Of a DNA stretch of 64,000 nucleotides, positions 1 through 64,000 are shown one piece after another; position 1 is the first letter of the stretch; each line of letters opens with the position of its first letter. The position numbers and the translations under genes were made by a program. Origin of the DNA: Sanguibacter keddieii DSM 10542 (GTDB taxonomy: Bacteria > Actinomycetota > Actinomycetes > Actinomycetales > Cellulomonadaceae); contig NC_013521.1 in NCBI RefSeq assembly GCF_000024925.1, forward strand, positions 1,674,001 to 1,738,000, read 5' to 3'. A model generated the notes under the pieces. That model had not been told where the DNA came from and made no database searches. It was given only the letters and a program-made list of their open reading frames with translations.

Positions 1-490
1 AGTCCGCGCTGAGGTCCGCCCGGAACGCGCCTGACGCCTGGCCGCGCTCGACGAGCTCGTGGACGCGGGTCAGCACGGCGTCGTGCGACGAGCGCACGTG
101 CTCCTCGCCGAGGGCGGCGAGGGCGGCGTCGAGCGCCGCGCTGTTGGCCTCGACCTGCCGCCACGACTGGCCGACGAGCCGGGTGAGCGCGTCGATCGGG
201 TCGCCGGACAGGTCGAGGGTCGCGAGCAGCGCGTCCGACTGCTCGACGGCCGTGGCGAGGGCTGCCTCGACGAGCTCGTCGCGTCCCGCGAAGTGCCCGT
301 ACAGCGTGACCCGGCCGACGCCGGCAGCCGTGGCGATCGCCGACATGGAGGCGTTCGGGTCTCGTGCGAAGAGCTCGAGCGCGCTGGCGAGGATCGCCTC
401 GCGGTTGCGGCGTGCGTCGGCTCGGCGTGCGTCGGGTGGTCGCGCGTCCGGCTCTCGGGTCGCGGTCGGGCGTGGGGCAGCGGGTGTCAC
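1..490 (-). CDS. TetR family transcriptional regulator (3' end outside window)
   Basis: The minus strand reads from a GTG at 490-488 off the left edge, giving 163 codons. After a charged Arg/Asp/Pro-rich lead of about 25 residues comes a TetR helix-turn-helix (RREAILASALELF, then MSAIATAAGVGRVTLYGHF), followed by the start of an alpha-helical ligand domain. It is divergent from the gene starting at 590, so it probably controls that gene and itself from the 99-base gap, which contains a short inverted repeat. The ligand is unknown. The C-terminus lies outside the window. Confidence 0.88.
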   Translation of the reverse strand, partial: MTPAAPRPTATREPDARPPDARRADARRNREAILASALELFARDPNASMSAIATAAGVGRVTLYGHFAGRDELVEAALATAVEQSDALLATLDLSGDPIDALTRLVGQSWRQVEANSAALDAALAALGEEHVRSSHDAVLTRVHELVERGQASGAFRADLSAD

Positions 491-523
491 GGTCTCAGGC
501 TAGCCGAGGTCTCGAGCATCTCA

Positions 524-535
524 AACACTGGTGTT
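524..535. promoter_or_regulatory. Candidate TetR operator in divergent intergenic region
   Basis: AACAC-TG-GTGTT is an inverted repeat with perfect 5-bp arms, midway between the TetR gene (start 490) and the dehydrogenase-like gene (start 590). An 8-bp palindrome GTTGCAAC lies a little downstream. Position and symmetry fit a TetR-type operator. Assignment is inferred from context only. Confidence 0.4.
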
Positions 536-589
536 CGGGTTGTGCTACGTTGCAACTCGTACACACCTGTTCGAGAAGAGGATCTGACG

Positions 590-1531
590 ATGTCGCACCA
601 CCACAGCCCGCGCAGCACCACCCCGCTGCGGGTCCTCGCCCTCGGCGGATACGGCGCCGCAGGGTCCTTCGCCGTCGAGCAGCTGCGCTCACGCGGCCAC
701 GCCGTCACCACCGCGGGGCGCGACCCGAGCCGCGCCGACCTCGTGCTCGACCTCGCCGACCTCACTGCGGTCAGCCGTGCCAGCGCCGACGTCGACGTGG
801 TGCTCAACACCTCGGGGCGCGAGGACCCCCGTGTCGTCGCCGCAGCCACGTCGGCCGGGGCCGCGGTCGTCGACATCAGCGCGACCGCCACCTACCTCGC
901 CGGCATCGAGACGCTCGACCTCGCCGCGCCCGTCGCGCTGAGCGTCGGCATCGCCCCCGGGATCACCAACCTCCTCGCGCACGCCGCGGCCGCCCAGACG
1001 GACCTGCCGCTCGACGTCGCGATCGTGCTCGGGGCAGGAGAGCACCACGGAGCGGCCGGGTCCGCCTGGGTGTACGGGATGCTGGGCCGGAGCTTCCAGG
1101 ACCCCTCGTCTGGGACCGCGGTCCGCAGCTACACCCGACCCGCCACCTTCGACCTCCCGTCCGGACGCCGACGCCTCTACCGCACCGACTTCTCCGACCA
1201 GACCACGCTGACCGCCGAGCTCGGCCGCCCCGTCCGCAGCTACTTCGGCCTGGACTCGAGGTTCGCGACCACCTCTCTCGCCGCGCTCACCTGGGTGCCG
1301 GGCGCACGCCACCTGCCCACGGGTATCCCCATGCCCGGAGGCGAGCGCTGGTACCTCCAGGTCCGTGACGCCGAGCGCGTGCACGGCACCGCCACCGGCG
1401 TCGGGCAGTCGCGCGCTACCGGCCTCGTGGCCGCGCTCGCCGTCGAGCACGTGCGGTCGGCCGACGCCGGGGTGCACCACCTCCCGGCTCTCATGACCGT
1501 CGACGACGTCGACCTCACGGTCTTCGGGTAG
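590..1531 (+). CDS. Saccharopine dehydrogenase-like NAD(P)-binding protein
   Basis: This 313-residue protein has an N-terminal Rossmann fold with the nucleotide-binding loop GGYGAAG at residues 19-25, followed by ADLVLDLAD and VVLNTSG segments typical of the saccharopine dehydrogenase NADP-binding family. The C-terminal half resembles trans-acting enoyl reductase/saccharopine reductase-like proteins, but the substrate cannot be named. The ATG at 590 is preceded by AGAAGAGGA at ribosome-binding distance; the frame stays open far upstream but that part overlaps the TetR gene. It is monocistronic and probably controlled by the divergent TetR. Confidence 0.8.
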   Translation: MSHHHSPRSTTPLRVLALGGYGAAGSFAVEQLRSRGHAVTTAGRDPSRADLVLDLADLTAVSRASADVDVVLNTSGREDPRVVAAATSAGAAVVDISATATYLAGIETLDLAAPVALSVGIAPGITNLLAHAAAAQTDLPLDVAIVLGAGEHHGAAGSAWVYGMLGRSFQDPSSGTAVRSYTRPATFDLPSGRRRLYRTDFSDQTTLTAELGRPVRSYFGLDSRFATTSLAALTWVPGARHLPTGIPMPGGERWYLQVRDAERVHGTATGVGQSRATGLVAALAVEHVRSADAGVHHLPALMTVDDVDLTVFG

Positions 1532-1609
1532 CCGAGCCGGGACGCGGTCGGGAGGGCGCGATCCGGCCGAGCCCTCCCGCGCCCCGCCCCGCCGTCGTAG
1601 GGTCGGGGC

Positions 1610-2290
1610 ATGACGCCCGCCGCTGCGCTCGACAACCCCACGCTGGACCGGATCGTCCCCCTCGTCGAGCAGGTGCGCGCCGCGCGGCTCGCGGGGGACG
1701 GGGCTGGCGAGGACCCGGCGGACGGCCCAGGGGCCTCCGCACCCGAGATGTCCGACGAGAAGATCCGCGCCGGGACCGGCCGTGGGTGGGACGAGTGGGT
1801 CACCCTCGCGGCCGCCGGCCCGGGGCGCGACGCCTCCCACGCACAGATCGCGACCTGGGCGATCGACGACCACGGCCTCACAGGATGGTGGGGCCACGGC
1901 GTGGCCGTCGGCGTCCGCAGGCTCACGGGCCAGCGGGTCCCCGGTCAGATGGCCGACGGCACCTTCGCCGTGAGCCGCACCAAGACGCTGCCGATCACGG
2001 AGCCCGAGCTGCGCGAGATCGTCCTCGACGCGGCGTCCTGGGCGCTGCTGCTCCCCGGGCTCGAGGTGACCCTGCGGTCGAAGCCCACCTCCAAGTCGCT
2101 CCGGTTCGCGATCGTCGACGACGGCGAGCCGGAGGGCAGCATCCTCGTCACCCTCGCCGCGGCCGGGGCAGACCGGTGCCGCGCGACGGTGAGCCACGAG
2201 AAGCTCGCCTCGACCGCGGCGGGCGAGCGGTGGAAGACCTTCTGGGCCGGCTGGCTCGACGTGGTCGCCGACGCCCTCGACCGCGCCTGA
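1610..2290 (+). CDS. DUF4287-like / SRPBCC-fold protein
   Basis: 226 residues. Residues 48-125 (SDEKIRAGTGRGWDEW, GLTGWWGHGVAVGVRRLTG, then a VSRTKT motif) match the DUF4287-type module. Residues 130-226 look like an SRPBCC/AHSA1 (START-like) fold ending in a W-rich helix (RWKTFWAGWLDVV). Such fusions are common in actinobacteria and have no established role; the second half may bind a small hydrophobic ligand. It stands alone between the dehydrogenase-like gene and the RDD pair. Confidence 0.72.
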   Translation: MTPAAALDNPTLDRIVPLVEQVRAARLAGDGAGEDPADGPGASAPEMSDEKIRAGTGRGWDEWVTLAAAGPGRDASHAQIATWAIDDHGLTGWWGHGVAVGVRRLTGQRVPGQMADGTFAVSRTKTLPITEPELREIVLDAASWALLLPGLEVTLRSKPTSKSLRFAIVDDGEPEGSILVTLAAAGADRCRATVSHEKLASTAAGERWKTFWAGWLDVVADALDRA

Positions 2291-2361
2291 GAGGCGCTGG
2301 GCACGGTCCCTGACCTGATCAGGGGCCTGCGGTCACGTCCCAGGTCTGGCAGGGTGGACCG

Positions 2362-3459
2362 ATGGTCACCGACGACGCACACCTCACCCGTGTCCCCGAG
2401 ACCGTCGCCAAGGTGCACTACGCGTCGTGGACCGCGCGCGTCGTCGCGGCCGTGATCGACGGCTTCGCCTTCAGCGGGATCGTCTTCCTCGTCGCCGGTC
2501 CGGTCATCACCGACACGAACATCGCCATCCCGCTGCTCGCCCTCAACGACCTCGACATGTCGGTGGTCCCCGCCGCCGCACGGTGGTCGATCGTCGGGGT
2601 CTGGCTCGCGTTCATGCTCGTGCAGGGCCTCGGCGGCGCGACCCTCGGCAAGCGCGTCGTCGGGATCGCCGTCGTGAGCCGCGAGTCCGGCCGCCCGATC
2701 GGGCTCCTCGGCTCGGTCCTGCGGTGGTTCGCGCACCTCGCCGACGTGATCCTGCTCATCGGGTACCTCAGGCCGCTCTGGGACGCCGAGCGCCGCACCT
2801 TCGCGGACTCGATCCTCGGCACCGTCGTGCTGCAGACCCGCACGGTCCGGCCCAACCGTCTCGTCGAGCGGCTGCTGCAGCGTCGCCGAGGGCTGTCGTC
2901 ACCAACGGTCGAGGAGCGCCGGACCTTCGGCGACCCCGACACGGGCCCGTGGGGGCGGACGCTGACCGCGCTCGCGACGGTGCTCGCCCTGCTCTTCGCC
3001 GCGCTCGCCGTGAGCGTGCAGTCGTCAGGAGGTCAGACCTCGACCCAGTGCGCCTTCGGCGACGGCACGTCGTCGACCTTCGAGCCGCTCTCGGTGTCGA
3101 TACGCAGCGAGGGCGGTGTGCGGACAGAGCGCCGACTCGGCATCGAGAGGTCGGTGTCCACGCCGGACGGCAGGATCGACGCCGACTGGGCATGGACCGG
3201 AGAGGCGCCTGACGGCACGTCCGTCGAGCTCGTCGCGACCTCCGCCGACGGCACGGAGATCCGTCGCACGGCCTTCGTCCCGGCCGGGTCCGTCTCGGAC
3301 GAGTGGCTCGACGGCGACGGTCCCGGGCTGCCCGGCAGAGGCGCCGGGACGGTCGAGATCGACGGCCACGACCTCGCCTCCCTCGGCGGCTCCTGGACCG
3401 CGACCACCACGATCTCCGTGGACGACGAGCCCGTGGGGTCCTGCACCCTCAGCCGCTGA
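2362..3459 (+). CDS. RDD family membrane protein with extracytoplasmic domain (copy 1)
   Basis: 365 residues. Residues 20-160 form an RDD domain with its Arg-Asp signature (WTARVVAAVIDG, R26/D33), three membrane segments (about 28-48, 74-92, 115-136), the GATLGKRVVGI loop and RRTFADSILGTVV. A fourth membrane helix at about 200-218 leads to a C-terminal domain of about 145 residues rich in Thr/Ser/Asp, probably outside the cell. The next gene is a paralogue with the same architecture. RDD proteins are often transporters or ion exchangers, but no substrate can be assigned. SD AGGGTGG precedes the ATG. Confidence 0.85.
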   Translation: MVTDDAHLTRVPETVAKVHYASWTARVVAAVIDGFAFSGIVFLVAGPVITDTNIAIPLLALNDLDMSVVPAAARWSIVGVWLAFMLVQGLGGATLGKRVVGIAVVSRESGRPIGLLGSVLRWFAHLADVILLIGYLRPLWDAERRTFADSILGTVVLQTRTVRPNRLVERLLQRRRGLSSPTVEERRTFGDPDTGPWGRTLTALATVLALLFAALAVSVQSSGGQTSTQCAFGDGTSSTFEPLSVSIRSEGGVRTERRLGIERSVSTPDGRIDADWAWTGEAPDGTSVELVATSADGTEIRRTAFVPAGSVSDEWLDGDGPGLPGRGAGTVEIDGHDLASLGGSWTATTTISVDDEPVGSCTLSR

Positions 3460-3513
3460 GCCCGGTCAGGCTTCACCCTGGTCGGACCACGCCCCACCTG
3501 CCAGGATGGACCG

Positions 3514-4599
3514 ATGGTCATCGCCGATCCGCGCCCCGACGTCGTCCCCGAGGTACTCGACGAGACCGTCTACGCGTCGTGGACGGCCCGCGTCGTCGCG
3601 ACCGTCCTCGACGGTCTCGCGCTCTCCGGCCTCGGCTACCTCGTCGCAGGCCCGGCCCTGGACGTCGACCTCATCCCGCCCGTCACCTTCGGCACCGACA
3701 CCAGCTCGATGTCCGACGTGGCCCCCGGCGCACGGGCCGTCCTCGTGGCCGTCGTGGTGCTCGTCCTGCTGCTGCAGGGATACGGGGGAGCGACCCCGGG
3801 CAAACGCGTCGTCGGCATCGCGGTCGTCGACGACCAGACCGGCCGGCCCGTCGGGCTCGTCCGCACCGTCCTGCGCTCCTTCGCGCACCTGCTCGACGCG
3901 ATCCTGTTCATCGGGTACCTGCGGCCGCTCTGGAACGCCGAGCGCCGCACCTTCGCAGACTCCATCGTGGGCACGGTCGTGCTCCGGACCCGCACCGTCA
4001 GGTCCAACCTCGCCCTCGAGGGGCTCGTCAGCCGGCGCGGCACCCTCCGGACGGGCAGGCCCGGTGCACGGGGGAGCCTCGGCGAGCCCGCGACACCCGG
4101 CTGGGAGGCCCGGACCACCGCGGTCGCAGCCGTCGTGACCGTCGGCCTCGCGCTGTTCTCCGGATCCTGGTCGAGCGGGGGTGCCAGCGGGGCCAGCGCG
4201 GAGAGCTGCAGCTTCCCCGTCCTCGACTCCGGCACCTTCACCCCCACCGGGGCGACGCTCTCCGCAGACGACAGCGTCTCCACGGAGCGACGGTTCTGGG
4301 TGGAGAGCACCACGACGCAACCCGCCACCGAGGTCGCCGCCCGGTGGCACTGGGTCAGGACGGTGCCCGAGGGCGCGACGGTCCAGCTGGTCGCCACCTC
4401 CGCTGACGGGACCCTCGACGCGCGCACCGTCGCAGAGCTGCCCGTCGCCACCCCGACAGACACCGTCGTGGACGGAGCGGTCGTCGGTGAGCTCACCGTC
4501 GACGTCAGTACCCTGGGCCCGGGCTGGGTGGCCCAGACGTCGATCTCGGTCGACGGCTCCCAGCTGGCCACCTGCAGCATGACGGACCCGCTCGCCTGA
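3514..4599 (+). CDS. RDD family membrane protein with extracytoplasmic domain (copy 2)
   Basis: 361 residues, a tandem paralogue of the preceding gene. It shares YASWTARVV, GGATPGKRVVGIAV, GYLRPLW and AERRTFADSIVGTVVL. After a fourth membrane helix at about 195-215 comes an extracytoplasmic Ser/Thr-rich domain with the same layout (VQLVATSADGT versus VELVATSADGT in copy 1). The bases around the two start codons are also nearly identical, so the duplication included the 5' flank. Function unknown. Confidence 0.85.
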   Translation: MVIADPRPDVVPEVLDETVYASWTARVVATVLDGLALSGLGYLVAGPALDVDLIPPVTFGTDTSSMSDVAPGARAVLVAVVVLVLLLQGYGGATPGKRVVGIAVVDDQTGRPVGLVRTVLRSFAHLLDAILFIGYLRPLWNAERRTFADSIVGTVVLRTRTVRSNLALEGLVSRRGTLRTGRPGARGSLGEPATPGWEARTTAVAAVVTVGLALFSGSWSSGGASGASAESCSFPVLDSGTFTPTGATLSADDSVSTERRFWVESTTTQPATEVAARWHWVRTVPEGATVQLVATSADGTLDARTVAELPVATPTDTVVDGAVVGELTVDVSTLGPGWVAQTSISVDGSQLATCSMTDPLA

Positions 4600-4692
4600 C
4601 CCGCCCGGACGACCGCTGACCTCGTACCCCTGCGCCGCGAGCAGCCGGTGCGCCCCGAGCGCACCCCACCGACCGGACGGTAACCTGCCACA

Positions 4693-5649
4693 GTGACCGC
4701 CGATCGACAGCAGGACCTGCCAGACGACTCCACCCCGGCTCCGACGCTCGCCCGCGTCGTCGAGATGCTCGACACCCGGTACCCGCCGTCCACGGCCGAG
4801 GACTGGGACGCCGTCGGCCTCGTGGTCGGCGACCCGCAGCGCGCCGTCCGCCGCGTGCTCTTCGCGGTCGACCCGGTCGCCGACGTCGTCGAAGAGGCCG
4901 TCGCCTGGGGTGCCGACCTCCTCGTCACCCACCACCCGCTCCTCCTCAAGCCCGTCCACTCGGTGGCCGCCGGAAGCGTCAAGGGGTCGGTCGTGCACCG
5001 GCTGATCGAGGCCGGGTGCGCCCTGTACGTCGCCCACACCAACGGCGACGCTGCTGAGCGCGGCGTCAACGACGCGCTCGCGGACCTGCTCGGCATGGTC
5101 GACCGTCGTCCTCTCGACCCGCACTCGCCCGGTGCCACGACCGGCGCCGGTCGTGTGGGCAGGCTCCCGCAGCCCACGACACTGCGGGCCTTCGCCGAGC
5201 ACGTCGCCGCGGTGCTGCCCGCGACGCCGCAGGGTGTCCGTGTGGCCGGAGACCTCGACGCGGCGGTCGAGACGGTGGCCGTCCTCGGTGGCTCGGGGGA
5301 CTCGTACGTCGCCGCGGCCCGTGCCGCCGGAGCCGACGTCTACGTCACCTCTGACCTCAAGCACCACTCCGTCTCCGAGGCCCGCGAGCAGGCCCGGCTC
5401 GACGCCCTCGCGGCTGGTGACGCACCGGGGACCGGCAGGCCGTTCCTCGTCGACACCGCGCACTTCGCGAGCGAGTGGCCCTGGCTGCCGTACGCGGCCG
5501 ACGACCTGGTGCACGACTGCGCCTCTGACGGCACTACGGTGGTCACCAGAGTCAGCGTCCTGCGCACCGACCCGTGGACCGCACGGTTCGGGTCGCCGGG
5601 CACCGACGACCAGACCTCTCACGACCCAACGGAAGGACACCAGCCGTGA
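4693..5649 (+). CDS. Nif3-like dinuclear metal centre protein
   Basis: 318 residues from a GTG start. It is a NIF3/YbgI/DUF34 protein with metal-ligand motifs THHP (H80, H81), VAHTNGD (H115, D119) and C-terminal DTAHFASEWPW. The family forms toroidal hexamers with two metals per subunit. It has been linked to GTP cyclohydrolase-like and metal-handling roles, but the reaction is not settled. Its stop overlaps the GTG of the zinc-ribbon gene by four bases, so the two are translationally coupled. The Nif3/zinc-ribbon/phosphatase order is conserved in actinobacteria. Confidence 0.9.
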   Translation: MTADRQQDLPDDSTPAPTLARVVEMLDTRYPPSTAEDWDAVGLVVGDPQRAVRRVLFAVDPVADVVEEAVAWGADLLVTHHPLLLKPVHSVAAGSVKGSVVHRLIEAGCALYVAHTNGDAAERGVNDALADLLGMVDRRPLDPHSPGATTGAGRVGRLPQPTTLRAFAEHVAAVLPATPQGVRVAGDLDAAVETVAVLGGSGDSYVAAARAAGADVYVTSDLKHHSVSEAREQARLDALAAGDAPGTGRPFLVDTAHFASEWPWLPYAADDLVHDCASDGTTVVTRVSVLRTDPWTARFGSPGTDDQTSHDPTEGHQP

Positions 5650-6395
5650 CCAAGGCCCCTGTCGAGGACCAGCGCCGACTCCTGGACGTCCAGGCGCTCG
5701 ACACCCGAGCCCAGCAGCTCGTGCACCGTCGCACCACGCTCCCAGGCCTGGCGACCGTCAAGGACATCGACTCCCAGCTCGCCGACGTCACCTCCGCGCT
5801 GGTCGCGTCGCGCACCGCCGCGAGCGACCTGCGCCGCGAGCTCGCCAAGGCCGAGGGCGACGTCGAGCAGGTGCGGGCCCGTGCGGCACGCAACCAGCAG
5901 CGGCTCGACTCCGGTGCTGTCGGGGCCAAGGACGCGCAGGCGCTCGTCACCGAGCTCGAGTCGCTCGTCCGCAGGCAGGGCGCGCTCGAAGAGGTCGAGC
6001 TCGAGGTCATGGAGCGTCTCGAGGCGCACGAGGACACCCTCGGCAAGCTTGACGAGGCGCACCAGAAGACTCTCGACGCCAAGGCTGCGGCGCTGGCCGA
6101 GGTCGACGCGCAGACCGCGGAGATCAACGCACAGCTGAACGTCGTTCAGGCGGACCGTGCGAAGGCCGTCGAGGGTCTCGACGCCGCGCTCGTCACGCTC
6201 TACGACAAGATCCGCACGCAGCTCGGCGGGCAGGGCGCCGCGGCGCTCCGCGGCGGCCGCTGCGAGGGGTGCCAGCTCGACATGAACCAGACGGACCTCT
6301 CCGCCATCCGTGCGGCGGCCCCCGAGGACGTCGTGCGGTGCGAGGAGTGCGGGCGCATCCTGGTGCGTATCAAGGACGACCGCCCGAAGGAGTGA
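5646..6395 (+). CDS. Coiled-coil zinc ribbon protein (CT398/DUF164-like)
   Basis: 249 residues. A long helical, heptad-like coiled coil covers residues 10-180, followed by a C4 zinc ribbon with Cys206/Cys209 and Cys232/Cys235. The GTG at 5646 was chosen because it overlaps the Nif3 stop as GTGA and is preceded by GGAAGGA. The frame is open for 24 more codons upstream, but these lie inside nif3. Proteins of this family are thought to be nucleic-acid or chaperone-type adaptors, with no fixed role. Confidence 0.88.
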   Translation: MTKAPVEDQRRLLDVQALDTRAQQLVHRRTTLPGLATVKDIDSQLADVTSALVASRTAASDLRRELAKAEGDVEQVRARAARNQQRLDSGAVGAKDAQALVTELESLVRRQGALEEVELEVMERLEAHEDTLGKLDEAHQKTLDAKAAALAEVDAQTAEINAQLNVVQADRAKAVEGLDAALVTLYDKIRTQLGGQGAAALRGGRCEGCQLDMNQTDLSAIRAAAPEDVVRCEECGRILVRIKDDRPKE

Positions 6396-6397
6396 GC

Positions 6398-7129
6398 ATG
6401 AGCCAGACGCCGGAGACCACCGGGGGACCAGGGGCAGCGCGGCCGACCGGCGCCAGGCCGACGGGCGCGACGTTCCGCCCCGACGCCGACGAGCCGCTCA
6501 CCGCGATCCTCGTCCGGCACGGTGTCACGCCGCACACGACGAGCGGTGCCTACTCCGGCGGTGGCGTCCCCGGGCCCAGCCTCAGCGGGGACGGCCGCAT
6601 CCAGGCAGCGCAGGCGGCCGACCTGGTGCACCGCATCGGCCGCAAGATCTGGCCGGACGTCCCGCGTGCGACGGAGATCGTCGCGTCGCCCATGGTCCGG
6701 ACCCAGGAGACGGCGGCGGCGATCAGCCGACGTCTCGGCCGCGCCGTCGTCACCGACCCGCGCCTCGCCGAGGGGCACTTCGGCGAGTGGGAAGGCCTGA
6801 CCGCCGACGAGATCGAGGTGCGGTGGCCCGGACAGCTGCGGGAGTGGCACGAGTCCGGGACCTTCGCGATCCCCGGCGGCGAGTCGATCGCCCAGACGGG
6901 CGAGCGGCTGGCCACGGCCATGGACGACCTCATCGCCGGCGGCCCGGGCCGCACCGTCGTGGTCGTGTCGCACGCGGTCGCGCTCCGCTCGGTGATCGGG
7001 ACCGCCTTCGGGGCGCCCGCGTCCCAGTGGCACCGCATCCGCATCGCCCCGGCCTCCGTGAGCATGATCCGCTACTGGGCCGACGGCACCTCGGAGATCA
7101 CCGCGATCGGCATCCCGCCGGAGATCTGA
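6398..7129 (+). CDS. Histidine phosphatase family protein (acid phosphatase-like)
   Basis: 243 residues. The branch-1 histidine phosphatase signature LVRHG (R40, H41) is followed by RLAEGHFGEWEG and the second catalytic histidine in VVSHAVALRS. The ATG at 6398 lies two bases after the zinc-ribbon stop, placing it in the same operon. In mycobacteria the gene in this position is a fusion of RNase HI with this phosphatase. Here the first 32 residues are only a Pro/Thr/Gly-rich tail, so the RNase H half is absent. The substrate is unknown; alpha-ribazole phosphatase-like activity is one possibility. Confidence 0.88.
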   Translation: MSQTPETTGGPGAARPTGARPTGATFRPDADEPLTAILVRHGVTPHTTSGAYSGGGVPGPSLSGDGRIQAAQAADLVHRIGRKIWPDVPRATEIVASPMVRTQETAAAISRRLGRAVVTDPRLAEGHFGEWEGLTADEIEVRWPGQLREWHESGTFAIPGGESIAQTGERLATAMDDLIAGGPGRTVVVVSHAVALRSVIGTAFGAPASQWHRIRIAPASVSMIRYWADGTSEITAIGIPPEI

Positions 7130-7168
7130 GGTCCGGCCACCGGTCTGAGGTGCAGGATCAGGTCCGAG

Positions 7169-7189
7169 CCGCCGGGCACGGTCCGGCGG
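7169..7189. terminator. Small hairpin between convergent genes
   Basis: CCGCCGG, a 7-base loop, then CCGGCGG. It lies between the phosphatase gene (ending 7129) and the phosphotransferase gene (ending 7197 on the other strand), so it could terminate both. No U-tract. Confidence 0.4.
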
Positions 7190-7196
7190 GGGCGGG

Positions 7197-7967
7197 TCAG
7201 CGGCCGTGCAGCGCGACCCTCCACGTCTCCTCGTTGCTCTGCGCGTAGCGGGTAGCGGCGAGCCAGTGGTCTCCGTGGCCCGAGGTGAACATGGACCCCC
7301 ACGGCTGGCGACCGGTGGCGTGGGCCGAGCGCAGCATCTCGTGCATCGCAGCGGCTCGCCGTCCGAGCGTGGCAGGGAGAGCGTCTCGGAGCGTCTGGTC
7401 GGCGCCGTAACCTTCGACGAAGGCCGCCAGGTCGGCGGCGGCGTCGGTCGGGTCGGCCCGCGAGTCGTTGATCGTGAACGACTGCGCGGCGTACGCGAGG
7501 TCCCAGAGGCGGGTGCTCGGACCTGCCCCGTCCCAGTCGATGAACACCCATCGGGCCCCGACGACCAGGTTCCACGGCGCGAGGTCGTTGTGGCACACGA
7601 GGTCGGCACCAGCGTCTGCCGCGGCTGGAGCAGGGAGCAAGACGTCCCACGCGGCGCGACGGTCGGTCGCGAGGTCCTGCGTCGCGTCGTGCACAGACCG
7701 GACGAGCCGTCCGACGCGTGCGAGCTCGTCGCGCGTGAGCGGTGGTGAGTCCATGGCGATCCGGCCCGGGACCATCTCGAGCACCTGGCGGCCCTGCTCG
7801 TCGCGACCGAGCACGGCTGGGACGTCGACCCCGGCCTCCCGGACGTGGCGCATGACGTGATGGACGGCCGGGGTCGCCGAAGTCCAGGGTTTTCGCACGG
7901 TCGAGCCGACCCGCACGACAGCGTCCGAGGCGTTGCCGCCCGCCAGCGGCTCTTCGACGTCGTCCAC
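7197..7967 (-). CDS. Aminoglycoside phosphotransferase (APH)-fold kinase
   Basis: 256 residues. The catalytic loop CHNDLAPWN (H126, D128, N133) and metal-binding VFIDWDGAG (D144) are the hallmarks of APH/choline kinase-like enzymes. The N-lobe is short and includes STVRKPW. The family phosphorylates small hydroxylated compounds; the substrate cannot be read from sequence, and a resistance role is not implied. Monocistronic, convergent with the phosphatase operon. Confidence 0.85.
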   Translation of the reverse strand: MDDVEEPLAGGNASDAVVRVGSTVRKPWTSATPAVHHVMRHVREAGVDVPAVLGRDEQGRQVLEMVPGRIAMDSPPLTRDELARVGRLVRSVHDATQDLATDRRAAWDVLLPAPAAADAGADLVCHNDLAPWNLVVGARWVFIDWDGAGPSTRLWDLAYAAQSFTINDSRADPTDAAADLAAFVEGYGADQTLRDALPATLGRRAAAMHEMLRSAHATGRQPWGSMFTSGHGDHWLAATRYAQSNEETWRVALHGR

Positions 7968-8135
7968 CGTCCGAGACTAGCGGCGCCGCACCGCGCCGCA
8001 CGTCCGACCCGGAGGTGCCGCCCGAGCGGTCACCCCGGTGTGCCCGCCACCCCTGTGCTCTCCGGGCGCAGGGTGCATGATGGGCTGCAGCGAACGACGG
8101 CCCTGCTCAGGGGGCCCGAACCAGGAGGACGTCCG

Positions 8136-9053
8136 ATGGCGAACGACACACCTGCCCAGCACCGCCACGCGAAGGGCGGAGACCCGGTGCCGGCCTCGGA
8201 CGCGACAGACACGCGCATCCCGGGTGGGCCGCACGACGCAGGCGACGACACACCGCCCAAGCTCCCCAAGCTCAAGAAGAAGGCGTACGAGGCCGAGCTG
8301 TTCCGGCTCCAGTCCGAGCTCGTCAAGCTCCAGGAGTGGGTGCGTGCGTCGGGCGAGCGGCTCGTCATCGTCTTCGAGGGGCGCGACGCGGCGGGCAAGG
8401 GCTCCGCCATCAAGCGCGTCACCCAGTACCTCAACTCGCGCCACGTGCGCGTCGCGGCGCTGCCTGCACCGACGGAGCGCCAGAAGTCCCAGTGGTACTT
8501 CCAGAAGTACGTGGAGCACCTCCCGGCGGCCGGGGAGATCGTCCTGTTCGACCGCTCCTGGTACAACCGGGCGGGCGTCGAGCGGGTCATGGGGTTCTGC
8601 ACACCGGCCGAGCACAAGCGGTTCATGGCGCAGTGCCCGGTGTTCGAGCAGCTGCTCATCGACGACGGCATCATGCTCCGCAAGTACTGGTTCTCCGTCT
8701 CCGACGCAGAGCAGGAGAAGCGGTTCGCGTCGCGCCTCGAGGACCCGATGCGCCAGTGGAAGCTCTCACCCATGGACCTCGAGTCCATCGCCCGGTGGGA
8801 GGACTACTCGCGCGCCAAGGACGACATGTTCATCCACACCGACACCCCGGCGTCGCCGTGGTTCGTGGTGGAGAGCGAGGACAAGAAGCGCTCGCGCCTC
8901 AACATGATCTCGCACCTGCTGTCGACGGTCCCGTACGAGGAGGTCACGCACCCGCCGATCACGCTCCCCGAGCGCCCCGCGTCGACCGGGTACCGCCGCA
9001 CCCCGCGCGAGCTGCAGACCTACGTCCCGGACCACGCCTCGACGCTGAGCTGA
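8136..9053 (+). CDS. ppk2: Polyphosphate kinase 2 family protein
   Basis: 305 residues. It has the PPK2 P-loop GRDAAGKG (82-89), the Walker B-like FDRSWYNRAGVE (138-149) and the lid/helical region EKRFASRLEDPMRQWKLSP. One domain and about 300 residues fit a class I-type PPK2, which uses polyphosphate to phosphorylate nucleoside diphosphates (or the reverse). The direction of the reaction is inferred. The ATG at 8136 has a strong SD (AGGAGGAC). The first 45 residues are a low-complexity Pro/Asp/Gly tail. A polyphosphate glucokinase also occurs in this window. Confidence 0.92.
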   Translation: MANDTPAQHRHAKGGDPVPASDATDTRIPGGPHDAGDDTPPKLPKLKKKAYEAELFRLQSELVKLQEWVRASGERLVIVFEGRDAAGKGSAIKRVTQYLNSRHVRVAALPAPTERQKSQWYFQKYVEHLPAAGEIVLFDRSWYNRAGVERVMGFCTPAEHKRFMAQCPVFEQLLIDDGIMLRKYWFSVSDAEQEKRFASRLEDPMRQWKLSPMDLESIARWEDYSRAKDDMFIHTDTPASPWFVVESEDKKRSRLNMISHLLSTVPYEEVTHPPITLPERPASTGYRRTPRELQTYVPDHASTLS

Positions 9054-9087
9054 CGCACAGGGACGGCCTCTCGTCGAGGCTCGCGTG

Positions 9088-9864
9088 TCACAGCACCACG
9101 AGCTCGAGGGTGGACGCCCCGTTCTTCCCGTCGAGGAGCGTGGCGTCGACCAGCGGCCCGCCGACGAGCTCGGTCGCGGCCTCGAGGACCTCCTTCGCGG
9201 TGCGGGGCTGGTCGCCGCCGCGGGTGAGCAGGTGCCGGGTGAGGACGCCACGGGTGTGCTTGGCGTTGTGCGAGACGACGGAGCGCTTGCCGTCGAGCTC
9301 GCGGAGGACGCGGACGCTCACCCAGTCGGTGCCCTTCGCGGGCTTCCAGGCGGCGAGGTAGGCGGCCGACCGGCAGTCGACGACCACGTCGCCCTCGGCC
9401 CGTGGGCTGAGGACCTTCTCGAGGTGCGGGCGCCACGCGGTCGCGAGCGGACCGACGCCTGGCAGGTCGGTGCCCATGGACAGGCGGTACGCGGGGATGA
9501 CGTCGTCGGGGGAGACCGCGCCCCACAGCGCCGAGACGGTCCGCACGGAGTCGTGCGCGAGCGCGGCCTGCTCCGGGGTGAGGTCGTCGAGGCCCGCTGC
9601 GGCGTAGAGCACCCCGGTGTACACGGTCGCCGCCCGAGCCGCGGGCTCGGTGCCGAGCCGGGTGTTCCGTGCGACGTCGTCGGCGAGGCTCGGCCCGACC
9701 CCGAGCACGTCGAGGGCGGTCTTGCGGGCGCTGACCTTGGCCAGGGCGCGCATCACCTTCGTGCGGTGACGGGTGAGCGTCGGGGCGCTCAGGGCATCGA
9801 GGTCGACCGGCTCCCCGGTGGGCGCCGGTGACTTGCCTTCGGACGGTGGGAGCAGGATGAGCAC
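9088..9864 (-). CDS. yaaA: YaaA family peroxide stress protein
   Basis: 258 residues beginning MLILLPPSEGK, the signature of the YaaA/DUF328 family. Further family blocks are VYTGVLYAAAGLDDL, VVDCRSAAYLAAWKP, SVVSHNAKHTRGVLTRHL and a terminal ELVVL. In E. coli YaaA lowers intracellular iron during peroxide stress and has a DNA-binding fold. Single gene, convergent with ppk2. Confidence 0.92.
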   Translation of the reverse strand: MLILLPPSEGKSPAPTGEPVDLDALSAPTLTRHRTKVMRALAKVSARKTALDVLGVGPSLADDVARNTRLGTEPAARAATVYTGVLYAAAGLDDLTPEQAALAHDSVRTVSALWGAVSPDDVIPAYRLSMGTDLPGVGPLATAWRPHLEKVLSPRAEGDVVVDCRSAAYLAAWKPAKGTDWVSVRVLRELDGKRSVVSHNAKHTRGVLTRHLLTRGGDQPRTAKEVLEAATELVGGPLVDATLLDGKNGASTLELVVL

Positions 9865-9910
9865 CAGAGGAGTCTAGTCAGCGCAGGTGTCACGCCAGAC
9901 CGTGAGCACG

Positions 9911-10102
9911 TCAGCAGCACCGGGACACGGGCGCCGCCTCCTGGTCCGCCGTGCGCTTGCGCCAGTAGTCCCGTTCGCTGAGCGGCTCCGCTCCCGGGTG
10001 GGCAGACGCGTGCCTGCGGACGTACCTGGCGTACGCGGTGTCGCCCATGAGCTCGTGGACGTACCACCGGACGGCCCGGAGCCAGCGCACCAGCAGTCTC
10101 AC
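9911..10102 (-). CDS. YbdD/YjiX family protein (CstA partner)
   Basis: 63 residues from a GTG at 10102 that overlaps the cstA stop as GTGA. The sequence contains WYVHELMGDTAYARYVRR and ERDYWRKRT, the conserved core of the YbdD/DUF466 family. These small cytosolic proteins are encoded directly after CstA/BtsT-type pyruvate transporters and are needed for their activity in E. coli. The frame is open far upstream through cstA, but only these 63 codons are real. It ends in two cysteines. Confidence 0.88.
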   Translation of the reverse strand: MRLLVRWLRAVRWYVHELMGDTAYARYVRRHASAHPGAEPLSERDYWRKRTADQEAAPVSRCC

Positions 10103-12387
10103 CTCCTCACCTCCCCGGTGGTCCGCACGACCTCCGCCTGGACCTCCTTCTCGGCGCGGGTCGCCACGAGGTGCGAGGGCGCGAAGAGCCTCGACGCCTC
10201 GAAGGGGTCCTCGGAGCTCGTCGTCCCCGGTTCCCGCAGCGCACCCCAGACCGCGCGCACCGCTGTGACGAGCAGCGCGGTGATCATGAGGACGAACACG
10301 ATCGAGAGCGTGCCCTGGACGGTGGTGTTCCGGACGATCGCGTGCGCGTCGGCGAGCTCCGCCGCCCCGGTGATCTCCCCGGAGGCGATGCGCTCCTGGT
10401 AGAGGGCGCGCTGCGCCCAGTACCCGATCTCGGGGACGCTCGAGAAGATCTTGTGCCACGAGGCGGTGAAGGTGACGACCACGTCCCAGACGAGCGGGAC
10501 CAGCGGGATCCAGACCCACCGCACGTAGCCTCTGCGGACGACCATGACCGTGACGAGGGTGAGTGCCGCGGCCGCGATGAGCTGGTTGGCGATGCCGAAC
10601 AGGGGGAACAGCGTCCTGATGCCCCCGAGCGGGTCGGTCACGCCCATCATGAGCAGCGAGCCCCAGGCGCTCACGACGGCGGCGGTCGACAGCCAGCTCC
10701 CGAGCCGCCACGAGGGCTTCCGGAACCGGGGTATCCAGGTGCCGAGCGAGTCCGACAGCATGAACCGGGCGACCCGTGTCCCGGCGTCGACGGTGGTGAG
10801 GATGAACAGGGCCTCGAACATGATCGCGAAGTGGTACCAGAACGACATCATCCCCTTGCCGCCGACGACCTCGTGCAGGATGTTCGCCATCCCGACGGCC
10901 AGCGTCGGCGCGCCCCCGGTCTTGGACACCACGGACGGCTCGCCGATGTCGGAGGCGACCGCGTCGAGAGCCTCGGCCCCGGTGAGGGTGACCGTCTGGC
11001 CGTCGACCTCGGTCTCCCACCGGACCTCGACGGGGTCGCCCGCGATGTCGACGAGGCCGAGGGCGTCCACGGCGTCGGCCGCGCCCTGCGAGGTGCCCTG
11101 GGTCATGGCCTCGGGCATGTTCATCGCGAAGTAGACGCCCTGGTTGAGGGAGATCGCGGCGACGAGCGCCATGATCGCGACGAAGGACTCCATGAGCATC
11201 CCGCCGTACCCGATGACGCGGACCTGAGACTCCTTCTCGACCATCTTGGGTGTGGTGCCCGACGCGACGGTCGCGTGCAGCCCGGACAGTGCGCCGCAGG
11301 CGATGGTGATGAACAGGAACGGGAACAGCGAGCCGGAGAACACGGGGCCCTCGCCGGTGCTCGCGAACTCGGTGACGGCGGGCATCTGGACTGCTGGCAT
11401 CACGATGACGATGCCGGCGGCGAGGACCAGCACGGTCCCGACCTTCATGAAGGTCGACAGGTAGTCGCGCGGCGTGAGCAGCAGCCACACCGGGAGCACG
11501 GCCGCGCTGAACCCGTAGATCACGAGCGCCCAGGTCAGGGTGACGGGGGAGAGGTGGAACAGGTGCCCGAAGGAGCTCTCGGCGACGTACCTCCCGCCGA
11601 CGATCGCTGCCATGAGCAGGACGAACCCGACCACGGAGATCTCGGTGACGCGTCCTGGTCGGACGTAGCGCAGGTAGACGCCCATGAACAGGGCGATCGG
11701 GATGGTGCAGCCGATCGAGAACACGCCCCAGGGGCTCTCGGCGAGCGCGTTGACCACGATCAGGGCGAGCACCGCCAGGACGATCATCATCATGACGAAG
11801 ACGACGACCATCGCGATGGCGCCGCCCACCGGTCCGATCTCGTCGCGGGCCATCTGCCCGATCGACCTCCCGCCGCGTCGCATCGAGAAGAACAGCACGA
11901 GCATGTCCTGGACACCGCCGGCGACGACGACACCGAAGATGATCCACATGGTCCCGGGCAGGTAGCCCATCTGGGCGGCGAGCACGGGGCCGACGAGCGG
12001 CCCTGCGCCGGCGATGGCGGCGAAGTGGTGGCCGAACAGCACGCGGCGGTCGGTCGGGTCGTAGTCGGTGCCGTCGTCGATGCGCTCGGCGGGGGTGGCG
12101 CGGCGGTCGTCGGGGCGCATGAGGCGGCGCTCGACGAACCTCGCGTAGAACCTGTAGGCGAAGGTGTAGGTGCACAGGGACGCGACGATGAACCAGATGG
12201 TGCTGACCTGCTCGCCGCGGACCACCGCGATCATCGTCCAGGCCACACCGCCCAGGAGTGCGACTGCCGTCCAGAGCGTGACCTTGAGCGGCGTCCACCG
12301 AGGCCTCTCGACCACCCCCACGGGATCGCCGTCAGGGGTGCGCAGCACCTCGACGTCGGGCAGCGGTGCGCGTGCGGAGGTCGCCAT
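10099..12387 (-). CDS. cstA: CstA family carbon starvation / pyruvate transporter
   Basis: 762 residues and many membrane helices. CstA blocks include GVVERPRWTPLK, the cytoplasmic loop DRRVLFGHHFAAIAGAGPLVGP (split here as GHHFAAIAGAGPLVGP), SGLHATVASGTTPK and ILTTVDAGTRVARFML. CstA and its relatives import pyruvate (and peptides in some species) with protons or sodium. A hydrophilic insert near residues 435-490 is longer than in E. coli CstA (701 residues). It forms an operon with the overlapping ybdD-type gene and is divergent from the hydrolase at 12574. Confidence 0.93.
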   Translation of the reverse strand: MATSARAPLPDVEVLRTPDGDPVGVVERPRWTPLKVTLWTAVALLGGVAWTMIAVVRGEQVSTIWFIVASLCTYTFAYRFYARFVERRLMRPDDRRATPAERIDDGTDYDPTDRRVLFGHHFAAIAGAGPLVGPVLAAQMGYLPGTMWIIFGVVVAGGVQDMLVLFFSMRRGGRSIGQMARDEIGPVGGAIAMVVVFVMMMIVLAVLALIVVNALAESPWGVFSIGCTIPIALFMGVYLRYVRPGRVTEISVVGFVLLMAAIVGGRYVAESSFGHLFHLSPVTLTWALVIYGFSAAVLPVWLLLTPRDYLSTFMKVGTVLVLAAGIVIVMPAVQMPAVTEFASTGEGPVFSGSLFPFLFITIACGALSGLHATVASGTTPKMVEKESQVRVIGYGGMLMESFVAIMALVAAISLNQGVYFAMNMPEAMTQGTSQGAADAVDALGLVDIAGDPVEVRWETEVDGQTVTLTGAEALDAVASDIGEPSVVSKTGGAPTLAVGMANILHEVVGGKGMMSFWYHFAIMFEALFILTTVDAGTRVARFMLSDSLGTWIPRFRKPSWRLGSWLSTAAVVSAWGSLLMMGVTDPLGGIRTLFPLFGIANQLIAAAALTLVTVMVVRRGYVRWVWIPLVPLVWDVVVTFTASWHKIFSSVPEIGYWAQRALYQERIASGEITGAAELADAHAIVRNTTVQGTLSIVFVLMITALLVTAVRAVWGALREPGTTSSEDPFEASRLFAPSHLVATRAEKEVQAEVVRTTGEVRR

Positions 12388-12573
12388 CGAGACTCCTTGG
12401 GGTCCACCTCGTGCCGGTCTGGCCCGAGCCTGCGGGAGACGCTAGCGAGTGTGGCGCCCCGGCGGGTGAGAGACGTGCATCACCGCAGGTCAGAGGTCAC
12501 AAACCTGTCAACCCAGGCGGGGCGCCTCGGCGTGGCGCGACCTCGGCCCGACCGGAGGCCTTAGCCTCGGCGC

Positions 12574-13467
12574 ATGCACCTGCACGAGCCCCACCTGCCC
12601 GACCCTGTCCCCGTCGTGATCGACGGGGCGTCGATCGCCACCTACGTCCTCGAGCCCGACGGCCCGTCCGCGGGTGACGTCGTGCTGTGCCACGGCACGC
12701 CGTGGTCGTCGCGTGTCTGGGCGCAGGTCGCGCGGAGGCTGAGCGCGACACACCGGGTGCACCTGTGGGACATGCCCGGCTATGGCCGGTCGACCATGGA
12801 CGCGGGGACTCCCGTCGGCCTGCCCACCCAGTCCGTCCGCCTCGCGCGGCTGCTCTCGCACTGGGGTCTCGACCGCCCGCACGTCGTCGCGCACGACGTC
12901 GGTGGTGCGGTAGCACTGGGCGCGCACCTGCTGCACGGCGCCGAGTACGCAGACCTCTTCCTGTGGGATGCGGTGACTCTCGACCCGTGGGGTTCGCCGT
13001 TCTTCCGCCTGGTCGCCGACCACCCCGACGTCTTCCCGCAGCTGCCGCCCGCGCTCCACGCGGCCCTCGTCCGGGAGTACGTGTCCGGGGCGTCGCGCCA
13101 CCGGCTCGACGCCGCCACGACCGACGTCCTCGTGGAGCCGTGGCTCGACGAGGACGGCCAGCGGGCTTTCTACCGTCAGGTCGCCGCGCTGCGTCCCGAG
13201 GACACCCGGCCGGTCGCGGCCCGGCTCGGTGAGGTGCGCTGCGAGGTGGGCGTCGGCTGGGGTGCCGAGGACCCGTGGGTCCCGGTCGAGCAGGCGGGAC
13301 GGCTGCGGGCGCTGCTCCCGGGGGACGTCCCGGTCGTCGAGCTCGACGACGTCGGCCACCTGGCCCCGCTCGAGGCGCCTGGTGCCGTGCATCACGCGCT
13401 CGACGCCTGGCTGTCGACCGGCCGAGAGTCCCTGACGCTCGACCCGGGGGCCGCGGAGCAGGCCTGA
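12574..13467 (+). CDS. Alpha/beta hydrolase (epoxide hydrolase / haloalkane dehalogenase-like)
   Basis: 297 residues. Oxyanion-hole HGTPWSS (40-46); nucleophile elbow VAHDVGG with Asp108 rather than Ser; acid in WGAEDPW; histidine in DDVGHLAPLE. An aspartate nucleophile places it with epoxide hydrolases and haloalkane dehalogenases rather than esterases. The cap domain is short. Substrate unknown. Monocistronic, convergent with the Nudix gene. Confidence 0.85.
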   Translation: MHLHEPHLPDPVPVVIDGASIATYVLEPDGPSAGDVVLCHGTPWSSRVWAQVARRLSATHRVHLWDMPGYGRSTMDAGTPVGLPTQSVRLARLLSHWGLDRPHVVAHDVGGAVALGAHLLHGAEYADLFLWDAVTLDPWGSPFFRLVADHPDVFPQLPPALHAALVREYVSGASRHRLDAATTDVLVEPWLDEDGQRAFYRQVAALRPEDTRPVAARLGEVRCEVGVGWGAEDPWVPVEQAGRLRALLPGDVPVVELDDVGHLAPLEAPGAVHHALDAWLSTGRESLTLDPGAAEQA

Positions 13468-13486
13468 GTCGTCCCGGGAGCTCTGC

Positions 13487-14032
13487 CTACCCGACCCGCC
13501 CGAGCGCGAGCGCCGCGTACATGAGCGCCGCGACCGTCTCGCCGTCGGTGATCGTGCCGTCGCGCACCATGCCGAGCGCCTCGGACCACGGCACGCGGCG
13601 GGTGCCGACGATGCCCTCTTCCTCCTGCTCGTGCGCCTCGCCCGAGTCCCGCAGCCCCCGGGCCAGGAACACGTGCTCGGGGGCGCGGCAGACCCCGTTG
13701 AGACCAGACATGAAGCCGATCGGCTCCCACGAGTCGGCCACCAGGCCGGTCTCCTCGCGGAGCTCGCGCTGCGCGGCGAGCAGCAGGTCCTCGCCGTCGG
13801 AGCCGCCCGCGGGGATCTCGAGAGAGGGACCGCCGACGGTGTACCGGTCCACCTCGACGAGCACCACCTCGTCGGCGTCGGTGAGCGGCACCACGAACAC
13901 CGCGGGGTTGCGGATCTCGACGACGCCGTAGATCCCCTCGGTTCCGTCCGGGCGCCCGACGGCGTCCTCACGGACCCGGATCCACGCGTTCTCGTACACG
14001 ACGTCCGACGACAGGGTCGTCCAGCTGGTCAT
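13487..14032 (-). CDS. Nudix hydrolase (ADP-ribose pyrophosphatase-like)
   Basis: 181 residues. The Nudix box is IPAGGSDGEDLL followed by AAQRELREETGL, with the catalytic REXXEE core intact; the loop before the first Glu is one residue shorter than the textbook motif, which is common in this subgroup. The overall shape, with an N-terminal strand-rich segment and LEIPAGG, fits ADP-ribose pyrophosphatase-type enzymes. Substrate not proven. The next gene on the same strand ends 10 bases upstream of its start. Confidence 0.87.
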   Translation of the reverse strand: MTSWTTLSSDVVYENAWIRVREDAVGRPDGTEGIYGVVEIRNPAVFVVPLTDADEVVLVEVDRYTVGGPSLEIPAGGSDGEDLLLAAQRELREETGLVADSWEPIGFMSGLNGVCRAPEHVFLARGLRDSGEAHEQEEEGIVGTRRVPWSEALGMVRDGTITDGETVAALMYAALALGRVG

Positions 14033-14042
14033 GGCGGGCCCG

Positions 14043-14498
14043 TCAGCTGAGGAACGGCGGGCGGCCGGCGTGCTGCCACTGCTCGAACCGGTAGGAGATG
14101 ACGGCGGCGACCTTCTCGTAGCTCTCCTGGGTGTCGGGCACCCGGTAGAGCGTGTCGATGTCGGGGTCGTCGGAGAACGCGTCGGCGTAGTCGGCGATGA
14201 ACGTGACGTCGCCGCCCGCTCCCTCGTAGTACGCCATGGTGAAGTCGGCGCCGGTGCGTGACAGGGGAGTGTCGGTGAGCTGCCCGTCGAACCAGGTGAG
14301 CAGGAACTCCGCCCCGGACATGGTCCCCGCCTGGACGGCGAAGATGTCGTCCTCGGCGGTCGCGAACAGCTGGTCGGTGAGGTGCTGGCTGCGGATCAGC
14401 CAGGTGAGGAAGATCCCGATGTGGGTCGCGCCCGCCTCGGGCGGCAGGTCGGCCGGGAAGGTGCCCTCGGAGTGCCACGTGGCGTCGTCGAACTTCAT
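14043..14498 (-). CDS. Conserved hypothetical protein (DUF7832-like)
   Basis: 151 residues starting MKFDDATWHSEG and containing FPADLPPEAGATHIGIFLTW, a block found in a family of uncharacterised bacterial proteins (DUF7832 as I recall it). No signal peptide, membrane helix or catalytic motif is evident. It is encoded just upstream of the Nudix gene on the same strand and is divergent from the tautomerase-fold gene. Function unknown. Confidence 0.68.
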   Translation of the reverse strand: MKFDDATWHSEGTFPADLPPEAGATHIGIFLTWLIRSQHLTDQLFATAEDDIFAVQAGTMSGAEFLLTWFDGQLTDTPLSRTGADFTMAYYEGAGGDVTFIADYADAFSDDPDIDTLYRVPDTQESYEKVAAVISYRFEQWQHAGRPPFLS

Positions 14499-14556
14499 GC
14501 CGACAATCCTCGCACGGGCCTCTCACGAACCTGGTGGCGCGACTACGATCATCGGC

Positions 14557-14943
14557 ATGGGTCAGCTCATCGTGCACGGCAGGCGCTCGCAGTGGCTCGA
14601 CCAGCGGACGGAGCTGTCCGACGTCCTCCACGAGGCGCTCGTCGACGCGTGGCAGTACCCGGTCGAGAAGCGCTTCCAGCGCTTCGTCTGGCTCGACGAC
14701 GACGACCTCGTCGCACCGCAGCGCGGTCCGCGCTACCTCGTCGTCCAGGTGGTCGCCTTCGCCGGCAGGAGCCAGCCGGCGCGCCGCGAGCTCATCCGCC
14801 AGCTCTACGTCCGCGTCTGCGGCCGCTTCGACCTGCCGCTCGACGACCTCGAGATCGTCATCATCGAGAGCCCACGCGACAGCTGGGGCATCCGCGGCGT
14901 CAGCGGAGACGAGCTGACCCTGGGGTACACGGTCGACCTGTAG
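14557..14943 (+). CDS. Tautomerase-fold protein lacking N-terminal proline
   Basis: 128 residues, start ATG at 14557. The pattern (short N-terminal strand, helix with LSDVLHEALVDAW, long loop, second beta-alpha unit ARRELIRQLYVRVCGRF, LEIVIIESPRDSWGIRG) is that of the Tautomerase_2 family. In this superfamily the catalytic base is Pro1 after Met removal, but here residue 2 is Gly (MGQLIVHG). It is therefore either non-tautomerase or catalytically altered. Frame and start look sound; there is no nearby Met-Pro in frame. Confidence 0.72.
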   Translation: MGQLIVHGRRSQWLDQRTELSDVLHEALVDAWQYPVEKRFQRFVWLDDDDLVAPQRGPRYLVVQVVAFAGRSQPARRELIRQLYVRVCGRFDLPLDDLEIVIIESPRDSWGIRGVSGDELTLGYTVDL

Positions 14944-15086
14944 GCGTCGTCCGCCGCGCGACCCGACCTGCGGGTGGGGCGTCGGCCAGCGTGGGCGTGG
15001 GAGCCCGCGGCTGGTCCTGACCGGCACCGGTGCGGCCTGCTCAGGAAGCCTCCTCCGGGCTGCTTCACGTCGTGTCAACCAGGGCG

Positions 15087-15115
15087 TTGACCCCGTCGGG
15101 GACTCTTCGTAGCGT
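15087..15115 (+). promoter_or_regulatory. Sigma-70-type promoter of the sugar ABC operon
   Basis: TTGACC (-35) at 15087-15092 and TAGCGT (-10) at 15110-15115, 17 bases apart. The expected transcription start, near 15122, falls at the left edge of the LacI operator. Confidence 0.6.
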
Positions 15116-15122
15116 GGTCGAT

Positions 15123-15140
15123 GGGTTTAACGGTAAACCC
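15123..15140. promoter_or_regulatory. LacI-family operator O1
   Basis: GGGTTTAACGGTAAACCC has perfect 7-bp arms (GGGTTTA / TAAACCC) around a 4-base centre. It sits at about +1 to +18 of the promoter above and 27 bases before the binding-protein start, a position where a bound LacI protein would block transcription. A near copy lies upstream of the GH31 gene. Confidence 0.8.
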
Positions 15141-15166
15141 TCTGACGGACGACTGAGGAGAACTCG

Positions 15167-16540
15167 ATGAAGAGGTCTGGGGCGCTCGTGGCGTCGATAG
15201 GTGTGACCGCGCTCGTGCTGGTGGGGTGCTCGCCGGGGGAGGGCTCGACGGCGGTCGAGGTGACCGTCGCCCCGTCAGGGCTGCCGGTCCAGGGCGAGAC
15301 CCTGACCTACGACCCCAACCGGCTGGTGAACGACGGCGAGGTGATCTCCCTCGACTGGTGGCTCTGGGACGGCGACGAGGTCTTCCAGGCCTTCGCAGAC
15401 GCCTACACCGAGCTCCACCCCAACGTGGAGATCAGCATCGTGAACCAGCCCTGGGACGACTACTGGACCAAGCTGCCGCTCGCGCTGCGCGACGGGTCGG
15501 GGCCCGCGCTGTTCAACATCCACAACAGCCACCACGACAACCTCATCGGCTACCTCGAGCCGTACGACCTGCCTCTCGACGCCCTCGCCGCGGACTACCT
15601 CGGTGTCGATGCCCACCTGGTCGACGGACAGGTCCACTACCTCGACTACGGGCTCATGACCGGCCTCGTCTACTACAACGCCGACATGTGGGCCCGGGCG
15701 GGCCTCACCGAGGACGACCACCCCGCGACGTGGGACGAGCTGCGTGAGGTCGCCCAGCGGCTCACCGTGCGCGACGGGGACAGGCTCACCCAGGCCGGCT
15801 TCTCGTTCAACAGCCTCTTCCGTGAGTTCAGCCTCGGTCTGCCGTACCAGGAGGGGCAGCACCTCTTCGCGGCCGACATGGTCACCCCGGACCTCGACAA
15901 CCCCACGATGCTGTCCGTCGTCGAGCGGTTCCTCGACCTCTACGAGGTCGACCAGGTCGGCTCCAAGGACTTCGGTCCGGTCGCGGACGAGAGCTTCGGC
16001 CAGGGCCAGACGGCCATGATCTACACCTGGGGCCACTTCTACGGGAGCCTGCTCGAGGACTACCCCGACATCGACTTCGGTACCTTCCGCACTCCCGTGC
16101 CCGACACAGGCGAAGAGCCGTACGCCTACGACCGCTACAACGGCGAGTCGACGACCGGTATCAACGCCGGTGCCTCGGCCGAGGAGATCGCCGTCGCGCA
16201 GGACTTCGTCCGCTTCTCGCTCACGCACGCCGACCTCATGCGTGACCTGTGCCTGCACTACTCCGTGCTCCCGATGTACACCGCGCTCGCCGACGACCCC
16301 GCGATCGCCGCGCACCCCGTGCTGAGCGCGCTCGGCGACGTGGACCGCTACATCTGGCCGGGCCCGCTGCCCGCGGCCTTCGAGTCCAGCGTCGACGTCA
16401 TGTGGGAAGACATCCTCTACAACGGTGTCGAGCCGGCGGCGGCGCTCGCGACCGCCCAGCAGACCGTCGAGAGGGAGATCGCCCACGACGGGTTCGTCTC
16501 GCGGGAGAACCACTACGCCGCGTACCCCGCAGAGCGCTGA
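15167..16540 (+). CDS. Sugar ABC transporter substrate-binding lipoprotein
   Basis: 457 residues. It has a lipoprotein signal peptide: positively charged start (MKRSG), hydrophobic core and lipobox LVGC with the lipidated Cys at residue 21. The mature part is a family-1 solute-binding protein (WWLWDGDEVFQAFADAY, NVEISIVNQPWDDYW). It should capture a sugar or oligosaccharide outside the cell and deliver it to the two permeases that follow. SD GAGGAGA precedes the ATG. A LacI operator lies just upstream; the linked GH31 enzyme suggests an alpha-linked glucoside or xyloside, an inference. Confidence 0.92.
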   Translation: MKRSGALVASIGVTALVLVGCSPGEGSTAVEVTVAPSGLPVQGETLTYDPNRLVNDGEVISLDWWLWDGDEVFQAFADAYTELHPNVEISIVNQPWDDYWTKLPLALRDGSGPALFNIHNSHHDNLIGYLEPYDLPLDALAADYLGVDAHLVDGQVHYLDYGLMTGLVYYNADMWARAGLTEDDHPATWDELREVAQRLTVRDGDRLTQAGFSFNSLFREFSLGLPYQEGQHLFAADMVTPDLDNPTMLSVVERFLDLYEVDQVGSKDFGPVADESFGQGQTAMIYTWGHFYGSLLEDYPDIDFGTFRTPVPDTGEEPYAYDRYNGESTTGINAGASAEEIAVAQDFVRFSLTHADLMRDLCLHYSVLPMYTALADDPAIAAHPVLSALGDVDRYIWPGPLPAAFESSVDVMWEDILYNGVEPAAALATAQQTVEREIAHDGFVSRENHYAAYPAER

Positions 16541-16546
16541 GACGCC

Positions 16547-17482
16547 GTGACCACCATCGCCCCTTCTGGCGTCCCTGCTGACACCGCTCCGCGCCGGACC
16601 CGGCGCCGCCTGCACCGCGGCGAGCGGTCCCTGCGCACCACTGTCGTCCTGCTCGTCGTGGGGTTCAACGCCGTCCTGCTCGTCTACCCGGTCGTCTCGG
16701 CTCTCCGGGGGAGCTTCCACCGGTGGAACCCTCTCAACGGCACCTACGACCCGATCGGGTTCGAGAACTACGCGACCCTGTTCACCGACCCGGTGTTCTG
16801 GCGGACCGCTCTCAACACGGTCGTCTTCGGCACGGTCGTCATCACGCTGCGTGTCGCCGTCGGGCTCGCCCTCGCCTGCGCCATCTTCGCGAGGGTGACG
16901 CGCTGGAAGACCTTCTTCCGGACGATCTTCTACCTCCCGACGGTCACGCCGCTCGTCGCGGTGGCCTACGTGTGGAAGCTCGCTTACCACCCGCAGATCG
17001 GGGCGGTGGACACGGTCCTGGGGCTCGACATCAACTGGCTGTACGACAGCACCTTCGCGCTCCCGGCGATCATGGTCATGACGGTCTGGAAGGACTTCGG
17101 CTACGCGGTGATCCTGTTCCTGGCCGGGCTCTACGCCATCCCGGAGGAGACCCTCGAGGCCTCGGTCGTGGACGGCTGCTCGCCGGCTCAACGGTTCAGG
17201 TTCATCACCCTGCCGCTCCTCGCGCCGATGACGGTCTTCGTCGTGGTGACCTCGGTGATCGCCTACCTGCAGGCCTACGTGCAGATCCTCGTGATGACCG
17301 GTGGCGGGCCAGGGCGCTCGACGAACCTCATCTCGTTCCTCATCTACGAGGAGGCCTTCGTCAAGTACAACTTCGGCTACGCCTCGGCCATCGCCTTCGT
17401 GCTCTTCTTCTGCACGGCGCTCATGACCGTCGTGTCGTTCCGCCTCGCCGGAGGACGCTCGCTGCTCAAGGCCGCACGATGA
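16547..17482 (+). CDS. Sugar ABC transporter permease (MalF-type)
   Basis: 311 residues from a GTG six bases after the binding-protein stop. Six membrane helices are visible and the ATPase-docking EAA loop reads EETLEASVVDGCSPAQRF. N-terminal residues 1-25 are basic and cytoplasmic. It pairs with the next permease; stop and start overlap as ATGA. No ABC ATPase is encoded here, so the pair probably uses a shared MsiK-type ATPase encoded elsewhere. Confidence 0.92.
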   Translation: MTTIAPSGVPADTAPRRTRRRLHRGERSLRTTVVLLVVGFNAVLLVYPVVSALRGSFHRWNPLNGTYDPIGFENYATLFTDPVFWRTALNTVVFGTVVITLRVAVGLALACAIFARVTRWKTFFRTIFYLPTVTPLVAVAYVWKLAYHPQIGAVDTVLGLDINWLYDSTFALPAIMVMTVWKDFGYAVILFLAGLYAIPEETLEASVVDGCSPAQRFRFITLPLLAPMTVFVVVTSVIAYLQAYVQILVMTGGGPGRSTNLISFLIYEEAFVKYNFGYASAIAFVLFFCTALMTVVSFRLAGGRSLLKAAR

Positions 17483-18303
17483 TCGCGCGCAAGGCCGGGG
17501 CGGTCCTCCTCCACGCGACGCTCCTCGGGCTCGGGCTGCTCACCGTCGCCCCCTTCGTCTGGATGGCGCTGTCGGCCTTCAAGACGAACGCCGAGATCAA
17601 CAGCCTCGACCAGACGCTGCTCCCGCGGGAGTGGACCATCGAGAACTTCGTCAACCTCCAGGAGACCTTCGACATCCTGCGGCTGTTCTCGAACTCGGTC
17701 CTGCTCTCCGTGACCATCACCAGCATCGTGGTCTACACGAGCGCGCTCGCGGGCTTCGTGCTGGTGAAGTACGAGTTCCGCGGGCGGACCGCGATCTTCG
17801 CCTTCGTCCTCGGCACGATGATGATCCCCTGGGCGGTGACCATCATCCCGAGGTACACGATGTTCGTCGCGGTCGGGCTGCAGGACTCGTACCTGTCGCT
17901 CGTCATCCCCGCAGCGCTGAGCGGGTTCGGCATCTTCATGATGCGCCAGAGCATGGGGGCGGTACCCGACGAGGTCCTCGAGGCGGCCCGGCTGGACGGC
18001 GCGTCGGAGACCTACGTGTTCCACAGGATCGTGCTGCCGATGAGCGTCAACGCCATCTCGGCGCTCTCGATCTTCCAGTTCTTGTGGGTGTGGGAGGACT
18101 ACCTCTGGCCGTACCTCATGATCAACAGCCCGGAGAAGCAGGTGCTGGCCGTCGGGCTCACGACGTTCAGCGGTCGCTACGGCACCGACTACGGAGGGTT
18201 GTTCGCGGCGACGACGCTCTCGATCATCCCCGTGATCGTCGTCTACGTGATCTTCCAGCGGCGGTTCGTGGCCGGGGCGGCGAGCGCCGCGGTCAAGGGG
18301 TAG
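17479..18303 (+). CDS. Sugar ABC transporter permease (MalG-type)
   Basis: 274 residues; ATG at 17479 overlaps the preceding stop. Membrane helices, WMALSAFKTNAEI near the start and an EAA loop DEVLEAARLDGASETYVF identify the second CUT1 permease. Its 3' end overlaps the convergent lacI-type gene by 11 bases, so no terminator lies between them. Confidence 0.92.
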   Translation: MIARKAGAVLLHATLLGLGLLTVAPFVWMALSAFKTNAEINSLDQTLLPREWTIENFVNLQETFDILRLFSNSVLLSVTITSIVVYTSALAGFVLVKYEFRGRTAIFAFVLGTMMIPWAVTIIPRYTMFVAVGLQDSYLSLVIPAALSGFGIFMMRQSMGAVPDEVLEAARLDGASETYVFHRIVLPMSVNAISALSIFQFLWVWEDYLWPYLMINSPEKQVLAVGLTTFSGRYGTDYGGLFAATTLSIIPVIVVYVIFQRRFVAGAASAAVKG

Positions 18304-19333
18304 GGCCGACCGCGCGGGGAGCACCGACCGTCTCGCGCTCGACGAGCTCGACGTCGAGCACGACGCGTCCCCCGCGCGGTGCACGCTCTGCGGCGTCCTC
18401 GGCCGCCGCGAGCAGGAGGTCGACGCTCGCCCGGGCCTTCGCCGGCACGTCCTGGCGGATGGTGGTCAGCATGGGGGAGCGGTGCTCTCCCTCCGACAGG
18501 TCGTCGAAGCCGACGACGGACAGGTCGTCCGGTGCCGACAGCCCACGGTCGGCAAGTCCCTTGAGGATGCCGATCGCGATGACGTCGGCCGTGGCGAAGA
18601 CGGCAGTGGGGCGACGGGAGCTCTCGAGCAGCGCGCCGGCGAGGTCGTGGCCTGCCCGGAAGCTCATCGCGCAGGGCAGGACCAGGTCCGGCTGGACGTC
18701 GGCGCCGCTCTCCCGCAAGCCCTGGAGGAATCCGTCGAGCCGCCGACGGACCACTCCTTCGACCGCCGTCTCCGGGCCGGCGAAGGCGACCCGGGTGTGA
18801 CCCGCCGCTGTCAGGTGCTGAGCCGCCAGGACGCCGCCGCGCGCGTCGTCGATGCGCACGGTCGTCACCGACTCCGACTCCGAGTAGTTGTCGACGAACA
18901 CCATCGGGATGTCGTACCTGTCCCGGAGCGCGTCGACCTCGCTGCCGAAGGTGCCGAGGAAGATCGCCCCGTCGACCCCCCAGGTGCGCAGGTCGGCCAC
19001 GGTGCTGGCGACGTCTCGAGCCGCATGGATCATGAGGAACCGGCCGCTGGCAGACACCTGCCGCTGGACCTCTCCGACGAAGGTGGCGTCGTGCGCGTTC
19101 GCGAGTGCAGGCTGAGAAGGGTCAGGGTCGGGGTAGACGAGGGCGACGATGCCTGAGGTCCGACCTGACAGGGCCCGAGCAGAGGCGTTGGGGACGTACC
19201 CGAGGTCCCGGACGAGCTCTTGCACGCGGGCGACCATCGCGGGGGAGACCTTGCCGAGCCGTCCGTTGACGACGTTCGAGACCGTCATCACCGAGACCCC
19301 TGCCGCCTCGGCGATGTCGCGGAGCGTCGTCAT
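18293..19333 (-). CDS. LacI family transcriptional regulator
   Basis: 346 residues. N-terminal LacI headpiece TLRDIAEAAGVSVMTVSNVV with hinge helix ASARALSG, then a periplasmic-binding-protein-like effector domain (GAIFLG, RRPTAVFATADVIAIGILKG, DDLSVVGFDD). It is flanked by the sugar ABC operon and the GH31 gene and most likely represses both through the two matching GTTTA-N4-TAAAC operators, one of them 76 bases upstream of its own start. The effector sugar is unknown. Confidence 0.92.
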   Translation of the reverse strand: MTTLRDIAEAAGVSVMTVSNVVNGRLGKVSPAMVARVQELVRDLGYVPNASARALSGRTSGIVALVYPDPDPSQPALANAHDATFVGEVQRQVSASGRFLMIHAARDVASTVADLRTWGVDGAIFLGTFGSEVDALRDRYDIPMVFVDNYSESESVTTVRIDDARGGVLAAQHLTAAGHTRVAFAGPETAVEGVVRRRLDGFLQGLRESGADVQPDLVLPCAMSFRAGHDLAGALLESSRRPTAVFATADVIAIGILKGLADRGLSAPDDLSVVGFDDLSEGEHRSPMLTTIRQDVPAKARASVDLLLAAAEDAAERAPRGGRVVLDVELVERETVGAPRAVGPTP

Positions 19334-19408
19334 CGCAGGTCCTTCCGTCGGTGTGCGGTCGTCCGTGACTGTACCGCTGAGAGAGGCGTCCGGGGGTGTC
19401 CACGCGGT

Positions 19409-19426
19409 CGGTTTAGCGATAAACTC
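19409..19426. promoter_or_regulatory. LacI-family operator O2
   Basis: CGGTTTAGCGATAAACTC, inner arms GTTTA/TAAAC around GCGA, aligns base for base with O1 at 15123-15140 in the inner 14 positions apart from two spacer changes. It lies between the divergent lacI-type and GH31 genes. TAAACT inside it could serve as a weak -10 for the GH31 gene. Confidence 0.72.
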
Positions 19427-19482
19427 GTGCGACGTCCCACGAGCCCGAGTGCGGGAAGGCCCGCAGCCGCGAAGGAGCAGCG

Positions 19483-21933
19483 ATGAGCGACCACCAGACC
19501 ACCAGCACCGAGCACCTGAGGGCCGCCGACCCCCGCGCCGTCGTCCAGGGGCCCGGGTACCGCATCACCGTCCTCACCAGCCGTATGCTCCGCCTCGAGC
19601 ACAGCCCCGACGGCACCTTCGAGGACCGCCCGACGCAGCTCGTCCGGGACCGTGCCTTCGACGTCCCCGAGTTCGGCGTCCGCGAGACCGAGACCGGCCT
19701 CGAGCTGTGGACCGAGCACCTCCACCTGCGCTACGACCGCGGCCCCTTCACACCCTCCGGGCTCGCCGTGTCCATGCGGCAGAAGGCCCAGGGCGCGCAC
19801 TTCACCACCTGGACCTACGGCGACCCCGCCTGGGGCACCGGTGCCCACCCGTCCAACCTCGGCGGCACGGCCCGGACCCTCGACGACGTCGACGGCGCGA
19901 CGCCGATCGAGACCGGCCTGCTCTCCACGGACGGCTACACCGTCGTCGACGACTCCACCAGCCTCGCCCTCGACGCCACCGGGTGGCCCGTGCCGCGCGA
20001 GGGCGGCGACGACCTGTACTTCTTCGGCTACGGACGTGACTTCACCGACGCGCTCGCGGACTGGTTCCGACTCACCGGGCCGAGCCCGATGCTCCCGCGC
20101 TGGACGCTCGGCAACTGGTGGAGCCGGTTCCACGACTACACCACCGACAGCTACCTGGCCCTCATGGACCGGTTCGCCGACGAGGGCATCCCGTTCTCGG
20201 TCGCGGTGATCGACATGGACTGGCACGTGACCGACATCGACCCGGCGATCGGCTCGGGCTGGACCGGCTACACCTGGAACACAGAGTTCTTCCCCGACCC
20301 CGAGGCGTTCCTCCGCGGCCTCCACGACCGCCACCTGCGGACCGCGCTCAACGTGCACCCGGCCGACGGGGTCCGTCGCCACGAGGACGCCTACGTCGCC
20401 ATGGCCACCGAGCTCGGTCTCGACCCCGAGGCCGGCGCGGCCATCGGCTTCGACATCGGGTCGCGGGCCTTCGCCGACGCGTACCTGCGGCACCTGCACC
20501 ACCCGCACGAGGAGATCGGCGTCGACTTCTGGTGGCTCGACTGGCAGTCGGGATCGGCCAGCCGCACGGCCGGCCTCGACCCGCTGTGGGCGCTCAACGA
20601 GCTGCACTACGCCGACTCCGGCCGGGACGGCGAGCGACCGCTGACCTTCTCCCGGTACGCGGGCCTCGGCAGCCACCGCACGCCCGTCGGGTTCTCGGGC
20701 GACACGATCGCCACCTGGGACTCCCTCGCCTTCCAGCCGCGCTTCACGTCGACGGCCGCGAACGTCGGCTACTTCTGGTGGAGCCACGACATCGGCGGGC
20801 ACTTCGGCGGCGCGCGTGACGACGAGCTCTCCGCCCGCTGGTACCAGTTCGGTGCCTTCTCGCCCGTGAACCGCCTGCACTCCTCCAAGAGCCCCTTCGG
20901 GTCCAAGGAGCCGTGGCGGTTCACCGAGCCGGTGCGACGCGTCATGACGGAGTTCCTCCGCCTGCGCCACCGCCTGGTCCCGTACCTCTACACGGCCATG
21001 TGGGACTCCCGCACCCACGGCGTGGGCCCGGTCCGCCCGATGTACCACGACCACCCGCGCGAGCAGCGGGCCTTCGAGGTCCCAGACCAGTACATGTTCG
21101 GCGCGGACCTCCTGGTGGCGCCCGTCGTGGTCCCGCTCGACGCGCAGACCCGCCTCGCCGCCGTCCCGGTCTGGCTGCCCGCGGGGGAGTGGGTCGACGT
21201 CTTCACCGGTCGCCGGTACGACGGCGGCCGCGACCTCGTGGTCCACCGCAGCCTCGAGCAGATGCCCGTCTTCGCCCGGGCCGGGTCGCTCGTCGTCCTC
21301 GCCGACGACCTCACCGCCGACACCGGTGCCCGTGCCGAGTCGGTCCTCGTGCGCGTCTTCCCCGGGGCCGACGGCACCACGCGCCTCGTGGAGGACGACG
21401 GCCAGGCCCGCCCGGGCCTCGCCGACCAGCAGGTGACGGTCCTGCGGCAGACCTCTACGGACGACGAGACCGCCGGCACCACCTCGGTCGTCGTCTCGGT
21501 CGACGTGCCGACCGGGCCCGGCGTCCTGCTGCACCGCACCGTGCGCGTCGAGCTCGTCGGGGTGGCCGACGTCGCCTCCGCGGTCGTCCGCACTGTGGGC
21601 GGCGAGGCCAGCGTCAGCGTCGAGCCGGGGGAGACGGGGGCGGTGCTCGACCTCGGGACCGTCGACCTGACCGAGGGGCTGACGCTCACCCTCGACGACG
21701 TCCGCCAGGCTCCCCGCGACCTGGAGGCCGCGTTCTTCACGATCGTGGACGACGCCCTCGTCGCCTACGACCTCAAGCGCGCCGTCATGGACGCGCAGTC
21801 GGCACTCGACGGCGCGGCCCTGATCGCCGCCCTGCATCGCCTCGACCTGCCGGGGAACCTCTTCGGCGCCCTCGTGGAGCAGGTCGCCGCGACCACCGGC
21901 ACCGGGGCGGACACCAGGAGGGTGAACCCCTAG
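19483..21933 (+). CDS. Glycoside hydrolase family 31 protein
   Basis: 816 residues. An N-terminal beta-sandwich (1-175) precedes the GH31 (beta/alpha)8 barrel: PRWTLGNWWSRFHDYT, VIDMDWHV, nucleophile Asp353 in DFWWLDWQ, acid/base Asp407 in GFSGDT, then FWWSHDIGGHFGG. C-terminal beta domains (about 530-816) follow. There is no signal peptide, so it acts in the cytoplasm on sugars imported by the neighbouring ABC system. The DFWWLDWQ nucleophile context differs from the WxDMNE of classical alpha-glucosidases, so the specificity is unassigned. SD AAGGAG; LacI operator upstream. Confidence 0.92.
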   Translation: MSDHQTTSTEHLRAADPRAVVQGPGYRITVLTSRMLRLEHSPDGTFEDRPTQLVRDRAFDVPEFGVRETETGLELWTEHLHLRYDRGPFTPSGLAVSMRQKAQGAHFTTWTYGDPAWGTGAHPSNLGGTARTLDDVDGATPIETGLLSTDGYTVVDDSTSLALDATGWPVPREGGDDLYFFGYGRDFTDALADWFRLTGPSPMLPRWTLGNWWSRFHDYTTDSYLALMDRFADEGIPFSVAVIDMDWHVTDIDPAIGSGWTGYTWNTEFFPDPEAFLRGLHDRHLRTALNVHPADGVRRHEDAYVAMATELGLDPEAGAAIGFDIGSRAFADAYLRHLHHPHEEIGVDFWWLDWQSGSASRTAGLDPLWALNELHYADSGRDGERPLTFSRYAGLGSHRTPVGFSGDTIATWDSLAFQPRFTSTAANVGYFWWSHDIGGHFGGARDDELSARWYQFGAFSPVNRLHSSKSPFGSKEPWRFTEPVRRVMTEFLRLRHRLVPYLYTAMWDSRTHGVGPVRPMYHDHPREQRAFEVPDQYMFGADLLVAPVVVPLDAQTRLAAVPVWLPAGEWVDVFTGRRYDGGRDLVVHRSLEQMPVFARAGSLVVLADDLTADTGARAESVLVRVFPGADGTTRLVEDDGQARPGLADQQVTVLRQTSTDDETAGTTSVVVSVDVPTGPGVLLHRTVRVELVGVADVASAVVRTVGGEASVSVEPGETGAVLDLGTVDLTEGLTLTLDDVRQAPRDLEAAFFTIVDDALVAYDLKRAVMDAQSALDGAALIAALHRLDLPGNLFGALVEQVAATTGTGADTRRVNP

Positions 21934-21943
21934 TACCCTTGGA

Positions 21944-22334
21944 CGCGCGGATGAGTTGGCCAGACGACCGCGTCAGGGCTTCGGCCCTGCCGAGGAACGT
22001 CCGGGCTCCACAGAGCGAGGTGGTGGGTAACGCCCACCCGGGGTGACCCGCGGGACAGTGCCACAGAGAACAGACCGCCGCAGACGTCCGCGTCTGAGGT
22101 AAGGGTGAAACGGTGGTGTAAGAGACCACCAGCGCGCCAGGTGACTGGCGTGGCTCGGTAAACCCCACCTGGAGCAAGGTCAGACAGGGTGTGCTTGAGG
22201 GCTGCTCGCCCGAGCACCCGGGTAGACCGCTAGAGGCGTGCGGCAACGTACGTCGTAGATGGATGGTCGTCGCCCACACGCGGGCAACTGCGCGTGGGAC
22301 ACAGAACCCGGCGTACCGGCCAGCTCATCCGCAC
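21944..22334 (+). ncRNA. rnpB: RNase P RNA, bacterial type A
   Basis: Catalytic RNA of RNase P, which matures tRNA 5' ends. The P1 stem is visible as GCGGATGAG (21947-21955) pairing with CTCATCCGC (22324-22332). Conserved core blocks include GAGGAACGTCCGGGCTCCA near 21992, TAGATGGATGGTCGTC near 22256 and ACAGAACCCGGCGTACCGG near 22301. A candidate -10, TACCCT at 21934, directly abuts the GH31 stop codon, so the promoter overlaps the end of that gene. Ends are estimated to within a few bases. Confidence 0.95.
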
Positions 22335-22351
22335 TCACTACGATCGACGTC

Positions 22352-22912
22352 GTGAGCGAGCAGACCGGCGCACCTGACGCCTTCCGGGGCGGAGCGAACC
22401 CCTCGGCCCCGCCGACCGTCCGCGAGGCACGCTTCCCGGACGACACCGTGGACGTCTCCCGTCTGGTCGACGCGTACCTGCGCCAGACCGAGGACGAGAA
22501 GGTCGCCCGAGGGCTCGCGTCACCGCTCGAGGGCGGAAGGCTGCCCGACCGCTACCAGTCCGAGGTCGACGACCCGGCACGTGCCTTCGCCTCCGCGACC
22601 GTGCTGCTCGCGAGCCTGCCCACCGGTCCTGTCGGCATCGTCGTCCTCACGGTCGACCCGCGCGGCAGCGGTGAGATCAAGCGCTTCTGGGTGGACCCGG
22701 CGGCCCGCGGGGCGGGAGTCGGACGGCTGCTCCTCGACGCGGTCGCCGACCGCGTCGACGGATCCCTACGCCTCTCCGTGTGGCGCTGGCGCGACGACGC
22801 CCTGCGCTCCTACCGGCGTGCCGGGTTCGTCGAGGTGCCCTCGTGGGAGTCCCGAGAGCAGCTCGCGTGCCTGGAACGCCCGGCCCGGAGCGCGGAGAGC
22901 CGCACCTTGTAG
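22352..22912 (+). CDS. GNAT family N-acetyltransferase
   Basis: 186 residues if started at the GTG at 22352, the first candidate after the RNase P RNA. The acetyl-CoA site reads IKRFWVDPAARGAGVGRLLL, the R-x-x-G-x-G/A loop of GNAT enzymes, followed by RSYRRAGFVEV. No good ribosome-binding site is seen, so the start is uncertain; the frame continues upstream but into rnpB. Substrate unknown. Confidence 0.8.
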   Translation: MSEQTGAPDAFRGGANPSAPPTVREARFPDDTVDVSRLVDAYLRQTEDEKVARGLASPLEGGRLPDRYQSEVDDPARAFASATVLLASLPTGPVGIVVLTVDPRGSGEIKRFWVDPAARGAGVGRLLLDAVADRVDGSLRLSVWRWRDDALRSYRRAGFVEVPSWESREQLACLERPARSAESRTL

Positions 22913-22921
22913 GCTCGATCG

Positions 22922-23518
22922 ATGACGACCATCGACGCGCCCCGCCCGGACTCCCGATCAGTCATCCGCAGCACCGCGGCGACCACCGCCTTCGTCGTGG
23001 GGTGGTACGCCCTGCCTGACTACGTGCCCTCGAAGACGACCCGCACCGCCCTCAAGGCCGTGGGCCTCGCGACCTTCGCCACCCTCGGCGTCCGCGAGGC
23101 GATGAAGGGCGACGCGCTGCGCGAGGCCAAAGACCTGCTGCGCGGCACGGTGGCGAGGGCCCGCGGCGTCGACGGCGAGGCAGGGGAGCGGCACGACGAC
23201 GTCACGCCCACGGCGCCCATGACCCGCGAGGCCACGGCCTCGCACGCCGCAGGCGTGCGCAACGCTCTCGACGACGAGATCGCGACCGACGACAGTGCGA
23301 GCGTGGCGGCGCTCGCGGGGGCTGCCGTCGTCGTCGCCGGCAGCACCGCACTGACGGTCGTGGTCGAGCAGCGGGTCTTCCGCCGCAACGAGCGCCGGGC
23401 CGCCGAGGGCGTGCGCCGGCCGCACACCGGGACCGGGGTGCTGTTCGGCCTGCTCACGGCGCTGGTCGCCGTGCCGGACATCCTCACCGCGAGGTCGACG
23501 GAGGCACGGGCCTCCTGA
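22922..23518 (+). CDS. Actinobacterial membrane protein of unknown function
   Basis: 198 residues. Hydrophobic stretches lie near residues 18-30, 45-56, 126-147 and 168-184, separated by a hydrophilic Asp/Glu/Thr-rich middle. I do not recognise a family with confidence. It starts nine bases after the acetyltransferase stop and may be cotranscribed with it. Confidence 0.65.
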   Translation: MTTIDAPRPDSRSVIRSTAATTAFVVGWYALPDYVPSKTTRTALKAVGLATFATLGVREAMKGDALREAKDLLRGTVARARGVDGEAGERHDDVTPTAPMTREATASHAAGVRNALDDEIATDDSASVAALAGAAVVVAGSTALTVVVEQRVFRRNERRAAEGVRRPHTGTGVLFGLLTALVAVPDILTARSTEARAS

Positions 23519-23548
23519 GCAGGGCCGAGACGAGCGCGCACCAGATCC

Positions 23549-23588
23549 TTGACCCTGGACTGTACAGGGGTGTACATGTATCTACATG
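23549..23588. promoter_or_regulatory. Promoter and putative operator of the GntR operon
   Basis: TTGACC (23549-23554) is a good -35. A -10-like TACATG lies 18 bases later at 23573. Two TGTACA boxes (23561, 23571) are exactly 10 bases apart, and CATGTA-TC-TACATG (23575-23588) is an inverted repeat that includes the start codon. This fits autoregulation and a transcript starting at or next to the ATG. Confidence 0.6.
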
Positions 23589-24320
23589 ACCAGTCAGGTG
23601 ATGTACGGCAAGCGCGACCTCGTGGTCGAGACCCTCGCGGAGCAGATCCGCCGCGGTGAGTTCGCCCACGGCCAGCGGCTCGACGGCGAGCACCGCCTCG
23701 CCCAGGAGTTCGACGTCTCGCGCGGGACCATCCGTCAGGCGCTCGGAGAGCTCCAGCGCCGCCGGCTCATCGCGACCCGTACCGGCATCGGGTCCTTCGT
23801 CACCTTCGACGGCCACCCTCTCGACCAGCGCGGCGGCTGGGCGCAAGCCCTCGCGGACGCGGGGTCCGACCTCACCACCAGCGTCCTCGACATCGCGCCG
23901 GTCGACCGCGCGAGCATCCCCGGCCTGCCCGACGACGTCGATCTCGACGAGGCCGTCGCCGTCCGCCGTGTCCGCAGCGCCCAGCAGCCCGACGGCACGC
24001 AGCGCGTGCTGTCCTTCGAGTGCGCCTCGATCCCGGCGACCGGCGCTCTCCGCGACCTGCCGACGACGGGGCTCACCGACGGCTCCCTCTGGACCACGCT
24101 CCAGGCCGAGGGGCTCGTCGGGACCACGGGGGAGCAGTGTGTCGACGTGCACGCCCTCGACGAGCGCGAGGCCGGGATCCTCGGCCGCGAGCCCGGCACC
24201 GCCTTCCTGCGGACGGTCCGGACGTCCTTCACCTCGGACGGCCGCTTCGTCGAGCACGTGGTCTCCCTGCTCGACCCGGCGCGCTTCACGCTCCGCCTGA
24301 GCTTCGGGGAGGACGCGTGA
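23586..24320 (+). CDS. GntR family regulator with UTRA domain
   Basis: 244 residues. The winged-helix N-terminus contains LVVETLAEQIRRGEF, GEHRLAQEFDVSRGTIRQAL and TRTGIGSFV (to about residue 75), followed by a HutC/UTRA ligand domain. It begins the four-gene operon with the ADP-ribosylglycohydrolase, permease and kinase and presumably responds to their substrate. The ATG at 23586 has no SD and lies inside the operator palindrome; the ATG at 23601 (MYGKRD) is an alternative. The stop overlaps the next GTG. Confidence 0.88.
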   Translation: MTSQVMYGKRDLVVETLAEQIRRGEFAHGQRLDGEHRLAQEFDVSRGTIRQALGELQRRRLIATRTGIGSFVTFDGHPLDQRGGWAQALADAGSDLTTSVLDIAPVDRASIPGLPDDVDLDEAVAVRRVRSAQQPDGTQRVLSFECASIPATGALRDLPTTGLTDGSLWTTLQAEGLVGTTGEQCVDVHALDEREAGILGREPGTAFLRTVRTSFTSDGRFVEHVVSLLDPARFTLRLSFGEDA

Positions 24321-25384
24321 GCACCCCCACCACCCCCACTGCATCGGCGGGCGCCGCCGCATCGACGAGCACAGAGCCGCACCCTGCCCTCGACCGCGCC
24401 CACGGCGCTCTCCTCGGCCTGGCCCTCGGTGACGCGCTCGGCATGCCCACGCAGTCGCTGTCCCGCGAGGCGGTCCGTGAGCGCTACGGGCGCATCACCG
24501 GGTTCGTCGACGCCGCGCCCGACCAGCCCATCGCGCCGGGCATGCCCGCGGGCTCGGTCACCGACGACACCGAGCAGGCCGTCCTCGTCGCCGAGCTGCT
24601 GCTCGTGGGCGAGGGGTCCATCGACCCGGACGACTTCGCGGCTGCGCTCGTCGACTGGGAGCAGACGATGATCCTCCGCGGCTCCCGCGACCTCCTCGGC
24701 CCGTCGACCAAGGCGGCGATCACCGCGCTGCAGAACGGTGCCAGCACGGCCGAGGCCGGGCGCTACGGCACGACCAACGGCGCCGCCATGCGCGTCACCC
24801 CCGTCGGCATCGCGACGCCCCCGGGGGCCCTGCTGCTCCCCGCCGTCGTCGAGTCCAGCCAGGTGACCCACGCGACGGGCCTCGGGATCTCCGGCGCCGC
24901 GGCGATCGCGGCCGGAGTCAGTGCCGGTGTCGACGGAGCCGACGTCGGCGCGGCCCTCGACGCCGCGGTCGCCGCGGCGCGGGCCGGCGCCCGGGAGGGC
25001 GGCTGGGTCGCGGGCGCATCCGTCGCCGAGCGCTACCTCGCGCTGCTCCCGCTCGCCCGGGCCCTCGACGACGACGCCTTCGCCGACTTCCTCTACGACG
25101 TGGTCGGGACGTCCGTCCAGTCCCAGGAGTCCGTCGTCAGCGCGCTCCTGCTCGTCGACCGCTACCGCCACACCCCGGTCGAAGGGCTCTGCGTGGCGGC
25201 CTCGCTCGGCGGTGACACCGACACCGTCGCGGCCGTCGCCGGGGCGCTGCTCGGAGCGTGCCACGGTGCCCGGGCCTTCCCGGACGCCGAGGTCGCGACC
25301 CTCGAGCGCGTCAACCACCTCAGCCTCCGGACGCTCGCCGAGCGTCTCCTCGCCCTGCGCGAGCGCACCCGCTCGCGCACCTGA
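24317..25384 (+). CDS. ADP-ribosylglycohydrolase family protein
   Basis: 355 residues. Family motifs: GALLGLALGDALGMP (30-44), the metal site VTDDTEQA (T82, D83, D84) and the second metal site GGDTDT (298-303). Both halves of the di-magnesium centre are intact, so it should cleave an N-glycosidic bond. Its genomic partners are a nucleobase-type permease and a PfkB sugar kinase, pointing to a small nucleoside-like substrate rather than protein ADP-ribose. GTG start overlaps the gntR stop. A low-complexity Thr/Ala/Ser tail precedes residue 20. Confidence 0.88.
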   Translation: MSTPTTPTASAGAAASTSTEPHPALDRAHGALLGLALGDALGMPTQSLSREAVRERYGRITGFVDAAPDQPIAPGMPAGSVTDDTEQAVLVAELLLVGEGSIDPDDFAAALVDWEQTMILRGSRDLLGPSTKAAITALQNGASTAEAGRYGTTNGAAMRVTPVGIATPPGALLLPAVVESSQVTHATGLGISGAAAIAAGVSAGVDGADVGAALDAAVAAARAGAREGGWVAGASVAERYLALLPLARALDDDAFADFLYDVVGTSVQSQESVVSALLLVDRYRHTPVEGLCVAASLGGDTDTVAAVAGALLGACHGARAFPDAEVATLERVNHLSLRTLAERLLALRERTRSRT

Positions 25385-25568
25385 CCCTCCCGCACCCGAC
25401 CCTGCCGCACGCGCCCCTCGGGCAGCTACCGCATCTCCAGAACGCACCAGTCGACGAGCAGCCGTCCCCCGGCGAGCCCGCACCGCGTACCTCACCCCCC
25501 CTGCACACCAGCGCTGCCGCCGGCCCAGGCCGACCGGGCGCCGCCGCCAGACCCTCGATGGAGAGATC

Positions 25569-27020
25569 ATGACTGCAGACACCCGCACGACGAGGACGCG
25601 CGCGCTCGGCGCCGTCGAGCAGCGCGGCATCGAGCCCGTGCCCGTCGCCGAGCGCACCGGCAACCCGCTCCAGCTGTTCTGGGTGTGGTTCGCCGCGAAC
25701 ATCTCCGTGCTCGGCCTGCCGCTCGGCGTCGCGCTCGTCGCGAGCGGGCTCGCGATCTGGCAGGCGGTGCTCGTCGCCGTCCTGGGCGCCTTCGGCTCCT
25801 TCGCGATCGTCGGGCTCATCTCGATCGCGGGACGCCGTGGCGGGGCACCCAGCCTGACCCTGTCCCGCGCGACCTTCGGGGTCCGCGGCAACATCGGCCC
25901 GACCGCGGTGGCCCTGTGCTCACGGCTGGGCTGGGAGACCGTCAACACCGCGACCGCCGCCCTGGCCTTCGTGACCATGTGCTCCCTCGTCGCGGGTACC
26001 GGGTCGGGCGCCAAGGACGTCCCCGTGCTCACCGTCGTCGGGGTCGCGCTGTTCGTCGCGTGCACGGTCGCGGTGTCGGGCATGGGCCACGCCTTCATCC
26101 TCGTGGTGCAGAAGTGGGCCACCTGGATCTTCGGGGCGATCAACCTCCTGGTCATCGGGTTCCTCGTGGTGAACGTCGACTGGTCGCTCGTGCTCGACAC
26201 CCCCACCGGCAGCGTCGCCGCCGTCCTCACCGGGATCGGGACCATCGCGGCCGGCACCGGCATCGGCTGGGCCAACTCCGGCGCGGACATGGCGCGCTAC
26301 CAGGCGCCGCGGGTCAAGGCCAGCGCGCTGGTGGCCTCTGCGGCCGCAGGCGCCGGCATCCCGCTCGTCCTGATGATCTCGATGGGGTCGCTGCTCGGGG
26401 CCTCGGACTCCCAGGTGCTCGGTGCGTCGAACCCCATGGACGCCATCCGCGACACCCTGCCGTCGGGCATGGCGGTCGTCTACCTCGTGGTGTCCTTCGT
26501 GGGGCTCCTGCTGTCCAACCACCTGTCCGTCTACTCGGCCGGCCTCACCACCATCACCCTGGGGATCCGCCTGCCGCGCGTCTACGCGGTGATCGTCGAC
26601 GTGGTCGTCACCACCGTCGCGTCCCTGTGCTTCCTGCTGCTCGCCGACGGCTTCTACGGCCCCTTCATCACCTTCATCTCGCTGCTCGCGGTCCCGATCG
26701 TCGCCTGGGTCGGGGTGTTCTGCGTCGACATGATCGGGCGCACGAGCTACGACGGCGACGCCCTGCTCGACCTCAGCCCGCGCTCGGGCTACTGGTACCG
26801 CGGCGGCATCGAGTGGCGCGCCTTCGGCTCGTGGCTGCTGGCCATCGTCGTCGGCGCGCTGTTCCTGCAGGTCCAGCCCGGAGAGGCCGTCTGGTACACC
26901 GGGCCGCTGCACGACTCGTGGGTGGGGCAGAACGGGCTCGCCTGGGTGGTGACCGCGGTGGTCGCGGCCGGCGCCTACGCTCTGGCCGGCGGCGCTCGAC
27001 GCCAGGAGCGCGTCCGATGA
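25569..27020 (+). CDS. NCS1 family nucleobase/hydantoin-type permease
   Basis: 483 residues with about 12 membrane helices. The start MTADTRTT and NPLQLFWVWFAANISVLGLPLG, then SRATFGVRGN and GIGWANSGADMARYQ, place it with CodB-like nucleobase:cation symporter-1 proteins. Typical substrates are cytosine, purines, hydantoins, uridine or thiamine; the actual one is unknown. A 184-base gap without an evident gene separates it from the glycohydrolase, and its stop overlaps the kinase start (ATGA). The N-terminus is hydrophilic for about 35 residues. Confidence 0.88.
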   Translation: MTADTRTTRTRALGAVEQRGIEPVPVAERTGNPLQLFWVWFAANISVLGLPLGVALVASGLAIWQAVLVAVLGAFGSFAIVGLISIAGRRGGAPSLTLSRATFGVRGNIGPTAVALCSRLGWETVNTATAALAFVTMCSLVAGTGSGAKDVPVLTVVGVALFVACTVAVSGMGHAFILVVQKWATWIFGAINLLVIGFLVVNVDWSLVLDTPTGSVAAVLTGIGTIAAGTGIGWANSGADMARYQAPRVKASALVASAAAGAGIPLVLMISMGSLLGASDSQVLGASNPMDAIRDTLPSGMAVVYLVVSFVGLLLSNHLSVYSAGLTTITLGIRLPRVYAVIVDVVVTTVASLCFLLLADGFYGPFITFISLLAVPIVAWVGVFCVDMIGRTSYDGDALLDLSPRSGYWYRGGIEWRAFGSWLLAIVVGALFLQVQPGEAVWYTGPLHDSWVGQNGLAWVVTAVVAAGAYALAGGARRQERVR

Positions 27021-27967
27021 CGGGGCGCGTCGTGCACACCGGTCAGGCGATCGTCGACCTGGTCATGGAGGTGGGTGCCGTCCCCGAGCCCGGGGGCGAC
27101 ACCTTCGCCCGGCGCCACGTGCTCGCGGCAGGCGGTGGCTTCAACGTCATGGCGGCCGCCGCCCGCGACGGCGCACGAGTCCTCTACGCGGGGGCGCACG
27201 GCACCGGGACCTTCGGCGACCTCGTCCGCACGGCGATGACGGCAGAGGGGATCGAGGTGCTGTCCGAGCCCCGTCCCGACCAGGACACCGGCTTCTGCGT
27301 CGCCCTCGTCGACGACTCGGCCGAGCGCACCTTCGTCTCGACGCTCGGGGCCGAGGGAGACGTCACCGTCGACGACTACCGGGCCGCGCACGTCCGCGCG
27401 GGCGACGTCGTCTACGTCACGGGCTACTCGGTGCTGCACCAGGCGAGCCGGAAGGCGCTGCTCGAGTGGCTGCTCGAGCTCCCGTCGGGCGTCAAGGTCG
27501 TCGTCGACCCGTCACCTGTCGTGGGTGACGTCCCCCTGGAGGCGGTCCGAGGGGTCGCCCGGTCGGCGACGGTGTGGAGCACCAACGAGCGCGAGGCGCA
27601 GGTCCTCCTCGGGCGCCTGGGCATCGGGAGCCCTGCCACCCCGGAGGAGCAGGCGTGGGCGCTCGCGCAGCAGCTCGCGTGCTCCGTTGTCCTGCGTGCA
27701 GGCGCCGGCGGGGCGACCGTCGTGCGCCTCGATGCCGAGACGGGAGACCTGACCGCTGCCGTGCACGTCCCCGCCCACGCGGTACGGGCCGTCGACACGA
27801 ACGGCGCGGGCGATGCGCACTGCGGGGTGCTCTGCGCCGAGCTGGCCGCCGGGCGCGACCTCGTCACGGCGGTGCGTCGCGCGAACGTCGCCGCGGGCAT
27901 GGCGGTCGCCCGCCGCGGCCCGGCCACCTCGCCGACGCGCGCGGAGATCGACGCTGCCGAGAGGTAG
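27017..27967 (+). CDS. PfkB family carbohydrate/nucleoside kinase
   Basis: 316 residues. N-terminal GGGFNVMAAAARDG (substrate-binding signature) and C-terminal anion-hole motif DTNGAGDAHCG (260-270, catalytic Asp266) define a ribokinase-like PfkB enzyme. It probably phosphorylates ribose or a nucleoside released or imported by its operon partners. ATG overlaps the permease stop by four bases. Confidence 0.9.
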   Translation: MTGRVVHTGQAIVDLVMEVGAVPEPGGDTFARRHVLAAGGGFNVMAAAARDGARVLYAGAHGTGTFGDLVRTAMTAEGIEVLSEPRPDQDTGFCVALVDDSAERTFVSTLGAEGDVTVDDYRAAHVRAGDVVYVTGYSVLHQASRKALLEWLLELPSGVKVVVDPSPVVGDVPLEAVRGVARSATVWSTNEREAQVLLGRLGIGSPATPEEQAWALAQQLACSVVLRAGAGGATVVRLDAETGDLTAAVHVPAHAVRAVDTNGAGDAHCGVLCAELAAGRDLVTAVRRANVAAGMAVARRGPATSPTRAEIDAAER

Positions 27968-27992
27968 GCCTCGGGCCGGGCCGGTGCTGCCG

Positions 27993-28598
27993 TCAGCGGC
28001 AGATGCCCGGGTTCTGGCCGCACACCGCCGCCATCATGAGGAGCAGCAGGAACCCGCCGACGGCGAGGAACGGCGAGGCGGCGAGCATCCCGATGGTCAG
28101 ACCCGTGAGCACCGAGGTCGACCGCGGGCGCGGAGCCGGTCGACCCCACGCGTCGCGCGGGCGCCGGCGGGCCAGGTGGACGATCAGCAGCACCAGGGCC
28201 GCGAGGTAGGTGAGCACGAGCCAGGGCAGCACGCCGACGATCGTCTCGAGGGAGCCCACGGTGGACATCGCCCAGGGTGCCGGCGCACCCGTGAAGATCA
28301 CGACCACGGCGAGGAGCATGGGGAGGGCGACCACGGACACCGCGAGCGTCGGGACCGCCGCCAGGACTGCTGCCGCAGGGAGCAGGCCGCGTGACCAGGC
28401 CGATGCTGGTCCAGGCTGACCGCCTGGCGCGAGCGTCGTAGGGCCTGAGCCGTGCACGGTCGGTCCGTGGCTGGCCCGCACGAGGGCGAGGCGCACGTCG
28501 CGCGGGGTCCACCCGTGGTCGACCAGCTCCGCGAAGGTCTGGGCGTCGTGACGTCCCGCGAGCCGTGACCGGAGCACGTGCTCCTCGAGCTCACCCAT
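27993..28598 (-). CDS. Membrane protein of unknown function
   Basis: 201 residues from the ATG at 28598, chosen because GGAGG lies nine bases upstream. A hydrophilic N-terminal region (GELEEHVLRSRL, DHGWTPRDVRLALVRAS) of about 60 residues precedes roughly four hydrophobic helices. It ends in a short Cys-containing tail (VCGQNPGICR). I do not recognise the family. It converges with the kinase gene. Confidence 0.6.
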   Translation of the reverse strand: MGELEEHVLRSRLAGRHDAQTFAELVDHGWTPRDVRLALVRASHGPTVHGSGPTTLAPGGQPGPASAWSRGLLPAAAVLAAVPTLAVSVVALPMLLAVVVIFTGAPAPWAMSTVGSLETIVGVLPWLVLTYLAALVLLIVHLARRRPRDAWGRPAPRPRSTSVLTGLTIGMLAASPFLAVGGFLLLLMMAAVCGQNPGICR

Positions 28599-28731
28599 GG
28601 GACGTGACCTCCGGTCCGGTGCACCGAGCGTGGGCACGGTCGGTGCCCACCTCGCAGGTCGACGGTCGACCTGCCCCGACCCTAGGAGGGGTGACCGCCC
28701 GCGTCGATGGGGAGGAGTCCCGACCTGCAGG

Positions 28732-29160
28732 TCAGGTGCTCGGCAGCGCGCCCTTGCCGCGGCGCGACCCGCGCCGGGACCCGTCGCCGTCGACCGCCTT
28801 GCGCAGCAGCACGAAGGGCAGCAGGAAGGTCGCGAGAGCCGTGACCAGCCACACGACGATGGTCGCGAGCACCCAGCTGCTCACCCCGTCGATGGTCAGG
28901 CTCGAGCCCACGAGCGAGGCGATGAGGAGCGCGACGTAGCTCGACACCAGACCGATCCCGCCGAGGAACGCGGGCGCGTACCGGGCGACCATCTTCGCGA
29001 TGAACGGCGAGAGGACGCTCTGCAGGACGGCGAACACCACGACGGTGATGACGAAGCCCGAGGCGGTCACCGAGACACCGTCGAGCGCGAGGTCCGCGGC
29101 GAGCAGCCCGAGGGCTGCAGACGCGAGGAAGATCAACGTCCTGAGCAAGAACCGGATCAT
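28732..29160 (-). CDS. Phage holin family (Phage_holin_4_2-like) membrane protein
   Basis: 142 residues from the ATG at 29160, which has GAGGAG upstream; the frame is open 26 codons further but with a worse context. Four hydrophobic helices with LLRTLIFLASAALGLLAADL and VLQSVLSPFIAK match the small family annotated as phage holin 4 superfamily, found in most actinobacteria as a chromosomal membrane protein not tied to prophage. The C-terminus is basic (GSRRGSRRGKG). Confidence 0.75.
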   Translation of the reverse strand: MIRFLLRTLIFLASAALGLLAADLALDGVSVTASGFVITVVVFAVLQSVLSPFIAKMVARYAPAFLGGIGLVSSYVALLIASLVGSSLTIDGVSSWVLATIVVWLVTALATFLLPFVLLRKAVDGDGSRRGSRRGKGALPST

Positions 29161-29308
29161 CTGCTGCTCCTCGGGTCCCGGGGGAGTCCCTGGAGGGGCG
29201 GGCGCCCCTCGGGCGACCAGTGCCCCTCTGGCGAACATAGCGCTCCGTGGCCTCCAGGGCGAGACCGGTGGACGTGCGGTGCCGGCGGGACGGGCCTACG
29301 GTCAGGGC

Positions 29309-29461
29309 ATGAACATCATCATCGCGATCCTCGTCATCTGGGCCGTCCTGGCCGTCCTCGGGTTCGTCGTCAAGGGACTGCTGTGGCTGGCGATCATCGC
29401 GCTGGTCCTCTTCGCGGCGACCGTCGTCTGGGGCATGATCAAGCGCCGCAGCACCACCTAG
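29309..29461 (+). CDS. Small two-helix membrane protein
   Basis: 50 residues (MNIIIAILVIWAVL, LLWLAIIALVLFAATVVWGM, then KRRSTT). Two hydrophobic segments are joined by a short VVKG turn, with a basic tail that would lie in the cytoplasm. Similar small hydrophobic proteins are frequent in actinobacteria but have no defined role. A terminator hairpin follows. Confidence 0.6.
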   Translation: MNIIIAILVIWAVLAVLGFVVKGLLWLAIIALVLFAATVVWGMIKRRSTT

Positions 29462-29533
29462 GCAAGCGCGGCCCGGGCGTCGTCCGGTCCGCGCCGGGCT
29501 GCACGGCCCGCCAGGGGTCTCGCCAGCCCTCAC

Positions 29534-29563
29534 AGGCCCGTCCGGGGAGACCCGGGCGGGCCT
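29534..29563 (+). terminator. Rho-independent-type terminator
   Basis: AGGCCCGTCCGGG, loop GAGA, CCCGGGCGGGCCT: a 13-bp stem with one G-T wobble, followed by TCTC. It lies 73 bases after the small membrane protein gene. Confidence 0.7.
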
Positions 29564-29638
29564 TCTCACGTCGAGAGGTCGTGCTCACGCCTGTGCCACA
29601 GGCAGACACCTACCGTATGTATGGAAAGCGTCAAGACA

Positions 29639-29668
29639 TTGCCAAGCGTCGGATGTGGTGCCTAGACT
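29639..29668 (+). promoter_or_regulatory. Promoter of the STAS gene
   Basis: TTGCCA (29639-29644) and TAGACT (29663-29668) with an 18-base spacer. The start site would be near 29675, leaving a leader of about 75 bases that contains a hairpin. Confidence 0.5.
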
Positions 29669-29683
29669 CGACACAGATCTGGT

Positions 29684-29707
29684 GGCACCGACCTCACTGT
29701 CGGTGCC
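29684..29707 (+). other. Hairpin in the 5' leader of the STAS gene
   Basis: GGCACCGAC, loop CTCACT, GTCGGTGCC: a perfect 9-bp stem lying 42 bases before the ATG. It could affect translation or transcript stability; no known riboswitch or regulator is recognised. Confidence 0.5.
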
Positions 29708-29748
29708 GGGGGACCGGCTCCGACGACATCGCAGAGAAGTGGTACGAC

Positions 29749-30084
29749 ATGGACACCACCCAGGCCAAGACCAGCGGCATCGGGCTCCTCGAGGAGCCAG
29801 GGCACAGTGTCCTGCAGATGTGGGGCGAGGTCGACAGCGCCCTGCGTCCTGACGCGAGCGGCGCCCTCGCCCGGGCTCTCGACCGGAACCTGCCCGTCGT
29901 CATCGACACCTCGAAGGTCGACTTCATCGACTCGACGGGCATCGCGTTCCTCGTGCAGGTCTGCACCATCGGCCGCGACGAGGGGCTCGAGGTGTCGCTC
30001 GTCGACCCGCCGGCCGTCGTCTCGGACGTCCTGTCGATGCTCGGCGTCGACGACCTCGTGACGCACCGCGCCCCGACAGACTGA
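29749..30084 (+). CDS. STAS domain anti-anti-sigma factor-like protein
   Basis: 111 residues. The whole protein is one STAS domain: EVDSALRPDASGAL, VVIDTSKVDFIDSTGIAFLV with the phosphorylatable Ser in IDSTG, and VVSDVLSMLGVDDL. It would antagonise an anti-sigma kinase in a partner-switch system. No kinase, phosphatase or sigma gene is adjacent, so it is an orphan here. Preceded by AGAGAAG as a likely SD. Confidence 0.88.
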   Translation: MDTTQAKTSGIGLLEEPGHSVLQMWGEVDSALRPDASGALARALDRNLPVVIDTSKVDFIDSTGIAFLVQVCTIGRDEGLEVSLVDPPAVVSDVLSMLGVDDLVTHRAPTD

Positions 30085-30127
30085 CGGCTACGGGCGGACC
30101 GCCACGGCTGAGCACGACCGGCACGCC

Positions 30128-30183
30128 CCAGACACAGCCCCATCCAGACACAGCCCCATCCAGACACTGCCCCACCCAGACAC
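30128..30183. repeat. 16-bp tandem repeat, about 3.5 copies
   Basis: Unit CCAGACACAGCCCCAT at 30128 and 30144 (identical), a third copy at 30160 with two changes, and the first eight bases again at 30176. The last partial copy enters the hairpin at 30175-30229, whose right arm ends in the reverse complement of the unit. Confidence 0.85.
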
Positions 30184-30229
30184 GCAGAGGCGGTCACGAC
30201 CAGGTCGTGACCGCCTCTGCGTGTCTGGG
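30175..30229. terminator. Perfect 27-bp hairpin between convergent genes
   Basis: The left arm (30175-30201) and right arm (30203-30229) are exact reverse complements over 27 bp with a single A between them; the core reads GCAGAGGCGGTCACGACC on the left. It sits between the convergent STAS and ppgK genes and most likely terminates transcription both ways. No U-tract is present, as is common in actinobacteria. Confidence 0.8.
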
Positions 30230-30245
30230 GCTCGGCGCCGCCGTC

Positions 30246-31028
30246 TCAGCTCGCGTCGGCGTCCGCGGCCAGCCGGGCCGCGCCGACGATCCCCGCCGCG
30301 TTGCGCAGCGTCGCCGGGATGATGGGGGAGCGCAGGTCGAGCAGGGGCAGGAACTTCTCGTGGTGCTTGCTCACACCACCGCCGACCACGATGAGGTCGG
30401 GGGAGAAGAGGAACTCGACCGTCTCGAAGTAGCGCTGCAGGCGCTCGGCCCACTGCTCCCACGACAGGTCCTCCCGGGTCCGCGCACGGTCCGAGGCGCG
30501 GGACTCGGCGTCGTGTCCGTCGATCTCGAGGTGGCCGAGCTCGGTGTTCGGCAGCAGGTGCCCGTCCACGAGGAGCGCGCTGCCGATGCCGGTGCCGAGG
30601 GTCGAGAGCAGGATGGTGCCCTCCTTGTCCCGAGCCGCGCCGTAGACGGCCTCGCCGACACCCGCCGCGTCGGCGTCGTTGACGCCCACCACGGTGCGGT
30701 CGAGCGCCTCCGACACGATCTTGTCGAGGTTCACGCCGGCCCACGACTGGTCGAGGTTGGCGATCGACGGCACGACGCCGTGCAGGATCGGCGCCGGGAA
30801 GGCGATACCCACGGGCGTCTTCTTGTGCAGGTCGAAGCTCTCGACCAGCTCGGCGATCACCGCGGTGACGGCCTCGGGGGTCGAGCCCTCGGGGGTGGGG
30901 ATGCGGACGCGGTCGGCCGCGAACTCACCGGTCTTCAGGTCGACCGGGGCGCCCTTGATGCCGCTCCCGCCCACGTCGATGCCGAAGGCGACCTCGTGCT
31001 TGCTGTGACTCTTCTTCGAGTGGCTCAT
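30246..31028 (-). CDS. ppgK: Polyphosphate glucokinase
   Basis: 260 residues, a ROK-family kinase that phosphorylates glucose using polyphosphate (or ATP). [20 protein letters not shown] is the PpgK-type N-terminal phosphate loop; [13 protein letters not shown] and [13 protein letters not shown] with [14 protein letters not shown] are typical of this subgroup. The ATG at 31028 overlaps the map stop codon (ATGA), so the two are cotranslated. The N-terminus is a His/Ser/Lys-rich stretch ([12 protein letters not shown]). Confidence 0.93.
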
Positions 31029-31894
31029 GGCAGTGTCAGGATCTCCGCTCCGGTGTCGGTGACGACCAGCGTGTGCTCGAACTGTGCTGTCCGTCGACCG
31101 TCTGCGGTGACGACGGTCCATCCGTCGTCCCACATCGTCCAGTCATAGGTTCCCAGGGTGAGCATGGGCTCGATGGTGAAGACCATCCCTGGCTCGATCA
31201 CCGTTCCGTAGTGCGGCGCGGTGTCGTAGTGGGGGATCACGAGGCCGGTGTGGAAGGCCTCGCCGACCCCGTGCCCCGTGTAGTCGTGGACCGTGCCGTA
31301 GCCGAACCGGTCGGCGTACTTCTCGATCACGCGACCGATGACGTTGACCTCGCGGCCCGGCTTCACGGCCTTGATCGCACGGGCGAGGGCCTCCTGCGTG
31401 CGCTCGACGAGCAGGCGCGACTCCTCGTCGACGTCGCCGACGAGGAAGGTCGCGTTGTTGTCGCCGTGGACGCCGCCGACGTACGCGGTGATGTCGACGT
31501 TGACGATGTCGCCGTCCTCGAGGACCGTCGAGTCGGGGATGCCGTGGCAGATCACCTCGTTGATCGAGGTGCACAGCGACTTGGGGAAGCCGCGGTAGCC
31601 GAGGGTCGAGGGGTAGGCGTCGTGGTCGAGCAGGTACTCGTGGCCGATCCGGTCGAGCTCGTCGGTGGTCACGCCCGGGGCCACGTGCTCGCCGACCAGG
31701 GCGAGGGCGCGGGCCGCAATGGTCGAGGCGACGCGGATGCGCTCGATCGTCTCGGGGGCCACGACGTCGGGCCCGGTGTACGTCGCGGGGCCGGGACGCC
31801 CGACGTACTCGGGCCGGGGGATCGACGTCGGGACGTCGCGGCGAGGGCCGACCGTCCCGGGGACGAGCAGAGAACCAGATCGTGCTGAAGACAT
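31025..31894 (-). CDS. map: Methionine aminopeptidase
   Basis: 289 residues. Removes initiator Met from nascent proteins. All five metal ligands are in place: Asp in VNVDITAYV, Asp in [10 protein letters not shown], His in [11 protein letters not shown], Glu in FTIEPML and Glu in AQFEHTLVV. An N-terminal extension of about 45 residues with [10 protein letters not shown] is typical of the actinobacterial type Ic enzyme. It is followed immediately by ppgK. Confidence 0.95.
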
Positions 31895-31999
31895 GCGTGC
31901 AGTCTACGGACCGTGGCGGGTCCGGGGCGCGTCGAGCGGTGCTGCCGGGCAGAATGGACGGGCAGCACCGCTCGACGACCCACCAGCGCTGGAGGCACC

Positions 32000-32176
32000 G
32001 TGGCCACGGAGTTCTACTTCAACACCAAGACCCGTGAGGTCGAGGAGGGCAAGCCGTCCTCGTGGACCCACCGCATGGGCCCGTACCCCACCCGCGAGGC
32101 GGCGCAGGACGCCCTGGGCACGGCCAGCGCCCGCACGGAGGAGTGGGACGAGGCCGAGGCCGAAGAGCGGGACTAG
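32000..32176 (+). CDS. Small SPOR-like conserved protein
   Basis: 58 residues from a GTG at 32000 preceded by GGAGG. The sequence EFYFNTKTREVEEG and GPYPTREAAQDAL matches a small actinobacterial family annotated as SPOR domain-containing, usually beside map or panB. It ends in an acidic tail. The cellular role is unknown. Confidence 0.75.
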   Translation: MATEFYFNTKTREVEEGKPSSWTHRMGPYPTREAAQDALGTASARTEEWDEAEAEERD

Positions 32177-32202
32177 CGGAGCCGCCTGCGCCGGCTGTGC
32201 TC

Positions 32203-33066
32203 TCAGTGCTCGTACTGGTGCTCGGGAGCCGGGAAGGTCGCGGACTGGACCTCGCCGACGTAGGCGCGTGCCGCGTCGGAGAGCGCCTGGCCCACCTGGC
32301 CGAACTGCTTGGCGAACCGCGGCGACCAGTCGCCCATGCCAGCCATGTCCGTCCAGACGAGCACCTGGCCGTCGACCTCGCTGCCGGCGCCGATGCCGAT
32401 CGTCGGGATCCGCAGGATCTCGGTGGCACGGGCGGCCACCGGCGCCGGAACCATCTCGAGGACGACCGCGACCGCGCCCGCCTCCTGGAGCGCGAGGGCG
32501 TCCTCGCAGAGCAGCTCGGCGGCCTCGTCGCCGCGGCCCTGCACCCGCTTGCCGCCGAGCATGTTCTCCGACTGCGGGGTGAACCCGAGGTGGCCGAAGA
32601 CGGGGATGCCCGCCCCGGTGAGCAATTCGACGTGCGGGGCGACGCGCTTGCCGCCCTCGATCTTGACCGCCTGCGCGCCCGACTCCTTGAAGAGGCGCAC
32701 GGCGGACGCGAGCGCCTGCTCGGGCGAGGCCTCGTAGCTGCCGAAGGGCAGGTCGACGAGCACCATCGAGTGCTTCGCGGCGCGGGCCACGGCACGGGCC
32801 GACACGACCATCTCGTCGAGGGTCACCGGGATGGTGTTCTCGTAGCCGAGGGTGTTGTCGCCCATGGAGTCGCCGACGAGCAGGACGTCGATCCCGGCCT
32901 CGTCGAAGATCCGCCCGGTGATCGTGTCGTAGGCGGTGAGCATGGTGATCTTGCGCCCGGCCTCCTTGTGCTCGGCCAGGTGGTGCACCCGGAAGCGCTT
33001 GCGCTGCGCGGGTGCGACGGGGGTCTCGGCGGCGGTGCCGGATCCGGGGAGCGAGTGCTGTGCCAT
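32203..33066 (-). CDS. panB: 3-methyl-2-oxobutanoate hydroxymethyltransferase
   Basis: 287 residues. First step of pantothenate synthesis: transfer of a hydroxymethyl group from methylene-THF to alpha-ketoisovalerate. Signatures: TAYDTITGRIFDEAG, VGDSMGDNTLGY (metal-binding Asp), VKIEGG and GIPVFGHLGFTPQ. The ATG at 33066 has GAGG upstream. It lies 121 bases downstream of nadE on the same strand, so two cofactor-synthesis genes are neighbours. Confidence 0.95.
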   Translation of the reverse strand: MAQHSLPGSGTAAETPVAPAQRKRFRVHHLAEHKEAGRKITMLTAYDTITGRIFDEAGIDVLLVGDSMGDNTLGYENTIPVTLDEMVVSARAVARAAKHSMVLVDLPFGSYEASPEQALASAVRLFKESGAQAVKIEGGKRVAPHVELLTGAGIPVFGHLGFTPQSENMLGGKRVQGRGDEAAELLCEDALALQEAGAVAVVLEMVPAPVAARATEILRIPTIGIGAGSEVDGQVLVWTDMAGMGDWSPRFAKQFGQVGQALSDAARAYVGEVQSATFPAPEHQYEH

Positions 33067-33187
33067 GAGTGCTGCCTCTGCGTCGTGGGTGGGTCTGCGT
33101 CGGGTCGTGCGGGTGTGGGGCGTCGTCGGCGGGTCGCCGACGCTGGGCGGGCGCGTCCTGCCAGGGGTGGGACGTCGCGCCCGCGGG

Positions 33188-34849
33188 TCAGGCGTGCGGC
33201 TCGCGCCAGCGCGAGGTGACCGGGAGCCGTCGGTCGCGCCCGAAGGCGAGCGCCGTGACCTTGGGGCCGAGGGGGTACTGGCGTCGCTTCCACTCGGCGC
33301 GGTCGACGAGGGAGACGACCTTGTCGACGACCTCCTCGTCGAAGCCGCGGGCGAGCAGCTCGGCGCGTCCCTCGGCGTGCTCGATGTACGCGTCGAGCAC
33401 CTCGTCGAGCAGGTCGTACGGCGGCAGCGAGTCCTGGTCCACCTGGCCGGGCCGCAGCTCGGCCGACGGCGGCTTGGTGATCGACGACTCGGGGATCGGG
33501 GGGATCTGCCCGGCATCGAGCGCGACGTTGTTGCGCCAGCGGGACAGCGCCCAGACCTGCGACTTGTCGACGTCCTTGATGGGTGCGAACCCGCCCACGG
33601 CGTCGCCGTAGATGGTCGAGTAGCCGACCGCGAGCTCGGACTTGTTGCCGGTCGCGAGGACCAGGTGGCCCTCGGAGTTCGACAGGCCCATGAGGATCAT
33701 GCCGCGCACGCGCGCCTGGAGGTTCTCGGCGGCGACGTCCTGCAGGTCGAGCTCGCCCTGGAACGCGTCGACCATCGGCGCGATCGGCTGCACGCGGTAG
33801 TGCGCGCCGATGCGCTTCGCGAGGTCGAGGGCGTCGTCCTTGGAGTGCTCGGAAGAGTAGGTCGAGGGCATCGAGACGCCGTAGACGTTGTCGCCGCCGA
33901 TCGCGTCGGCGCAGATCGCGGCGACGAGCGCGGAGTCGATGCCGCCGGACAGCCCGAGGACCACGCTGCGGAAGCCGTTCTTGCGCACGTAGCCGCGGAC
34001 GCCGGTGACGATGGCCTGGTAGACCTCCTCGTCCGGGTCGAGCGGCGGCGCGATCGGGCCGCGGTGCTCGGGCTCGCCGTCCGCGGCGAGGTCCCACACC
34101 AGCAGGTGCTCGACGAACTGCGGCGCGCTCGTGAGGACCGAGCCGTCCTCGCCGACCACGAAGGACCCGCCGTCGAACACGAGGTCGTCCTGGCCGCCGA
34201 CCATGTTGACGTAGGCGACCGGCGCGCGGAGCTCGCGGGCGCGGCGCACGGCGAGGTCGGTGCGGGAGTGCCCCTTGCCCTCCTCGAAGGGTGAGCCGTT
34301 GAGCACGAGGAGCAGGTCGACCTCCTGCGCGGCGAGCTCGGCGACGGGGCCGCCGTCCTGCCAGATGTCCTCGCAGACCACGAGGCCCACGCGTCGACCC
34401 TGGATCTCCAGGACGCAGGGCTCGGCGCCGGGCGCGAAGATCCGGAACTCGTCGAAGACCCCGTAGTTGGGGAGGTGGTGCTTGTCGTACGACGCGGTGA
34501 CGGCGCCGCCCTGCAGCACGAGCGCCTGGTTGGTGGGCCGGGTCCCCGGGCTGGTGCGGGTGACCTGCGGCGCTCCGACGGTACCGAGCACCACGGTGAG
34601 GTCACCGAGGCCGTCGGCCACGAGCTGGTCGGCGATGGTCTGCACCGCGGCGCGGGCCGCCCGCTGGAAGGACGCGCGCAGGGCGAGGTCCTCGATCGGG
34701 TACCCGGTGATCGTCATCTCGGGGAAGGCCACCACCTGCGCGCCCTCGGCGGCCGCGCGCCGGGACCACTCGAGGATGGTGCGGGAGTTCGTGTCGACGT
34801 CCCCGACGCACGTGTCGATCTGCGCGAGGGCGATCCGGATGTCCACCAT
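33188..34849 (-). CDS. nadE: Glutamine-dependent NAD+ synthetase
   Basis: 553 residues. N-terminal nitrilase-type glutaminase (1-265) with the Glu44 / Lys123 / Cys159 triad (FPEMTITGYP, YDKHHLPNYG, VVCEDIW); C-terminal synthetase with P-loop SGGIDS (301-306) and GNKSELAVGYSTIYGD. It converts deamido-NAD to NAD using glutamine. It is shorter than the mycobacterial enzyme. The ATG at 34849 begins MVDIRIALAQ; 17 more open codons upstream lack support. It is divergent from glnA2. Confidence 0.95.
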   Translation of the reverse strand: MVDIRIALAQIDTCVGDVDTNSRTILEWSRRAAAEGAQVVAFPEMTITGYPIEDLALRASFQRAARAAVQTIADQLVADGLGDLTVVLGTVGAPQVTRTSPGTRPTNQALVLQGGAVTASYDKHHLPNYGVFDEFRIFAPGAEPCVLEIQGRRVGLVVCEDIWQDGGPVAELAAQEVDLLLVLNGSPFEEGKGHSRTDLAVRRARELRAPVAYVNMVGGQDDLVFDGGSFVVGEDGSVLTSAPQFVEHLLVWDLAADGEPEHRGPIAPPLDPDEEVYQAIVTGVRGYVRKNGFRSVVLGLSGGIDSALVAAICADAIGGDNVYGVSMPSTYSSEHSKDDALDLAKRIGAHYRVQPIAPMVDAFQGELDLQDVAAENLQARVRGMILMGLSNSEGHLVLATGNKSELAVGYSTIYGDAVGGFAPIKDVDKSQVWALSRWRNNVALDAGQIPPIPESSITKPPSAELRPGQVDQDSLPPYDLLDEVLDAYIEHAEGRAELLARGFDEEVVDKVVSLVDRAEWKRRQYPLGPKVTALAFGRDRRLPVTSRWREPHA

Positions 34850-34929
34850 GCGACTGACCCTAGTGCTTTCTCTCCGGTCTTTCGGTCTGTCGGGAACCAA
34901 AAGGCTCCGGCATCAGCCATGATGGACCC

Positions 34930-36264
34930 ATGGACAGGCAGCAAGAGTTCGTGCTCCGCACGGTCGAGGAGCGCGACATCCGCTTCATCCGCCTCTGGTT
35001 CACCGACGTGCTCGGGATGCTCAAGTCCGTTGCGATCGCACCGGCCGAGCTCGAGTCCGCCTTCACCGAGGGCATCGGCTTCGACGGCAGCGCCATCGAG
35101 GGGCTGACGCGCGTCTACGAGGCGGACATGATCGCGCGACCGGACCCGACGACCTTCCAGGTGCTGCCCTGGCGTGGTGAACATCACGGGACCGCCCGGA
35201 TGTTCTGCGACATCCTCACGCCGGACGGCGAGCCCTCCCTCGCAGACTCCCGCAACGTGCTCAAGCGCGCCCTCGCGAAGGCGAGCGACCAGGGGTTCAC
35301 CTTCTACACGCACCCCGAGGTCGAGTTCTACCTCTTCGAGCCGCCGAAGGCCGACGGGCCGCTCGTGCCGATCGACCACGGGGGCTACTTCGACCACGTC
35401 GCCCGTACGCAGGGTCACGACTTCCGTCGCGCCGCGATCACGATGCTCGAGTCCATGGGCATCTCGGTCGAGTTCTCGCACCACGAGGCGGGCCCGGGGC
35501 AGAACGAGATCGACCTGCGCTACGCCGACGCGCTCACCACGGCCGACAACCTCATGACCTTCCGCACGGTCATCAAGGAGGTCGCGCTCGAGCAGGGCGT
35601 CTTCGCGTCCTTCATGCCCAAGCCGCTGGCCGACCAGCCCGGCTCCGGCATGCACACGCACTTCTCGCTCTTCGAGGGCGACCGCAACGCGTTCCACGAG
35701 CCCGGTGCGCAGTACGACCTGTCCAAGACGGCCCGGCACTTCATCGCCGGCCTCCTGGTCCACGCCGCCGAGATCACCGCCGTCACCAACCAGCACGTGA
35801 ACTCGTACAAGCGCCTGTGGGGCGGCGCCGAGGCGCCGAGCTACGTGTGCTGGGGCCACAACAACCGCTCCGCGCTGGTCCGCGTGCCGATGTACAAGCC
35901 GGGCAAGGGCAACTCGAGCCGCGTGGAGTACCGCGCCCTCGACACGGCTGCGAACCCGTACCTCGCCTTCGCGCTCACGCTCGCGGCGGGCCTCAAGGGC
36001 ATCGAGGAGGGCTACGAGCTCCCCGAGGCGACCGACGACGACGTGTGGGAGCTCACCGACGCCGAGCGCCGCGCGCTCGGCATCAAGCCGCTGCCGCAGA
36101 CCCTCGACGACGCGATCAGCCTCATGGAGAAGTCCGAGCTCGTGGCCGAGACCCTCGGCGAGCACGTGTTCGACTTCGTGCTGAAGAACAAGCGTCAGGA
36201 GTGGCAGGGCTACAGCCAGCAGGTGACGCCCTTCGAGATCAAGCGCCTCCTCCAGGTCCTCTGA
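34930..36264 (+). CDS. glnA2: Glutamine synthetase, GlnA2-type
   Basis: 444 residues. Type I glutamine synthetase fold: GIGFDGSAIEGLTRVYEADM, HPEVEFYLF, SGMHTHFSLFEG and [18 protein letters not shown]. The residue aligned to the adenylylated Tyr is Trp373 (DVWELTDAERR), so GlnE cannot modify it there. It precedes glnE by 59 bases, the order also known from mycobacteria. The role, whether glutamine supply or a specialised gamma-glutamyl ligase, is not settled by sequence. Confidence 0.92.
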   Translation: MDRQQEFVLRTVEERDIRFIRLWFTDVLGMLKSVAIAPAELESAFTEGIGFDGSAIEGLTRVYEADMIARPDPTTFQVLPWRGEHHGTARMFCDILTPDGEPSLADSRNVLKRALAKASDQGFTFYTHPEVEFYLFEPPKADGPLVPIDHGGYFDHVARTQGHDFRRAAITMLESMGISVEFSHHEAGPGQNEIDLRYADALTTADNLMTFRTVIKEVALEQGVFASFMPKPLADQPGSGMHTHFSLFEGDRNAFHEPGAQYDLSKTARHFIAGLLVHAAEITAVTNQHVNSYKRLWGGAEAPSYVCWGHNNRSALVRVPMYKPGKGNSSRVEYRALDTAANPYLAFALTLAAGLKGIEEGYELPEATDDDVWELTDAERRALGIKPLPQTLDDAISLMEKSELVAETLGEHVFDFVLKNKRQEWQGYSQQVTPFEIKRLLQVL

Positions 36265-36323
36265 CCTGAGCGCCTGACCGGCACGACAGCACCGACCCGC
36301 CCCACGACCGACGGAAGCGACCG

Positions 36324-39300
36324 ATGGTGAGCACCTCCCGGACCACGTCCATGACCGGGAGACTCACCCGGCTCGGATTCTCTGACGTCGCGCGCGCCGC
36401 ACAGCTGTGCGGCGACAAGGACCTCGTCGCCGTCGTCGGCGAGGTCCACCCGAGCTCGGCGCTGCTGCCGGCTCTCGCGGCGACGGCGGACCCGGACCTC
36501 GCGCTCATCGCGCTCATCCGGCTCTGCTGCGCCGCGACCGTCGACCCGGACCACGCCGAGCGGGCGGCGCTCCTGGGGCGCCTGCTGTCGGGGGACACCG
36601 AGGGCATCGACGCGGTGTACCTCGCCCCCGACGAGCAGCTCGTCCGGGACCGGCTCCTCAACGTCCTCGGGTCGTCGGTGGCGCTTGGCGACGAGCTGGT
36701 CCGCCACCCCGAGCTGCTCGACGTGGTGAGCGACACGACGAGCGGCCTCGGCGTGGACGCGAGCGCTGTGCGCGCCGAGCTGCTCCGCTCGGTGGGCGCG
36801 GACCCTCAGGCCCCGGTCCCCGTCGCGTCGATGCCCGAGCTCGAGGCCACCGACGCCGTCCGCCGCGCCTACCGCACCCGGCTGCTGCGCATCGCGGCGA
36901 GCGACCTCACCTCCTCCGAGCCGCTCTCGATCCTCCCGGCGGTCGGCGCGGCCCTCGCCGACCTCGCGTCGGCGGCCCTCGAGGCGGCCCTGGCCGTCGC
37001 CCGCGGCGAGCTCCCCGACCACGGGGCCGGCGTCCGCCTCTCCGTGCTCGGCATGGGCAAGTGCGGCGGGCGCGAGCTCAACTACGTGAGCGATGTCGAC
37101 GTCGTCTACGTCGCCGAGCCCACCGAGGGCACGGACGAGGGGGACGCGATGACGGCCGGTGCGAGGCTGGCCACCATCCTCACCCGCGTCTGCGGCGGCG
37201 GCCCGAGCAGCGTGCCCGCACTGTGGCCCGTCGACGCCGCGCTGCGCCCCGAGGGCAAGAACGGCCCGCTCGTGCGCACCCTGTCGAGCCACGTGTCGTA
37301 CTACGAGCGCTGGGCCAAGACGTGGGAGTTCCAGGCGCTCCTCAAGGCCCGCCACGTGGCGGGCGACGTCGACCTCTCGCGCGACTACATCGAGGCCATC
37401 ACGCCCTTCGTGTGGTCGGCCGTCGAGCGCGACCACTTCGTCGAGGACTCCCAGGCCATGCGTCGTCGCGTCGAGGACAACGTCCCCGCCGCAGAGGCGG
37501 ACCGCCAGCTCAAGCTGGGCAAGGGCGGCCTGCGCGACGTCGAGTTCACCGTCCAGCTGCTCCAGCTGGTGCACGGCCGGTCGGACCCGTCGATCCAGAG
37601 CTCCAACACCCTCACCGCCCTCGCTGCTCTGGCGAGCGCCGGGTACGTGGGGCGCGAGCACGCCGCCCAGCTCGCCGTCTGCTACAGGTTCCTGCGGGTC
37701 CTCGAGCACCGCATCCAGCTGGTCCACCTGCGTCGCACCCACCTCATGCCGACCGCCGACGGCGACCTGCGGCGCCTCGCCCGCTCGGCCGGGATGCGGA
37801 GCGAGGGGGCCACGGGCCTGCTCCAGCGCTGGCGCACGGTGCGCCGCGACGTCCGGACCCTCCACGAAGAGCTCTTCTACCGCCCGCTGCTCCCCGCGAC
37901 CGCCCAGCTCTCGGCCGAGGAGGCGAGCCTCGCGCCCGACGCCGCCCAAGCACGCCTCGCGGCCATCGGCTACCGCGACCCCAAGGGGGCGCTGCGGCAC
38001 ATCGCCGTGCTCACCGAGGGCGTGAGCCGGCGCGCGTCGATCCAGCGGCAGCTGCTGCCGGTGATGCTCGGCTGGTTCGCGGAGGGGTCGGACCCGGACG
38101 GTGGCCTGCTCGCCTTCCGGCGGCTCTCCGAAGAGCTCGGCACCACCCACTGGTACCTCAAGCTGCTCCGCGACTCGGGGTCGGCCGCGTACCGGCTCGC
38201 GTCGCTGCTCTCGACGTCGCGGTACGTCGCCGAGGCGCTCGGCCGCTCGCCGGAGTCCGTCATGTGGCTCGCCGAGGACAGCGAACTCGTGCCGCGCTCT
38301 CTCGACCGGCTGGTCGCCGAGTCGAACGCGGTGCTCACGCGTGCCGACGACCAGGTGCGCGCGCTCACGGTCCTGCGGGCCATGCGCCGCCGCGAGCTCG
38401 CCCGCATCGCCTGCGCGGAGCTCCTCGGGCTCTGCGGCCCCGAGGCCGCTGCGCTCGGCATCTCCGACGCGGCCGACGCCGTGCTCCGCGGTGCGCTGCG
38501 CGTCGCCGAGTTCGTGCTCTGCGAGGAGGCCGGGCTCACCCGCGCCGAGGCGCCCGCGGCGATGTCCATCATCGCCATGGGCCGGCTGGGTGGCAGGGAG
38601 GTGGGCTACGGCTCGGACGCCGACGTGATGTTCGTCTACCGCGCCGCCCCGGGTACCGACGACGCGACCGCCCAGACGTACGCCCTCGCGGTCGCCCGCA
38701 AGGTCCGGTCGTCTCTCGGGGGCAGCAGCGAGGAGCCTCCGCTGCAGGTCGACGCCGACCTGCGGCCCGAGGGGCGCAACGGCCCGCTCGTGCGGTCCTT
38801 CGCGTCGTACGCCGAGTACTACGGCCGCTGGTCGGCCGCCTGGGAGAGCCAGGCGCTGCTCCGCGCCCGTCCGGTGGCTGGCGACGAGTCGCTCGGGGCC
38901 GACTTCGTGGCCCTCGTCGACCCGCTGCGGTTCCCGGCCTCGGGGCTCGACGCCACGACGGTCCGCGAGATCCGGCGCATCAAGGCGCGCGTCGAGGCCG
39001 AGCGGCTGCCGCGCGGCGTCGACCCGACGCGGCACCTCAAGCTCGGTCGCGGCGCGATCAGCGACGTCGAGTGGACCGTCCAGCTGCTCCAGCTCCAGCA
39101 CGGCCACGCCGTCCCGGGCCTGCGGACCACCGAGACGCGGGCCGGGCTCGAGGCCGCCGTCGAGGCTGGGCTGGTCGAGCGCGAGGACGCCGACGTGCTC
39201 GCCGAGGCGTGGCAGCTCGCGTCCAACCTGCGCGACGCCCTCGTCCTGTGGTCAGGGCGCGTGGGTGGCGCGACGGCCGACGTCCTGCCGTCCGACATCA

Positions 39301-39434
39301 CGGCGCTCAGCGGCATCGCGCGGGTGGTGCACTACCCGCCGGGCAGCGGCGCCCAGCTCGAGCACGACTACCTGCGGTCCGCACGGCGCGCCCGCGGCGT
39401 CGTCGAGCGGCTCTTCTACGAGTTCGAGGACTGA
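36324..39434 (+). CDS. glnE: Bifunctional glutamine synthetase adenylyltransferase/deadenylylase
   Basis: 1036 residues. Two nucleotidyltransferase domains are visible: LGMGKCGGRELNYVSDVDV near residue 242 and AMGRLGGREVGYGSDADVM near residue 750, each followed by a GlnD/PII-uridylyl-like helical region (KLGKGGLRDVEFTVQLLQL and KLGRGAISDVEWTVQLLQL). It adds and removes AMP on glutamine synthetase; its target should be the Tyr402-bearing GlnA1 at 46287-47711, not GlnA2. It overlaps the convergent transporter gene by 19 bases. A long frame in another phase across this gene is a GC artefact. Confidence 0.95.
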   Translation: MVSTSRTTSMTGRLTRLGFSDVARAAQLCGDKDLVAVVGEVHPSSALLPALAATADPDLALIALIRLCCAATVDPDHAERAALLGRLLSGDTEGIDAVYLAPDEQLVRDRLLNVLGSSVALGDELVRHPELLDVVSDTTSGLGVDASAVRAELLRSVGADPQAPVPVASMPELEATDAVRRAYRTRLLRIAASDLTSSEPLSILPAVGAALADLASAALEAALAVARGELPDHGAGVRLSVLGMGKCGGRELNYVSDVDVVYVAEPTEGTDEGDAMTAGARLATILTRVCGGGPSSVPALWPVDAALRPEGKNGPLVRTLSSHVSYYERWAKTWEFQALLKARHVAGDVDLSRDYIEAITPFVWSAVERDHFVEDSQAMRRRVEDNVPAAEADRQLKLGKGGLRDVEFTVQLLQLVHGRSDPSIQSSNTLTALAALASAGYVGREHAAQLAVCYRFLRVLEHRIQLVHLRRTHLMPTADGDLRRLARSAGMRSEGATGLLQRWRTVRRDVRTLHEELFYRPLLPATAQLSAEEASLAPDAAQARLAAIGYRDPKGALRHIAVLTEGVSRRASIQRQLLPVMLGWFAEGSDPDGGLLAFRRLSEELGTTHWYLKLLRDSGSAAYRLASLLSTSRYVAEALGRSPESVMWLAEDSELVPRSLDRLVAESNAVLTRADDQVRALTVLRAMRRRELARIACAELLGLCGPEAAALGISDAADAVLRGALRVAEFVLCEEAGLTRAEAPAAMSIIAMGRLGGREVGYGSDADVMFVYRAAPGTDDATAQTYALAVARKVRSSLGGSSEEPPLQVDADLRPEGRNGPLVRSFASYAEYYGRWSAAWESQALLRARPVAGDESLGADFVALVDPLRFPASGLDATTVREIRRIKARVEAERLPRGVDPTRHLKLGRGAISDVEWTVQLLQLQHGHAVPGLRTTETRAGLEAAVEAGLVEREDADVLAEAWQLASNLRDALVLWSGRVGGATADVLPSDITALSGIARVVHYPPGSGAQLEHDYLRSARRARGVVERLFYEFED

Positions 39435-40663
39435 CCGCCGGACCGCTCGTCCCGGTCACGGAGCCGGTCGGCCGCGCTGTCGTGGGAGGTCGCGCGTGCC
39501 GCGGCTGCCGTGCTCTCGTCGGGCTGGACGTCGCCGGCCTCGTCGTCGGTGTCGTCGTCGCCCGGACGGGCCGGGTCGTGGAGCATGTGGGAGTCCACGA
39601 GCTCGTGGCGGCGCAGGTACGTGGTCGCGACGGCCTGGATGGTCGCGGCCACCGGCAGGCTGAGGAACGCGCCGAGCGCCCCGAAGACGGCGCCGAAGGC
39701 GAGCACCACCACGAAGGACACGGCCGGGTTCATCTGCAGGGCCCGGGCGGAGATCTTGGGCGACAGCCACATGTTCTCGACCTGCTGGTACAGGATGATG
39801 AAGCCGAGGACCATCACGGCCTTCTGCCAGCTGCCCGACGTCAGGGCGAACACGATCGGCAACGCACCGCCGATGTACGTGCCGATGGTCGGCACGAACT
39901 GCGACACCACCCCGGTGAACAGGGCGAGCGGCAGCGCGTAGGGGATGTCGATGATCGTGAGGAACACCCCGGTGAAGAAGCTCGCGATCGCCGCGAGCAC
40001 CACGCGCGAGTTGATGTAGTCGGAGATCTTGATCTGCGTGATCTCCCACAGACGCAGCACCTCGGTCTGGTTCTTGGGGCGCAGCCACCCGCAGATCGAC
40101 GCGCGGAACCGCGGGCCCGCGGCCGCCAGGTAGTACGCGACGAGCATGATGGTCGCGAAGGCGAAGAGGCCGCCGATCACGGAGCTGCCGATGGCCAGGG
40201 CGCGCGAGGCGACCTCGTTGCCGTAGTCCTGGAGCAGCTGGGCCTGGAGCTCCTCCATCTCCGGGATCATCACGTCGAACTGGTTCTCGGCCCACAGCGT
40301 CACCGAGTCGTAGGTGCGGGGGAGCGAGGTGATGAGGTCACCGGCCTGCTCGAGGAACATCCGGCCGAACAGCGCGATCACGGCACCGGCCGCGGCCAGC
40401 AGCCCGAAGAGGACTGTCGCCGTCGCTGCGCCGCGCTTCCAGCCGTGCTTGACCAGCCAGAGGATCATCGGCTCCATCGCGAGGGCGAGGAACAGCGCGA
40501 TGATGAGGTTGACGATGAGGCCGGTGAGCGACCCGAGGGCCCGCCACACGAAGATCGCGGCGAAGACCGTCACGACCGCCGACAGCAGCGCGCGCCCGAG
40601 CCAGCGCGGCGGTCGCCGGGAGTAGTAGGACGGTGCGGGCGACGCAGCCGGGGACTGGTTCAT
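39416..40663 (-). CDS. AI-2E family transporter
   Basis: 415 residues from the ATG at 40663. Seven to eight membrane helices with the family pattern: LIIALFLALAMEPMILWLV, GVVSQFVPTIGTYIGGALP and YQQVENMWLSPKISAR. The acidic, low-complexity C-terminus (DDDTDDEAGD) is cytoplasmic. The AI-2E family includes the TqsA exporter and Na+/H+ antiporter-like members; the substrate is unknown. An open frame continues upstream but the ATG is the first Met next to a plausible SD. Confidence 0.87.
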   Translation of the reverse strand: MNQSPAASPAPSYYSRRPPRWLGRALLSAVVTVFAAIFVWRALGSLTGLIVNLIIALFLALAMEPMILWLVKHGWKRGAATATVLFGLLAAAGAVIALFGRMFLEQAGDLITSLPRTYDSVTLWAENQFDVMIPEMEELQAQLLQDYGNEVASRALAIGSSVIGGLFAFATIMLVAYYLAAAGPRFRASICGWLRPKNQTEVLRLWEITQIKISDYINSRVVLAAIASFFTGVFLTIIDIPYALPLALFTGVVSQFVPTIGTYIGGALPIVFALTSGSWQKAVMVLGFIILYQQVENMWLSPKISARALQMNPAVSFVVVLAFGAVFGALGAFLSLPVAATIQAVATTYLRRHELVDSHMLHDPARPGDDDTDDEAGDVQPDESTAAAARATSHDSAADRLRDRDERSGGQSSNS

Positions 40664-40716
40664 GGGGCGACAGCTTTCGGGTGGCAGCCAGCGCTGGGCG
40701 CGGCCGGATCTCTCGG

Positions 40717-40730
40717 TGCCCTGCAGGGCA
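40717..40730. repeat. 14-bp palindrome between divergent genes
   Basis: TGCCCTGCAGGGCA is a perfect palindrome in the 210-base gap between the AI-2E transporter gene (start 40663) and the methyltransferase gene (start 40874). It could be an operator for either gene; no cognate regulator is adjacent. Confidence 0.35.
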
Positions 40731-40873
40731 GGAACATTGGAACACGTCGCGGGGCACCCTGCCGACAGGACCGTCCAGCACGTTCGACTGCGCCGCCGGC
40801 ACTGCCAGGTCAGGGCCCCGCGCCGGTCAGATTCCCGTTGCGCCCGGACGGTGAGGCCGGGCAGCATCGAGGC

Positions 40874-41632
40874 ATGTCACGCACCTACGAAGACCTCGTC
40901 GCCGAGGCGTCCGCAGTCTCCGTCGACGGCTGGGACTTCAGCTGGCTCGACGGCCGTGCCACGGAGGAGCGGCCGTCCTGGGGGTACCAACGGGTCATGT
41001 CGGAGCGGCTGGCGGTCGCGTCGGCGGCGCTGGACGTGCAGACCGGCGGGGGAGAGGTCCTCGCAGGCGCCCCGGTCCTCCCGCCCGTGACGGCGGCGAC
41101 CGAGTCCTGGCCGCCCAACGTGACGGTCGCGACCCGTCTGCTGCGTCCGCGCGGCGTGGTCGTGGTCGCCGACCCGGACGAGCCGCCGCTGCCCTTCGCC
41201 GACGCGGCCTTCGACCTCGTGGTCAGCCGCCACCCCGTCACCGTCTGGTGGGACGAGATCGCGCGCGTCCTCGAGCCGGGCGGCACGTACCTCTCGCAGC
41301 AGGTGGGTGCCGCGAGCATGTTCGGGCTCGTCGAGCACTTCCTCGGGCCGCTGCCCGCCGAGACCTACCGGGCGCGACACCCCGACGACGCACGGGCGGC
41401 AGCCGAGGCGGCCGGTCTCGAGGTGGTCGACCTGCGCAGCGAGACGCTGCGCACGGAGTTCTTCGACGTCGGGGCGGTCGTCTACTACCTGCGCAAGGTG
41501 ATCTGGATGGTCCCCGGCTTCACGACCGAGGCCTACGACGAGCAGCTCCGGGCGATGCACGGCCACATCGAGCGGGAGGGCGCCTTCGTCGCGCACTCGA
41601 CGCGGTTCCTGATCGACGCGCGACGGAGGTAG
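40874..41632 (+). CDS. Class I SAM-dependent methyltransferase
   Basis: 252 residues. Motif I reads ALDVQTGGGEVL, then VVVADPDEPPLPFADAAFDLVVSRH and EIARVLEPGGTYLSQQVG, the usual order of a Methyltransf_11 fold. Acceptor unknown. GAGGC lies just before the ATG at 40874. The same frame is open for thousands of bases upstream only because of GC-biased codon structure. Confidence 0.87.
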   Translation: MSRTYEDLVAEASAVSVDGWDFSWLDGRATEERPSWGYQRVMSERLAVASAALDVQTGGGEVLAGAPVLPPVTAATESWPPNVTVATRLLRPRGVVVVADPDEPPLPFADAAFDLVVSRHPVTVWWDEIARVLEPGGTYLSQQVGAASMFGLVEHFLGPLPAETYRARHPDDARAAAEAAGLEVVDLRSETLRTEFFDVGAVVYYLRKVIWMVPGFTTEAYDEQLRAMHGHIEREGAFVAHSTRFLIDARRR

Positions 41633-41710
41633 CCCGGCTCACCGCACAGGGCGCGAAGGTCGCGTCGGACGGGACTGGTGCGAAACGCTCAGAGCAGACA
41701 CCATGGACGG

Positions 41711-42037
41711 GTGACCCATATCGACCTCGTCCTGGCCATCCTGCGCAGCTGCGGTCGGGGGGACCTCGCCGAGCAGGCGCAGCGGCACGGTATCAGCGTG
41801 CTGCACGTCGACACCCGCCACGCCGTCCCGCACGACCCGTCGAGCAGCGTCCAGGCAGAGCTGTGGCACCTCACGGTCGGTGACGACGCGCTCGCCTTCG
41901 ACGGGTCCCTGCTGCGGACCGTCGACCGGTCGGTCCAGGATCCCGCCGACGCGACGGTCTGCTGGACGCTCGTCGGGGGTCGGCACCCGACCGTGGAGTC
42001 GGTGCGGTGGAGCGCAGCGAGGGGCGCCGAGGCCTGA
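41711..42037 (+). CDS. Hypothetical protein
   Basis: 108 residues from GTG 41711 (an in-frame GTG at 41678 is an alternative). Contains a helical start (IDLVLAILRSCGRGDLAEQAQRHG) and a likely beta-rich remainder. No recognised domain, no membrane segment. It is convergent with the metallo-hydrolase gene. It could be real given its codon structure, but the call rests on reading frame alone. Confidence 0.45.
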   Translation: MTHIDLVLAILRSCGRGDLAEQAQRHGISVLHVDTRHAVPHDPSSSVQAELWHLTVGDDALAFDGSLLRTVDRSVQDPADATVCWTLVGGRHPTVESVRWSAARGAEA

Positions 42038-42066
42038 TGGCCTCGGCGCCCCTCGACGGAGCAGGG

Positions 42067-42681
42067 TCAGCCGTCGAGGTTGGCCTTCTCGGCGCGGATC
42101 GTCGTGTCGCCGCCGTGGCCGGTGTGCACGACCGTCTCGTCCGGGAGGGCGAAGAGGCGTGCGCGGATGGAGGCCTCGAGCGTCGGGAGGTCGCTGAAGG
42201 ACCGTCCGGTCGCGCCGGGGCCGCCGTCGAACAGGGTGTCGCCGGTGAAGACGCACCCGAGGTCGGGCGCGGACAGGCACACGGCGCCGGGGGCGTGACC
42301 GGGGGTGTGCAGCACCGTCAGCGTGGTGCCGGCGACATCGATCGTCTGCCCGTCGGACAGGTCGTGGTCCCAGCGGACGGACTCGCCGTGCGTGAGGTCC
42401 CAGACCGGCTGGTCGTCGGGGTGCAGGTAGATCGGCGCCCCGGTGCGCTCGCGCAGCTCGGGGGCCACGCGGACGTGGTCGTCGTGCGCGTGCGTGCACA
42501 CGATCGCGGTCAGACGGCGGTCCCCGACGGCGGCGAGGATCGCGTCGACGGAGTGCGGGGCGTCGATCACGACGCACTCGCTGTCGTCACCGACGACCCA
42601 CACGTTGTTGTCGACGTCGAAGGTCTCGCCGTCGAGGCTGAAGGTCCCCGACGTGACCACGTGGTCGATGCGCGCGGCCAT
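42067..42681 (-). CDS. MBL-fold metallo-hydrolase (S-formylmycothiol hydrolase candidate)
   Basis: 204 residues. Metallo-beta-lactamase motif THAHDDH (metal ligands), later HTPGHAPGAVCL and FTGDTLFDGGPGATG, and C-terminal VVHTGHGGDTT, as in glyoxalase II-like enzymes. Its ATG overlaps the stop of the dehydrogenase by one base (TGATG). This pairing is typical of the mycothiol-dependent formaldehyde pathway, where it would hydrolyse S-formylmycothiol to formate and mycothiol; the exact reaction is an inference from context. Confidence 0.9.
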   Translation of the reverse strand: MAARIDHVVTSGTFSLDGETFDVDNNVWVVGDDSECVVIDAPHSVDAILAAVGDRRLTAIVCTHAHDDHVRVAPELRERTGAPIYLHPDDQPVWDLTHGESVRWDHDLSDGQTIDVAGTTLTVLHTPGHAPGAVCLSAPDLGCVFTGDTLFDGGPGATGRSFSDLPTLEASIRARLFALPDETVVHTGHGGDTTIRAEKANLDG

Positions 42682-43781
42682 CAGAGCACCACGACCGATC
42701 GCAGGACGTCGCCGCCGTGCATCCGCTCGAAGGCGGCCTCGACGCCGTCGATGCTGATCTCCTCGGTGACGAAGGCGTCGAGGTCGAGGCGACCCTGCTG
42801 GTACAGGTCGACGAGCATCGGGAAGTCGCGGCTGGGCAGGCAGTCGCCGTACCAGCTGGACTTGAGCGAGCCGCCGCGGCCGAAGACGTCGGTGAGGGGG
42901 AGCTCGGGGACCATCATGCCTGCGGTGGGCACCCCGACGAGGACGACCGTCCCGGCGAGGTCGCGGGCGTAGAACGCCTGCTTCCACGTCTCGGGGCGAC
43001 CGACGGCCTCGATGACGATGTCGGCGCCCTCGGCGCCGGGGTAGGTCTTCGCGGAGATCTCGCGGATGGCCTCGACCGGGTCGACCTTGGACGAGTCGAC
43101 GGTGTGCGTCGCGCCGAGCTTCTTCGCGGTCTCGAGCTTCTTGGGGTCGATGTCCACGGCGATGATCGGGCTCGAGCCGGCGAGCGCGGCACCGGCGACG
43201 GCGGCCACGCCGACGCCACCGCAGCCGATGACGGCGACGGACTTGCCGCGGGTGGCGCCGCCGGTGTTGATGGCCGCACCGATGCCGGCCATGACGCCAC
43301 AGCCGAGGAGGCCCACGGCGGCGGGACGGGCCGACGGGTCGACCTTGGTGCACTGCCCGGCCGCGACGAGCGTCTTGTCGGCGAAGGCGCCGATGCCGAG
43401 GGCCGGCGTGAGCTCGGTGCCGTCCTCGAGGGTCATCTTCTGCGTGGCGTTGGCGGTGTTGAAGCAGTACTGCTGCTCGCCGCGCTTGCACGCACGGCAC
43501 TCGCCGCACACGGCGCGCCAGTTGAGGACGACGAAGTCGCCGGGGGCCACCTCGGTGACGCCCTCTCCGACGGCCTCGACGATGCCCGCGGCCTCGTGGC
43601 CGAGCAGGAACGGGAACTCGTCGTTGATGCCACCCTGCTGGTAGTGCAGGTCGGTGTGGCACACCCCGCAGGCCTGGACGGCCACGACGGCCTCACCGGG
43701 CCCGGGGTCGGGGACGTTGATGGTGACGAGCTCGACCGGCGCGCCCTTGGCTCGGGCGATGACGGCTCTGACCTGCTGCAT
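42681..43781 (-). CDS. S-(hydroxymethyl)mycothiol dehydrogenase
   Basis: 366 residues. Zinc-dependent class III-type alcohol dehydrogenase: catalytic Zn ligands Cys41 (CGVCHTDLH) and His62 (LGHEAAG), structural Zn cysteines in [15 protein letters not shown], and NAD loop [30 protein letters not shown] with [10 protein letters not shown] is the mycothiol-specific variant. It oxidises the formaldehyde-mycothiol adduct. ATG 43781 with AAAGG upstream; 34 more open codons upstream lack an SD. Cotranscribed with the MBL-fold hydrolase. Confidence 0.93.
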
Positions 43782-44012
43782 GGTGAAGACCTTTCGACGA
43801 CTAGCCGCCATCCTCTCAGGCCAAGACGAGGAGTGCAGTCCCGCAGGCCACAGGGTCCCGTGCTTGACTCCCTCGCGAGCCAAATGGGTGGAGCCAGTTC
43901 GCGTCGCTAGTGGGCATCGGGGAAGCTGTTCGTCGGCGCTGAGGGCCCTCGTGATCTTATGCTCAGTTCAATACACTAAGAAGTGCGCGACGTTAACGGT
44001 CGATCTGAGAGG

Positions 44013-44573
44013 TTAAGCTATCCAGATCACCGAACTTGCAACGGTGGCGATACTGAAGACGGCGAGCGAGGCGAAACCGTTAATGGCTCGACCGCAAGCG
44101 TCGAACTTTCGGCTTGCGAGTGATGACAGGCTGATCACTTGTTGCCAAGCATCGATGTGTGCACTGACGTCGCGTGAATGGTTGCCCAATGCTTCGGGGG
44201 TCACGCCGACCAGAGACGGCCACGCGAACCTGTTTACCGCTTCGTGAGAGACCACATTCCGAGGCCTGATTGCGCGGACTAGCCAGAATAGTGTGTATCC
44301 GGCGGAGACTAACGTGGCTGCCGATAGGGTGCCGACGACATAGGTTGGGAGGCAACCGATTTTGACCGCCTGAACGACCTTTTCAGCGTTTGACATCAAC
44401 ATCGTGAGCAGGACGCCAAATGCGGCGGTAAGAACCGTGGCCTTTGCATCGGCAAAACGCACCCAGTTTGCCATCTGGTCCATCGCTTGCAGGCTTCCGT
44501 TATTTGATTCAGAGTCAGCCGCATTCTGCAAAGGTTCCTTCGGCTTGGATCCCCCGCTTTTTCTACGCAACAA
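44013..44573 (-). CDS. Pycsar effector-like transmembrane protein (PycTM-like)
   Basis: 186 residues from a TTG at 44573, with GGAGGGGG nine bases upstream. After a polar tail comes MDQMANWVRFADAKATVL, the conserved start of the Pycsar effector family (PF18967, formerly DUF5706), followed by three to four membrane helices (about 45-62, 76-100, 165-185). In characterised Pycsar systems such effectors sense cCMP or cUMP and disrupt the membrane to stop phage. The gene overlaps the E2-like gene by 11 bases. No separate cyclic-nucleotide-binding domain is visible. GC content is clearly below the neighbouring genes. Confidence 0.8.
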   Translation of the reverse strand: MLRRKSGGSKPKEPLQNAADSESNNGSLQAMDQMANWVRFADAKATVLTAAFGVLLTMLMSNAEKVVQAVKIGCLPTYVVGTLSAATLVSAGYTLFWLVRAIRPRNVVSHEAVNRFAWPSLVGVTPEALGNHSRDVSAHIDAWQQVISLSSLASRKFDACGRAINGFASLAVFSIATVASSVIWIA

Positions 44574-45147
44574 TTGACCGCACCCCCTCCACGGGCCACT
44601 TTCGGGTAACGCGCCATTCCGTGTAGGCCGCGAGCCAGTGGGCCGCCCAGGCTGTTACGGTTGCGGCCGTGTGTTCAGCTGGGTCCCAATCGGCTTTGTC
44701 GGCAACGCACAGGTTTCCGCTAAGGTATAGGTGTGGGGGCTGCGACCATCCACGTCCAGCTGGAATGCCCAGCTGGCGAGTTGCGGGGATCACCCTGGGA
44801 AGGCCCTGGTCGCGCCGTGTGAAGATCCCGATTCGGAAACGCCCTCGGCCCGTATTGATCTCGCCCAGCCAGCACGGCCCGTGGCCGTCGTCAGCCGGGA
44901 CGTAGACAAACCGCGGGAAGGCTTTCTCCATTGCTTCGATGTTGCGATTCAGTTCGACTTCGTCGTCCCACCAGGCGCTAGAGCCTTCGAATCCGTCATC
45001 CGACTCGTCCTCGCCGCCGTGGAAGCTATGATCGGCGATTTGTGTGACGCTCCCTGAGGTGCTGCCATCAAAGACAATCTCGCCGTCAGCAGTCACGTAT
45101 CGAGCAGTGTTGATGCCGAAGTGGCTGAGCAGGGCAGGCATTGACAT
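44563..45147 (-). CDS. Prokaryotic E2 (ubiquitin-conjugating)-like protein
   Basis: 194 residues, ATG at 45147 with SD AGGAG. The C-terminal half has the pattern of CBASS-type standalone E2 proteins: CWLGEINTGRGRFRIGI, PPHLY (137-141), GNLCVADKADW with candidate catalytic Cys147, then WAAHWLAAYTEW and KWPVEG. The first 85 residues are acidic and have no recognised fold. In E2-carrying CBASS such proteins act on the C-terminus of the cyclase; here the upstream gene is a class III cyclase instead. No E1, deubiquitinase (JAB) or ubiquitin-like gene is adjacent. Assignment is by motif only. Confidence 0.72.
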   Translation of the reverse strand: MSMPALLSHFGINTARYVTADGEIVFDGSTSGSVTQIADHSFHGGEDESDDGFEGSSAWWDDEVELNRNIEAMEKAFPRFVYVPADDGHGPCWLGEINTGRGRFRIGIFTRRDQGLPRVIPATRQLGIPAGRGWSQPPHLYLSGNLCVADKADWDPAEHTAATVTAWAAHWLAAYTEWRVTRKWPVEGVRSIVA

Positions 45148-45156
45148 TTCGATCTC

Positions 45157-45966
45157 CTAACACGTCTTGACTTCTGATGTGGGACTACCGTCTAGTGCTC
45201 GAATGACCCCGGGGAGATGTGGCACGATACCCCGCCAGCGGCACTGGAAGAACTTGTAGGATCGGGTCTCGTGGTCACGAGTGTAGCGTTTGGGTGATCG
45301 TTCGTGCTCCAGAAAATGGCGCTCATCGGGTAGTAGGCCTACGAGCCCCTGGCCGGCAACGACTTCCCAAGAGTTCGCGATCTTTTCGCATTTTGCGGCA
45401 AAGTTGGCCGCAAAGCCGATTGGATTTATCTCGTTGTTGTGGGCGCTGCCGGTCCGGATGAAAGTAATCGGGCCGAAGTCCAGTCCCGCGCGAGCTTGCA
45501 AGCGTGCTAAACCCTGTGACTCCAGCCACGGATTGACTTCTCTTTCGATCGCGTCTAGTGCGAAGGCGCAGGCCCCCAGTGCCATGACTGCTGTGAAGTC
45601 TTTCGGGCCGGGAGTGAAGCCGGCGAAGAGTCCGTCCCCCCGGAGGCCTAGAGGGTATCCGCCAAATTTGCTCACAGTTTCGATGAAGCCGGATAGCACG
45701 GCGTCGGCGAGGTCTGCAGTCACGTCTGGGTCATCCCAGAATGTTCGACCAGTAAAATTGGAAAGGTCGAGGAAGACTGCGATCATGTCTGCCGAGCGCT
45801 TCGAGCCGACCTCGAGATCCTCGAAATCGGGGTGCCCGAGCGATCGCGTCTCGAGGTGGGTGCGCGCAGACAACTGCGCGTGCTCGAAGGCGGCGGAGCG
45901 ATCCTGGCGGATCGTGAAGTTCTCGCGGACTGTCGCGCCAAAATGCTCTTTGCTGTAGTCAGTCAC
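45157..45966 (-). CDS. Class III nucleotide cyclase, Pycsar-type (PycC-like)
   Basis: 269 residues from a GTG at 45966 with SD AAGGGG. Catalytic-domain features: metal Asp67 in VFLDLSNFTGR, Asp111 in GLRGDGLFAGF, the AGLDFGPITF strand, and NPIGFAANFAAKCEKIA where Asn188 and Lys192 align to the Asn/Arg pair of class III cyclases. A short alpha-helical N-terminus and a C-terminal tail ending in Cys269 flank it. PycC enzymes make cCMP or cUMP on infection; the nucleotide made here is not determined. First gene of a three-gene operon, nine bases before the E2-like start. Confidence 0.85.
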   Translation of the reverse strand: MTDYSKEHFGATVRENFTIRQDRSAAFEHAQLSARTHLETRSLGHPDFEDLEVGSKRSADMIAVFLDLSNFTGRTFWDDPDVTADLADAVLSGFIETVSKFGGYPLGLRGDGLFAGFTPGPKDFTAVMALGACAFALDAIEREVNPWLESQGLARLQARAGLDFGPITFIRTGSAHNNEINPIGFAANFAAKCEKIANSWEVVAGQGLVGLLPDERHFLEHERSPKRYTRDHETRSYKFFQCRWRGIVPHLPGVIRALDGSPTSEVKTC

Positions 45967-46206
45967 TAGCGCCCCTTGCGTTGAGTCGTGCGGTGCTCAG
46001 AGCAGACTGTACGAGGCGCCACCGACATCGCCAGACCTTCATGATCGTGGCGCTGCCTTCGGCAAGGCGGGCGGTCTCATCGGGAGGTGCTGAGATGTGT
46101 CTAGGTTCGTCCTGGCTTAGGCGCTTTTCGGAGAGCGGGACCGGATAGCGGCGCCCCGTAGGCCTCTTGGGCAAGACCGTGCGCCGCAGGTAGGGCCGCA
46201 GACGAC
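45967..46206. other. Upstream region of the Pycsar-like operon
   Basis: 240 bases between the cyclase start and the glnA1 terminator; with that terminator and the spacer to glnA1 the gene-free stretch is 320 bases. On the minus strand TACAGT (46010-46005) is a possible -10 without a matching -35. A 71-codon minus-strand frame (46174-45959) overlaps the cyclase start but has no recognisable content. No att site, tRNA or insertion-sequence remnant is evident. Confidence 0.45.
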
Positions 46207-46241
46207 AGCACCCCGCCCGCCACGAGGGCGGACGGGGTGCT
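46207..46241 (-). terminator. Terminator after glnA1
   Basis: AGCACCCCGCCCGCC, a 5-base loop, GGCGGACGGGGTGCT: a 15-bp stem with one mismatch, 46 bases beyond the glnA1 stop. It separates glnA1 from the Pycsar-like operon on the same strand. Confidence 0.75.
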
Positions 46242-46286
46242 GCGTGCGTTCAGCTCACAGACCTGCTCGTGCAGGCCCGGCGACCG

Positions 46287-47711
46287 TCAGAGGTCGTAGT
46301 AGAGCTCGAACTCGTGCGGGTGCGGGCGCAGGCGGATCGGGTCGATCTCGTTGGTGCGCTTGTAGTCGATCCACGTCGAGATGAGGTCGGGGGTGAAGAC
46401 GTCCCCGACGGTCAGGAAGTCGTGGTCGGCCTCGAGGGCGTCGAGGGCCTCGCCGAGCGACGCGGGCACCTGCTGGATCGCCGCGTGCTCCTCGGGCGGG
46501 AGCTCGTAGAGGTCCTTGTCGACCGGCTCCGGGGGCTCGATGCGGTTCTTGATGCCGTCGATGCCGGCGAGCAGCTGGGCGGCGAAGGCCAGGTACGGGT
46601 TGGCCGACGGGTCGGGCACGCGGAACTCGATGCGCTTGGCCTTCGGCGAGTTGCCGGTCACCGGGATGCGGATGCAGGCAGAGCGGTTGCGGGCCGAGTA
46701 GACCAGGTTGACCGGCGCCTCGTAGCCCGGGACCAGGCGGTGGTAGGAGTTCACCGACGGGTTGGTGAAGGCGAGCAGCGCGGGGGCGTGCTTGAGTAGG
46801 CCACCGATGTACCAGCGAGCCATGTCGGACAGGCCGCCGTAGCCCTTCTCGTCGAAGAACAGCGGCACGCCGTCCTTCCAGAGGGACTGGTGGGAGTGCA
46901 TGCCCGAGCCGTTGTCGCCGAAGATGGGCTTCGGCATGAAGGTCGCGGACTTGCCGGCGTCCCAGGCGACGTTCTTGATGACGTACTTGAACTTCATCAG
47001 GTCGTCGGCCGCTGCGGTCAGCGTCGAGAAGCGGTAGTTGATCTCCTGCTGGCCGGCGGTGCCCACCTCGTGGTGCGCGCGCTCGACGTCGAGGCCGACC
47101 TCACCGAGGACCGCGCACATCTCGTCGCGCAGGTCGGCCATCTGGTCGTTGGGGGAGACGGGGAAGTAGCCACCCTTGTAGCGGGTCTTGTAGCCGAGGT
47201 TGCCACCCTCCTCCTCGCGGCCAGTGTTCCAGGCTGCTTCCTTGGAGTCGATGTGGAAGTAGGACTCGTTCGCGGCGGTCTTGAAGCGGACGTCGTCGAA
47301 GATGTAGAACTCGGCCTCGGGTGCGAAGAACGCGGTGTCCGCGATGCCGGTGCTCTTGAGGTACGCCTCGGCCTTGAACGCGACGTTGCGCGGGTCGCGG
47401 GAGTACGCCTCGTCGGTGAAGGGGTCGACGATCGAGAAGTTGACGATGAGCGTCTTGCGCTTGCGGAAGGGGTCGATGTACGCGGTGGTGACATCGGGGA
47501 TGAGCTTCATGTCCGACTCGTGGATCGCCTGGAAGCCGCGGATCGAGGACCCGTCGAACATCATGCCGTCGGTGAAGGCGGACTCGGCGAACTGCGAGAT
47601 CGGGATGTTGAAGTGCTGCATCACACCTGGCAGGTCGCAGAACCGTACGTCGACGAACTCGACGCCCTCGTCCTGGGTGAAGGCGATTGCCTCCTCGGCG
47701 TTCTTGAACAT
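46287..47711 (-). CDS. glnA1: Glutamine synthetase type I (adenylylatable)
   Basis: 474 residues, the main ammonia-assimilating enzyme. Signatures: [10 protein letters not shown] (52-61), [23 protein letters not shown] and the adenylylation loop [11 protein letters not shown] with Tyr402, the likely target of GlnE. Length and loop are those of the GSI-beta class. The upstream region carries a GlnR-type box (47795-47810). A terminator follows the gene. Confidence 0.96.
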
Positions 47712-47772
47712 CCGCTTCTCCTTGATCGATGTCGCCCTGGCGTGCCGGGCAGTTCAAACGTAGGGCTGATGG

Positions 47773-47810
47773 GTTTCCCCACCATGTTCCCAATGTTTCC
47801 ATCATGTTAC
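47773..47810 (-). promoter_or_regulatory. GlnR-like binding sites upstream of glnA1
   Basis: Reading on the glnA1 strand, GTAAC-ATGATG-GAAAC (47810-47795) is a full match to the actinobacterial GlnR pattern gTnAC-n6-GaAAC. A second, looser GGAAC-n8-GAAAC follows at 47790-47773; the two GAAAC boxes are 22 bases apart, two helical turns. The sites lie 62-99 bases upstream of the start codon. Confidence 0.65.
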
Positions 47811-47997
47811 GAACCGAGAGCCTGCGTGACGTCCGTGTGTCCGCCCAGCGGGACCGGGGCATGTTGTGTCTCGCTGGTCGGGAGGCGTCTGACCGAGGCG
47901 TGGATGGGCTGCGGAGCGCTGAGGGTGCCCCGGGGGTGCACGGAGGGTGCGCTGGGTACTCGGTGAGCGGCGCGCCCCGGCCACGTATCCTGAGGGG

Positions 47998-48441
47998 GTG
48001 GCATCACGTGACGACATCGGCTCATGGCTCGAGGGCACCCCGCAGGGCGACGGCTCGGGAGGCCGCGGCGACCGGCTCGGTCTGCCGCGCTCCGGCCCTG
48101 GCTCCCTCGCCCCGACCGGTCGGCGCGTCCTGGCGCTCCTGATCGACTGGCTGGTCGCGAGCCTGGTGAGCCTGGCGCTGTTCGACTACCACCCGATGGC
48201 CACGCTGGCCGTCTTCGCCGTCGAGAACATCTCGCTGGTCTCGACCCTCGGCTACACGATCGGGCACCGCGCCCTCGGCATCGTCGTCCGCCCCGAGGTC
48301 TCCGGCATCCCGACCATCGGCTTCCTGCGCGGCACGATCCGCAGCCTCCTGCTGTGCCTGGTGATCCCCGCCGCCGTGTGGGACGCCGACGGCCGCGGCC
48401 TCCACGACAAGGCCGCCCGCACGGTCATCGTCCGCCGCTGA
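47998..48441 (+). CDS. RDD family membrane protein (short form)
   Basis: 147 residues from a GTG at 47998. The N-terminus MASRDDIGSWLEGTPQ is typical of the actinobacterial RDD protein encoded next to glnA. The RDD domain runs from residue 42 (RRVLALLIDWLVASL) to LHDKAARTVIV at the end, with about three helices. Unlike the two RDD proteins at 2362-4599 it has no extracytoplasmic domain. Divergent from glnA1. Confidence 0.85.
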   Translation: MASRDDIGSWLEGTPQGDGSGGRGDRLGLPRSGPGSLAPTGRRVLALLIDWLVASLVSLALFDYHPMATLAVFAVENISLVSTLGYTIGHRALGIVVRPEVSGIPTIGFLRGTIRSLLLCLVIPAAVWDADGRGLHDKAARTVIVRR

Positions 48442-48583
48442 CCCCACGAGCTCGCACGCAGAGTCGCGAGGTCGCACGGACACGCCAAGCAGGCGTGATC
48501 TTGGGGCCCGTCTGGCGCGTCTGTGCGACCTGGCGGTGAGGGGTGCGACCTCGCGGACCGTCGGCGGTGGACCGTCCTCACGA

Positions 48584-48623
48584 CAGAGCGACGCCCGCTC
48601 CTGTCGGGGCGGGCGTCGCTCTG
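48584..48623. terminator. Bidirectional terminator hairpin
   Basis: CAGAGCGACGCCCGC, a 10-base loop, GCGGGCGTCGCTCTG: a perfect 15-bp stem between the convergent RDD and DUF4191 genes. Confidence 0.75.
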
Positions 48624-48645
48624 GGTGTGGCCTCTGCGGGTGCAG

Positions 48646-49392
48646 TCAGCGCATGCCCTTGCGGTCGGGGCGGGCGCGGTTGGGGTCGACACCCTTGGGG
48701 ATCGGCATGCGGATCTTGCCGAGCGCGGTGAGACGCTTGCCGACCTCGCCGACCTCGGCCTTGTTGAGCTTCGGCTTGAGCTTCTGCACGTGGCGCGCGA
48801 GCTTGGGCAGCGGGACCTGTCCCTCGCCGTTGCCGCACTGGACGACCGTGACCGGCACGCCCGAGAGGATGCGGCTGAGCTTGCGCTGCTCGGCGTCGAC
48901 GAGCTTCTTCACGCGGCCGGAGGGGCCCTCGGTGACGAGCACGATGCCGGCGCGGCCGAGGCCGCGGAACAGCAGGTCCTGCGTCTTGGGGTCCACGGCG
49001 GCGGGCTCTTCGTCGAAGCTCCATCCGCGGCGGATCGTCCCGAGCGCGGCGCGGGCGGCGCCGGGCTGCCCCTCGATCTCCGCGTACTGGGCGCGCTCGG
49101 CGCGGCGGGCGAGCACGAACATCGCGCCGAGCAGACCGAAGGGCACGCCGATGATCGACATGTAGACGGGCTGGCCCCACCAGAGGCCGATGCCGACGAA
49201 CAGGGCGACGATGCCGACGAACACGCCGAGCATGATCCACGGGACCTTGCGGTCCCGCGCGTAGGTCATCTTGTAGGCCTGGAAGACCTGGTGATACCAG
49301 CGGACCTTCTTGGGCTTCTTCTGCTTCTTGGGGGCACCCTGGGCGTCTGCTGCGACGCCGGGGGCGATCTCGTCCTTGTTCTTGCGGGCCAT
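48646..49392 (-). CDS. DUF4191 domain membrane protein
   Basis: 248 residues. A Lys-rich N-terminus (KKQKKPKKVRWYHQVFQAY) precedes two membrane helices (about 50-70 and 75-95) and a cytoplasmic domain with RGLGRAGIVLVTEG and VDPNRARPDRKGMR. The family sits beside lipA throughout actinobacteria (as in mycobacteria), but its role is unknown. It follows lipA in the same direction. Confidence 0.88.
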   Translation of the reverse strand: MARKNKDEIAPGVAADAQGAPKKQKKPKKVRWYHQVFQAYKMTYARDRKVPWIMLGVFVGIVALFVGIGLWWGQPVYMSIIGVPFGLLGAMFVLARRAERAQYAEIEGQPGAARAALGTIRRGWSFDEEPAAVDPKTQDLLFRGLGRAGIVLVTEGPSGRVKKLVDAEQRKLSRILSGVPVTVVQCGNGEGQVPLPKLARHVQKLKPKLNKAEVGEVGKRLTALGKIRMPIPKGVDPNRARPDRKGMR

Positions 49393-49438
49393 GATCCTCA
49401 GTCTAGCGGGGCCGGACGGTGCTCCGAGGAGCGTCCCG

Positions 49439-50440
49439 TCAGCGGGCGAGCAGGGTCGACGCCTCCTGGCGGGACGTGGTCGGTTCCGTGAGGTACGCGA
49501 GCGCCTCGGGCACCTCGTGGCCGCGCCTGCGCATCGCCTGGCCCCACAGCCGACCGGCCCGGTAGGACGACCGGACCAAGGGGCCGGCCATGACCCCCGA
49601 GAACCCCATGCGGTCGGCGGCGTCGGAGAGCTCGACGAACTCCTCAGGCCGCACCCACCGGTCGACGGGGTGGTGCCGGACCGAGGGTCGCAGGTACTGG
49701 GTGATCGTCACGAGGTCGCACCCGGCGTCGTGGAGGTCCTGCAGTGCTTCTTCGGCCTCGGTCGTGGTCTCGCCCATGCCGAGGATGAGGTTCGACTTGG
49801 TGACCAGCCCTGCCTCGCGGGCTCGGGTGATGACGGACAGCGACCGCTCGTAGCGGAAGCCGGGGCGGATCTGCTTGAAGATGCGCGGCACGGTCTCGAC
49901 GTTGTGGGCCAGGACCTCTGGCAAGGACTCGTTCACGGCGTCGAGCAGCTCGGGCACCGCGTTGAAGTCGGGGATGAGCAGCTCGACGCCGGTGCCGGGG
50001 TTGAGGGCGTGGATCTGCCGGACGGTCTCGGCGTAGAGCCATGCCCCACCGTCGGCCAGGTCGTCGCGGGCCACGCCGGTCACCGTCGAGTACCGCAGGC
50101 CCATGGTCTGGACGGACTCGGCGACGCGGCGCGGCTCGTCGGTGTCGAGGTCGGCGGGCTTCCCGGTGTCGATCTGGCAGAAGTCGCAGCGTCGCGTGCA
50201 CTGGGAGCCTCCGATGAGGAAGGTCGCCTCGCGGTCTTCCCAGCACTCGAAGATGTTGGGGCAGCCGGCCTCCTCGCAGACGGTGTGGAGACCGCCTGCC
50301 TTCACGAGTCCCTTGAGCTCGGTGTACTCGGGGCCCATGGTGGCGCGGGTCTTGATCCAGCCGGGCTTCTTCTCGATCGGCGTCGCGGCGTTGCGGGCCT
50401 CGACCCGCAGCATGCGGCGTCCCTCGGGTGCGATGGTCAC
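49439..50440 (-). CDS. lipA: Lipoyl synthase
   Basis: 333 residues. Radical SAM enzyme inserting two sulfurs into octanoyl groups. The sacrificed auxiliary cluster cysteines are Cys55, Cys60 and Cys66 ([12 protein letters not shown]) and the radical SAM cysteines are Cys81, Cys85 and Cys88 (CTRRCDFC). It acts after LipB, encoded next upstream on the same strand. Its product is needed by the lipoyl domains of SucB in this window. Confidence 0.96.
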
Positions 50441-50569
50441 AGGCGGTCTCCCAGAGATAGTTTCTGGTCAGCGTACAACAATCTCTCCAGGCGGCATCGA
50501 GCGACCGCTCGCCGCCGGGTCAGCCGGACCCCTCCTCGTCCGGCGAGCGTCGCGTCGGTGCTCGTCGGG

Positions 50570-51214
50570 TCAGCGGTCCGTAGCCCCGGGAAGCCGCTCG
50601 CGCAGGTGCACCTCGAGCAGCGGCGCGACCTCGGTGACGGTCACGCTCCGCCCCAGCTCGAGGCTGAGCGTGGTGACACCCGCGTCGGCGATGCCGCACG
50701 GCACGATCGGCGCGTAGTGCGCCAGGTCGGCGTCGCAGTTGAGCGCGAGGCCGTGCATGGTCACGCCCCGGGCCACCCGGACCCCGATCGCGCAGACCTT
50801 GCGGGCCGGGAGGTCTGCGGTCGGGGCGCACCAGACCCCCGAGCGTCCCTCGACGCGGACGGTCTCGAGCCCGAGGTCGTGGCAGACGGCGACGACGGCG
50901 TCCTCGAGCAGCCGGACGTAGGCGACCACGTCCACCGGGTCGGCGAGCGTCACGATCGGGTAGGCGACGAGCTGGCCGGGGCCGTGCCAGGTGATCTTGC
51001 CGCCGCGGTCGACGTCGACCACCTGGTGGCCGTCCGTGGGGCGCTCGGCCTGCCGGGTCCGCCGGCCGGCCGTGTAGACCGGAGCGTGCTCGACGATGAG
51101 CACGGTGCTGGGCAGTGTCCCTGCGACGACCTCGGCGTGGACGGCGCGCTGCAGCGCCCACGTCTCCTCGAAGTCGGCGAGCCTGGCCCCGAGGTCGACC
51201 TGCCGGAAGTCCAT
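50570..51214 (-). CDS. lipB: Octanoyltransferase
   Basis: 214 residues. Transfers octanoate from acyl carrier protein to lipoyl domains. Motifs: RGGKITWHGPGQLVAYPI, KVCAIGVRVARGVTMHG with catalytic Lys, and VPCGIADAGVTTL with the catalytic Cys. It is 129 bases from lipA, same strand. The adjacent MarR gene ends nine bases before its start on the minus strand. Confidence 0.95.
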   Translation of the reverse strand: MDFRQVDLGARLADFEETWALQRAVHAEVVAGTLPSTVLIVEHAPVYTAGRRTRQAERPTDGHQVVDVDRGGKITWHGPGQLVAYPIVTLADPVDVVAYVRLLEDAVVAVCHDLGLETVRVEGRSGVWCAPTADLPARKVCAIGVRVARGVTMHGLALNCDADLAHYAPIVPCGIADAGVTTLSLELGRSVTVTEVAPLLEVHLRERLPGATDR

Positions 51215-51223
51215 CGCCTCAGG

Positions 51224-51700
51224 CTAGCGCGCGTCGGCCTCGGCGTCAGGAGCCTGGGTCTCAGGGGATTGGGTGTCGGGAGCCTGGGCGCGGACCATGT
51301 CGACGAGGATCTCCCGGAGCGACGCGAGCTGCTCGGGCGACAGCCCCGCGCTCGCGATGGCCTCGCCCTGCTCGGGGCGGGCGGCCTCGGCGGCGACCGT
51401 GCGGCCGGCGTCGGTGAGGTGCACCACCTGTCGGCGGGCGTCCGTCGGGTCGGGGGTGCGTGCCACGTAGCCCAGGCGCTCCAGGCGGGCGACGGTGCGG
51501 CTCATGGTCTGCTCGGTGACGTTGGACAGCGTGGCGATCTCGCGCTGCGAGTGGCCGCCGCGGAGCAGGTGCAGGAGCACCGGCAGGCTCGCGTGGTTGA
51601 GGCCCCAGCCGTCGAGGTGGTTGTTCCACCGGCGCTCGAGCCCGCGGGCGACGTGGGAGATGAGACGGCCGGTGGCCCAGGAGGACGGGTCGTCGGGCAT
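51224..51700 (-). CDS. MarR family transcriptional regulator
   Basis: 158 residues from ATG 51700 (SD AGGAG eight bases upstream; an in-frame GTG at 51706 is possible). Winged helix: HSQREIATLSNVTEQTMSRTVARLERLGYVART. The Ala/Pro/Glu-rich C-terminus is low complexity. It is divergent from the MMPL exporter, with an 18-bp palindrome between them, so it probably represses exporter and itself until an inducer binds. Confidence 0.9.
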   Translation of the reverse strand: MPDDPSSWATGRLISHVARGLERRWNNHLDGWGLNHASLPVLLHLLRGGHSQREIATLSNVTEQTMSRTVARLERLGYVARTPDPTDARRQVVHLTDAGRTVAAEAARPEQGEAIASAGLSPEQLASLREILVDMVRAQAPDTQSPETQAPDAEADAR

Positions 51701-51746
51701 CGTCACACTCCTGTCAGGTTGCATGCTGTCGGTCTGTCGTCAATGA

Positions 51747-51764
51747 TACTCAGCATGCTGAGTA
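51747..51764. promoter_or_regulatory. MarR operator palindrome
   Basis: TACTCAGCATGCTGAGTA is a perfect 18-bp palindrome. It covers the start codon of the MMPL gene and lies 47 bases upstream of the MarR gene, a classical arrangement for a MarR repressor that controls both genes. Confidence 0.8.
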
Positions 51765-54082
51765 AATCCCCTCGTGCGGACCGTCGCGACCACGCAGGAG
51801 CCGCCCCGCGCCGCTCAGGTGTCGTCCGAGGCCTGATCATTGTCGCAGTCATCGCCATCTGGCTCGGAATCGGTGCGCTGGGTGGACAGGCCCAGGGCAA
51901 GCTGAGCTCCGTCCAGACCAACGACGCCGCGGCGTCGCTGCCCTCGAGCGCCGAGTCCACCCGGGTCTCGGCCCTCGCCGCCGACTTCGTCGAGTCCCAG
52001 TCCCTCCCCGCCCTCGTCGTCGCGACCTCGGCCCAGGGCGGAGCGCTGACCCAGGACCAGCTCGCCGCGGTCCAGACCTTCGCCGACTCGATCGCGACCA
52101 TCGAGATCCCCGGCGCGAGCGGTGACGACCCCCGCACCGTCGGAGACGTCCTCACCGCTCCCGCGGTCGTCGTCCCGTCCGAGGACGGCGAGGCGGCACT
52201 CATCACCCTCGCGCTCGACGCCGACGCCGCAGAGTCGCTCCTCGCCGACGGCGAGAGCCTGACCCCGACGGTCGTCGGCGCGCTCCGCGACGCGATCGCC
52301 GCCGACCTCGCCGGCGCGGACCTCAACCTCTGGGTCACCGGCCCCGCGGGCTTCGTGGCCGACCTCGTCGTCGCCTTCGGCGGCATCGACACCGTCCTGC
52401 TGCTCGTCGCGCTCGTCGCGGTGCTCATCATCCTGGCCTTCGTCTACAGGTCGCCCATCCTGCCCTTCGTCGTCATCTTCACCGCGGTCTTCGCCCTCTG
52501 CCTCGCCGGTCTTGTCGTCTACCAGCTCGCCGACAACGGCACGCTCGTGCTCAACGGGCAGTCCCAGGGCATCCTCTCGATCCTGGTGGTGGGTGCGTCG
52601 GTCGACTACTCGCTGTTCATCGTCGCCCGGTACCGCGAAGAGCTGCGGCACACCCGGCACCCGGCCGACGCGCTGCGCAAGTCCCTGCGCGCCTCGGTCG
52701 AGCCCATCCTCGCGAGCGCCGGGACCGTCATCGCCGGCCTCCTGTGCCTGCTGCTGTCTGACCTCGCCTCCAACCGCTCGCTCGGCCCCGTCGCCGCCAT
52801 CGGCATCGTGGCCGCCTTCCTCGGTGCCATGACCTTCCTCCCCGCCCTGCTGCTCGTCGGCGGCAAGCGGTCGCGTGCGGTGTTCTGGCCGCGCCGGCCG
52901 TCCTTCGTCGACGAGGCGCAGGCCGAGCCGGGCGCCGTCGGCGCGATCGACACCACCTCGGGCTTCTGGGCGCGCGTCGCCCGCTTCGTGGCCCGCCACG
53001 ACCGCCGCGTCTGGGTCATCACCGCTGTGGTGCTCGCCGCCTGCGCCGCCTTCGTGCCGACGCTCGACGCGAGCGGGACGAGCGAGTCCGACGTGTTCCT
53101 CACCCAGGTGGACTCGGTCGACGGCGAGGAGGTCCTCGCCCAGCACTTCGACGGCGGGAACGTCCAGCCGGCGATCGTCATCGCACCCGAGGCCGACCTC
53201 GACGCCGTCCTGGCAGCCACCGAGGGTGTCGACGGTGTCGCGAGCGCCGCGCCCGTGACCGCCTCGAGCGGCCAGGGCCAGCCCGGCGCGGCGACCGACG
53301 AGCCGCCGCTCGTCGTCGACGGCATGGTCCGGCTCGACGTCGTCACGACGGACGCGGCCGACACCCAGGGGGCTGTCGCCACGGTGGCCGACCTCCGGAC
53401 CGCGGTGCACGAGGTCAGCCCCGACGCGCTCGTCGGCGGTGCCGCGGCCGAGCGCCTCGACACCCAGGACGCCGGGACCCGCGACCTCCAGGTGATCGTG
53501 CCCGTGGTGCTGCTGGTCATCCTCGTGATCCTCATGCTGCTGCTGCGGTCGATCCTCGCCGCGGTGCTGCTCATGGCGGCGAACGTGCTGTCCTTCGGCG
53601 CAGCGCTCGGTGTGTCGGCGCTGGTGTTCCAGCACGTCTTCGGATTCCCCGGGGCCGACCCGACCGTGCCGCTCTACGCCTTCTGCTTCCTCGTGGCGCT
53701 CGGTGTGGACTACACGATCTTCCTCATGACCCGGGTCCGGGAGGAGACGCTCCACCACGGCACCCGTGACGGGGTGGTCCGCGGGCTCACAGTCACCGGG
53801 TCGGTCATCACCTCGGCCGGTGTGGTGCTCGCCGCGACCTTCGCGGCGCTCGGCATCATCCCGCTGATCTTCCTCGCGCAGATCGCCTTCGTGGTGGCCT
53901 TCGGGGTGCTGCTCGACACGATCGTGGTCCGCTCGCTGCTCGTCCCGGCCCTCGTGCACGACATCGGCGGTGCCGTGTGGTGGCCCTCGAAGCTCGGGAA
54001 GATCGAGCGCGAGCGCCACGGCAAGCACGTGGCCGATCAGGGTGCCCAGGGTCCGTCCGACGGAGCTACCGTGGACGCATGA
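51755..54082 (+). CDS. MMPL family RND-type transporter
   Basis: 775 residues from ATG 51755 (ATG 51743 is equally possible; neither has an SD, and both lie in or beside the operator). Two MMPL halves: TM1 near residues 22-42 followed by an extracytoplasmic domain, TM bundle with QSQGILSILVVGASVDYSLF, and a second half with TVPLYAFCFLVALGVDYTIF. The conserved membrane Asp-Tyr pairs (VDYS, VDYT) for proton coupling are present. Exports lipids or toxic compounds in relatives; substrate unknown. Stop overlaps the next ATG (ATGA). Confidence 0.9.
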   Translation: MLSKSPRADRRDHAGAAPRRSGVVRGLIIVAVIAIWLGIGALGGQAQGKLSSVQTNDAAASLPSSAESTRVSALAADFVESQSLPALVVATSAQGGALTQDQLAAVQTFADSIATIEIPGASGDDPRTVGDVLTAPAVVVPSEDGEAALITLALDADAAESLLADGESLTPTVVGALRDAIAADLAGADLNLWVTGPAGFVADLVVAFGGIDTVLLLVALVAVLIILAFVYRSPILPFVVIFTAVFALCLAGLVVYQLADNGTLVLNGQSQGILSILVVGASVDYSLFIVARYREELRHTRHPADALRKSLRASVEPILASAGTVIAGLLCLLLSDLASNRSLGPVAAIGIVAAFLGAMTFLPALLLVGGKRSRAVFWPRRPSFVDEAQAEPGAVGAIDTTSGFWARVARFVARHDRRVWVITAVVLAACAAFVPTLDASGTSESDVFLTQVDSVDGEEVLAQHFDGGNVQPAIVIAPEADLDAVLAATEGVDGVASAAPVTASSGQGQPGAATDEPPLVVDGMVRLDVVTTDAADTQGAVATVADLRTAVHEVSPDALVGGAAAERLDTQDAGTRDLQVIVPVVLLVILVILMLLLRSILAAVLLMAANVLSFGAALGVSALVFQHVFGFPGADPTVPLYAFCFLVALGVDYTIFLMTRVREETLHHGTRDGVVRGLTVTGSVITSAGVVLAATFAALGIIPLIFLAQIAFVVAFGVLLDTIVVRSLLVPALVHDIGGAVWWPSKLGKIERERHGKHVADQGAQGPSDGATVDA

Positions 54083-55110
54083 GCACACTGCGCGTCGGGC
54101 TGGTCGGGTACGGGGGAGCAGGGCGTGGCATCCACGCCCGGCTCGTGGAGCAGGCAGGTCACGTCGTCACCGTCGTGGTGAGCCGCTCCCCGGAGCGTGC
54201 CGCGACGGCGCGCGAGGACTGGCCGGGGGTCGAGGTCGTCGACGACCTCGACTCCCTGCTGGCCGACACCTCGCGGTACGACCTCGTCGTGCTCGCCAGC
54301 CCCACGCCGCTCCACGAGGAGCAGGCGGTGCAGGTCCTCGAGGCCGGCGTGCCCCTGCTGCTCGACAAGCCGATCGCCCTCGACGGCGCCGGGGCCGAGC
54401 GGGTCGCCCGCACCGCCCGCGAGACCGGGACACCGCTCACCGTGTTCCAGAACCGGCGCTGGGACCCCGAGCAGCTCACGCTCCGGTCCGTCCTCGACGA
54501 GGGGACGATCGGCACGGTCTACCGCTTCGAGCGGCGCTGGGAGCGGTGGCGCCCGGTACCGCAGCAGCGCTGGAAGGAGCAGGACCCCCAGGGTGGCGGT
54601 CTGCTCCTCGACCTCGGGACGCACCTCGTCGACTCGGCGGTCCAGCTCTTCGGTCCGGTCGAGTCGGTCTACGCCGAGCTCGCCCGCCACACGACGCCGA
54701 CCGAGGACGACGTGTTCCTCTCGCTGCGCCACGTCGCCGGCGCGGACGGCCAGCAGGTCGTCAGCCACCTGTGGGGTGGTTCTGTCGTCGGTGCACCCGG
54801 GCCGCGCACCCGCGTCCTGGGGTCGGCGGGCGCGTACGTCGTCACGACCTTCGAGAACGACGCGTCCCCCTTCGAGCAGATGGACGCCGACGCTCCAGGA
54901 GGCTCTGAGGGGTGGCTCGCTCATGGTCACGAGCGGACCCCGGTCCGGCGCGCACCGGGCGGCCACGAGGACTTCTACCCGGTGGTCGCCGCCTGGGTCC
55001 TCGACGGAGGTCCCGTGCCCGTGGACCCCGCCGAGACCGTCGTGACGGCACGCGTCCTCGACGCGGCCCGCGAGAGCGCGAGGACGGGCAACCGGGTCAT
55101 CCTGGCCTGA
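54079..55110 (+). CDS. Gfo/Idh/MocA family oxidoreductase
   Basis: 343 residues. Rossmann loop VGLVGYGGAGRGIHARL, then LASPTPLHEEQAVQVLEAG, VPLLLDKPIA with the catalytic Lys, and QGGGLLLDLGTHLVDSA with the His of the active site. NAD(P)-dependent dehydrogenase of sugars, inositols or related compounds. It is translationally coupled to the MMPL gene, an unusual partner, and so probably under the same MarR control. Confidence 0.88.
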   Translation: MSTLRVGLVGYGGAGRGIHARLVEQAGHVVTVVVSRSPERAATAREDWPGVEVVDDLDSLLADTSRYDLVVLASPTPLHEEQAVQVLEAGVPLLLDKPIALDGAGAERVARTARETGTPLTVFQNRRWDPEQLTLRSVLDEGTIGTVYRFERRWERWRPVPQQRWKEQDPQGGGLLLDLGTHLVDSAVQLFGPVESVYAELARHTTPTEDDVFLSLRHVAGADGQQVVSHLWGGSVVGAPGPRTRVLGSAGAYVVTTFENDASPFEQMDADAPGGSEGWLAHGHERTPVRRAPGGHEDFYPVVAAWVLDGGPVPVDPAETVVTARVLDAARESARTGNRVILA

Positions 55111-55192
55111 GTCGCTCGGCTGGCTGACCTTCGTCCAGGGCAGCCTGCCGGGCCCGCCGAGCGGTCCGGCTCAGACGGTCGTGCCGCGTGGC

Positions 55193-56140
55193 TCAGACGG
55201 TCGGGCTGGACTGCGCCGAGCGCCCGTCGGCAACCCAGGCCGCGGCCGCGTGGATGGTGGGGTGCGTGAACTCGAACCCCGCCTCCTCGAGGACCTGCGG
55301 GTGCACGCGCTGGGACCCGAGCAGCTCGCTCGAGAACTCCCCGAGGGCGATCTTCAGCGCAAAGCCCGGGACCGCCACCTTGGTCGGGCGGCCGAAGGCG
55401 TCGCCGAGCGCCCGGGTGAGGTCGCCGTTGCGCGAGGGCGCAGGGGCCGTGAGGTTCACCGGTCCCTCGAGGTCGGACTCGAGCACGTGCAGGACCGCCC
55501 GGATCTCGTCCTCGAGAGTGATCCAGCTCCAGAACTGGTCGCCGCTGCCCATCCGGCCGGCGACCCCGGCCTTGACGAGGGGCAGCAGGCGACCGAGCGC
55601 GCCGCCGCTCGGGGCCAGGACGATCCCGGTGCGCAGGTGTGCGACGCGCAGACCTGCCGCCCGTGCGGGCTCGGCAGCGGCCTCCCACGCGCGGACCACG
55701 TCGGCGAGGAAGCCCTGGCCGTACGGGCTGGACTCGGTGAGGACGGTGTCGCCCTGGTCGCCGTAGGCGCCGATGGCGGAGCCCTGGACGAGGACGGCGT
55801 CGCGCGGTGCGCGACCGTCGGCGACGGCCGCGACGAGGTGCTCGGCGAGCAGCGTCGTCGAGTCGACCCTCGAGCGCAGGATCTGCTGGCGGTACGACTC
55901 GGTCCAGCGGTGGTCGCCCACCCCGACGCCCGCGAGGTTCACGATGGCGGCAGCACCGTCGAGGGCATCGCTGGGCAGCTGTCCGGTGGACGGGTCCCAG
56001 GTGATCTCGCCGGGTGCGCGGACCGGGCGACGGACGAGCGTCCTGACGTCGTACCCGCGACGTCGTAGCCGGGGGACCAGGGCCGACCCGATGAACCCGC
56101 TCGAGCCTGCGACGACGACGGTGCTGCGAGAGGTGTCCAT
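55193..56140 (-). CDS. TIGR01777 family SDR-type protein
   Basis: 315 residues. Extended short-chain dehydrogenase fold: VVAGSSGFIGSALVPRLRRRGYDV (start), AAIVNLAGVGVGDHRW, GSAIGAYGDQGD and a DUF1731-type C-terminus FALKIALGEFSSELLGSQRV. Related to the cell-division-linked YfcH/SulA-like proteins of TIGR01777. Reaction unknown. It converges with the oxidoreductase gene and is preceded by the sucB terminator. Confidence 0.88.
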   Translation of the reverse strand: MDTSRSTVVVAGSSGFIGSALVPRLRRRGYDVRTLVRRPVRAPGEITWDPSTGQLPSDALDGAAAIVNLAGVGVGDHRWTESYRQQILRSRVDSTTLLAEHLVAAVADGRAPRDAVLVQGSAIGAYGDQGDTVLTESSPYGQGFLADVVRAWEAAAEPARAAGLRVAHLRTGIVLAPSGGALGRLLPLVKAGVAGRMGSGDQFWSWITLEDEIRAVLHVLESDLEGPVNLTAPAPSRNGDLTRALGDAFGRPTKVAVPGFALKIALGEFSSELLGSQRVHPQVLEEAGFEFTHPTIHAAAAWVADGRSAQSSPTV

Positions 56141-56212
56141 CGAGCCATCGTAAGCACCACCCCGCCCCCCGGCACCCGCTGCCCCCTCCCACCCTCAGCC
56201 CGCGCCCCCGCC

Positions 56213-56278
56213 CTCATGCCCGTGGCGCGCCAGCGCAATCCTCCGCGGAGGGCTGCGCTGGCGCGCCACGGGCATGAG
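56213..56278. repeat. Perfect inverted repeat, 25-bp arms
   Basis: Arms 56213-56237 and 56254-56278 are exact reverse complements, with a 16-base loop containing the palindrome CCTCCGCGGAGG. Left arm starts CTCATGCCCGTGGCGCGCC. It lies between sucB and the TIGR01777 gene, and is separate from the sucB terminator. It could be a second terminator or a dispersed palindromic element. Confidence 0.8.
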
Positions 56279-56326
56279 AGGGGGTGGCGGAGGCTGGGGG
56301 CGATGAGCAGGTGGTCGGCTGGACGC

Positions 56327-56363
56327 GGAAGGACCCCGTGGCCGGTGGCCACGGGGTCCTTCC
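56327..56363 (-). terminator. Terminator after sucB
   Basis: GGAAGGACCCCGTGGCC, loop GGT, GGCCACGGGGTCCTTCC: a perfect 17-bp stem 48 bases past the sucB stop. Confidence 0.8.
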
Positions 56364-56410
56364 GTCGTGCGGTCAGGCGTCGACGGGCGACGCCTGGGGG
56401 AGTGCGAGGG

Positions 56411-58156
56411 TCAGAGACCGACCTCGGACTCGAAGGCACCCTCTTCGATGCGCTTCTTGATCGCCGTGAGGTAGCGCGACGCGTCGGCGCCGTCGACCAG
56501 ACGGTGGTCGTAGGAGAGCGAGAGGTAGCAGATCGAGCGGATCGCGATGACCTCGGCGCCGTCGGCGTCGGTGATCACTGCGGGACGCTTGACGATCGTG
56601 CCGGTGCCGAGGATCGCCGACGTGCCGCCGGGGACGATCGGGGTGTCGATGAGCGCCCCGCCCGAGCCGGTGTTGGTGATCGTGAAGGTGGCGCCGCTGA
56701 GCTCGTCCGGACCGACCTTGTTGTCGCGCGTACGCGTCGCGAGGTCCACGATCTTGCGGGCGATGCCACCGAGGTTGAGGTCACCGGCGTCGCGGATGAC
56801 CGGGACCAGCAGACCGCGCGGGGTGTCGACGGCGATGCCGACGTTCTCCTGTGCGTGGTAGGTGATCTGGTCGCCCTCGAGCACACCGTTGATCTTCGGG
56901 TAGGCCTTGAGGGCCTCGACCGCCGCGAGGGCGAAGAAGGGCAGGAACGTGAGGTTGGCGCCCTCGCGTGCCTTGAAGCCGTCCTTCGCCTTGGCGCGCA
57001 GGCGCGCGACGCGGGTCACGTCGACCTCGACGACCGTGGTGAGCTGCGCCTGCGAGTGCAGGGCCTCGACCATGCGCTCGGCGATGATCTTGCGCAGGCG
57101 GCTGGCCTTCTCGGTCGTGCCGCGCAGCGGCGAGACCTCGGGGACCGACGCCTTCGAGGGCTTGGCCGACGGTGCGGTCTCGGCCGGAGCCGATTCCTTC
57201 GGGGCGGCAGCAGCCTTGGCGGCCTCCTCGGCCTTGGCAGCAGCCTCGAGGACGTCCTCCTTGCGGATGCGTCCTCCCACACCGGTGCCGGTGACGGTCG
57301 AGATGTCGACACCCTTCTCAGACGCGAGCTTGCGCACGAGCGGGGTGAGGTAGGAGCCGCCGGAGGTCGACGGCGCGGAGGCCTCGGCCTTCGGTGCGTC
57401 GGCCTTGGGGGCCTCGGCCTTCGGCGCCTCGGTCTTCGCCTCGGCCTTGGGGGCCTCAGCCTTCGGAGCCTCGACCTTCTCCTCGGCCTTCGGCTCGGGA
57501 GCCTTCTCGGCCGGGGCCGACTCAGCAGCAGCGCCGGAGCCGATGATCGCGAGGACGGTGCCGACCTCGACGGTCTCGTCCTCCTCGACCAGGATCTTCT
57601 GGAGCGTGCCGGCGATGGGCGACGGGACCTCGGTGTCGACCTTGTCGGTCGAGACCTCGAGCAGCGGCTCGTCGACGTCGACGGTGTCGCCGACAGCCTT
57701 GAGCCAGCGGGTCACGGTGCCCTCGGTGACGGACTCTCCGAGCGCGGGGAGCTTGATCTCCTCGCCGTCGCCGCCCTCGGCGGGGGCCGAGTCGGCCTTC
57801 GCCTCAGGGGTGGCGGGGGAGGGAGACTCGTCCTGCGCGGCGGGGGCAGCAGGTGCCTCCTCCTCGGCAGGAGCCTCGGCTGCGGGCTCCTCGGCGGGTG
57901 CCGAGTCGCTCGAGCCCTCGCCCGAGCCGATCTCGGCGAGAGCGGCGCCGACCTCGACGGTCTCGTCCTCCTCGACCAGGATCTTCTCGAGCACGCCGGC
58001 GAACGGCGACGGGATCTCGGTGTCGACCTTGTCGGTCGAGACCTCGAGCAAGGGCTCGTCCAGCTCCACGGTCTCGCCGACGGCCTTGAGCCAACGGGTG
58101 ACGGTGCCTTCGGTGACTGATTCGCCCAGTGCGGGCATCTGCACGGTGTCAGACAT
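56411..58156 (-). CDS. sucB: 2-oxoglutarate dehydrogenase E2 (dihydrolipoyllysine succinyltransferase)
   Basis: 581 residues. Two lipoyl domains (lipoylated Lys43 and Lys172, each in STDKVDTE), Ala/Pro/Glu-rich linkers including an [11 protein letters not shown] repeat, a peripheral-subunit-binding domain ([14 protein letters not shown]) and a catalytic acyltransferase domain with HRLVDGAD. It transfers acyl groups to CoA in a 2-oxo acid dehydrogenase complex; whether succinyl or acetyl is the main acyl group is uncertain from sequence, since actinobacteria share E2 subunits. Followed by a terminator; lpdA is upstream by 29 bases. Confidence 0.92.
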
Positions 58157-58185
58157 GACCTCTCCGGTCTCCTTCGATCGCTTGG

Positions 58186-59571
58186 TCAGTTGTGGGCGTG
58201 CAGGGGCTTGCCGGCCAGAGCCAGGAATGCCTCTCCGAGCGCTTCGTTCTGAGTGGGGTGTGCGTGGACGAGCGAGGCGACGTCTTCGGGGTACGCCTCC
58301 CAGTTGACGATGAGCTGACCCTCGCCGATGAGCTCACCGACGCGTGCACCGATCATGTGGACGCCCACGACGGGGCCGTCCTTCTGGCGCACGAGCTTGA
58401 TGAAGCCCTGGGTGTCGAGGATCTTGCTCTTGCCGTTGCCGGCGAGGTTGTACTCGAGGGTCTCGACGTTGTCGGCGCCCAGGCTCTCCTTGGCCTTCGC
58501 CTCGGTGAGGCCGACGGAGGCGATCTCGGGGTCCGAGTACGTGACGCGGGGGATGCCCGACTCGACGATCGGCGCGGGGTTGAGGCCGAGGATCTGCTCG
58601 GCGACGAAGATGCCCTGCGCGAAGCCGCGGTGCGCGAGCTGGAGGCCGGGGACGATGTCTCCGACGGCCCAGATGTTGCCGACCCCGGTGTGCAGCTTCT
58701 CGTCGGTGATGACGAAGCCGCGGTCGAGCGTGATGCCCTGCTCCTCGTAACCGAGGTCGGCGGTGCGGGGGCCGCGGCCGACGGCGACGAGCATGATCTC
58801 GGCGTCGAAGGTCTTGCCGGACTCGAGGGTGACGTGCACGCCCGAGTCGTCCTGCTCGACGGTCTTGAAGCGGTCGCCGAGGTTGAAGGCGATGCCACGC
58901 TTGCGGAACGCACGCTCGAACGCCTTGCTCAGCGCCTCGTCCTCAGCGGGGACCAGGTGCGGCAGGCCCTCGATGATGGTGACCTCGACGCCGAAGGAGC
59001 GCCAGACGCTCGCGAACTCCGAGCCGATGACGCCGCCGCCGAGGACGATGACGGACTTGGGGACGGTGTCGAGCTTGAGCGCCTGCTCGGAGGTCAGCAC
59101 GCGACCGCCGATCTCGAGGCCCGGGAGGGAGCGCGAGTAGGACCCGGTCGCGATGACGACGTGGCGACCCGTGTACCGGGTGCCGTCGACCTCGACGGTG
59201 TCCTTGCCCACGAGCTTGCCGTAGCCCTCGATCACGGTGATCTTGCGGGACTTGATGAGTCCCTGGAGGCCCTTGTACAGGCCGGAGATGACGCCGTCCT
59301 TGTACTTGTTGACGCCCTCCATGTCGATGCCCTTGAACTCGGTCTGCACACCGAAGTGCTCACCGTCGCGGGCGTTGTCCGCGAGCTCTGCGGCGTGGAG
59401 GAGGGCCTTGGTGGGGACGCAGCCGTAGTGGAGGCAGGTGCCCCCGAGCTTGTCAGCCTCGACCAGGGCGACCTTCTGGCCGAGCTGAGCGGCGCGCAGC
59501 GCGGTGGCGTAGCCTCCGCTGCCTCCGCCCAGGACGACGATGTCGAAATCGGTGCCGGGGGTCTCGGCCAC
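58186..59571 (-). CDS. lpdA: Dihydrolipoyl dehydrogenase
   Basis: 461 residues from a GTG at 59571 with SD AAGGAG. FAD loop [14 protein letters not shown], redox disulfide Cys46/Cys51 (GGTCLHYGC), NAD loop [15 protein letters not shown], and C-terminal HAHPTQNE with the catalytic His. It reoxidises the lipoyl groups of the E2 protein encoded immediately downstream, so E3 and E2 form an operon. Confidence 0.96.
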
Positions 59572-59763
59572 GTGCAACTCCTTAGGCGCAATGGGTTCGT
59601 TACCGGTCCATCTTGTCATCACGGGGCGCGTGCCCCAACCGCTGGAGGGGCACAAAGGCCCAGTTGGTGGTGTGAGAATGGAGACATCCCACGACTTTCG
59701 TCCTGGCCACCGCGCACAGGCCGCTCCCAGGCTGGTGCCGGACGGCGCATGTATCCTGCCTGC

Positions 59764-60102
59764 ATGTCGCGACTGACACGGATCTTCGGCCGCCGCCCCG
59801 CGTCGCCCGAGGACCCGGCCCCCCTGAAGTCCTCCGACCGGCGCCGCGAGACGATGGAGCACCTCGAGCAGTTCACCCGCTCGAGGGTCGGCGTCGAGTC
59901 GTACATCGAGCCGCCCACGGTCGACCAGCCGACGACCATCCTGCTCATCGCCTCGTCGGGAGAGTGGACCCGCCGCCGCGTGCCCGACGCCGTCGCCGCC
60001 CGCAAGATCGCGGCTGAGATCGGCATCCCCGTCTACGACGTGAACTTCACCGGGTACCCGCAGCGCATGCGGGACTGGAACAGCGCGCACAAGCGCCGCT
60101 AG
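59764..60102 (+). CDS. Conserved actinobacterial small protein
   Basis: 112 residues. MSRLTRIFGRRPASPED then TTILLIASSGEWTRRRVP and VYDVNFTGYPQRMRDWN. It is a family found near lpdA and pepA in related genomes and sometimes called oxidoreductase, but no nucleotide-binding motif is visible. Transcribed away from lpdA; a 19-bp hairpin follows. Confidence 0.78.
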   Translation: MSRLTRIFGRRPASPEDPAPLKSSDRRRETMEHLEQFTRSRVGVESYIEPPTVDQPTTILLIASSGEWTRRRVPDAVAARKIAAEIGIPVYDVNFTGYPQRMRDWNSAHKRR

Positions 60103-60141
60103 CCGCGCGTCGGACGCCGGCCCGCACGGCCTCAGCACGCA

Positions 60142-60183
60142 CGACGGGCGCGGCCCCACCTCTCGGTGGGGCCGCGCCCGTCG
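60142..60183. terminator. Bidirectional terminator hairpin
   Basis: CGACGGGCGCGGCCCCACC, loop TCTC, and its exact reverse complement: a perfect 19-bp stem between the convergent small-protein and pepA genes. Confidence 0.8.
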
Positions 60184-60220
60184 GCGTCTGGCAGCCGGGT
60201 CGTCCTGCGACCCGGTTCCG

Positions 60221-61702
60221 CTACTTCTTCGCGGCGTAGGTCTCGAGGAACCCGAGCATGGTGCGCACGCCGACCCCGGTCCCGCCCACGGGCGTGTAGC
60301 CGTGCGCCGAGCCCTCGTTGAAGGACGGGCCGGCGATGTCGAGGTGCGCCCAGGGCAGCCCGCCGGTGAACTCCTCGAGGAACAGGCCGGCGACGAGCAT
60401 CCCGCCGAAGCGGTCGCCGATGTTCGCGATGTCGGCCACCGCGGAGTCCATGCTCTTGCGGAGCTCGCGCGGGAGCGGCATCGGCCAGAACTGCTCGCCG
60501 GTCGCACCGGCGGCGTCGACCACCTGGGTACGGACGTCCTCGGAGCCCATGACGGCGCTCACGCGCGCACCGAGCGCGACCATCTGGGCGCCGGTGAGCG
60601 TCGCGATGTCGAGCACCACGTCGGGGTTCTCCTCGCCGGCGGCCACGAGGCCGTCGGCCAGCACCAGGCGACCCTCGGCGTCGGTGTTGAGGACCTCGAC
60701 CGTCTTGCCACCACGGATGGTGATGACGTCGGAGGGGCGCTGTGCCGTACCGGACGGCATGTTCTCCGCGAGGCAGAGCCAGCCGGTCACGGCGACCGGC
60801 AGGCCCAGGCGCGCGGCGGCGAGCACGGTGTGGAGCACCGCGGCGGCGCCGGCCATGTCGGACTTCATGGCCTCCATGCCCTTGGCGGGCTTGATGGAGA
60901 TGCCGCCCGAGTCGAAGGTGATGCCCTTGCCGACGAGCGCGATCTTCGCTGCCGGTCGGGTGGGGGAGTACGAGACCTTGACGAGGCGCGGTCCGCGCGT
61001 CGAGCCGAGGCCGACGCCCAGGAGCCCGCCGTAGCCGCCCGCGGTGAGGGCCTTCTCGTCGAGGACCGTGACCTTGACGCCGCTGCCCTTGGCCGCAGCC
61101 TTGGCGATGTCGGCGAAGGCTGCGGGGAACAGGTCGTTCGGCGCGCTGTTCACGAGGTCTCGCGTGGCGTGGACGGCCTGCGCCAGCACCTTCGCTCGCT
61201 CGCCGGCCTTCTTGAGCGAGGGCTTCTTGGCGTGCTCGGTGACGACCTCGACGGAGGAGACGGGCGTCCCCGCGGTCGCGGCCTCGCCGGTGCGGTAGGT
61301 GCGGAAGGCGTAGGCGCCGAGCAGCGCGCCCTCGGCGACGGCGGCCGCGTCGGCCTCGGTCACCACGGGCAGCGCGAGGGCGGCGGACGATACGCCGCCG
61401 AGGCTGCGCACGGCGGCTCCGGCCGCACGGCGGAGCGTCTCCGGGGTGACGTCGGCGAGCGTGCCGAGGCCCGTGAGGACGACGACCTTCGCGGAGACGC
61501 CCTTGCCGGTGGGCGCGCGGGTGACGCTGTCGGCCGCGCCGGTGACGCCGAGGAGCTCGAGGTCGAGCGTCGCCGCGACGGCCTTGGGCAGCGCGTCGGC
61601 GGGCGCGAGGACCGGGCCGGTGGGGGTCTGTCCCACGCCGATCACGAGCGCGTGGGAGGTGAGAGAGCTGGGGGCTGAGGAGGTGAAGGTGAGATCGGTC
61701 AC
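60221..61702 (-). CDS. pepA: Leucyl aminopeptidase
   Basis: 493 residues from a GTG at 61702. M17 family: VGKGITFDSGGISIKPAKGM (metal-binding Lys/Asp), MKSDMAGAAAVL, and the hallmark NTDAEGRL. Hexameric cytoplasmic exopeptidase that uses two metals to release N-terminal amino acids. The N-terminal non-catalytic domain covers about 1-170. No strong SD precedes the GTG, so the start could shift by a few codons. Confidence 0.94.
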   Translation of the reverse strand: MTDLTFTSSAPSSLTSHALVIGVGQTPTGPVLAPADALPKAVAATLDLELLGVTGAADSVTRAPTGKGVSAKVVVLTGLGTLADVTPETLRRAAGAAVRSLGGVSSAALALPVVTEADAAAVAEGALLGAYAFRTYRTGEAATAGTPVSSVEVVTEHAKKPSLKKAGERAKVLAQAVHATRDLVNSAPNDLFPAAFADIAKAAAKGSGVKVTVLDEKALTAGGYGGLLGVGLGSTRGPRLVKVSYSPTRPAAKIALVGKGITFDSGGISIKPAKGMEAMKSDMAGAAAVLHTVLAAARLGLPVAVTGWLCLAENMPSGTAQRPSDVITIRGGKTVEVLNTDAEGRLVLADGLVAAGEENPDVVLDIATLTGAQMVALGARVSAVMGSEDVRTQVVDAAGATGEQFWPMPLPRELRKSMDSAVADIANIGDRFGGMLVAGLFLEEFTGGLPWAHLDIAGPSFNEGSAHGYTPVGGTGVGVRTMLGFLETYAAKK

Positions 61703-61879
61703 CGGTCGATCGTATCGCCCGGTCGTGAGGACCCGGCACGCGCCGTCGGCCGGTCGGCCCGGGGCGAGAAGCGTCGAGGAGCGTCGGGGGAGGCACCGAC
61801 CGTGCTCGCAGCGAGCGCGTGGTGGGCGCGCAGCGGGCGCGGCACACGCGCTGAGCGCTGCGAGCGGTAATCTCGACCT

Positions 61880-62239
61880 GTGCTCACGCCCCTCACCGTC
61901 CTCGTCGTGGTCGCCGCCTCGTTGCAGGGCCTGTGGGCCGCCTGGTTCGCGGTGCGCGACCGTGCGGTGATCCTCAAGCAGCTCTGGGGCGCCGCGGTCG
62001 TCGAGGCGCTGCTCCTGGTGCAGACGGTCGTCGCGGCCGTGCTGCTCGCGACCGGAGACCACCCCGGTGTGCCGGTCGGCGAGCTGTGGGGCTACCTGGT
62101 GACGGTGCTCCTCATCCTGCCGTTCGCGGCCGCGTGGGCCTTCGCCGAGCGCAGCCGGTGGAGCTCGGTGGTCATGGTGCTCGCCGCCGTGACCGTGATC
62201 TTCCTCGAGTACCGGCTCGTGCTGATCTGGGGCCGATGA
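61880..62239 (+). CDS. Conserved actinobacterial membrane protein
   Basis: 119 residues from GTG 61880. Four hydrophobic helices (about 3-22, 37-57, 70-87, 94-110), no catalytic motif. Found upstream of a second membrane protein and pyrD. Divergent from pepA. Function unknown. Confidence 0.75.
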   Translation: MLTPLTVLVVVAASLQGLWAAWFAVRDRAVILKQLWGAAVVEALLLVQTVVAAVLLATGDHPGVPVGELWGYLVTVLLILPFAAAWAFAERSRWSSVVMVLAAVTVIFLEYRLVLIWGR

Positions 62240-62336
62240 CGCGCCGACAGGCGCCGGTGACCGTGTCCCGACGACACCGGGCGGACGCCTGCAGCACCCG
62301 CGACACCCGCATCACCCGCACGAGAGAAGGAACGAC

Positions 62337-62831
62337 GTGGACCTAGACAGGACGGGTGGCTCGACCGCCTCCCCGCACAGCACCAGCTCGGGCTTCGGGC
62401 GGCTGCTCGTCGCCGTCTACGCGATCCTCGCCCTCGCGGCGACGGTCCGCGGCGCCTACCAGCTCGTCGCGCACGGCTCCGAGGCCCCGCTGGCGTACTC
62501 GCTGTCCCTGGCGGCCGGCATCGTCTACGTGGTCGCGACGCTCGCCCTGGCCAAGGGCACCGGCCGGTGGCGCACGGTCGCCTGGGTGACGGTGTCGATC
62601 GAGCTCGTGGGGGTGCTCACCGTCGGTCTGCTCACAATCGTCGACGCGGGCGACTTCCCCGAGGCGACCGTCTGGTCGTCCTTCGGCCAGGGCTACGGCT
62701 ACGTCCCGCTGGTCCTGCCCCTCGTGGGCCTCTTCTGGCTGTGGCGCACCCGCCCGACCGCAGCAGCGTCTGCAGCAACGTCCGCAGCGCCTTCTGTGCC
62801 GTCAGAGCCCCCCGCGAACCCCGCCGCCTGA
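62337..62831 (+). CDS. Conserved actinobacterial membrane protein
   Basis: 164 residues from GTG 62337 with SD AGAAGGA. Four membrane helices lie between residues 20 and 137 (LLVAVYAILALAATVRGAY, LSLAAGIVYVVATLALA and others), and the Ala/Pro/Ser-rich C-terminus is probably cytoplasmic. It lies 35 bases before pyrD and may be cotranscribed with it. Function unknown. Confidence 0.78.
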   Translation: MDLDRTGGSTASPHSTSSGFGRLLVAVYAILALAATVRGAYQLVAHGSEAPLAYSLSLAAGIVYVVATLALAKGTGRWRTVAWVTVSIELVGVLTVGLLTIVDAGDFPEATVWSSFGQGYGYVPLVLPLVGLFWLWRTRPTAAASAATSAAPSVPSEPPANPAA

Positions 62832-62865
62832 GTCACGTCCCCGACCTCCGAGGAGCCCGCACGCC

Positions 62866-63894
62866 ATGGTGTACCCCTTCATCTTCCGCACCGTCTTCCG
62901 CCGGATGGACCCCGAGCAGGCGCACCACCTGGCCTTCCGTGCGATCGCACTGGTGGGGCGGACGCCGGTGCTCGGCGGCGTGGTCCAGGGCGCGCTCGCC
63001 CCGTACCTGCGCGGTCCGGGGGTCGAGGTCTTCGGGCGCCGGGTCCCGGCTCCCTTCGGTGTGGCCGGCGGCTTCGACAAGAATGCCGAGGCGGTGCGAG
63101 GCCTGACGATGCTCGGGTTCGGTTTCGTCGAGATCGGGACCGTCACGGCTCACGCGCAGCCGGGCAACGAGCGTCCGCGCCTGTGGCGCGAGATCGACCT
63201 CGGCGGCGTGCGCAACCGCATGGGCTTCAACAACGAGGGCGCGGCGGCTGCCGCCGAGCGTCTCGAGCGTCTGCGCTCGACCCGCTCGGGGCGCGCGGTG
63301 TTCGTCGGCGCCAACATCGGCAAGACGAAGGTGACTCCGGCGGCCGAGGCGGCCGGCGACTACGCGACGAGCGCGAGCCTGCTCGCACCGTGGGCCGACT
63401 ACCTCGTGGTCAACGTGTCCTCGCCCAACACCCCGGGGCTGCGTGACCTCCAGTCGGTCGACGCGCTGCGGCCGATCCTCGTCGCCGTGCGCGAGGCCGC
63501 CGACACGGCGACCGAGGCGGCGGGCCGCCGTCGTGTGCCGCTCCTCGTGAAGATCGCCCCGGACCTCGCGGACGACGACGTCGACGCGGTCGCGGACCTC
63601 GCGCTCGAGCTCGGCCTCGACGGTGTGGTCGCGGTCAACACGACCATCTCGCACGACCTCGGCGAGGGCGGGCTCTCCGGTCGTCCGCTCCTGCCACGCG
63701 GGCTCGAGGTGGTCGCGCGCCTGCGCAGCCGGCTCGGGGCGCGGCCGGTGATCATCGGCGTCGGCGGGATCACCACCGCCGCAGACGCGCAGGCCTACCT
63801 GGACGCCGGAGCGGACCTCACGCAGGGCTACACGGCGTTCATCTACGAGGGTCCGTTCTGGGCCTGCCGGATCAACAAGGAGCTCGTGCGATGA
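62866..63894 (+). CDS. pyrD: Dihydroorotate dehydrogenase (quinone), class 2
   Basis: 342 residues. Fourth step of pyrimidine synthesis, membrane-associated and quinone-dependent. N-terminal helices ([20 protein letters not shown]), FMN site [18 protein letters not shown], catalytic Ser in [12 protein letters not shown], and [14 protein letters not shown] near the end. Stop overlaps the next ATG. Confidence 0.95.
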
Positions 63895-64000
63895 CGACAC
63901 CCCAGTGGGCGTGGGCCTTCGAGGCCGCGGACGGCACGCCGGTCGAGGGCACCGTCAGCCCCGTGTTCACCAACCGGTTCGACGCCGAGCAGTGGCTCGG
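63891..64000 (+). CDS. Conserved hypothetical protein (3' end outside window)
   Basis: The first 36 codons are visible ([20 protein letters not shown], then a FTNRFDAEQW segment). It starts inside the pyrD stop (ATGA). Small proteins of this type follow pyrD in related actinobacteria; function unknown. Confidence 0.7.
   Translation, partial: MTTPQWAWAFEAADGTPVEGTVSPVFTNRFDAEQWL

Follow-up and report, generated by a model that had tools for sequence, protein, structure and literature searches.

A conserved four-gene unit with an ADP-ribosylglycohydrolase-fold hydrolase and a PfkB kinase in Sanguibacter keddieii, a candidate catabolic operon for a nucleoside-like N-glycoside

In the window (the whole stretch of 64,000 nucleotides of Sanguibacter keddieii DNA that was analysed), four genes encoding a regulator, a hydrolase, a permease and a sugar kinase form one unit. 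We read this unit, with a probability of about 0.6, as an operon that regulates itself and serves the breakdown of a nucleoside-like N-glycoside. Uptake of the substrate would be performed by the NCS1 permease, the glycosidic bond would be cut at C1 of the sugar by the two-metal hydrolase, and the PfkB kinase would deliver a sugar phosphate to central metabolism. The UTRA-domain regulator would repress the operon from positions 23561-23588 and be released upon binding of a pathway metabolite.

Passing of the curated Pfam cut-offs was used as the family criterion, and all four proteins passed them. The regulator (P0001, 244 aa; 23586..24320, + strand) is of the GntR type (PF00392, 53.8 bits) with a UTRA domain (PF07702, 34.3 bits). 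The ADP-ribosylglycohydrolase-fold hydrolase (P0002, 355 aa, GTG start; 24317..25384, +) belongs to ADP_ribosyl_GH (PF03747, 201.6 bits), the NCS1-family permease (P0003, 483 aa; 25569..27020, +) to Transp_cyt_pur (PF02133, 172 bits for a cut-off of 23.5) and the kinase (P0004, 316 aa; 27017..27967, +) to PfkB (PF00294, 134.6 bits). The four co-directional genes, their families and their coordinates are as given in the original prediction, which had also reported both metal motifs in the hydrolase correctly. It had described the junctions as overlapping or close; the regulator/hydrolase and permease/kinase junctions are indeed 4-bp overlaps, and the hydrolase-permease junction is close, with a gap of 184 bp (25385-25568), rather than overlapping. 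Scans for canonical promoters, terminators and Rfam families gave no sigma-70-like, terminator-like or Rfam match in the stretch.

A neighbourhood survey of hydrolase homologues near PfkB kinases, which had been proposed as a check, found the linkage kept: of 85 related loci, 84 contain both hydrolase and kinase (the remaining one lies on a cut contig), and the order regulator-hydrolase-transporter-kinase is identical in 65 of the 85, these being counts of loci and not of independent lineages (Pseudomonas accounts for 52 of the 80 genome loci). Given this conserved order and co-occurrence, the four-gene arrangement is not a product of chance. The cluster was found in Actinomycetota, Pseudomonadota and Bacillota, and plasmid-borne copies exist. 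A scan of viral contigs returned one relative (L150).

Active-site motifs were compared in an alignment of 30 hydrolases, the window's own P0002 included. The metal motifs T82-D83-D84 (24560..24568, +) and D300-T301-D302-T303 (25214..25225, +) are invariant in 30/30. All 30 sequences also carry Gln at position 46 of P0002 (codon 24452..24454, +), where DraG and MJ1187 have Glu, and a TNG loop (T153-N154-G155; 24773..24781, +) in place of the GNG of DraG and of the genome's own paralogue. The loop is also variable in other ADP-ribosylglycohydrolases (SCG in MJ1187, NCG in the L221 group), and YegU retains the Glu, within GMPSE. By motif and spacing only, Gln46 occupies the position of ARH3 Glu41 in the Glu-flap, and the TNG/GNG loop presumably corresponds to the ARH3 Gly150 region near the ADP-ribose. 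In the available text of PMC8319183, the ARH3 substitutions E41A and G150E are reported to reduce activity severely, and the authors deem the first nucleophilic step superfluous for alpha-NAD+, an N-glycoside. The structural model of P0002 (pLDDT 94.7) has MJ1187, DraG and ARH3 as best PDB matches, and its sequence scores below the curated cut-offs for DraG (82.9 vs 337 bits) and Tri1 (65.3 vs 490 bits). P0002 is 36% identical to YegU over 331 aa (E 2e-55) and groups with it in one clade (support 98/97, to be read with long-branch caution), separate from 15 other actinobacterial ADP-ribosylglycohydrolases. A small-molecule substrate is favoured over an ADP-ribosylated protein because the context is conserved and the active-site signature altered.

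For P0004, whose model has a pLDDT of 95.9, the best PDB matches are ribokinases. Among E. coli kinases, YegV (28% identity, E 5e-32) outscores RbsK and PsuK, the latter being only 23% identical. P0004 misses the TIGR02152 ribokinase cut-off (117 vs 299.65 bits) and is unlike RbsK in the region of the RbsK substrate Glu, which we take to be substrate-binding. For the permease P0003, no PDB entry matched by sequence at E 0.001, and the score was below the curated TIGR00800 cut-off (69.5 vs 353.1 bits). Across relatives, the importer beside the hydrolase is of the NCS1, Pot-type ABC, nucleoside H+ symporter or PTS type; hydrolase and kinase are kept while importers are swapped, except in the PTS variant, where no kinase gene is annotated nearby. 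In the Listeria and Enterococcus branch, the PTS partner is of the beta-glucoside type, which points to a hexose. In eight loci (L044, L045, L054, L062, L063, L109, L118 and L121), no importer could be recognised among the partly identified neighbours of the cluster.

The NCS1 and nucleoside H+ symporter importers and the ribokinase matches of the kinase would also agree with ordinary purine or pyrimidine nucleoside catabolism, in which the NCS1 protein would import a nucleoside or base derivative, the hydrolase would be a nucleoside hydrolase and the PfkB protein a ribokinase. Moreover, 5 of 20 other ADP-ribosylglycohydrolase regions contain a true RbsK-like kinase, and one of these five also encodes an IU-type nucleoside hydrolase. 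In L. plantarum, a gene for a nucleoside hydrolase is found close to the cluster, on the opposite strand. We nevertheless consider this explanation unlikely: no purine or pyrimidine catabolism genes were recognised among the 40 commonest neighbour families (assessed by eye on one example each), and the kinase departs from RbsK in both its substrate Glu region and its ribokinase score.

Upstream of the regulator gene, the operator-like site TGTACAGGGGTGTACATG (pattern TGTACAKGNNTRNACAKG; 23561..23578, +) is overlapped, 10 bp on, by a second site with 1 mismatch that extends to the start codon (23571..23588, +). Exact matches were counted in 57/75 regions upstream of regulator homologues, a circular figure given that the pattern was derived from the same 75 regions, and only its genome-wide uniqueness is independent: the single exact match in the window's own genome is the one at 23561-23578. 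At 0 or 1 mismatch, the pattern appeared in 0/1500 mononucleotide shuffles. Of 20 cluster-bearing genomes, 17 have a match, and all but one of the 19 matches sit at the cluster; a second exact match in P. oryzihabitans, at the start of a VOC family-like gene, was taken as chance. In the available text of PMC10819704 (2024), E. coli YegW (GgaR) is reported to have yegTUV as its only target, which it represses, and to respond to ADP-glucose in vitro.

A nucleoside-diphosphate sugar or one of its breakdown products, as proposed for E. coli yegTUV, would be a further possible substrate, given that, in the same text, ADP-glucose relieves binding of GgaR/YegW to the yegT region in vitro and glycogen rises when ggaR is lost (PMC10819704). 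This appears very improbable here: P0001 resembles YegW solely in its DNA-binding (HTH) part, and the changed hydrolase loop would disfavour an ADP moiety. In addition, ADP-glucose is made intracellularly and is not expected as cargo of an NCS1 or PTS importer. Finally, a DraG/ARH-type enzyme of protein de-ADP-ribosylation, present in the operon by accident, would account for the fold, the metal motifs and the DraG and ARH3 structural matches, but was rejected on motifs and context as the least credible explanation, in view of the Gln and TNG in 30/30, the missed DraG and Tri1 cut-offs, and a constant kinase linkage and usual solute importer that it leaves unexplained.

Within the preferred reading of nucleoside-like N-glycoside catabolism, the leading specific candidate for the aglycone is a pyridine (vitamin B3), the substrate being the riboside of nicotinamide or nicotinate, or an N-glycoside related to these; this candidate is tentative and stands below even odds. 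The original prediction had taken into account neither a pyridine in place of an ordinary nucleobase nor a phosphorylation step ahead of hydrolysis. It leads because nicotinate-catabolism genes lie nearby in Pantoea, Pseudomonas oryzihabitans and Burkholderia stagnalis and, as weaker cases, in Rhodococcus and P. gingeri. A complete nic cluster adjoins yegTUVW in Pantoea, where NicX is carried by 9/15 YegU-bearing plasmids, always at 6.6-6.9 kb from YegU, and is missing from the other 6/15, Pantoea counting as one lineage. The nic genes are 0.5 kb from the kinase in P. oryzihabitans and adjoin the ABC variant of the cluster in B. stagnalis. About 9.5 kb of other genes separate them from the cluster in P. 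gingeri, and identities in Rhodococcus are only 37% for NicX and 32% for NicC. On the transport side, the available text of PMC6837554 describes the yeast nicotinamide riboside (NR) transporter Nrt1 as homologous to Thi7, an NCS1 protein.

NicX was located within 20 kb of the cluster in 4 of the 17 NicX-bearing cluster genomes or records (random expectation 0.12), a count that is not fully prospective, the query having been picked after the Pantoea loci. Before the systematic search, nic genes were visible in the first flanks of L101 and L116, and a NicT-like gene in L128; the search then placed NicX in B. stagnalis and P. gingeri. Of the remaining NicX genes, 12 are on another contig and one is 206 kb off. 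The control genes urocanase (0/14) and pcaH (0/13) were never near the cluster, and the difference from NicX is modest (Fisher P 0.018; 0.051 without P. gingeri). At E 1e-30, NicX is absent from 68/85 genomes or records (for plasmid loci, the plasmid alone was searched). It is absent from the window's own genome and present in only 1/17 actinobacterial genomes, on another contig. The window's own genome has two PnuC-family genes, and NR uptake may therefore already be covered.

On L. plantarum plasmids, genes for an NrtR-type regulator, a nicotinate phosphoribosyltransferase and an isochorismatase precede the trio; this NrtR-pncB-isochorismatase cassette is also found by itself next to a recombinase on other plasmids, and the trio lacks it on three more, hence the site may be a hot spot for cargo genes. 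Some further neighbours were set aside. In Gardnerella, Amycolatopsis and one further genus, an isochorismatase follows NCS1, but a reading of it as a nicotinamidase was withdrawn for want of the DxH metal motif that such enzymes carry. P. chlororaphis and P. morbosilactucae have NicT-like MFS genes close to the cluster, which were dropped as evidence, NicX being absent there at E 1e-30; and the NUDIX gene downstream in Paraburkholderia is MutT-like and was left uncounted.

A wider proposal, which we regard as doubtful, would make the whole hydrolase clade, YegU included, pyridine-nucleoside hydrolases acting on nicotinamide or nicotinate riboside, with changes at residues needed for ADP-ribosyl-protein, and the operon a horizontally mobile route by which glycosides of vitamin B3 are salvaged or broken down, with an importer swapped by lineage. 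The substrate might be the alpha anomer, possibly 5'-phosphorylated first by the partner PfkB kinase. ARH3 also needs Glu41 and YegU keeps Glu, and the Gln is therefore no proof of a pyridine.

Relatives of the cluster include an E. coli K-12 operon of undefined enzymatic function, and the wider proposal, if true, would explain these unsolved yegTUVW genes. Should the hydrolase be a small-molecule N-glycosidase, catabolism would be added to the roles of the ADP-ribosylglycohydrolase superfamily, and the annotation ADP-ribosylglycohydrolase would be a misnomer for many genes. The Gln/TNG signature in 30/30, the importer exchange and the nicotinate-gene neighbours are new here; the trio itself is already in print from staphylococcal cassettes (available text of PMC3637587, PMC3321955 and PMC3900703).

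E. coli yegTUVW has the same three functional roles, and the likeness put forward in the original prediction holds for the homologous hydrolase (36%, clade 98/97) and PfkB kinase (28%), and for the regulator in its DNA-binding part only. The predicted difference in transporter family was borne out (PF02133 NCS1 here, PF03825 nucleoside H+ symporter for YegT), and the statement that the E. coli substrate is not established is still true for the enzymes. Unlike the window's regulator gene, yegW is convergent and downstream, and YegU keeps Glu where the window hydrolase carries Gln. Compared by published gene types, the SCC-borne SERP2218-2216 of S. epidermidis RP62a (ADP-ribosylglycohydrolase, cytosine-purine permease, ribokinase) has the same order, and the available text of the three staphylococcal reports lists no regulator directly with the trio and contains no study of its function. 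DraG, ARH1 and ARH3 share the fold and two-metal motifs of the window hydrolase, whereas DraG has Glu and GNG for its Gln and TNG, and the window protein stays below the curated DraG and Tri1 cut-offs. In E. coli PsuT-PsuK-PsuG, importer, PfkB kinase and glycosidase genes are adjacent on one strand, as are these types in the window, although the PsuG glycosidase fold is unrelated to that of ADP-ribosylglycohydrolases. A kinase-first logic may be common to both systems, and, by analogy with PsuK/PsuG, we lean slightly towards a kinase acting before the hydrolase, which would then cleave a sugar phosphate.

The four genes of the operon lie on the forward strand of the window, and their products were assigned by Pfam models, each above its cut-off: a GntR/UTRA regulator (23586-24320), an ADP-ribosylglycohydrolase (ADPRGH)-fold protein (24317-25384), an NCS1 permease (25569-27020) and a PfkB kinase (27017-27967). 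The gene types, strand and coordinates of the original prediction are thus borne out; of the junctions it described as overlapping or close, regulator/hydrolase and permease/kinase overlap by 4 bp, and hydrolase and permease do not overlap, being separated by a 184-bp gap. None of the NCBIfam models listed for the four proteins reached its cut-off (DraG model, 82.9 bits vs 337.05 for the hydrolase; ribokinase model, 117 vs 299.65 for the kinase; NCS1 model, 69.5 vs 353.1 for the permease). A long ORF upstream (window 19483-21933) may encode a GH31-type glycosidase.

Conservation of the cluster was examined at two scales. Near home, 59 relatives and 394 genomes from the same class were searched, and 13 other loci with a hydrolase about 46-68% identical to that of the window emerged. 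In 12 of them, one or more of the partner genes (for regulator, permease and kinase) was located within about 1.5 kb, the record of the thirteenth (L041) stopping about 200 bp past the hydrolase match. Within the same span, no partner was detected at 27 loci of weaker homologues (L002 and L007-L032, some overlapping); at L043, where the hydrolase is about 35% identical, a weak kinase match lies nearby. The named-genome survey used the best 80 of at least 489 confirmed relatives (52 Pseudomonas loci and 28 from 14 other named genera and two Bifidobacteriaceae), to which five plasmid loci were added. The kinase linkage that the original prediction proposed to check held in 84 of these 85 loci, the record of the sole exception (L075) stopping about 180 bp past the hydrolase match. 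Counting only NCS1 as transporter, the gene order was regulator-hydrolase-transporter-kinase in 65 of the 85 loci, hydrolase-kinase in 8, regulator-hydrolase-kinase in 6, regulator-hydrolase-kinase-transporter and hydrolase-kinase-transporter in 2 each, and hydrolase-transporter-kinase and regulator-hydrolase in 1 each. When neighbouring genes were clustered using a crude gene caller, the four genes of the operon formed the four largest families (71, 69, 64 and 42 loci), followed by a family of 29 loci; judging from the listed examples, the further families appear to be mostly Pseudomonas neighbours.

The predicted function is likely (probability about 0.6 to 0.7): a compound would be imported, its glycosidic bond cleaved and, before or after cleavage, the sugar phosphorylated. 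Loci without a window-type NCS1 permease often have other importers: Pot-type ABC systems replace it in Mesorhizobium, Rhizobium, Paracoccus, Salinicola and B. stagnalis, the nucleoside H+ symporter YegT is the importer in E. coli, Salmonella and Pantoea, and a beta-glucoside-type PTS IIABC forms one unit with a PRD antiterminator and the ADPRGH in Enterococcus raffinosus (L137) and Listeria (L138); no importer was recognised in eight loci (L044, L045, L054, L062, L063, L109, L118 and L121). The yegTUVW operon adjoins thiD-thiM (thiamine salvage) in both E. coli (L129) and Salmonella (L144).

The main argument for placing the kinase before the hydrolase comes from the PTS branch: no PfkB kinase is annotated in the inspected stretch of either locus, and the tree places their hydrolases beside YegU, within the kinase-linked clade. 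The kinase would be dispensable there because PTS import itself phosphorylates the sugar, and the hydrolase of this branch would act on a phosphorylated glycoside. Against a kinase-first order, the closest structures of the window kinase are ribokinases, and a true RbsK-like kinase accompanies a different ADPRGH group (5/20 regions, all actinobacterial: L221, L223, L230, L231 and L227). This set is probably a separate riboside pathway; L221 additionally has an ABC permease and another ADPRGH, and L227 an IU-type nucleoside hydrolase.

The hydrolase model, which is confident (pLDDT 94.7), matched the structures of MJ1187, DraG and ARH3, and its metal residues are intact, as the original prediction of both metal motifs had it. 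ARG domains are regarded as ADP-ribose removers in a review (PMC9503650). DraG combines a Glu at the Glu-flap position, as in MJ1187, with a GNG loop, whereas Gln46 and TNG occupy these positions in 30/30 aligned members of the window clade. TNG is also found in YegU and in the Lactobacillus and Listeria hydrolases, and further ADPRGHs differ at this loop as well (SCG in MJ1187; the L221 group has NCG). Because the YegU branch retains the Glu, the pathway can do without Gln. A second ADPRGH of S. keddieii (L218, about 397068-397934 in the genome) is of the GNG/Glu type, and its 11-kb region contains no match to the kinase, permease or regulator of the operon. By its motif and by spacing, Gln46 putatively corresponds to ARH3 Glu41 (the interval runs from 46 to 82 in this hydrolase and from 41 to 76 in ARH3), and Thr153 is assumed to stand at ARH3 Gly150. 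The ARH3 mutants E41A and G150E are reported as severely impaired, and alpha-NAD+ is also an ARH3 substrate, the first nucleophilic step being judged superfluous for that N-glycoside (PMC8319183). From these residues we infer a substrate smaller than, or other than, an ADP-ribosyl protein, with a leaving group needing little activation.

That the released aglycone is a pyridine is a tentative proposal, drawn from neighbouring genes. The genes immediately upstream of yegTUVW in Pantoea make up a complete nicotinate pathway, coding for a molybdenum hydroxylase, a MarR regulator, a 2,5-dihydroxypyridine dioxygenase, a monooxygenase, a hydrolase, a racemase-family isomerase, an amidohydrolase and an MFS carrier; the records name the dioxygenase only, and the Nic names are assigned here from the known pathway. 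The dioxygenase, NicX, is present in 9/15 YegU-bearing Pantoea plasmids, 6.6-6.9 kb from YegU in all 9, and absent from the other six (two inspected). The nic genes begin 0.5 kb past the kinase in P. oryzihabitans (61-84% identical to those of Pantoea) and adjoin the ABC variant of the cluster in B. stagnalis; those of Rhodococcus are distant homologues (37% and 32% identical), preceded by formamidase- and nitrilase-type genes. NicX was present in 17 of the 85 genomes or records (best 80 of at least 489 relatives and five plasmid loci), on another contig than the hydrolase in 12, and at 8.0 kb from it in P. oryzihabitans, 6.3 kb in Rhodococcus, 10.8 kb in B. stagnalis, 17.2 kb in P. gingeri and 206 kb in Paraburkholderia. 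Four genomes, two of them known before counting, thus have NicX within 20 kb, vs 0.12 expected (Poisson P 8e-6, assuming random placement, which catabolic genes do not follow). In the same genomes urocanase (0/14) and pcaH (0/13) were never as close, a modest difference (Fisher P 0.018; 0.051 without P. gingeri). The S. keddieii genome has no NicX at E 1e-20 and two PnuC-family genes; there, a released pyridine might enter NAD synthesis or go to waste, and the benefit would come from the sugar.

On two L. plantarum plasmids whose hydrolases are identical, hydrolase-NCS1-kinase is preceded by genes for an NrtR-type regulator, nicotinate phosphoribosyltransferase and isochorismatase. This NUDIX/NrtR-type cassette (L198, L199 and related Lactobacillus plasmids) can be read as mobile NAD salvage; since other Lactobacillus plasmids (two inspected) have it by itself, next to a recombinase, and three others have the trio without it, chance cargo is possible. 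Nicotinate phosphoribosyltransferase is frequent on lactobacillus plasmids. In Gardnerella, Amycolatopsis and a further actinobacterial genus (L117, L119, L105, L110, L208 and L209), a divergent NCS1 precedes an isochorismatase-family gene, a variant that hints at another aglycone, one carrying an amide. These proteins have the D-K-C triad and lack the DxH metal motif, which is present in the L. plantarum isochorismatase; with the residue roles that we assume for this family, the Gardnerella-type protein is not a canonical nicotinamidase.

An operator-like site, TGTACAKGNNTRNACAKG, was found at the regulator gene start in Actinomycetota and Pseudomonadota. It is exact in 57/75 regions upstream of regulator homologues, the same regions from which the pattern was derived, and 0/1500 mononucleotide shuffles matched it within one mismatch. 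Genome-wide, 17/20 cluster-bearing genomes gave 19 matches in total, with exactly one in S. keddieii (window 23561); the match lies at the cluster by coordinates in 11 genomes, S. keddieii included, seven further matches, two of them overlapping copies in one genome, are the same site as seen upstream of the regulator, and one, in P. oryzihabitans, is away from the cluster. The reversed control pattern gave two matches, both in one of the 20 genomes.

Among the open-access papers listed, most of them judged by title and opening lines, none was found that links the cluster to nicotinamide, nicotinate or nicotinamide riboside. The hydrolase-permease-ribokinase trio has been reported from staphylococcal SCC elements (PMC3637587, PMC3321955, PMC3900703), and the E. 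coli operon is treated in the GgaR paper, which reports GgaR/YegW as a single-target regulator (PMC10819704). With one operator-like site in the whole S. keddieii genome, the window regulator likewise looks like a single-target autoregulator acting at a predicted operator.
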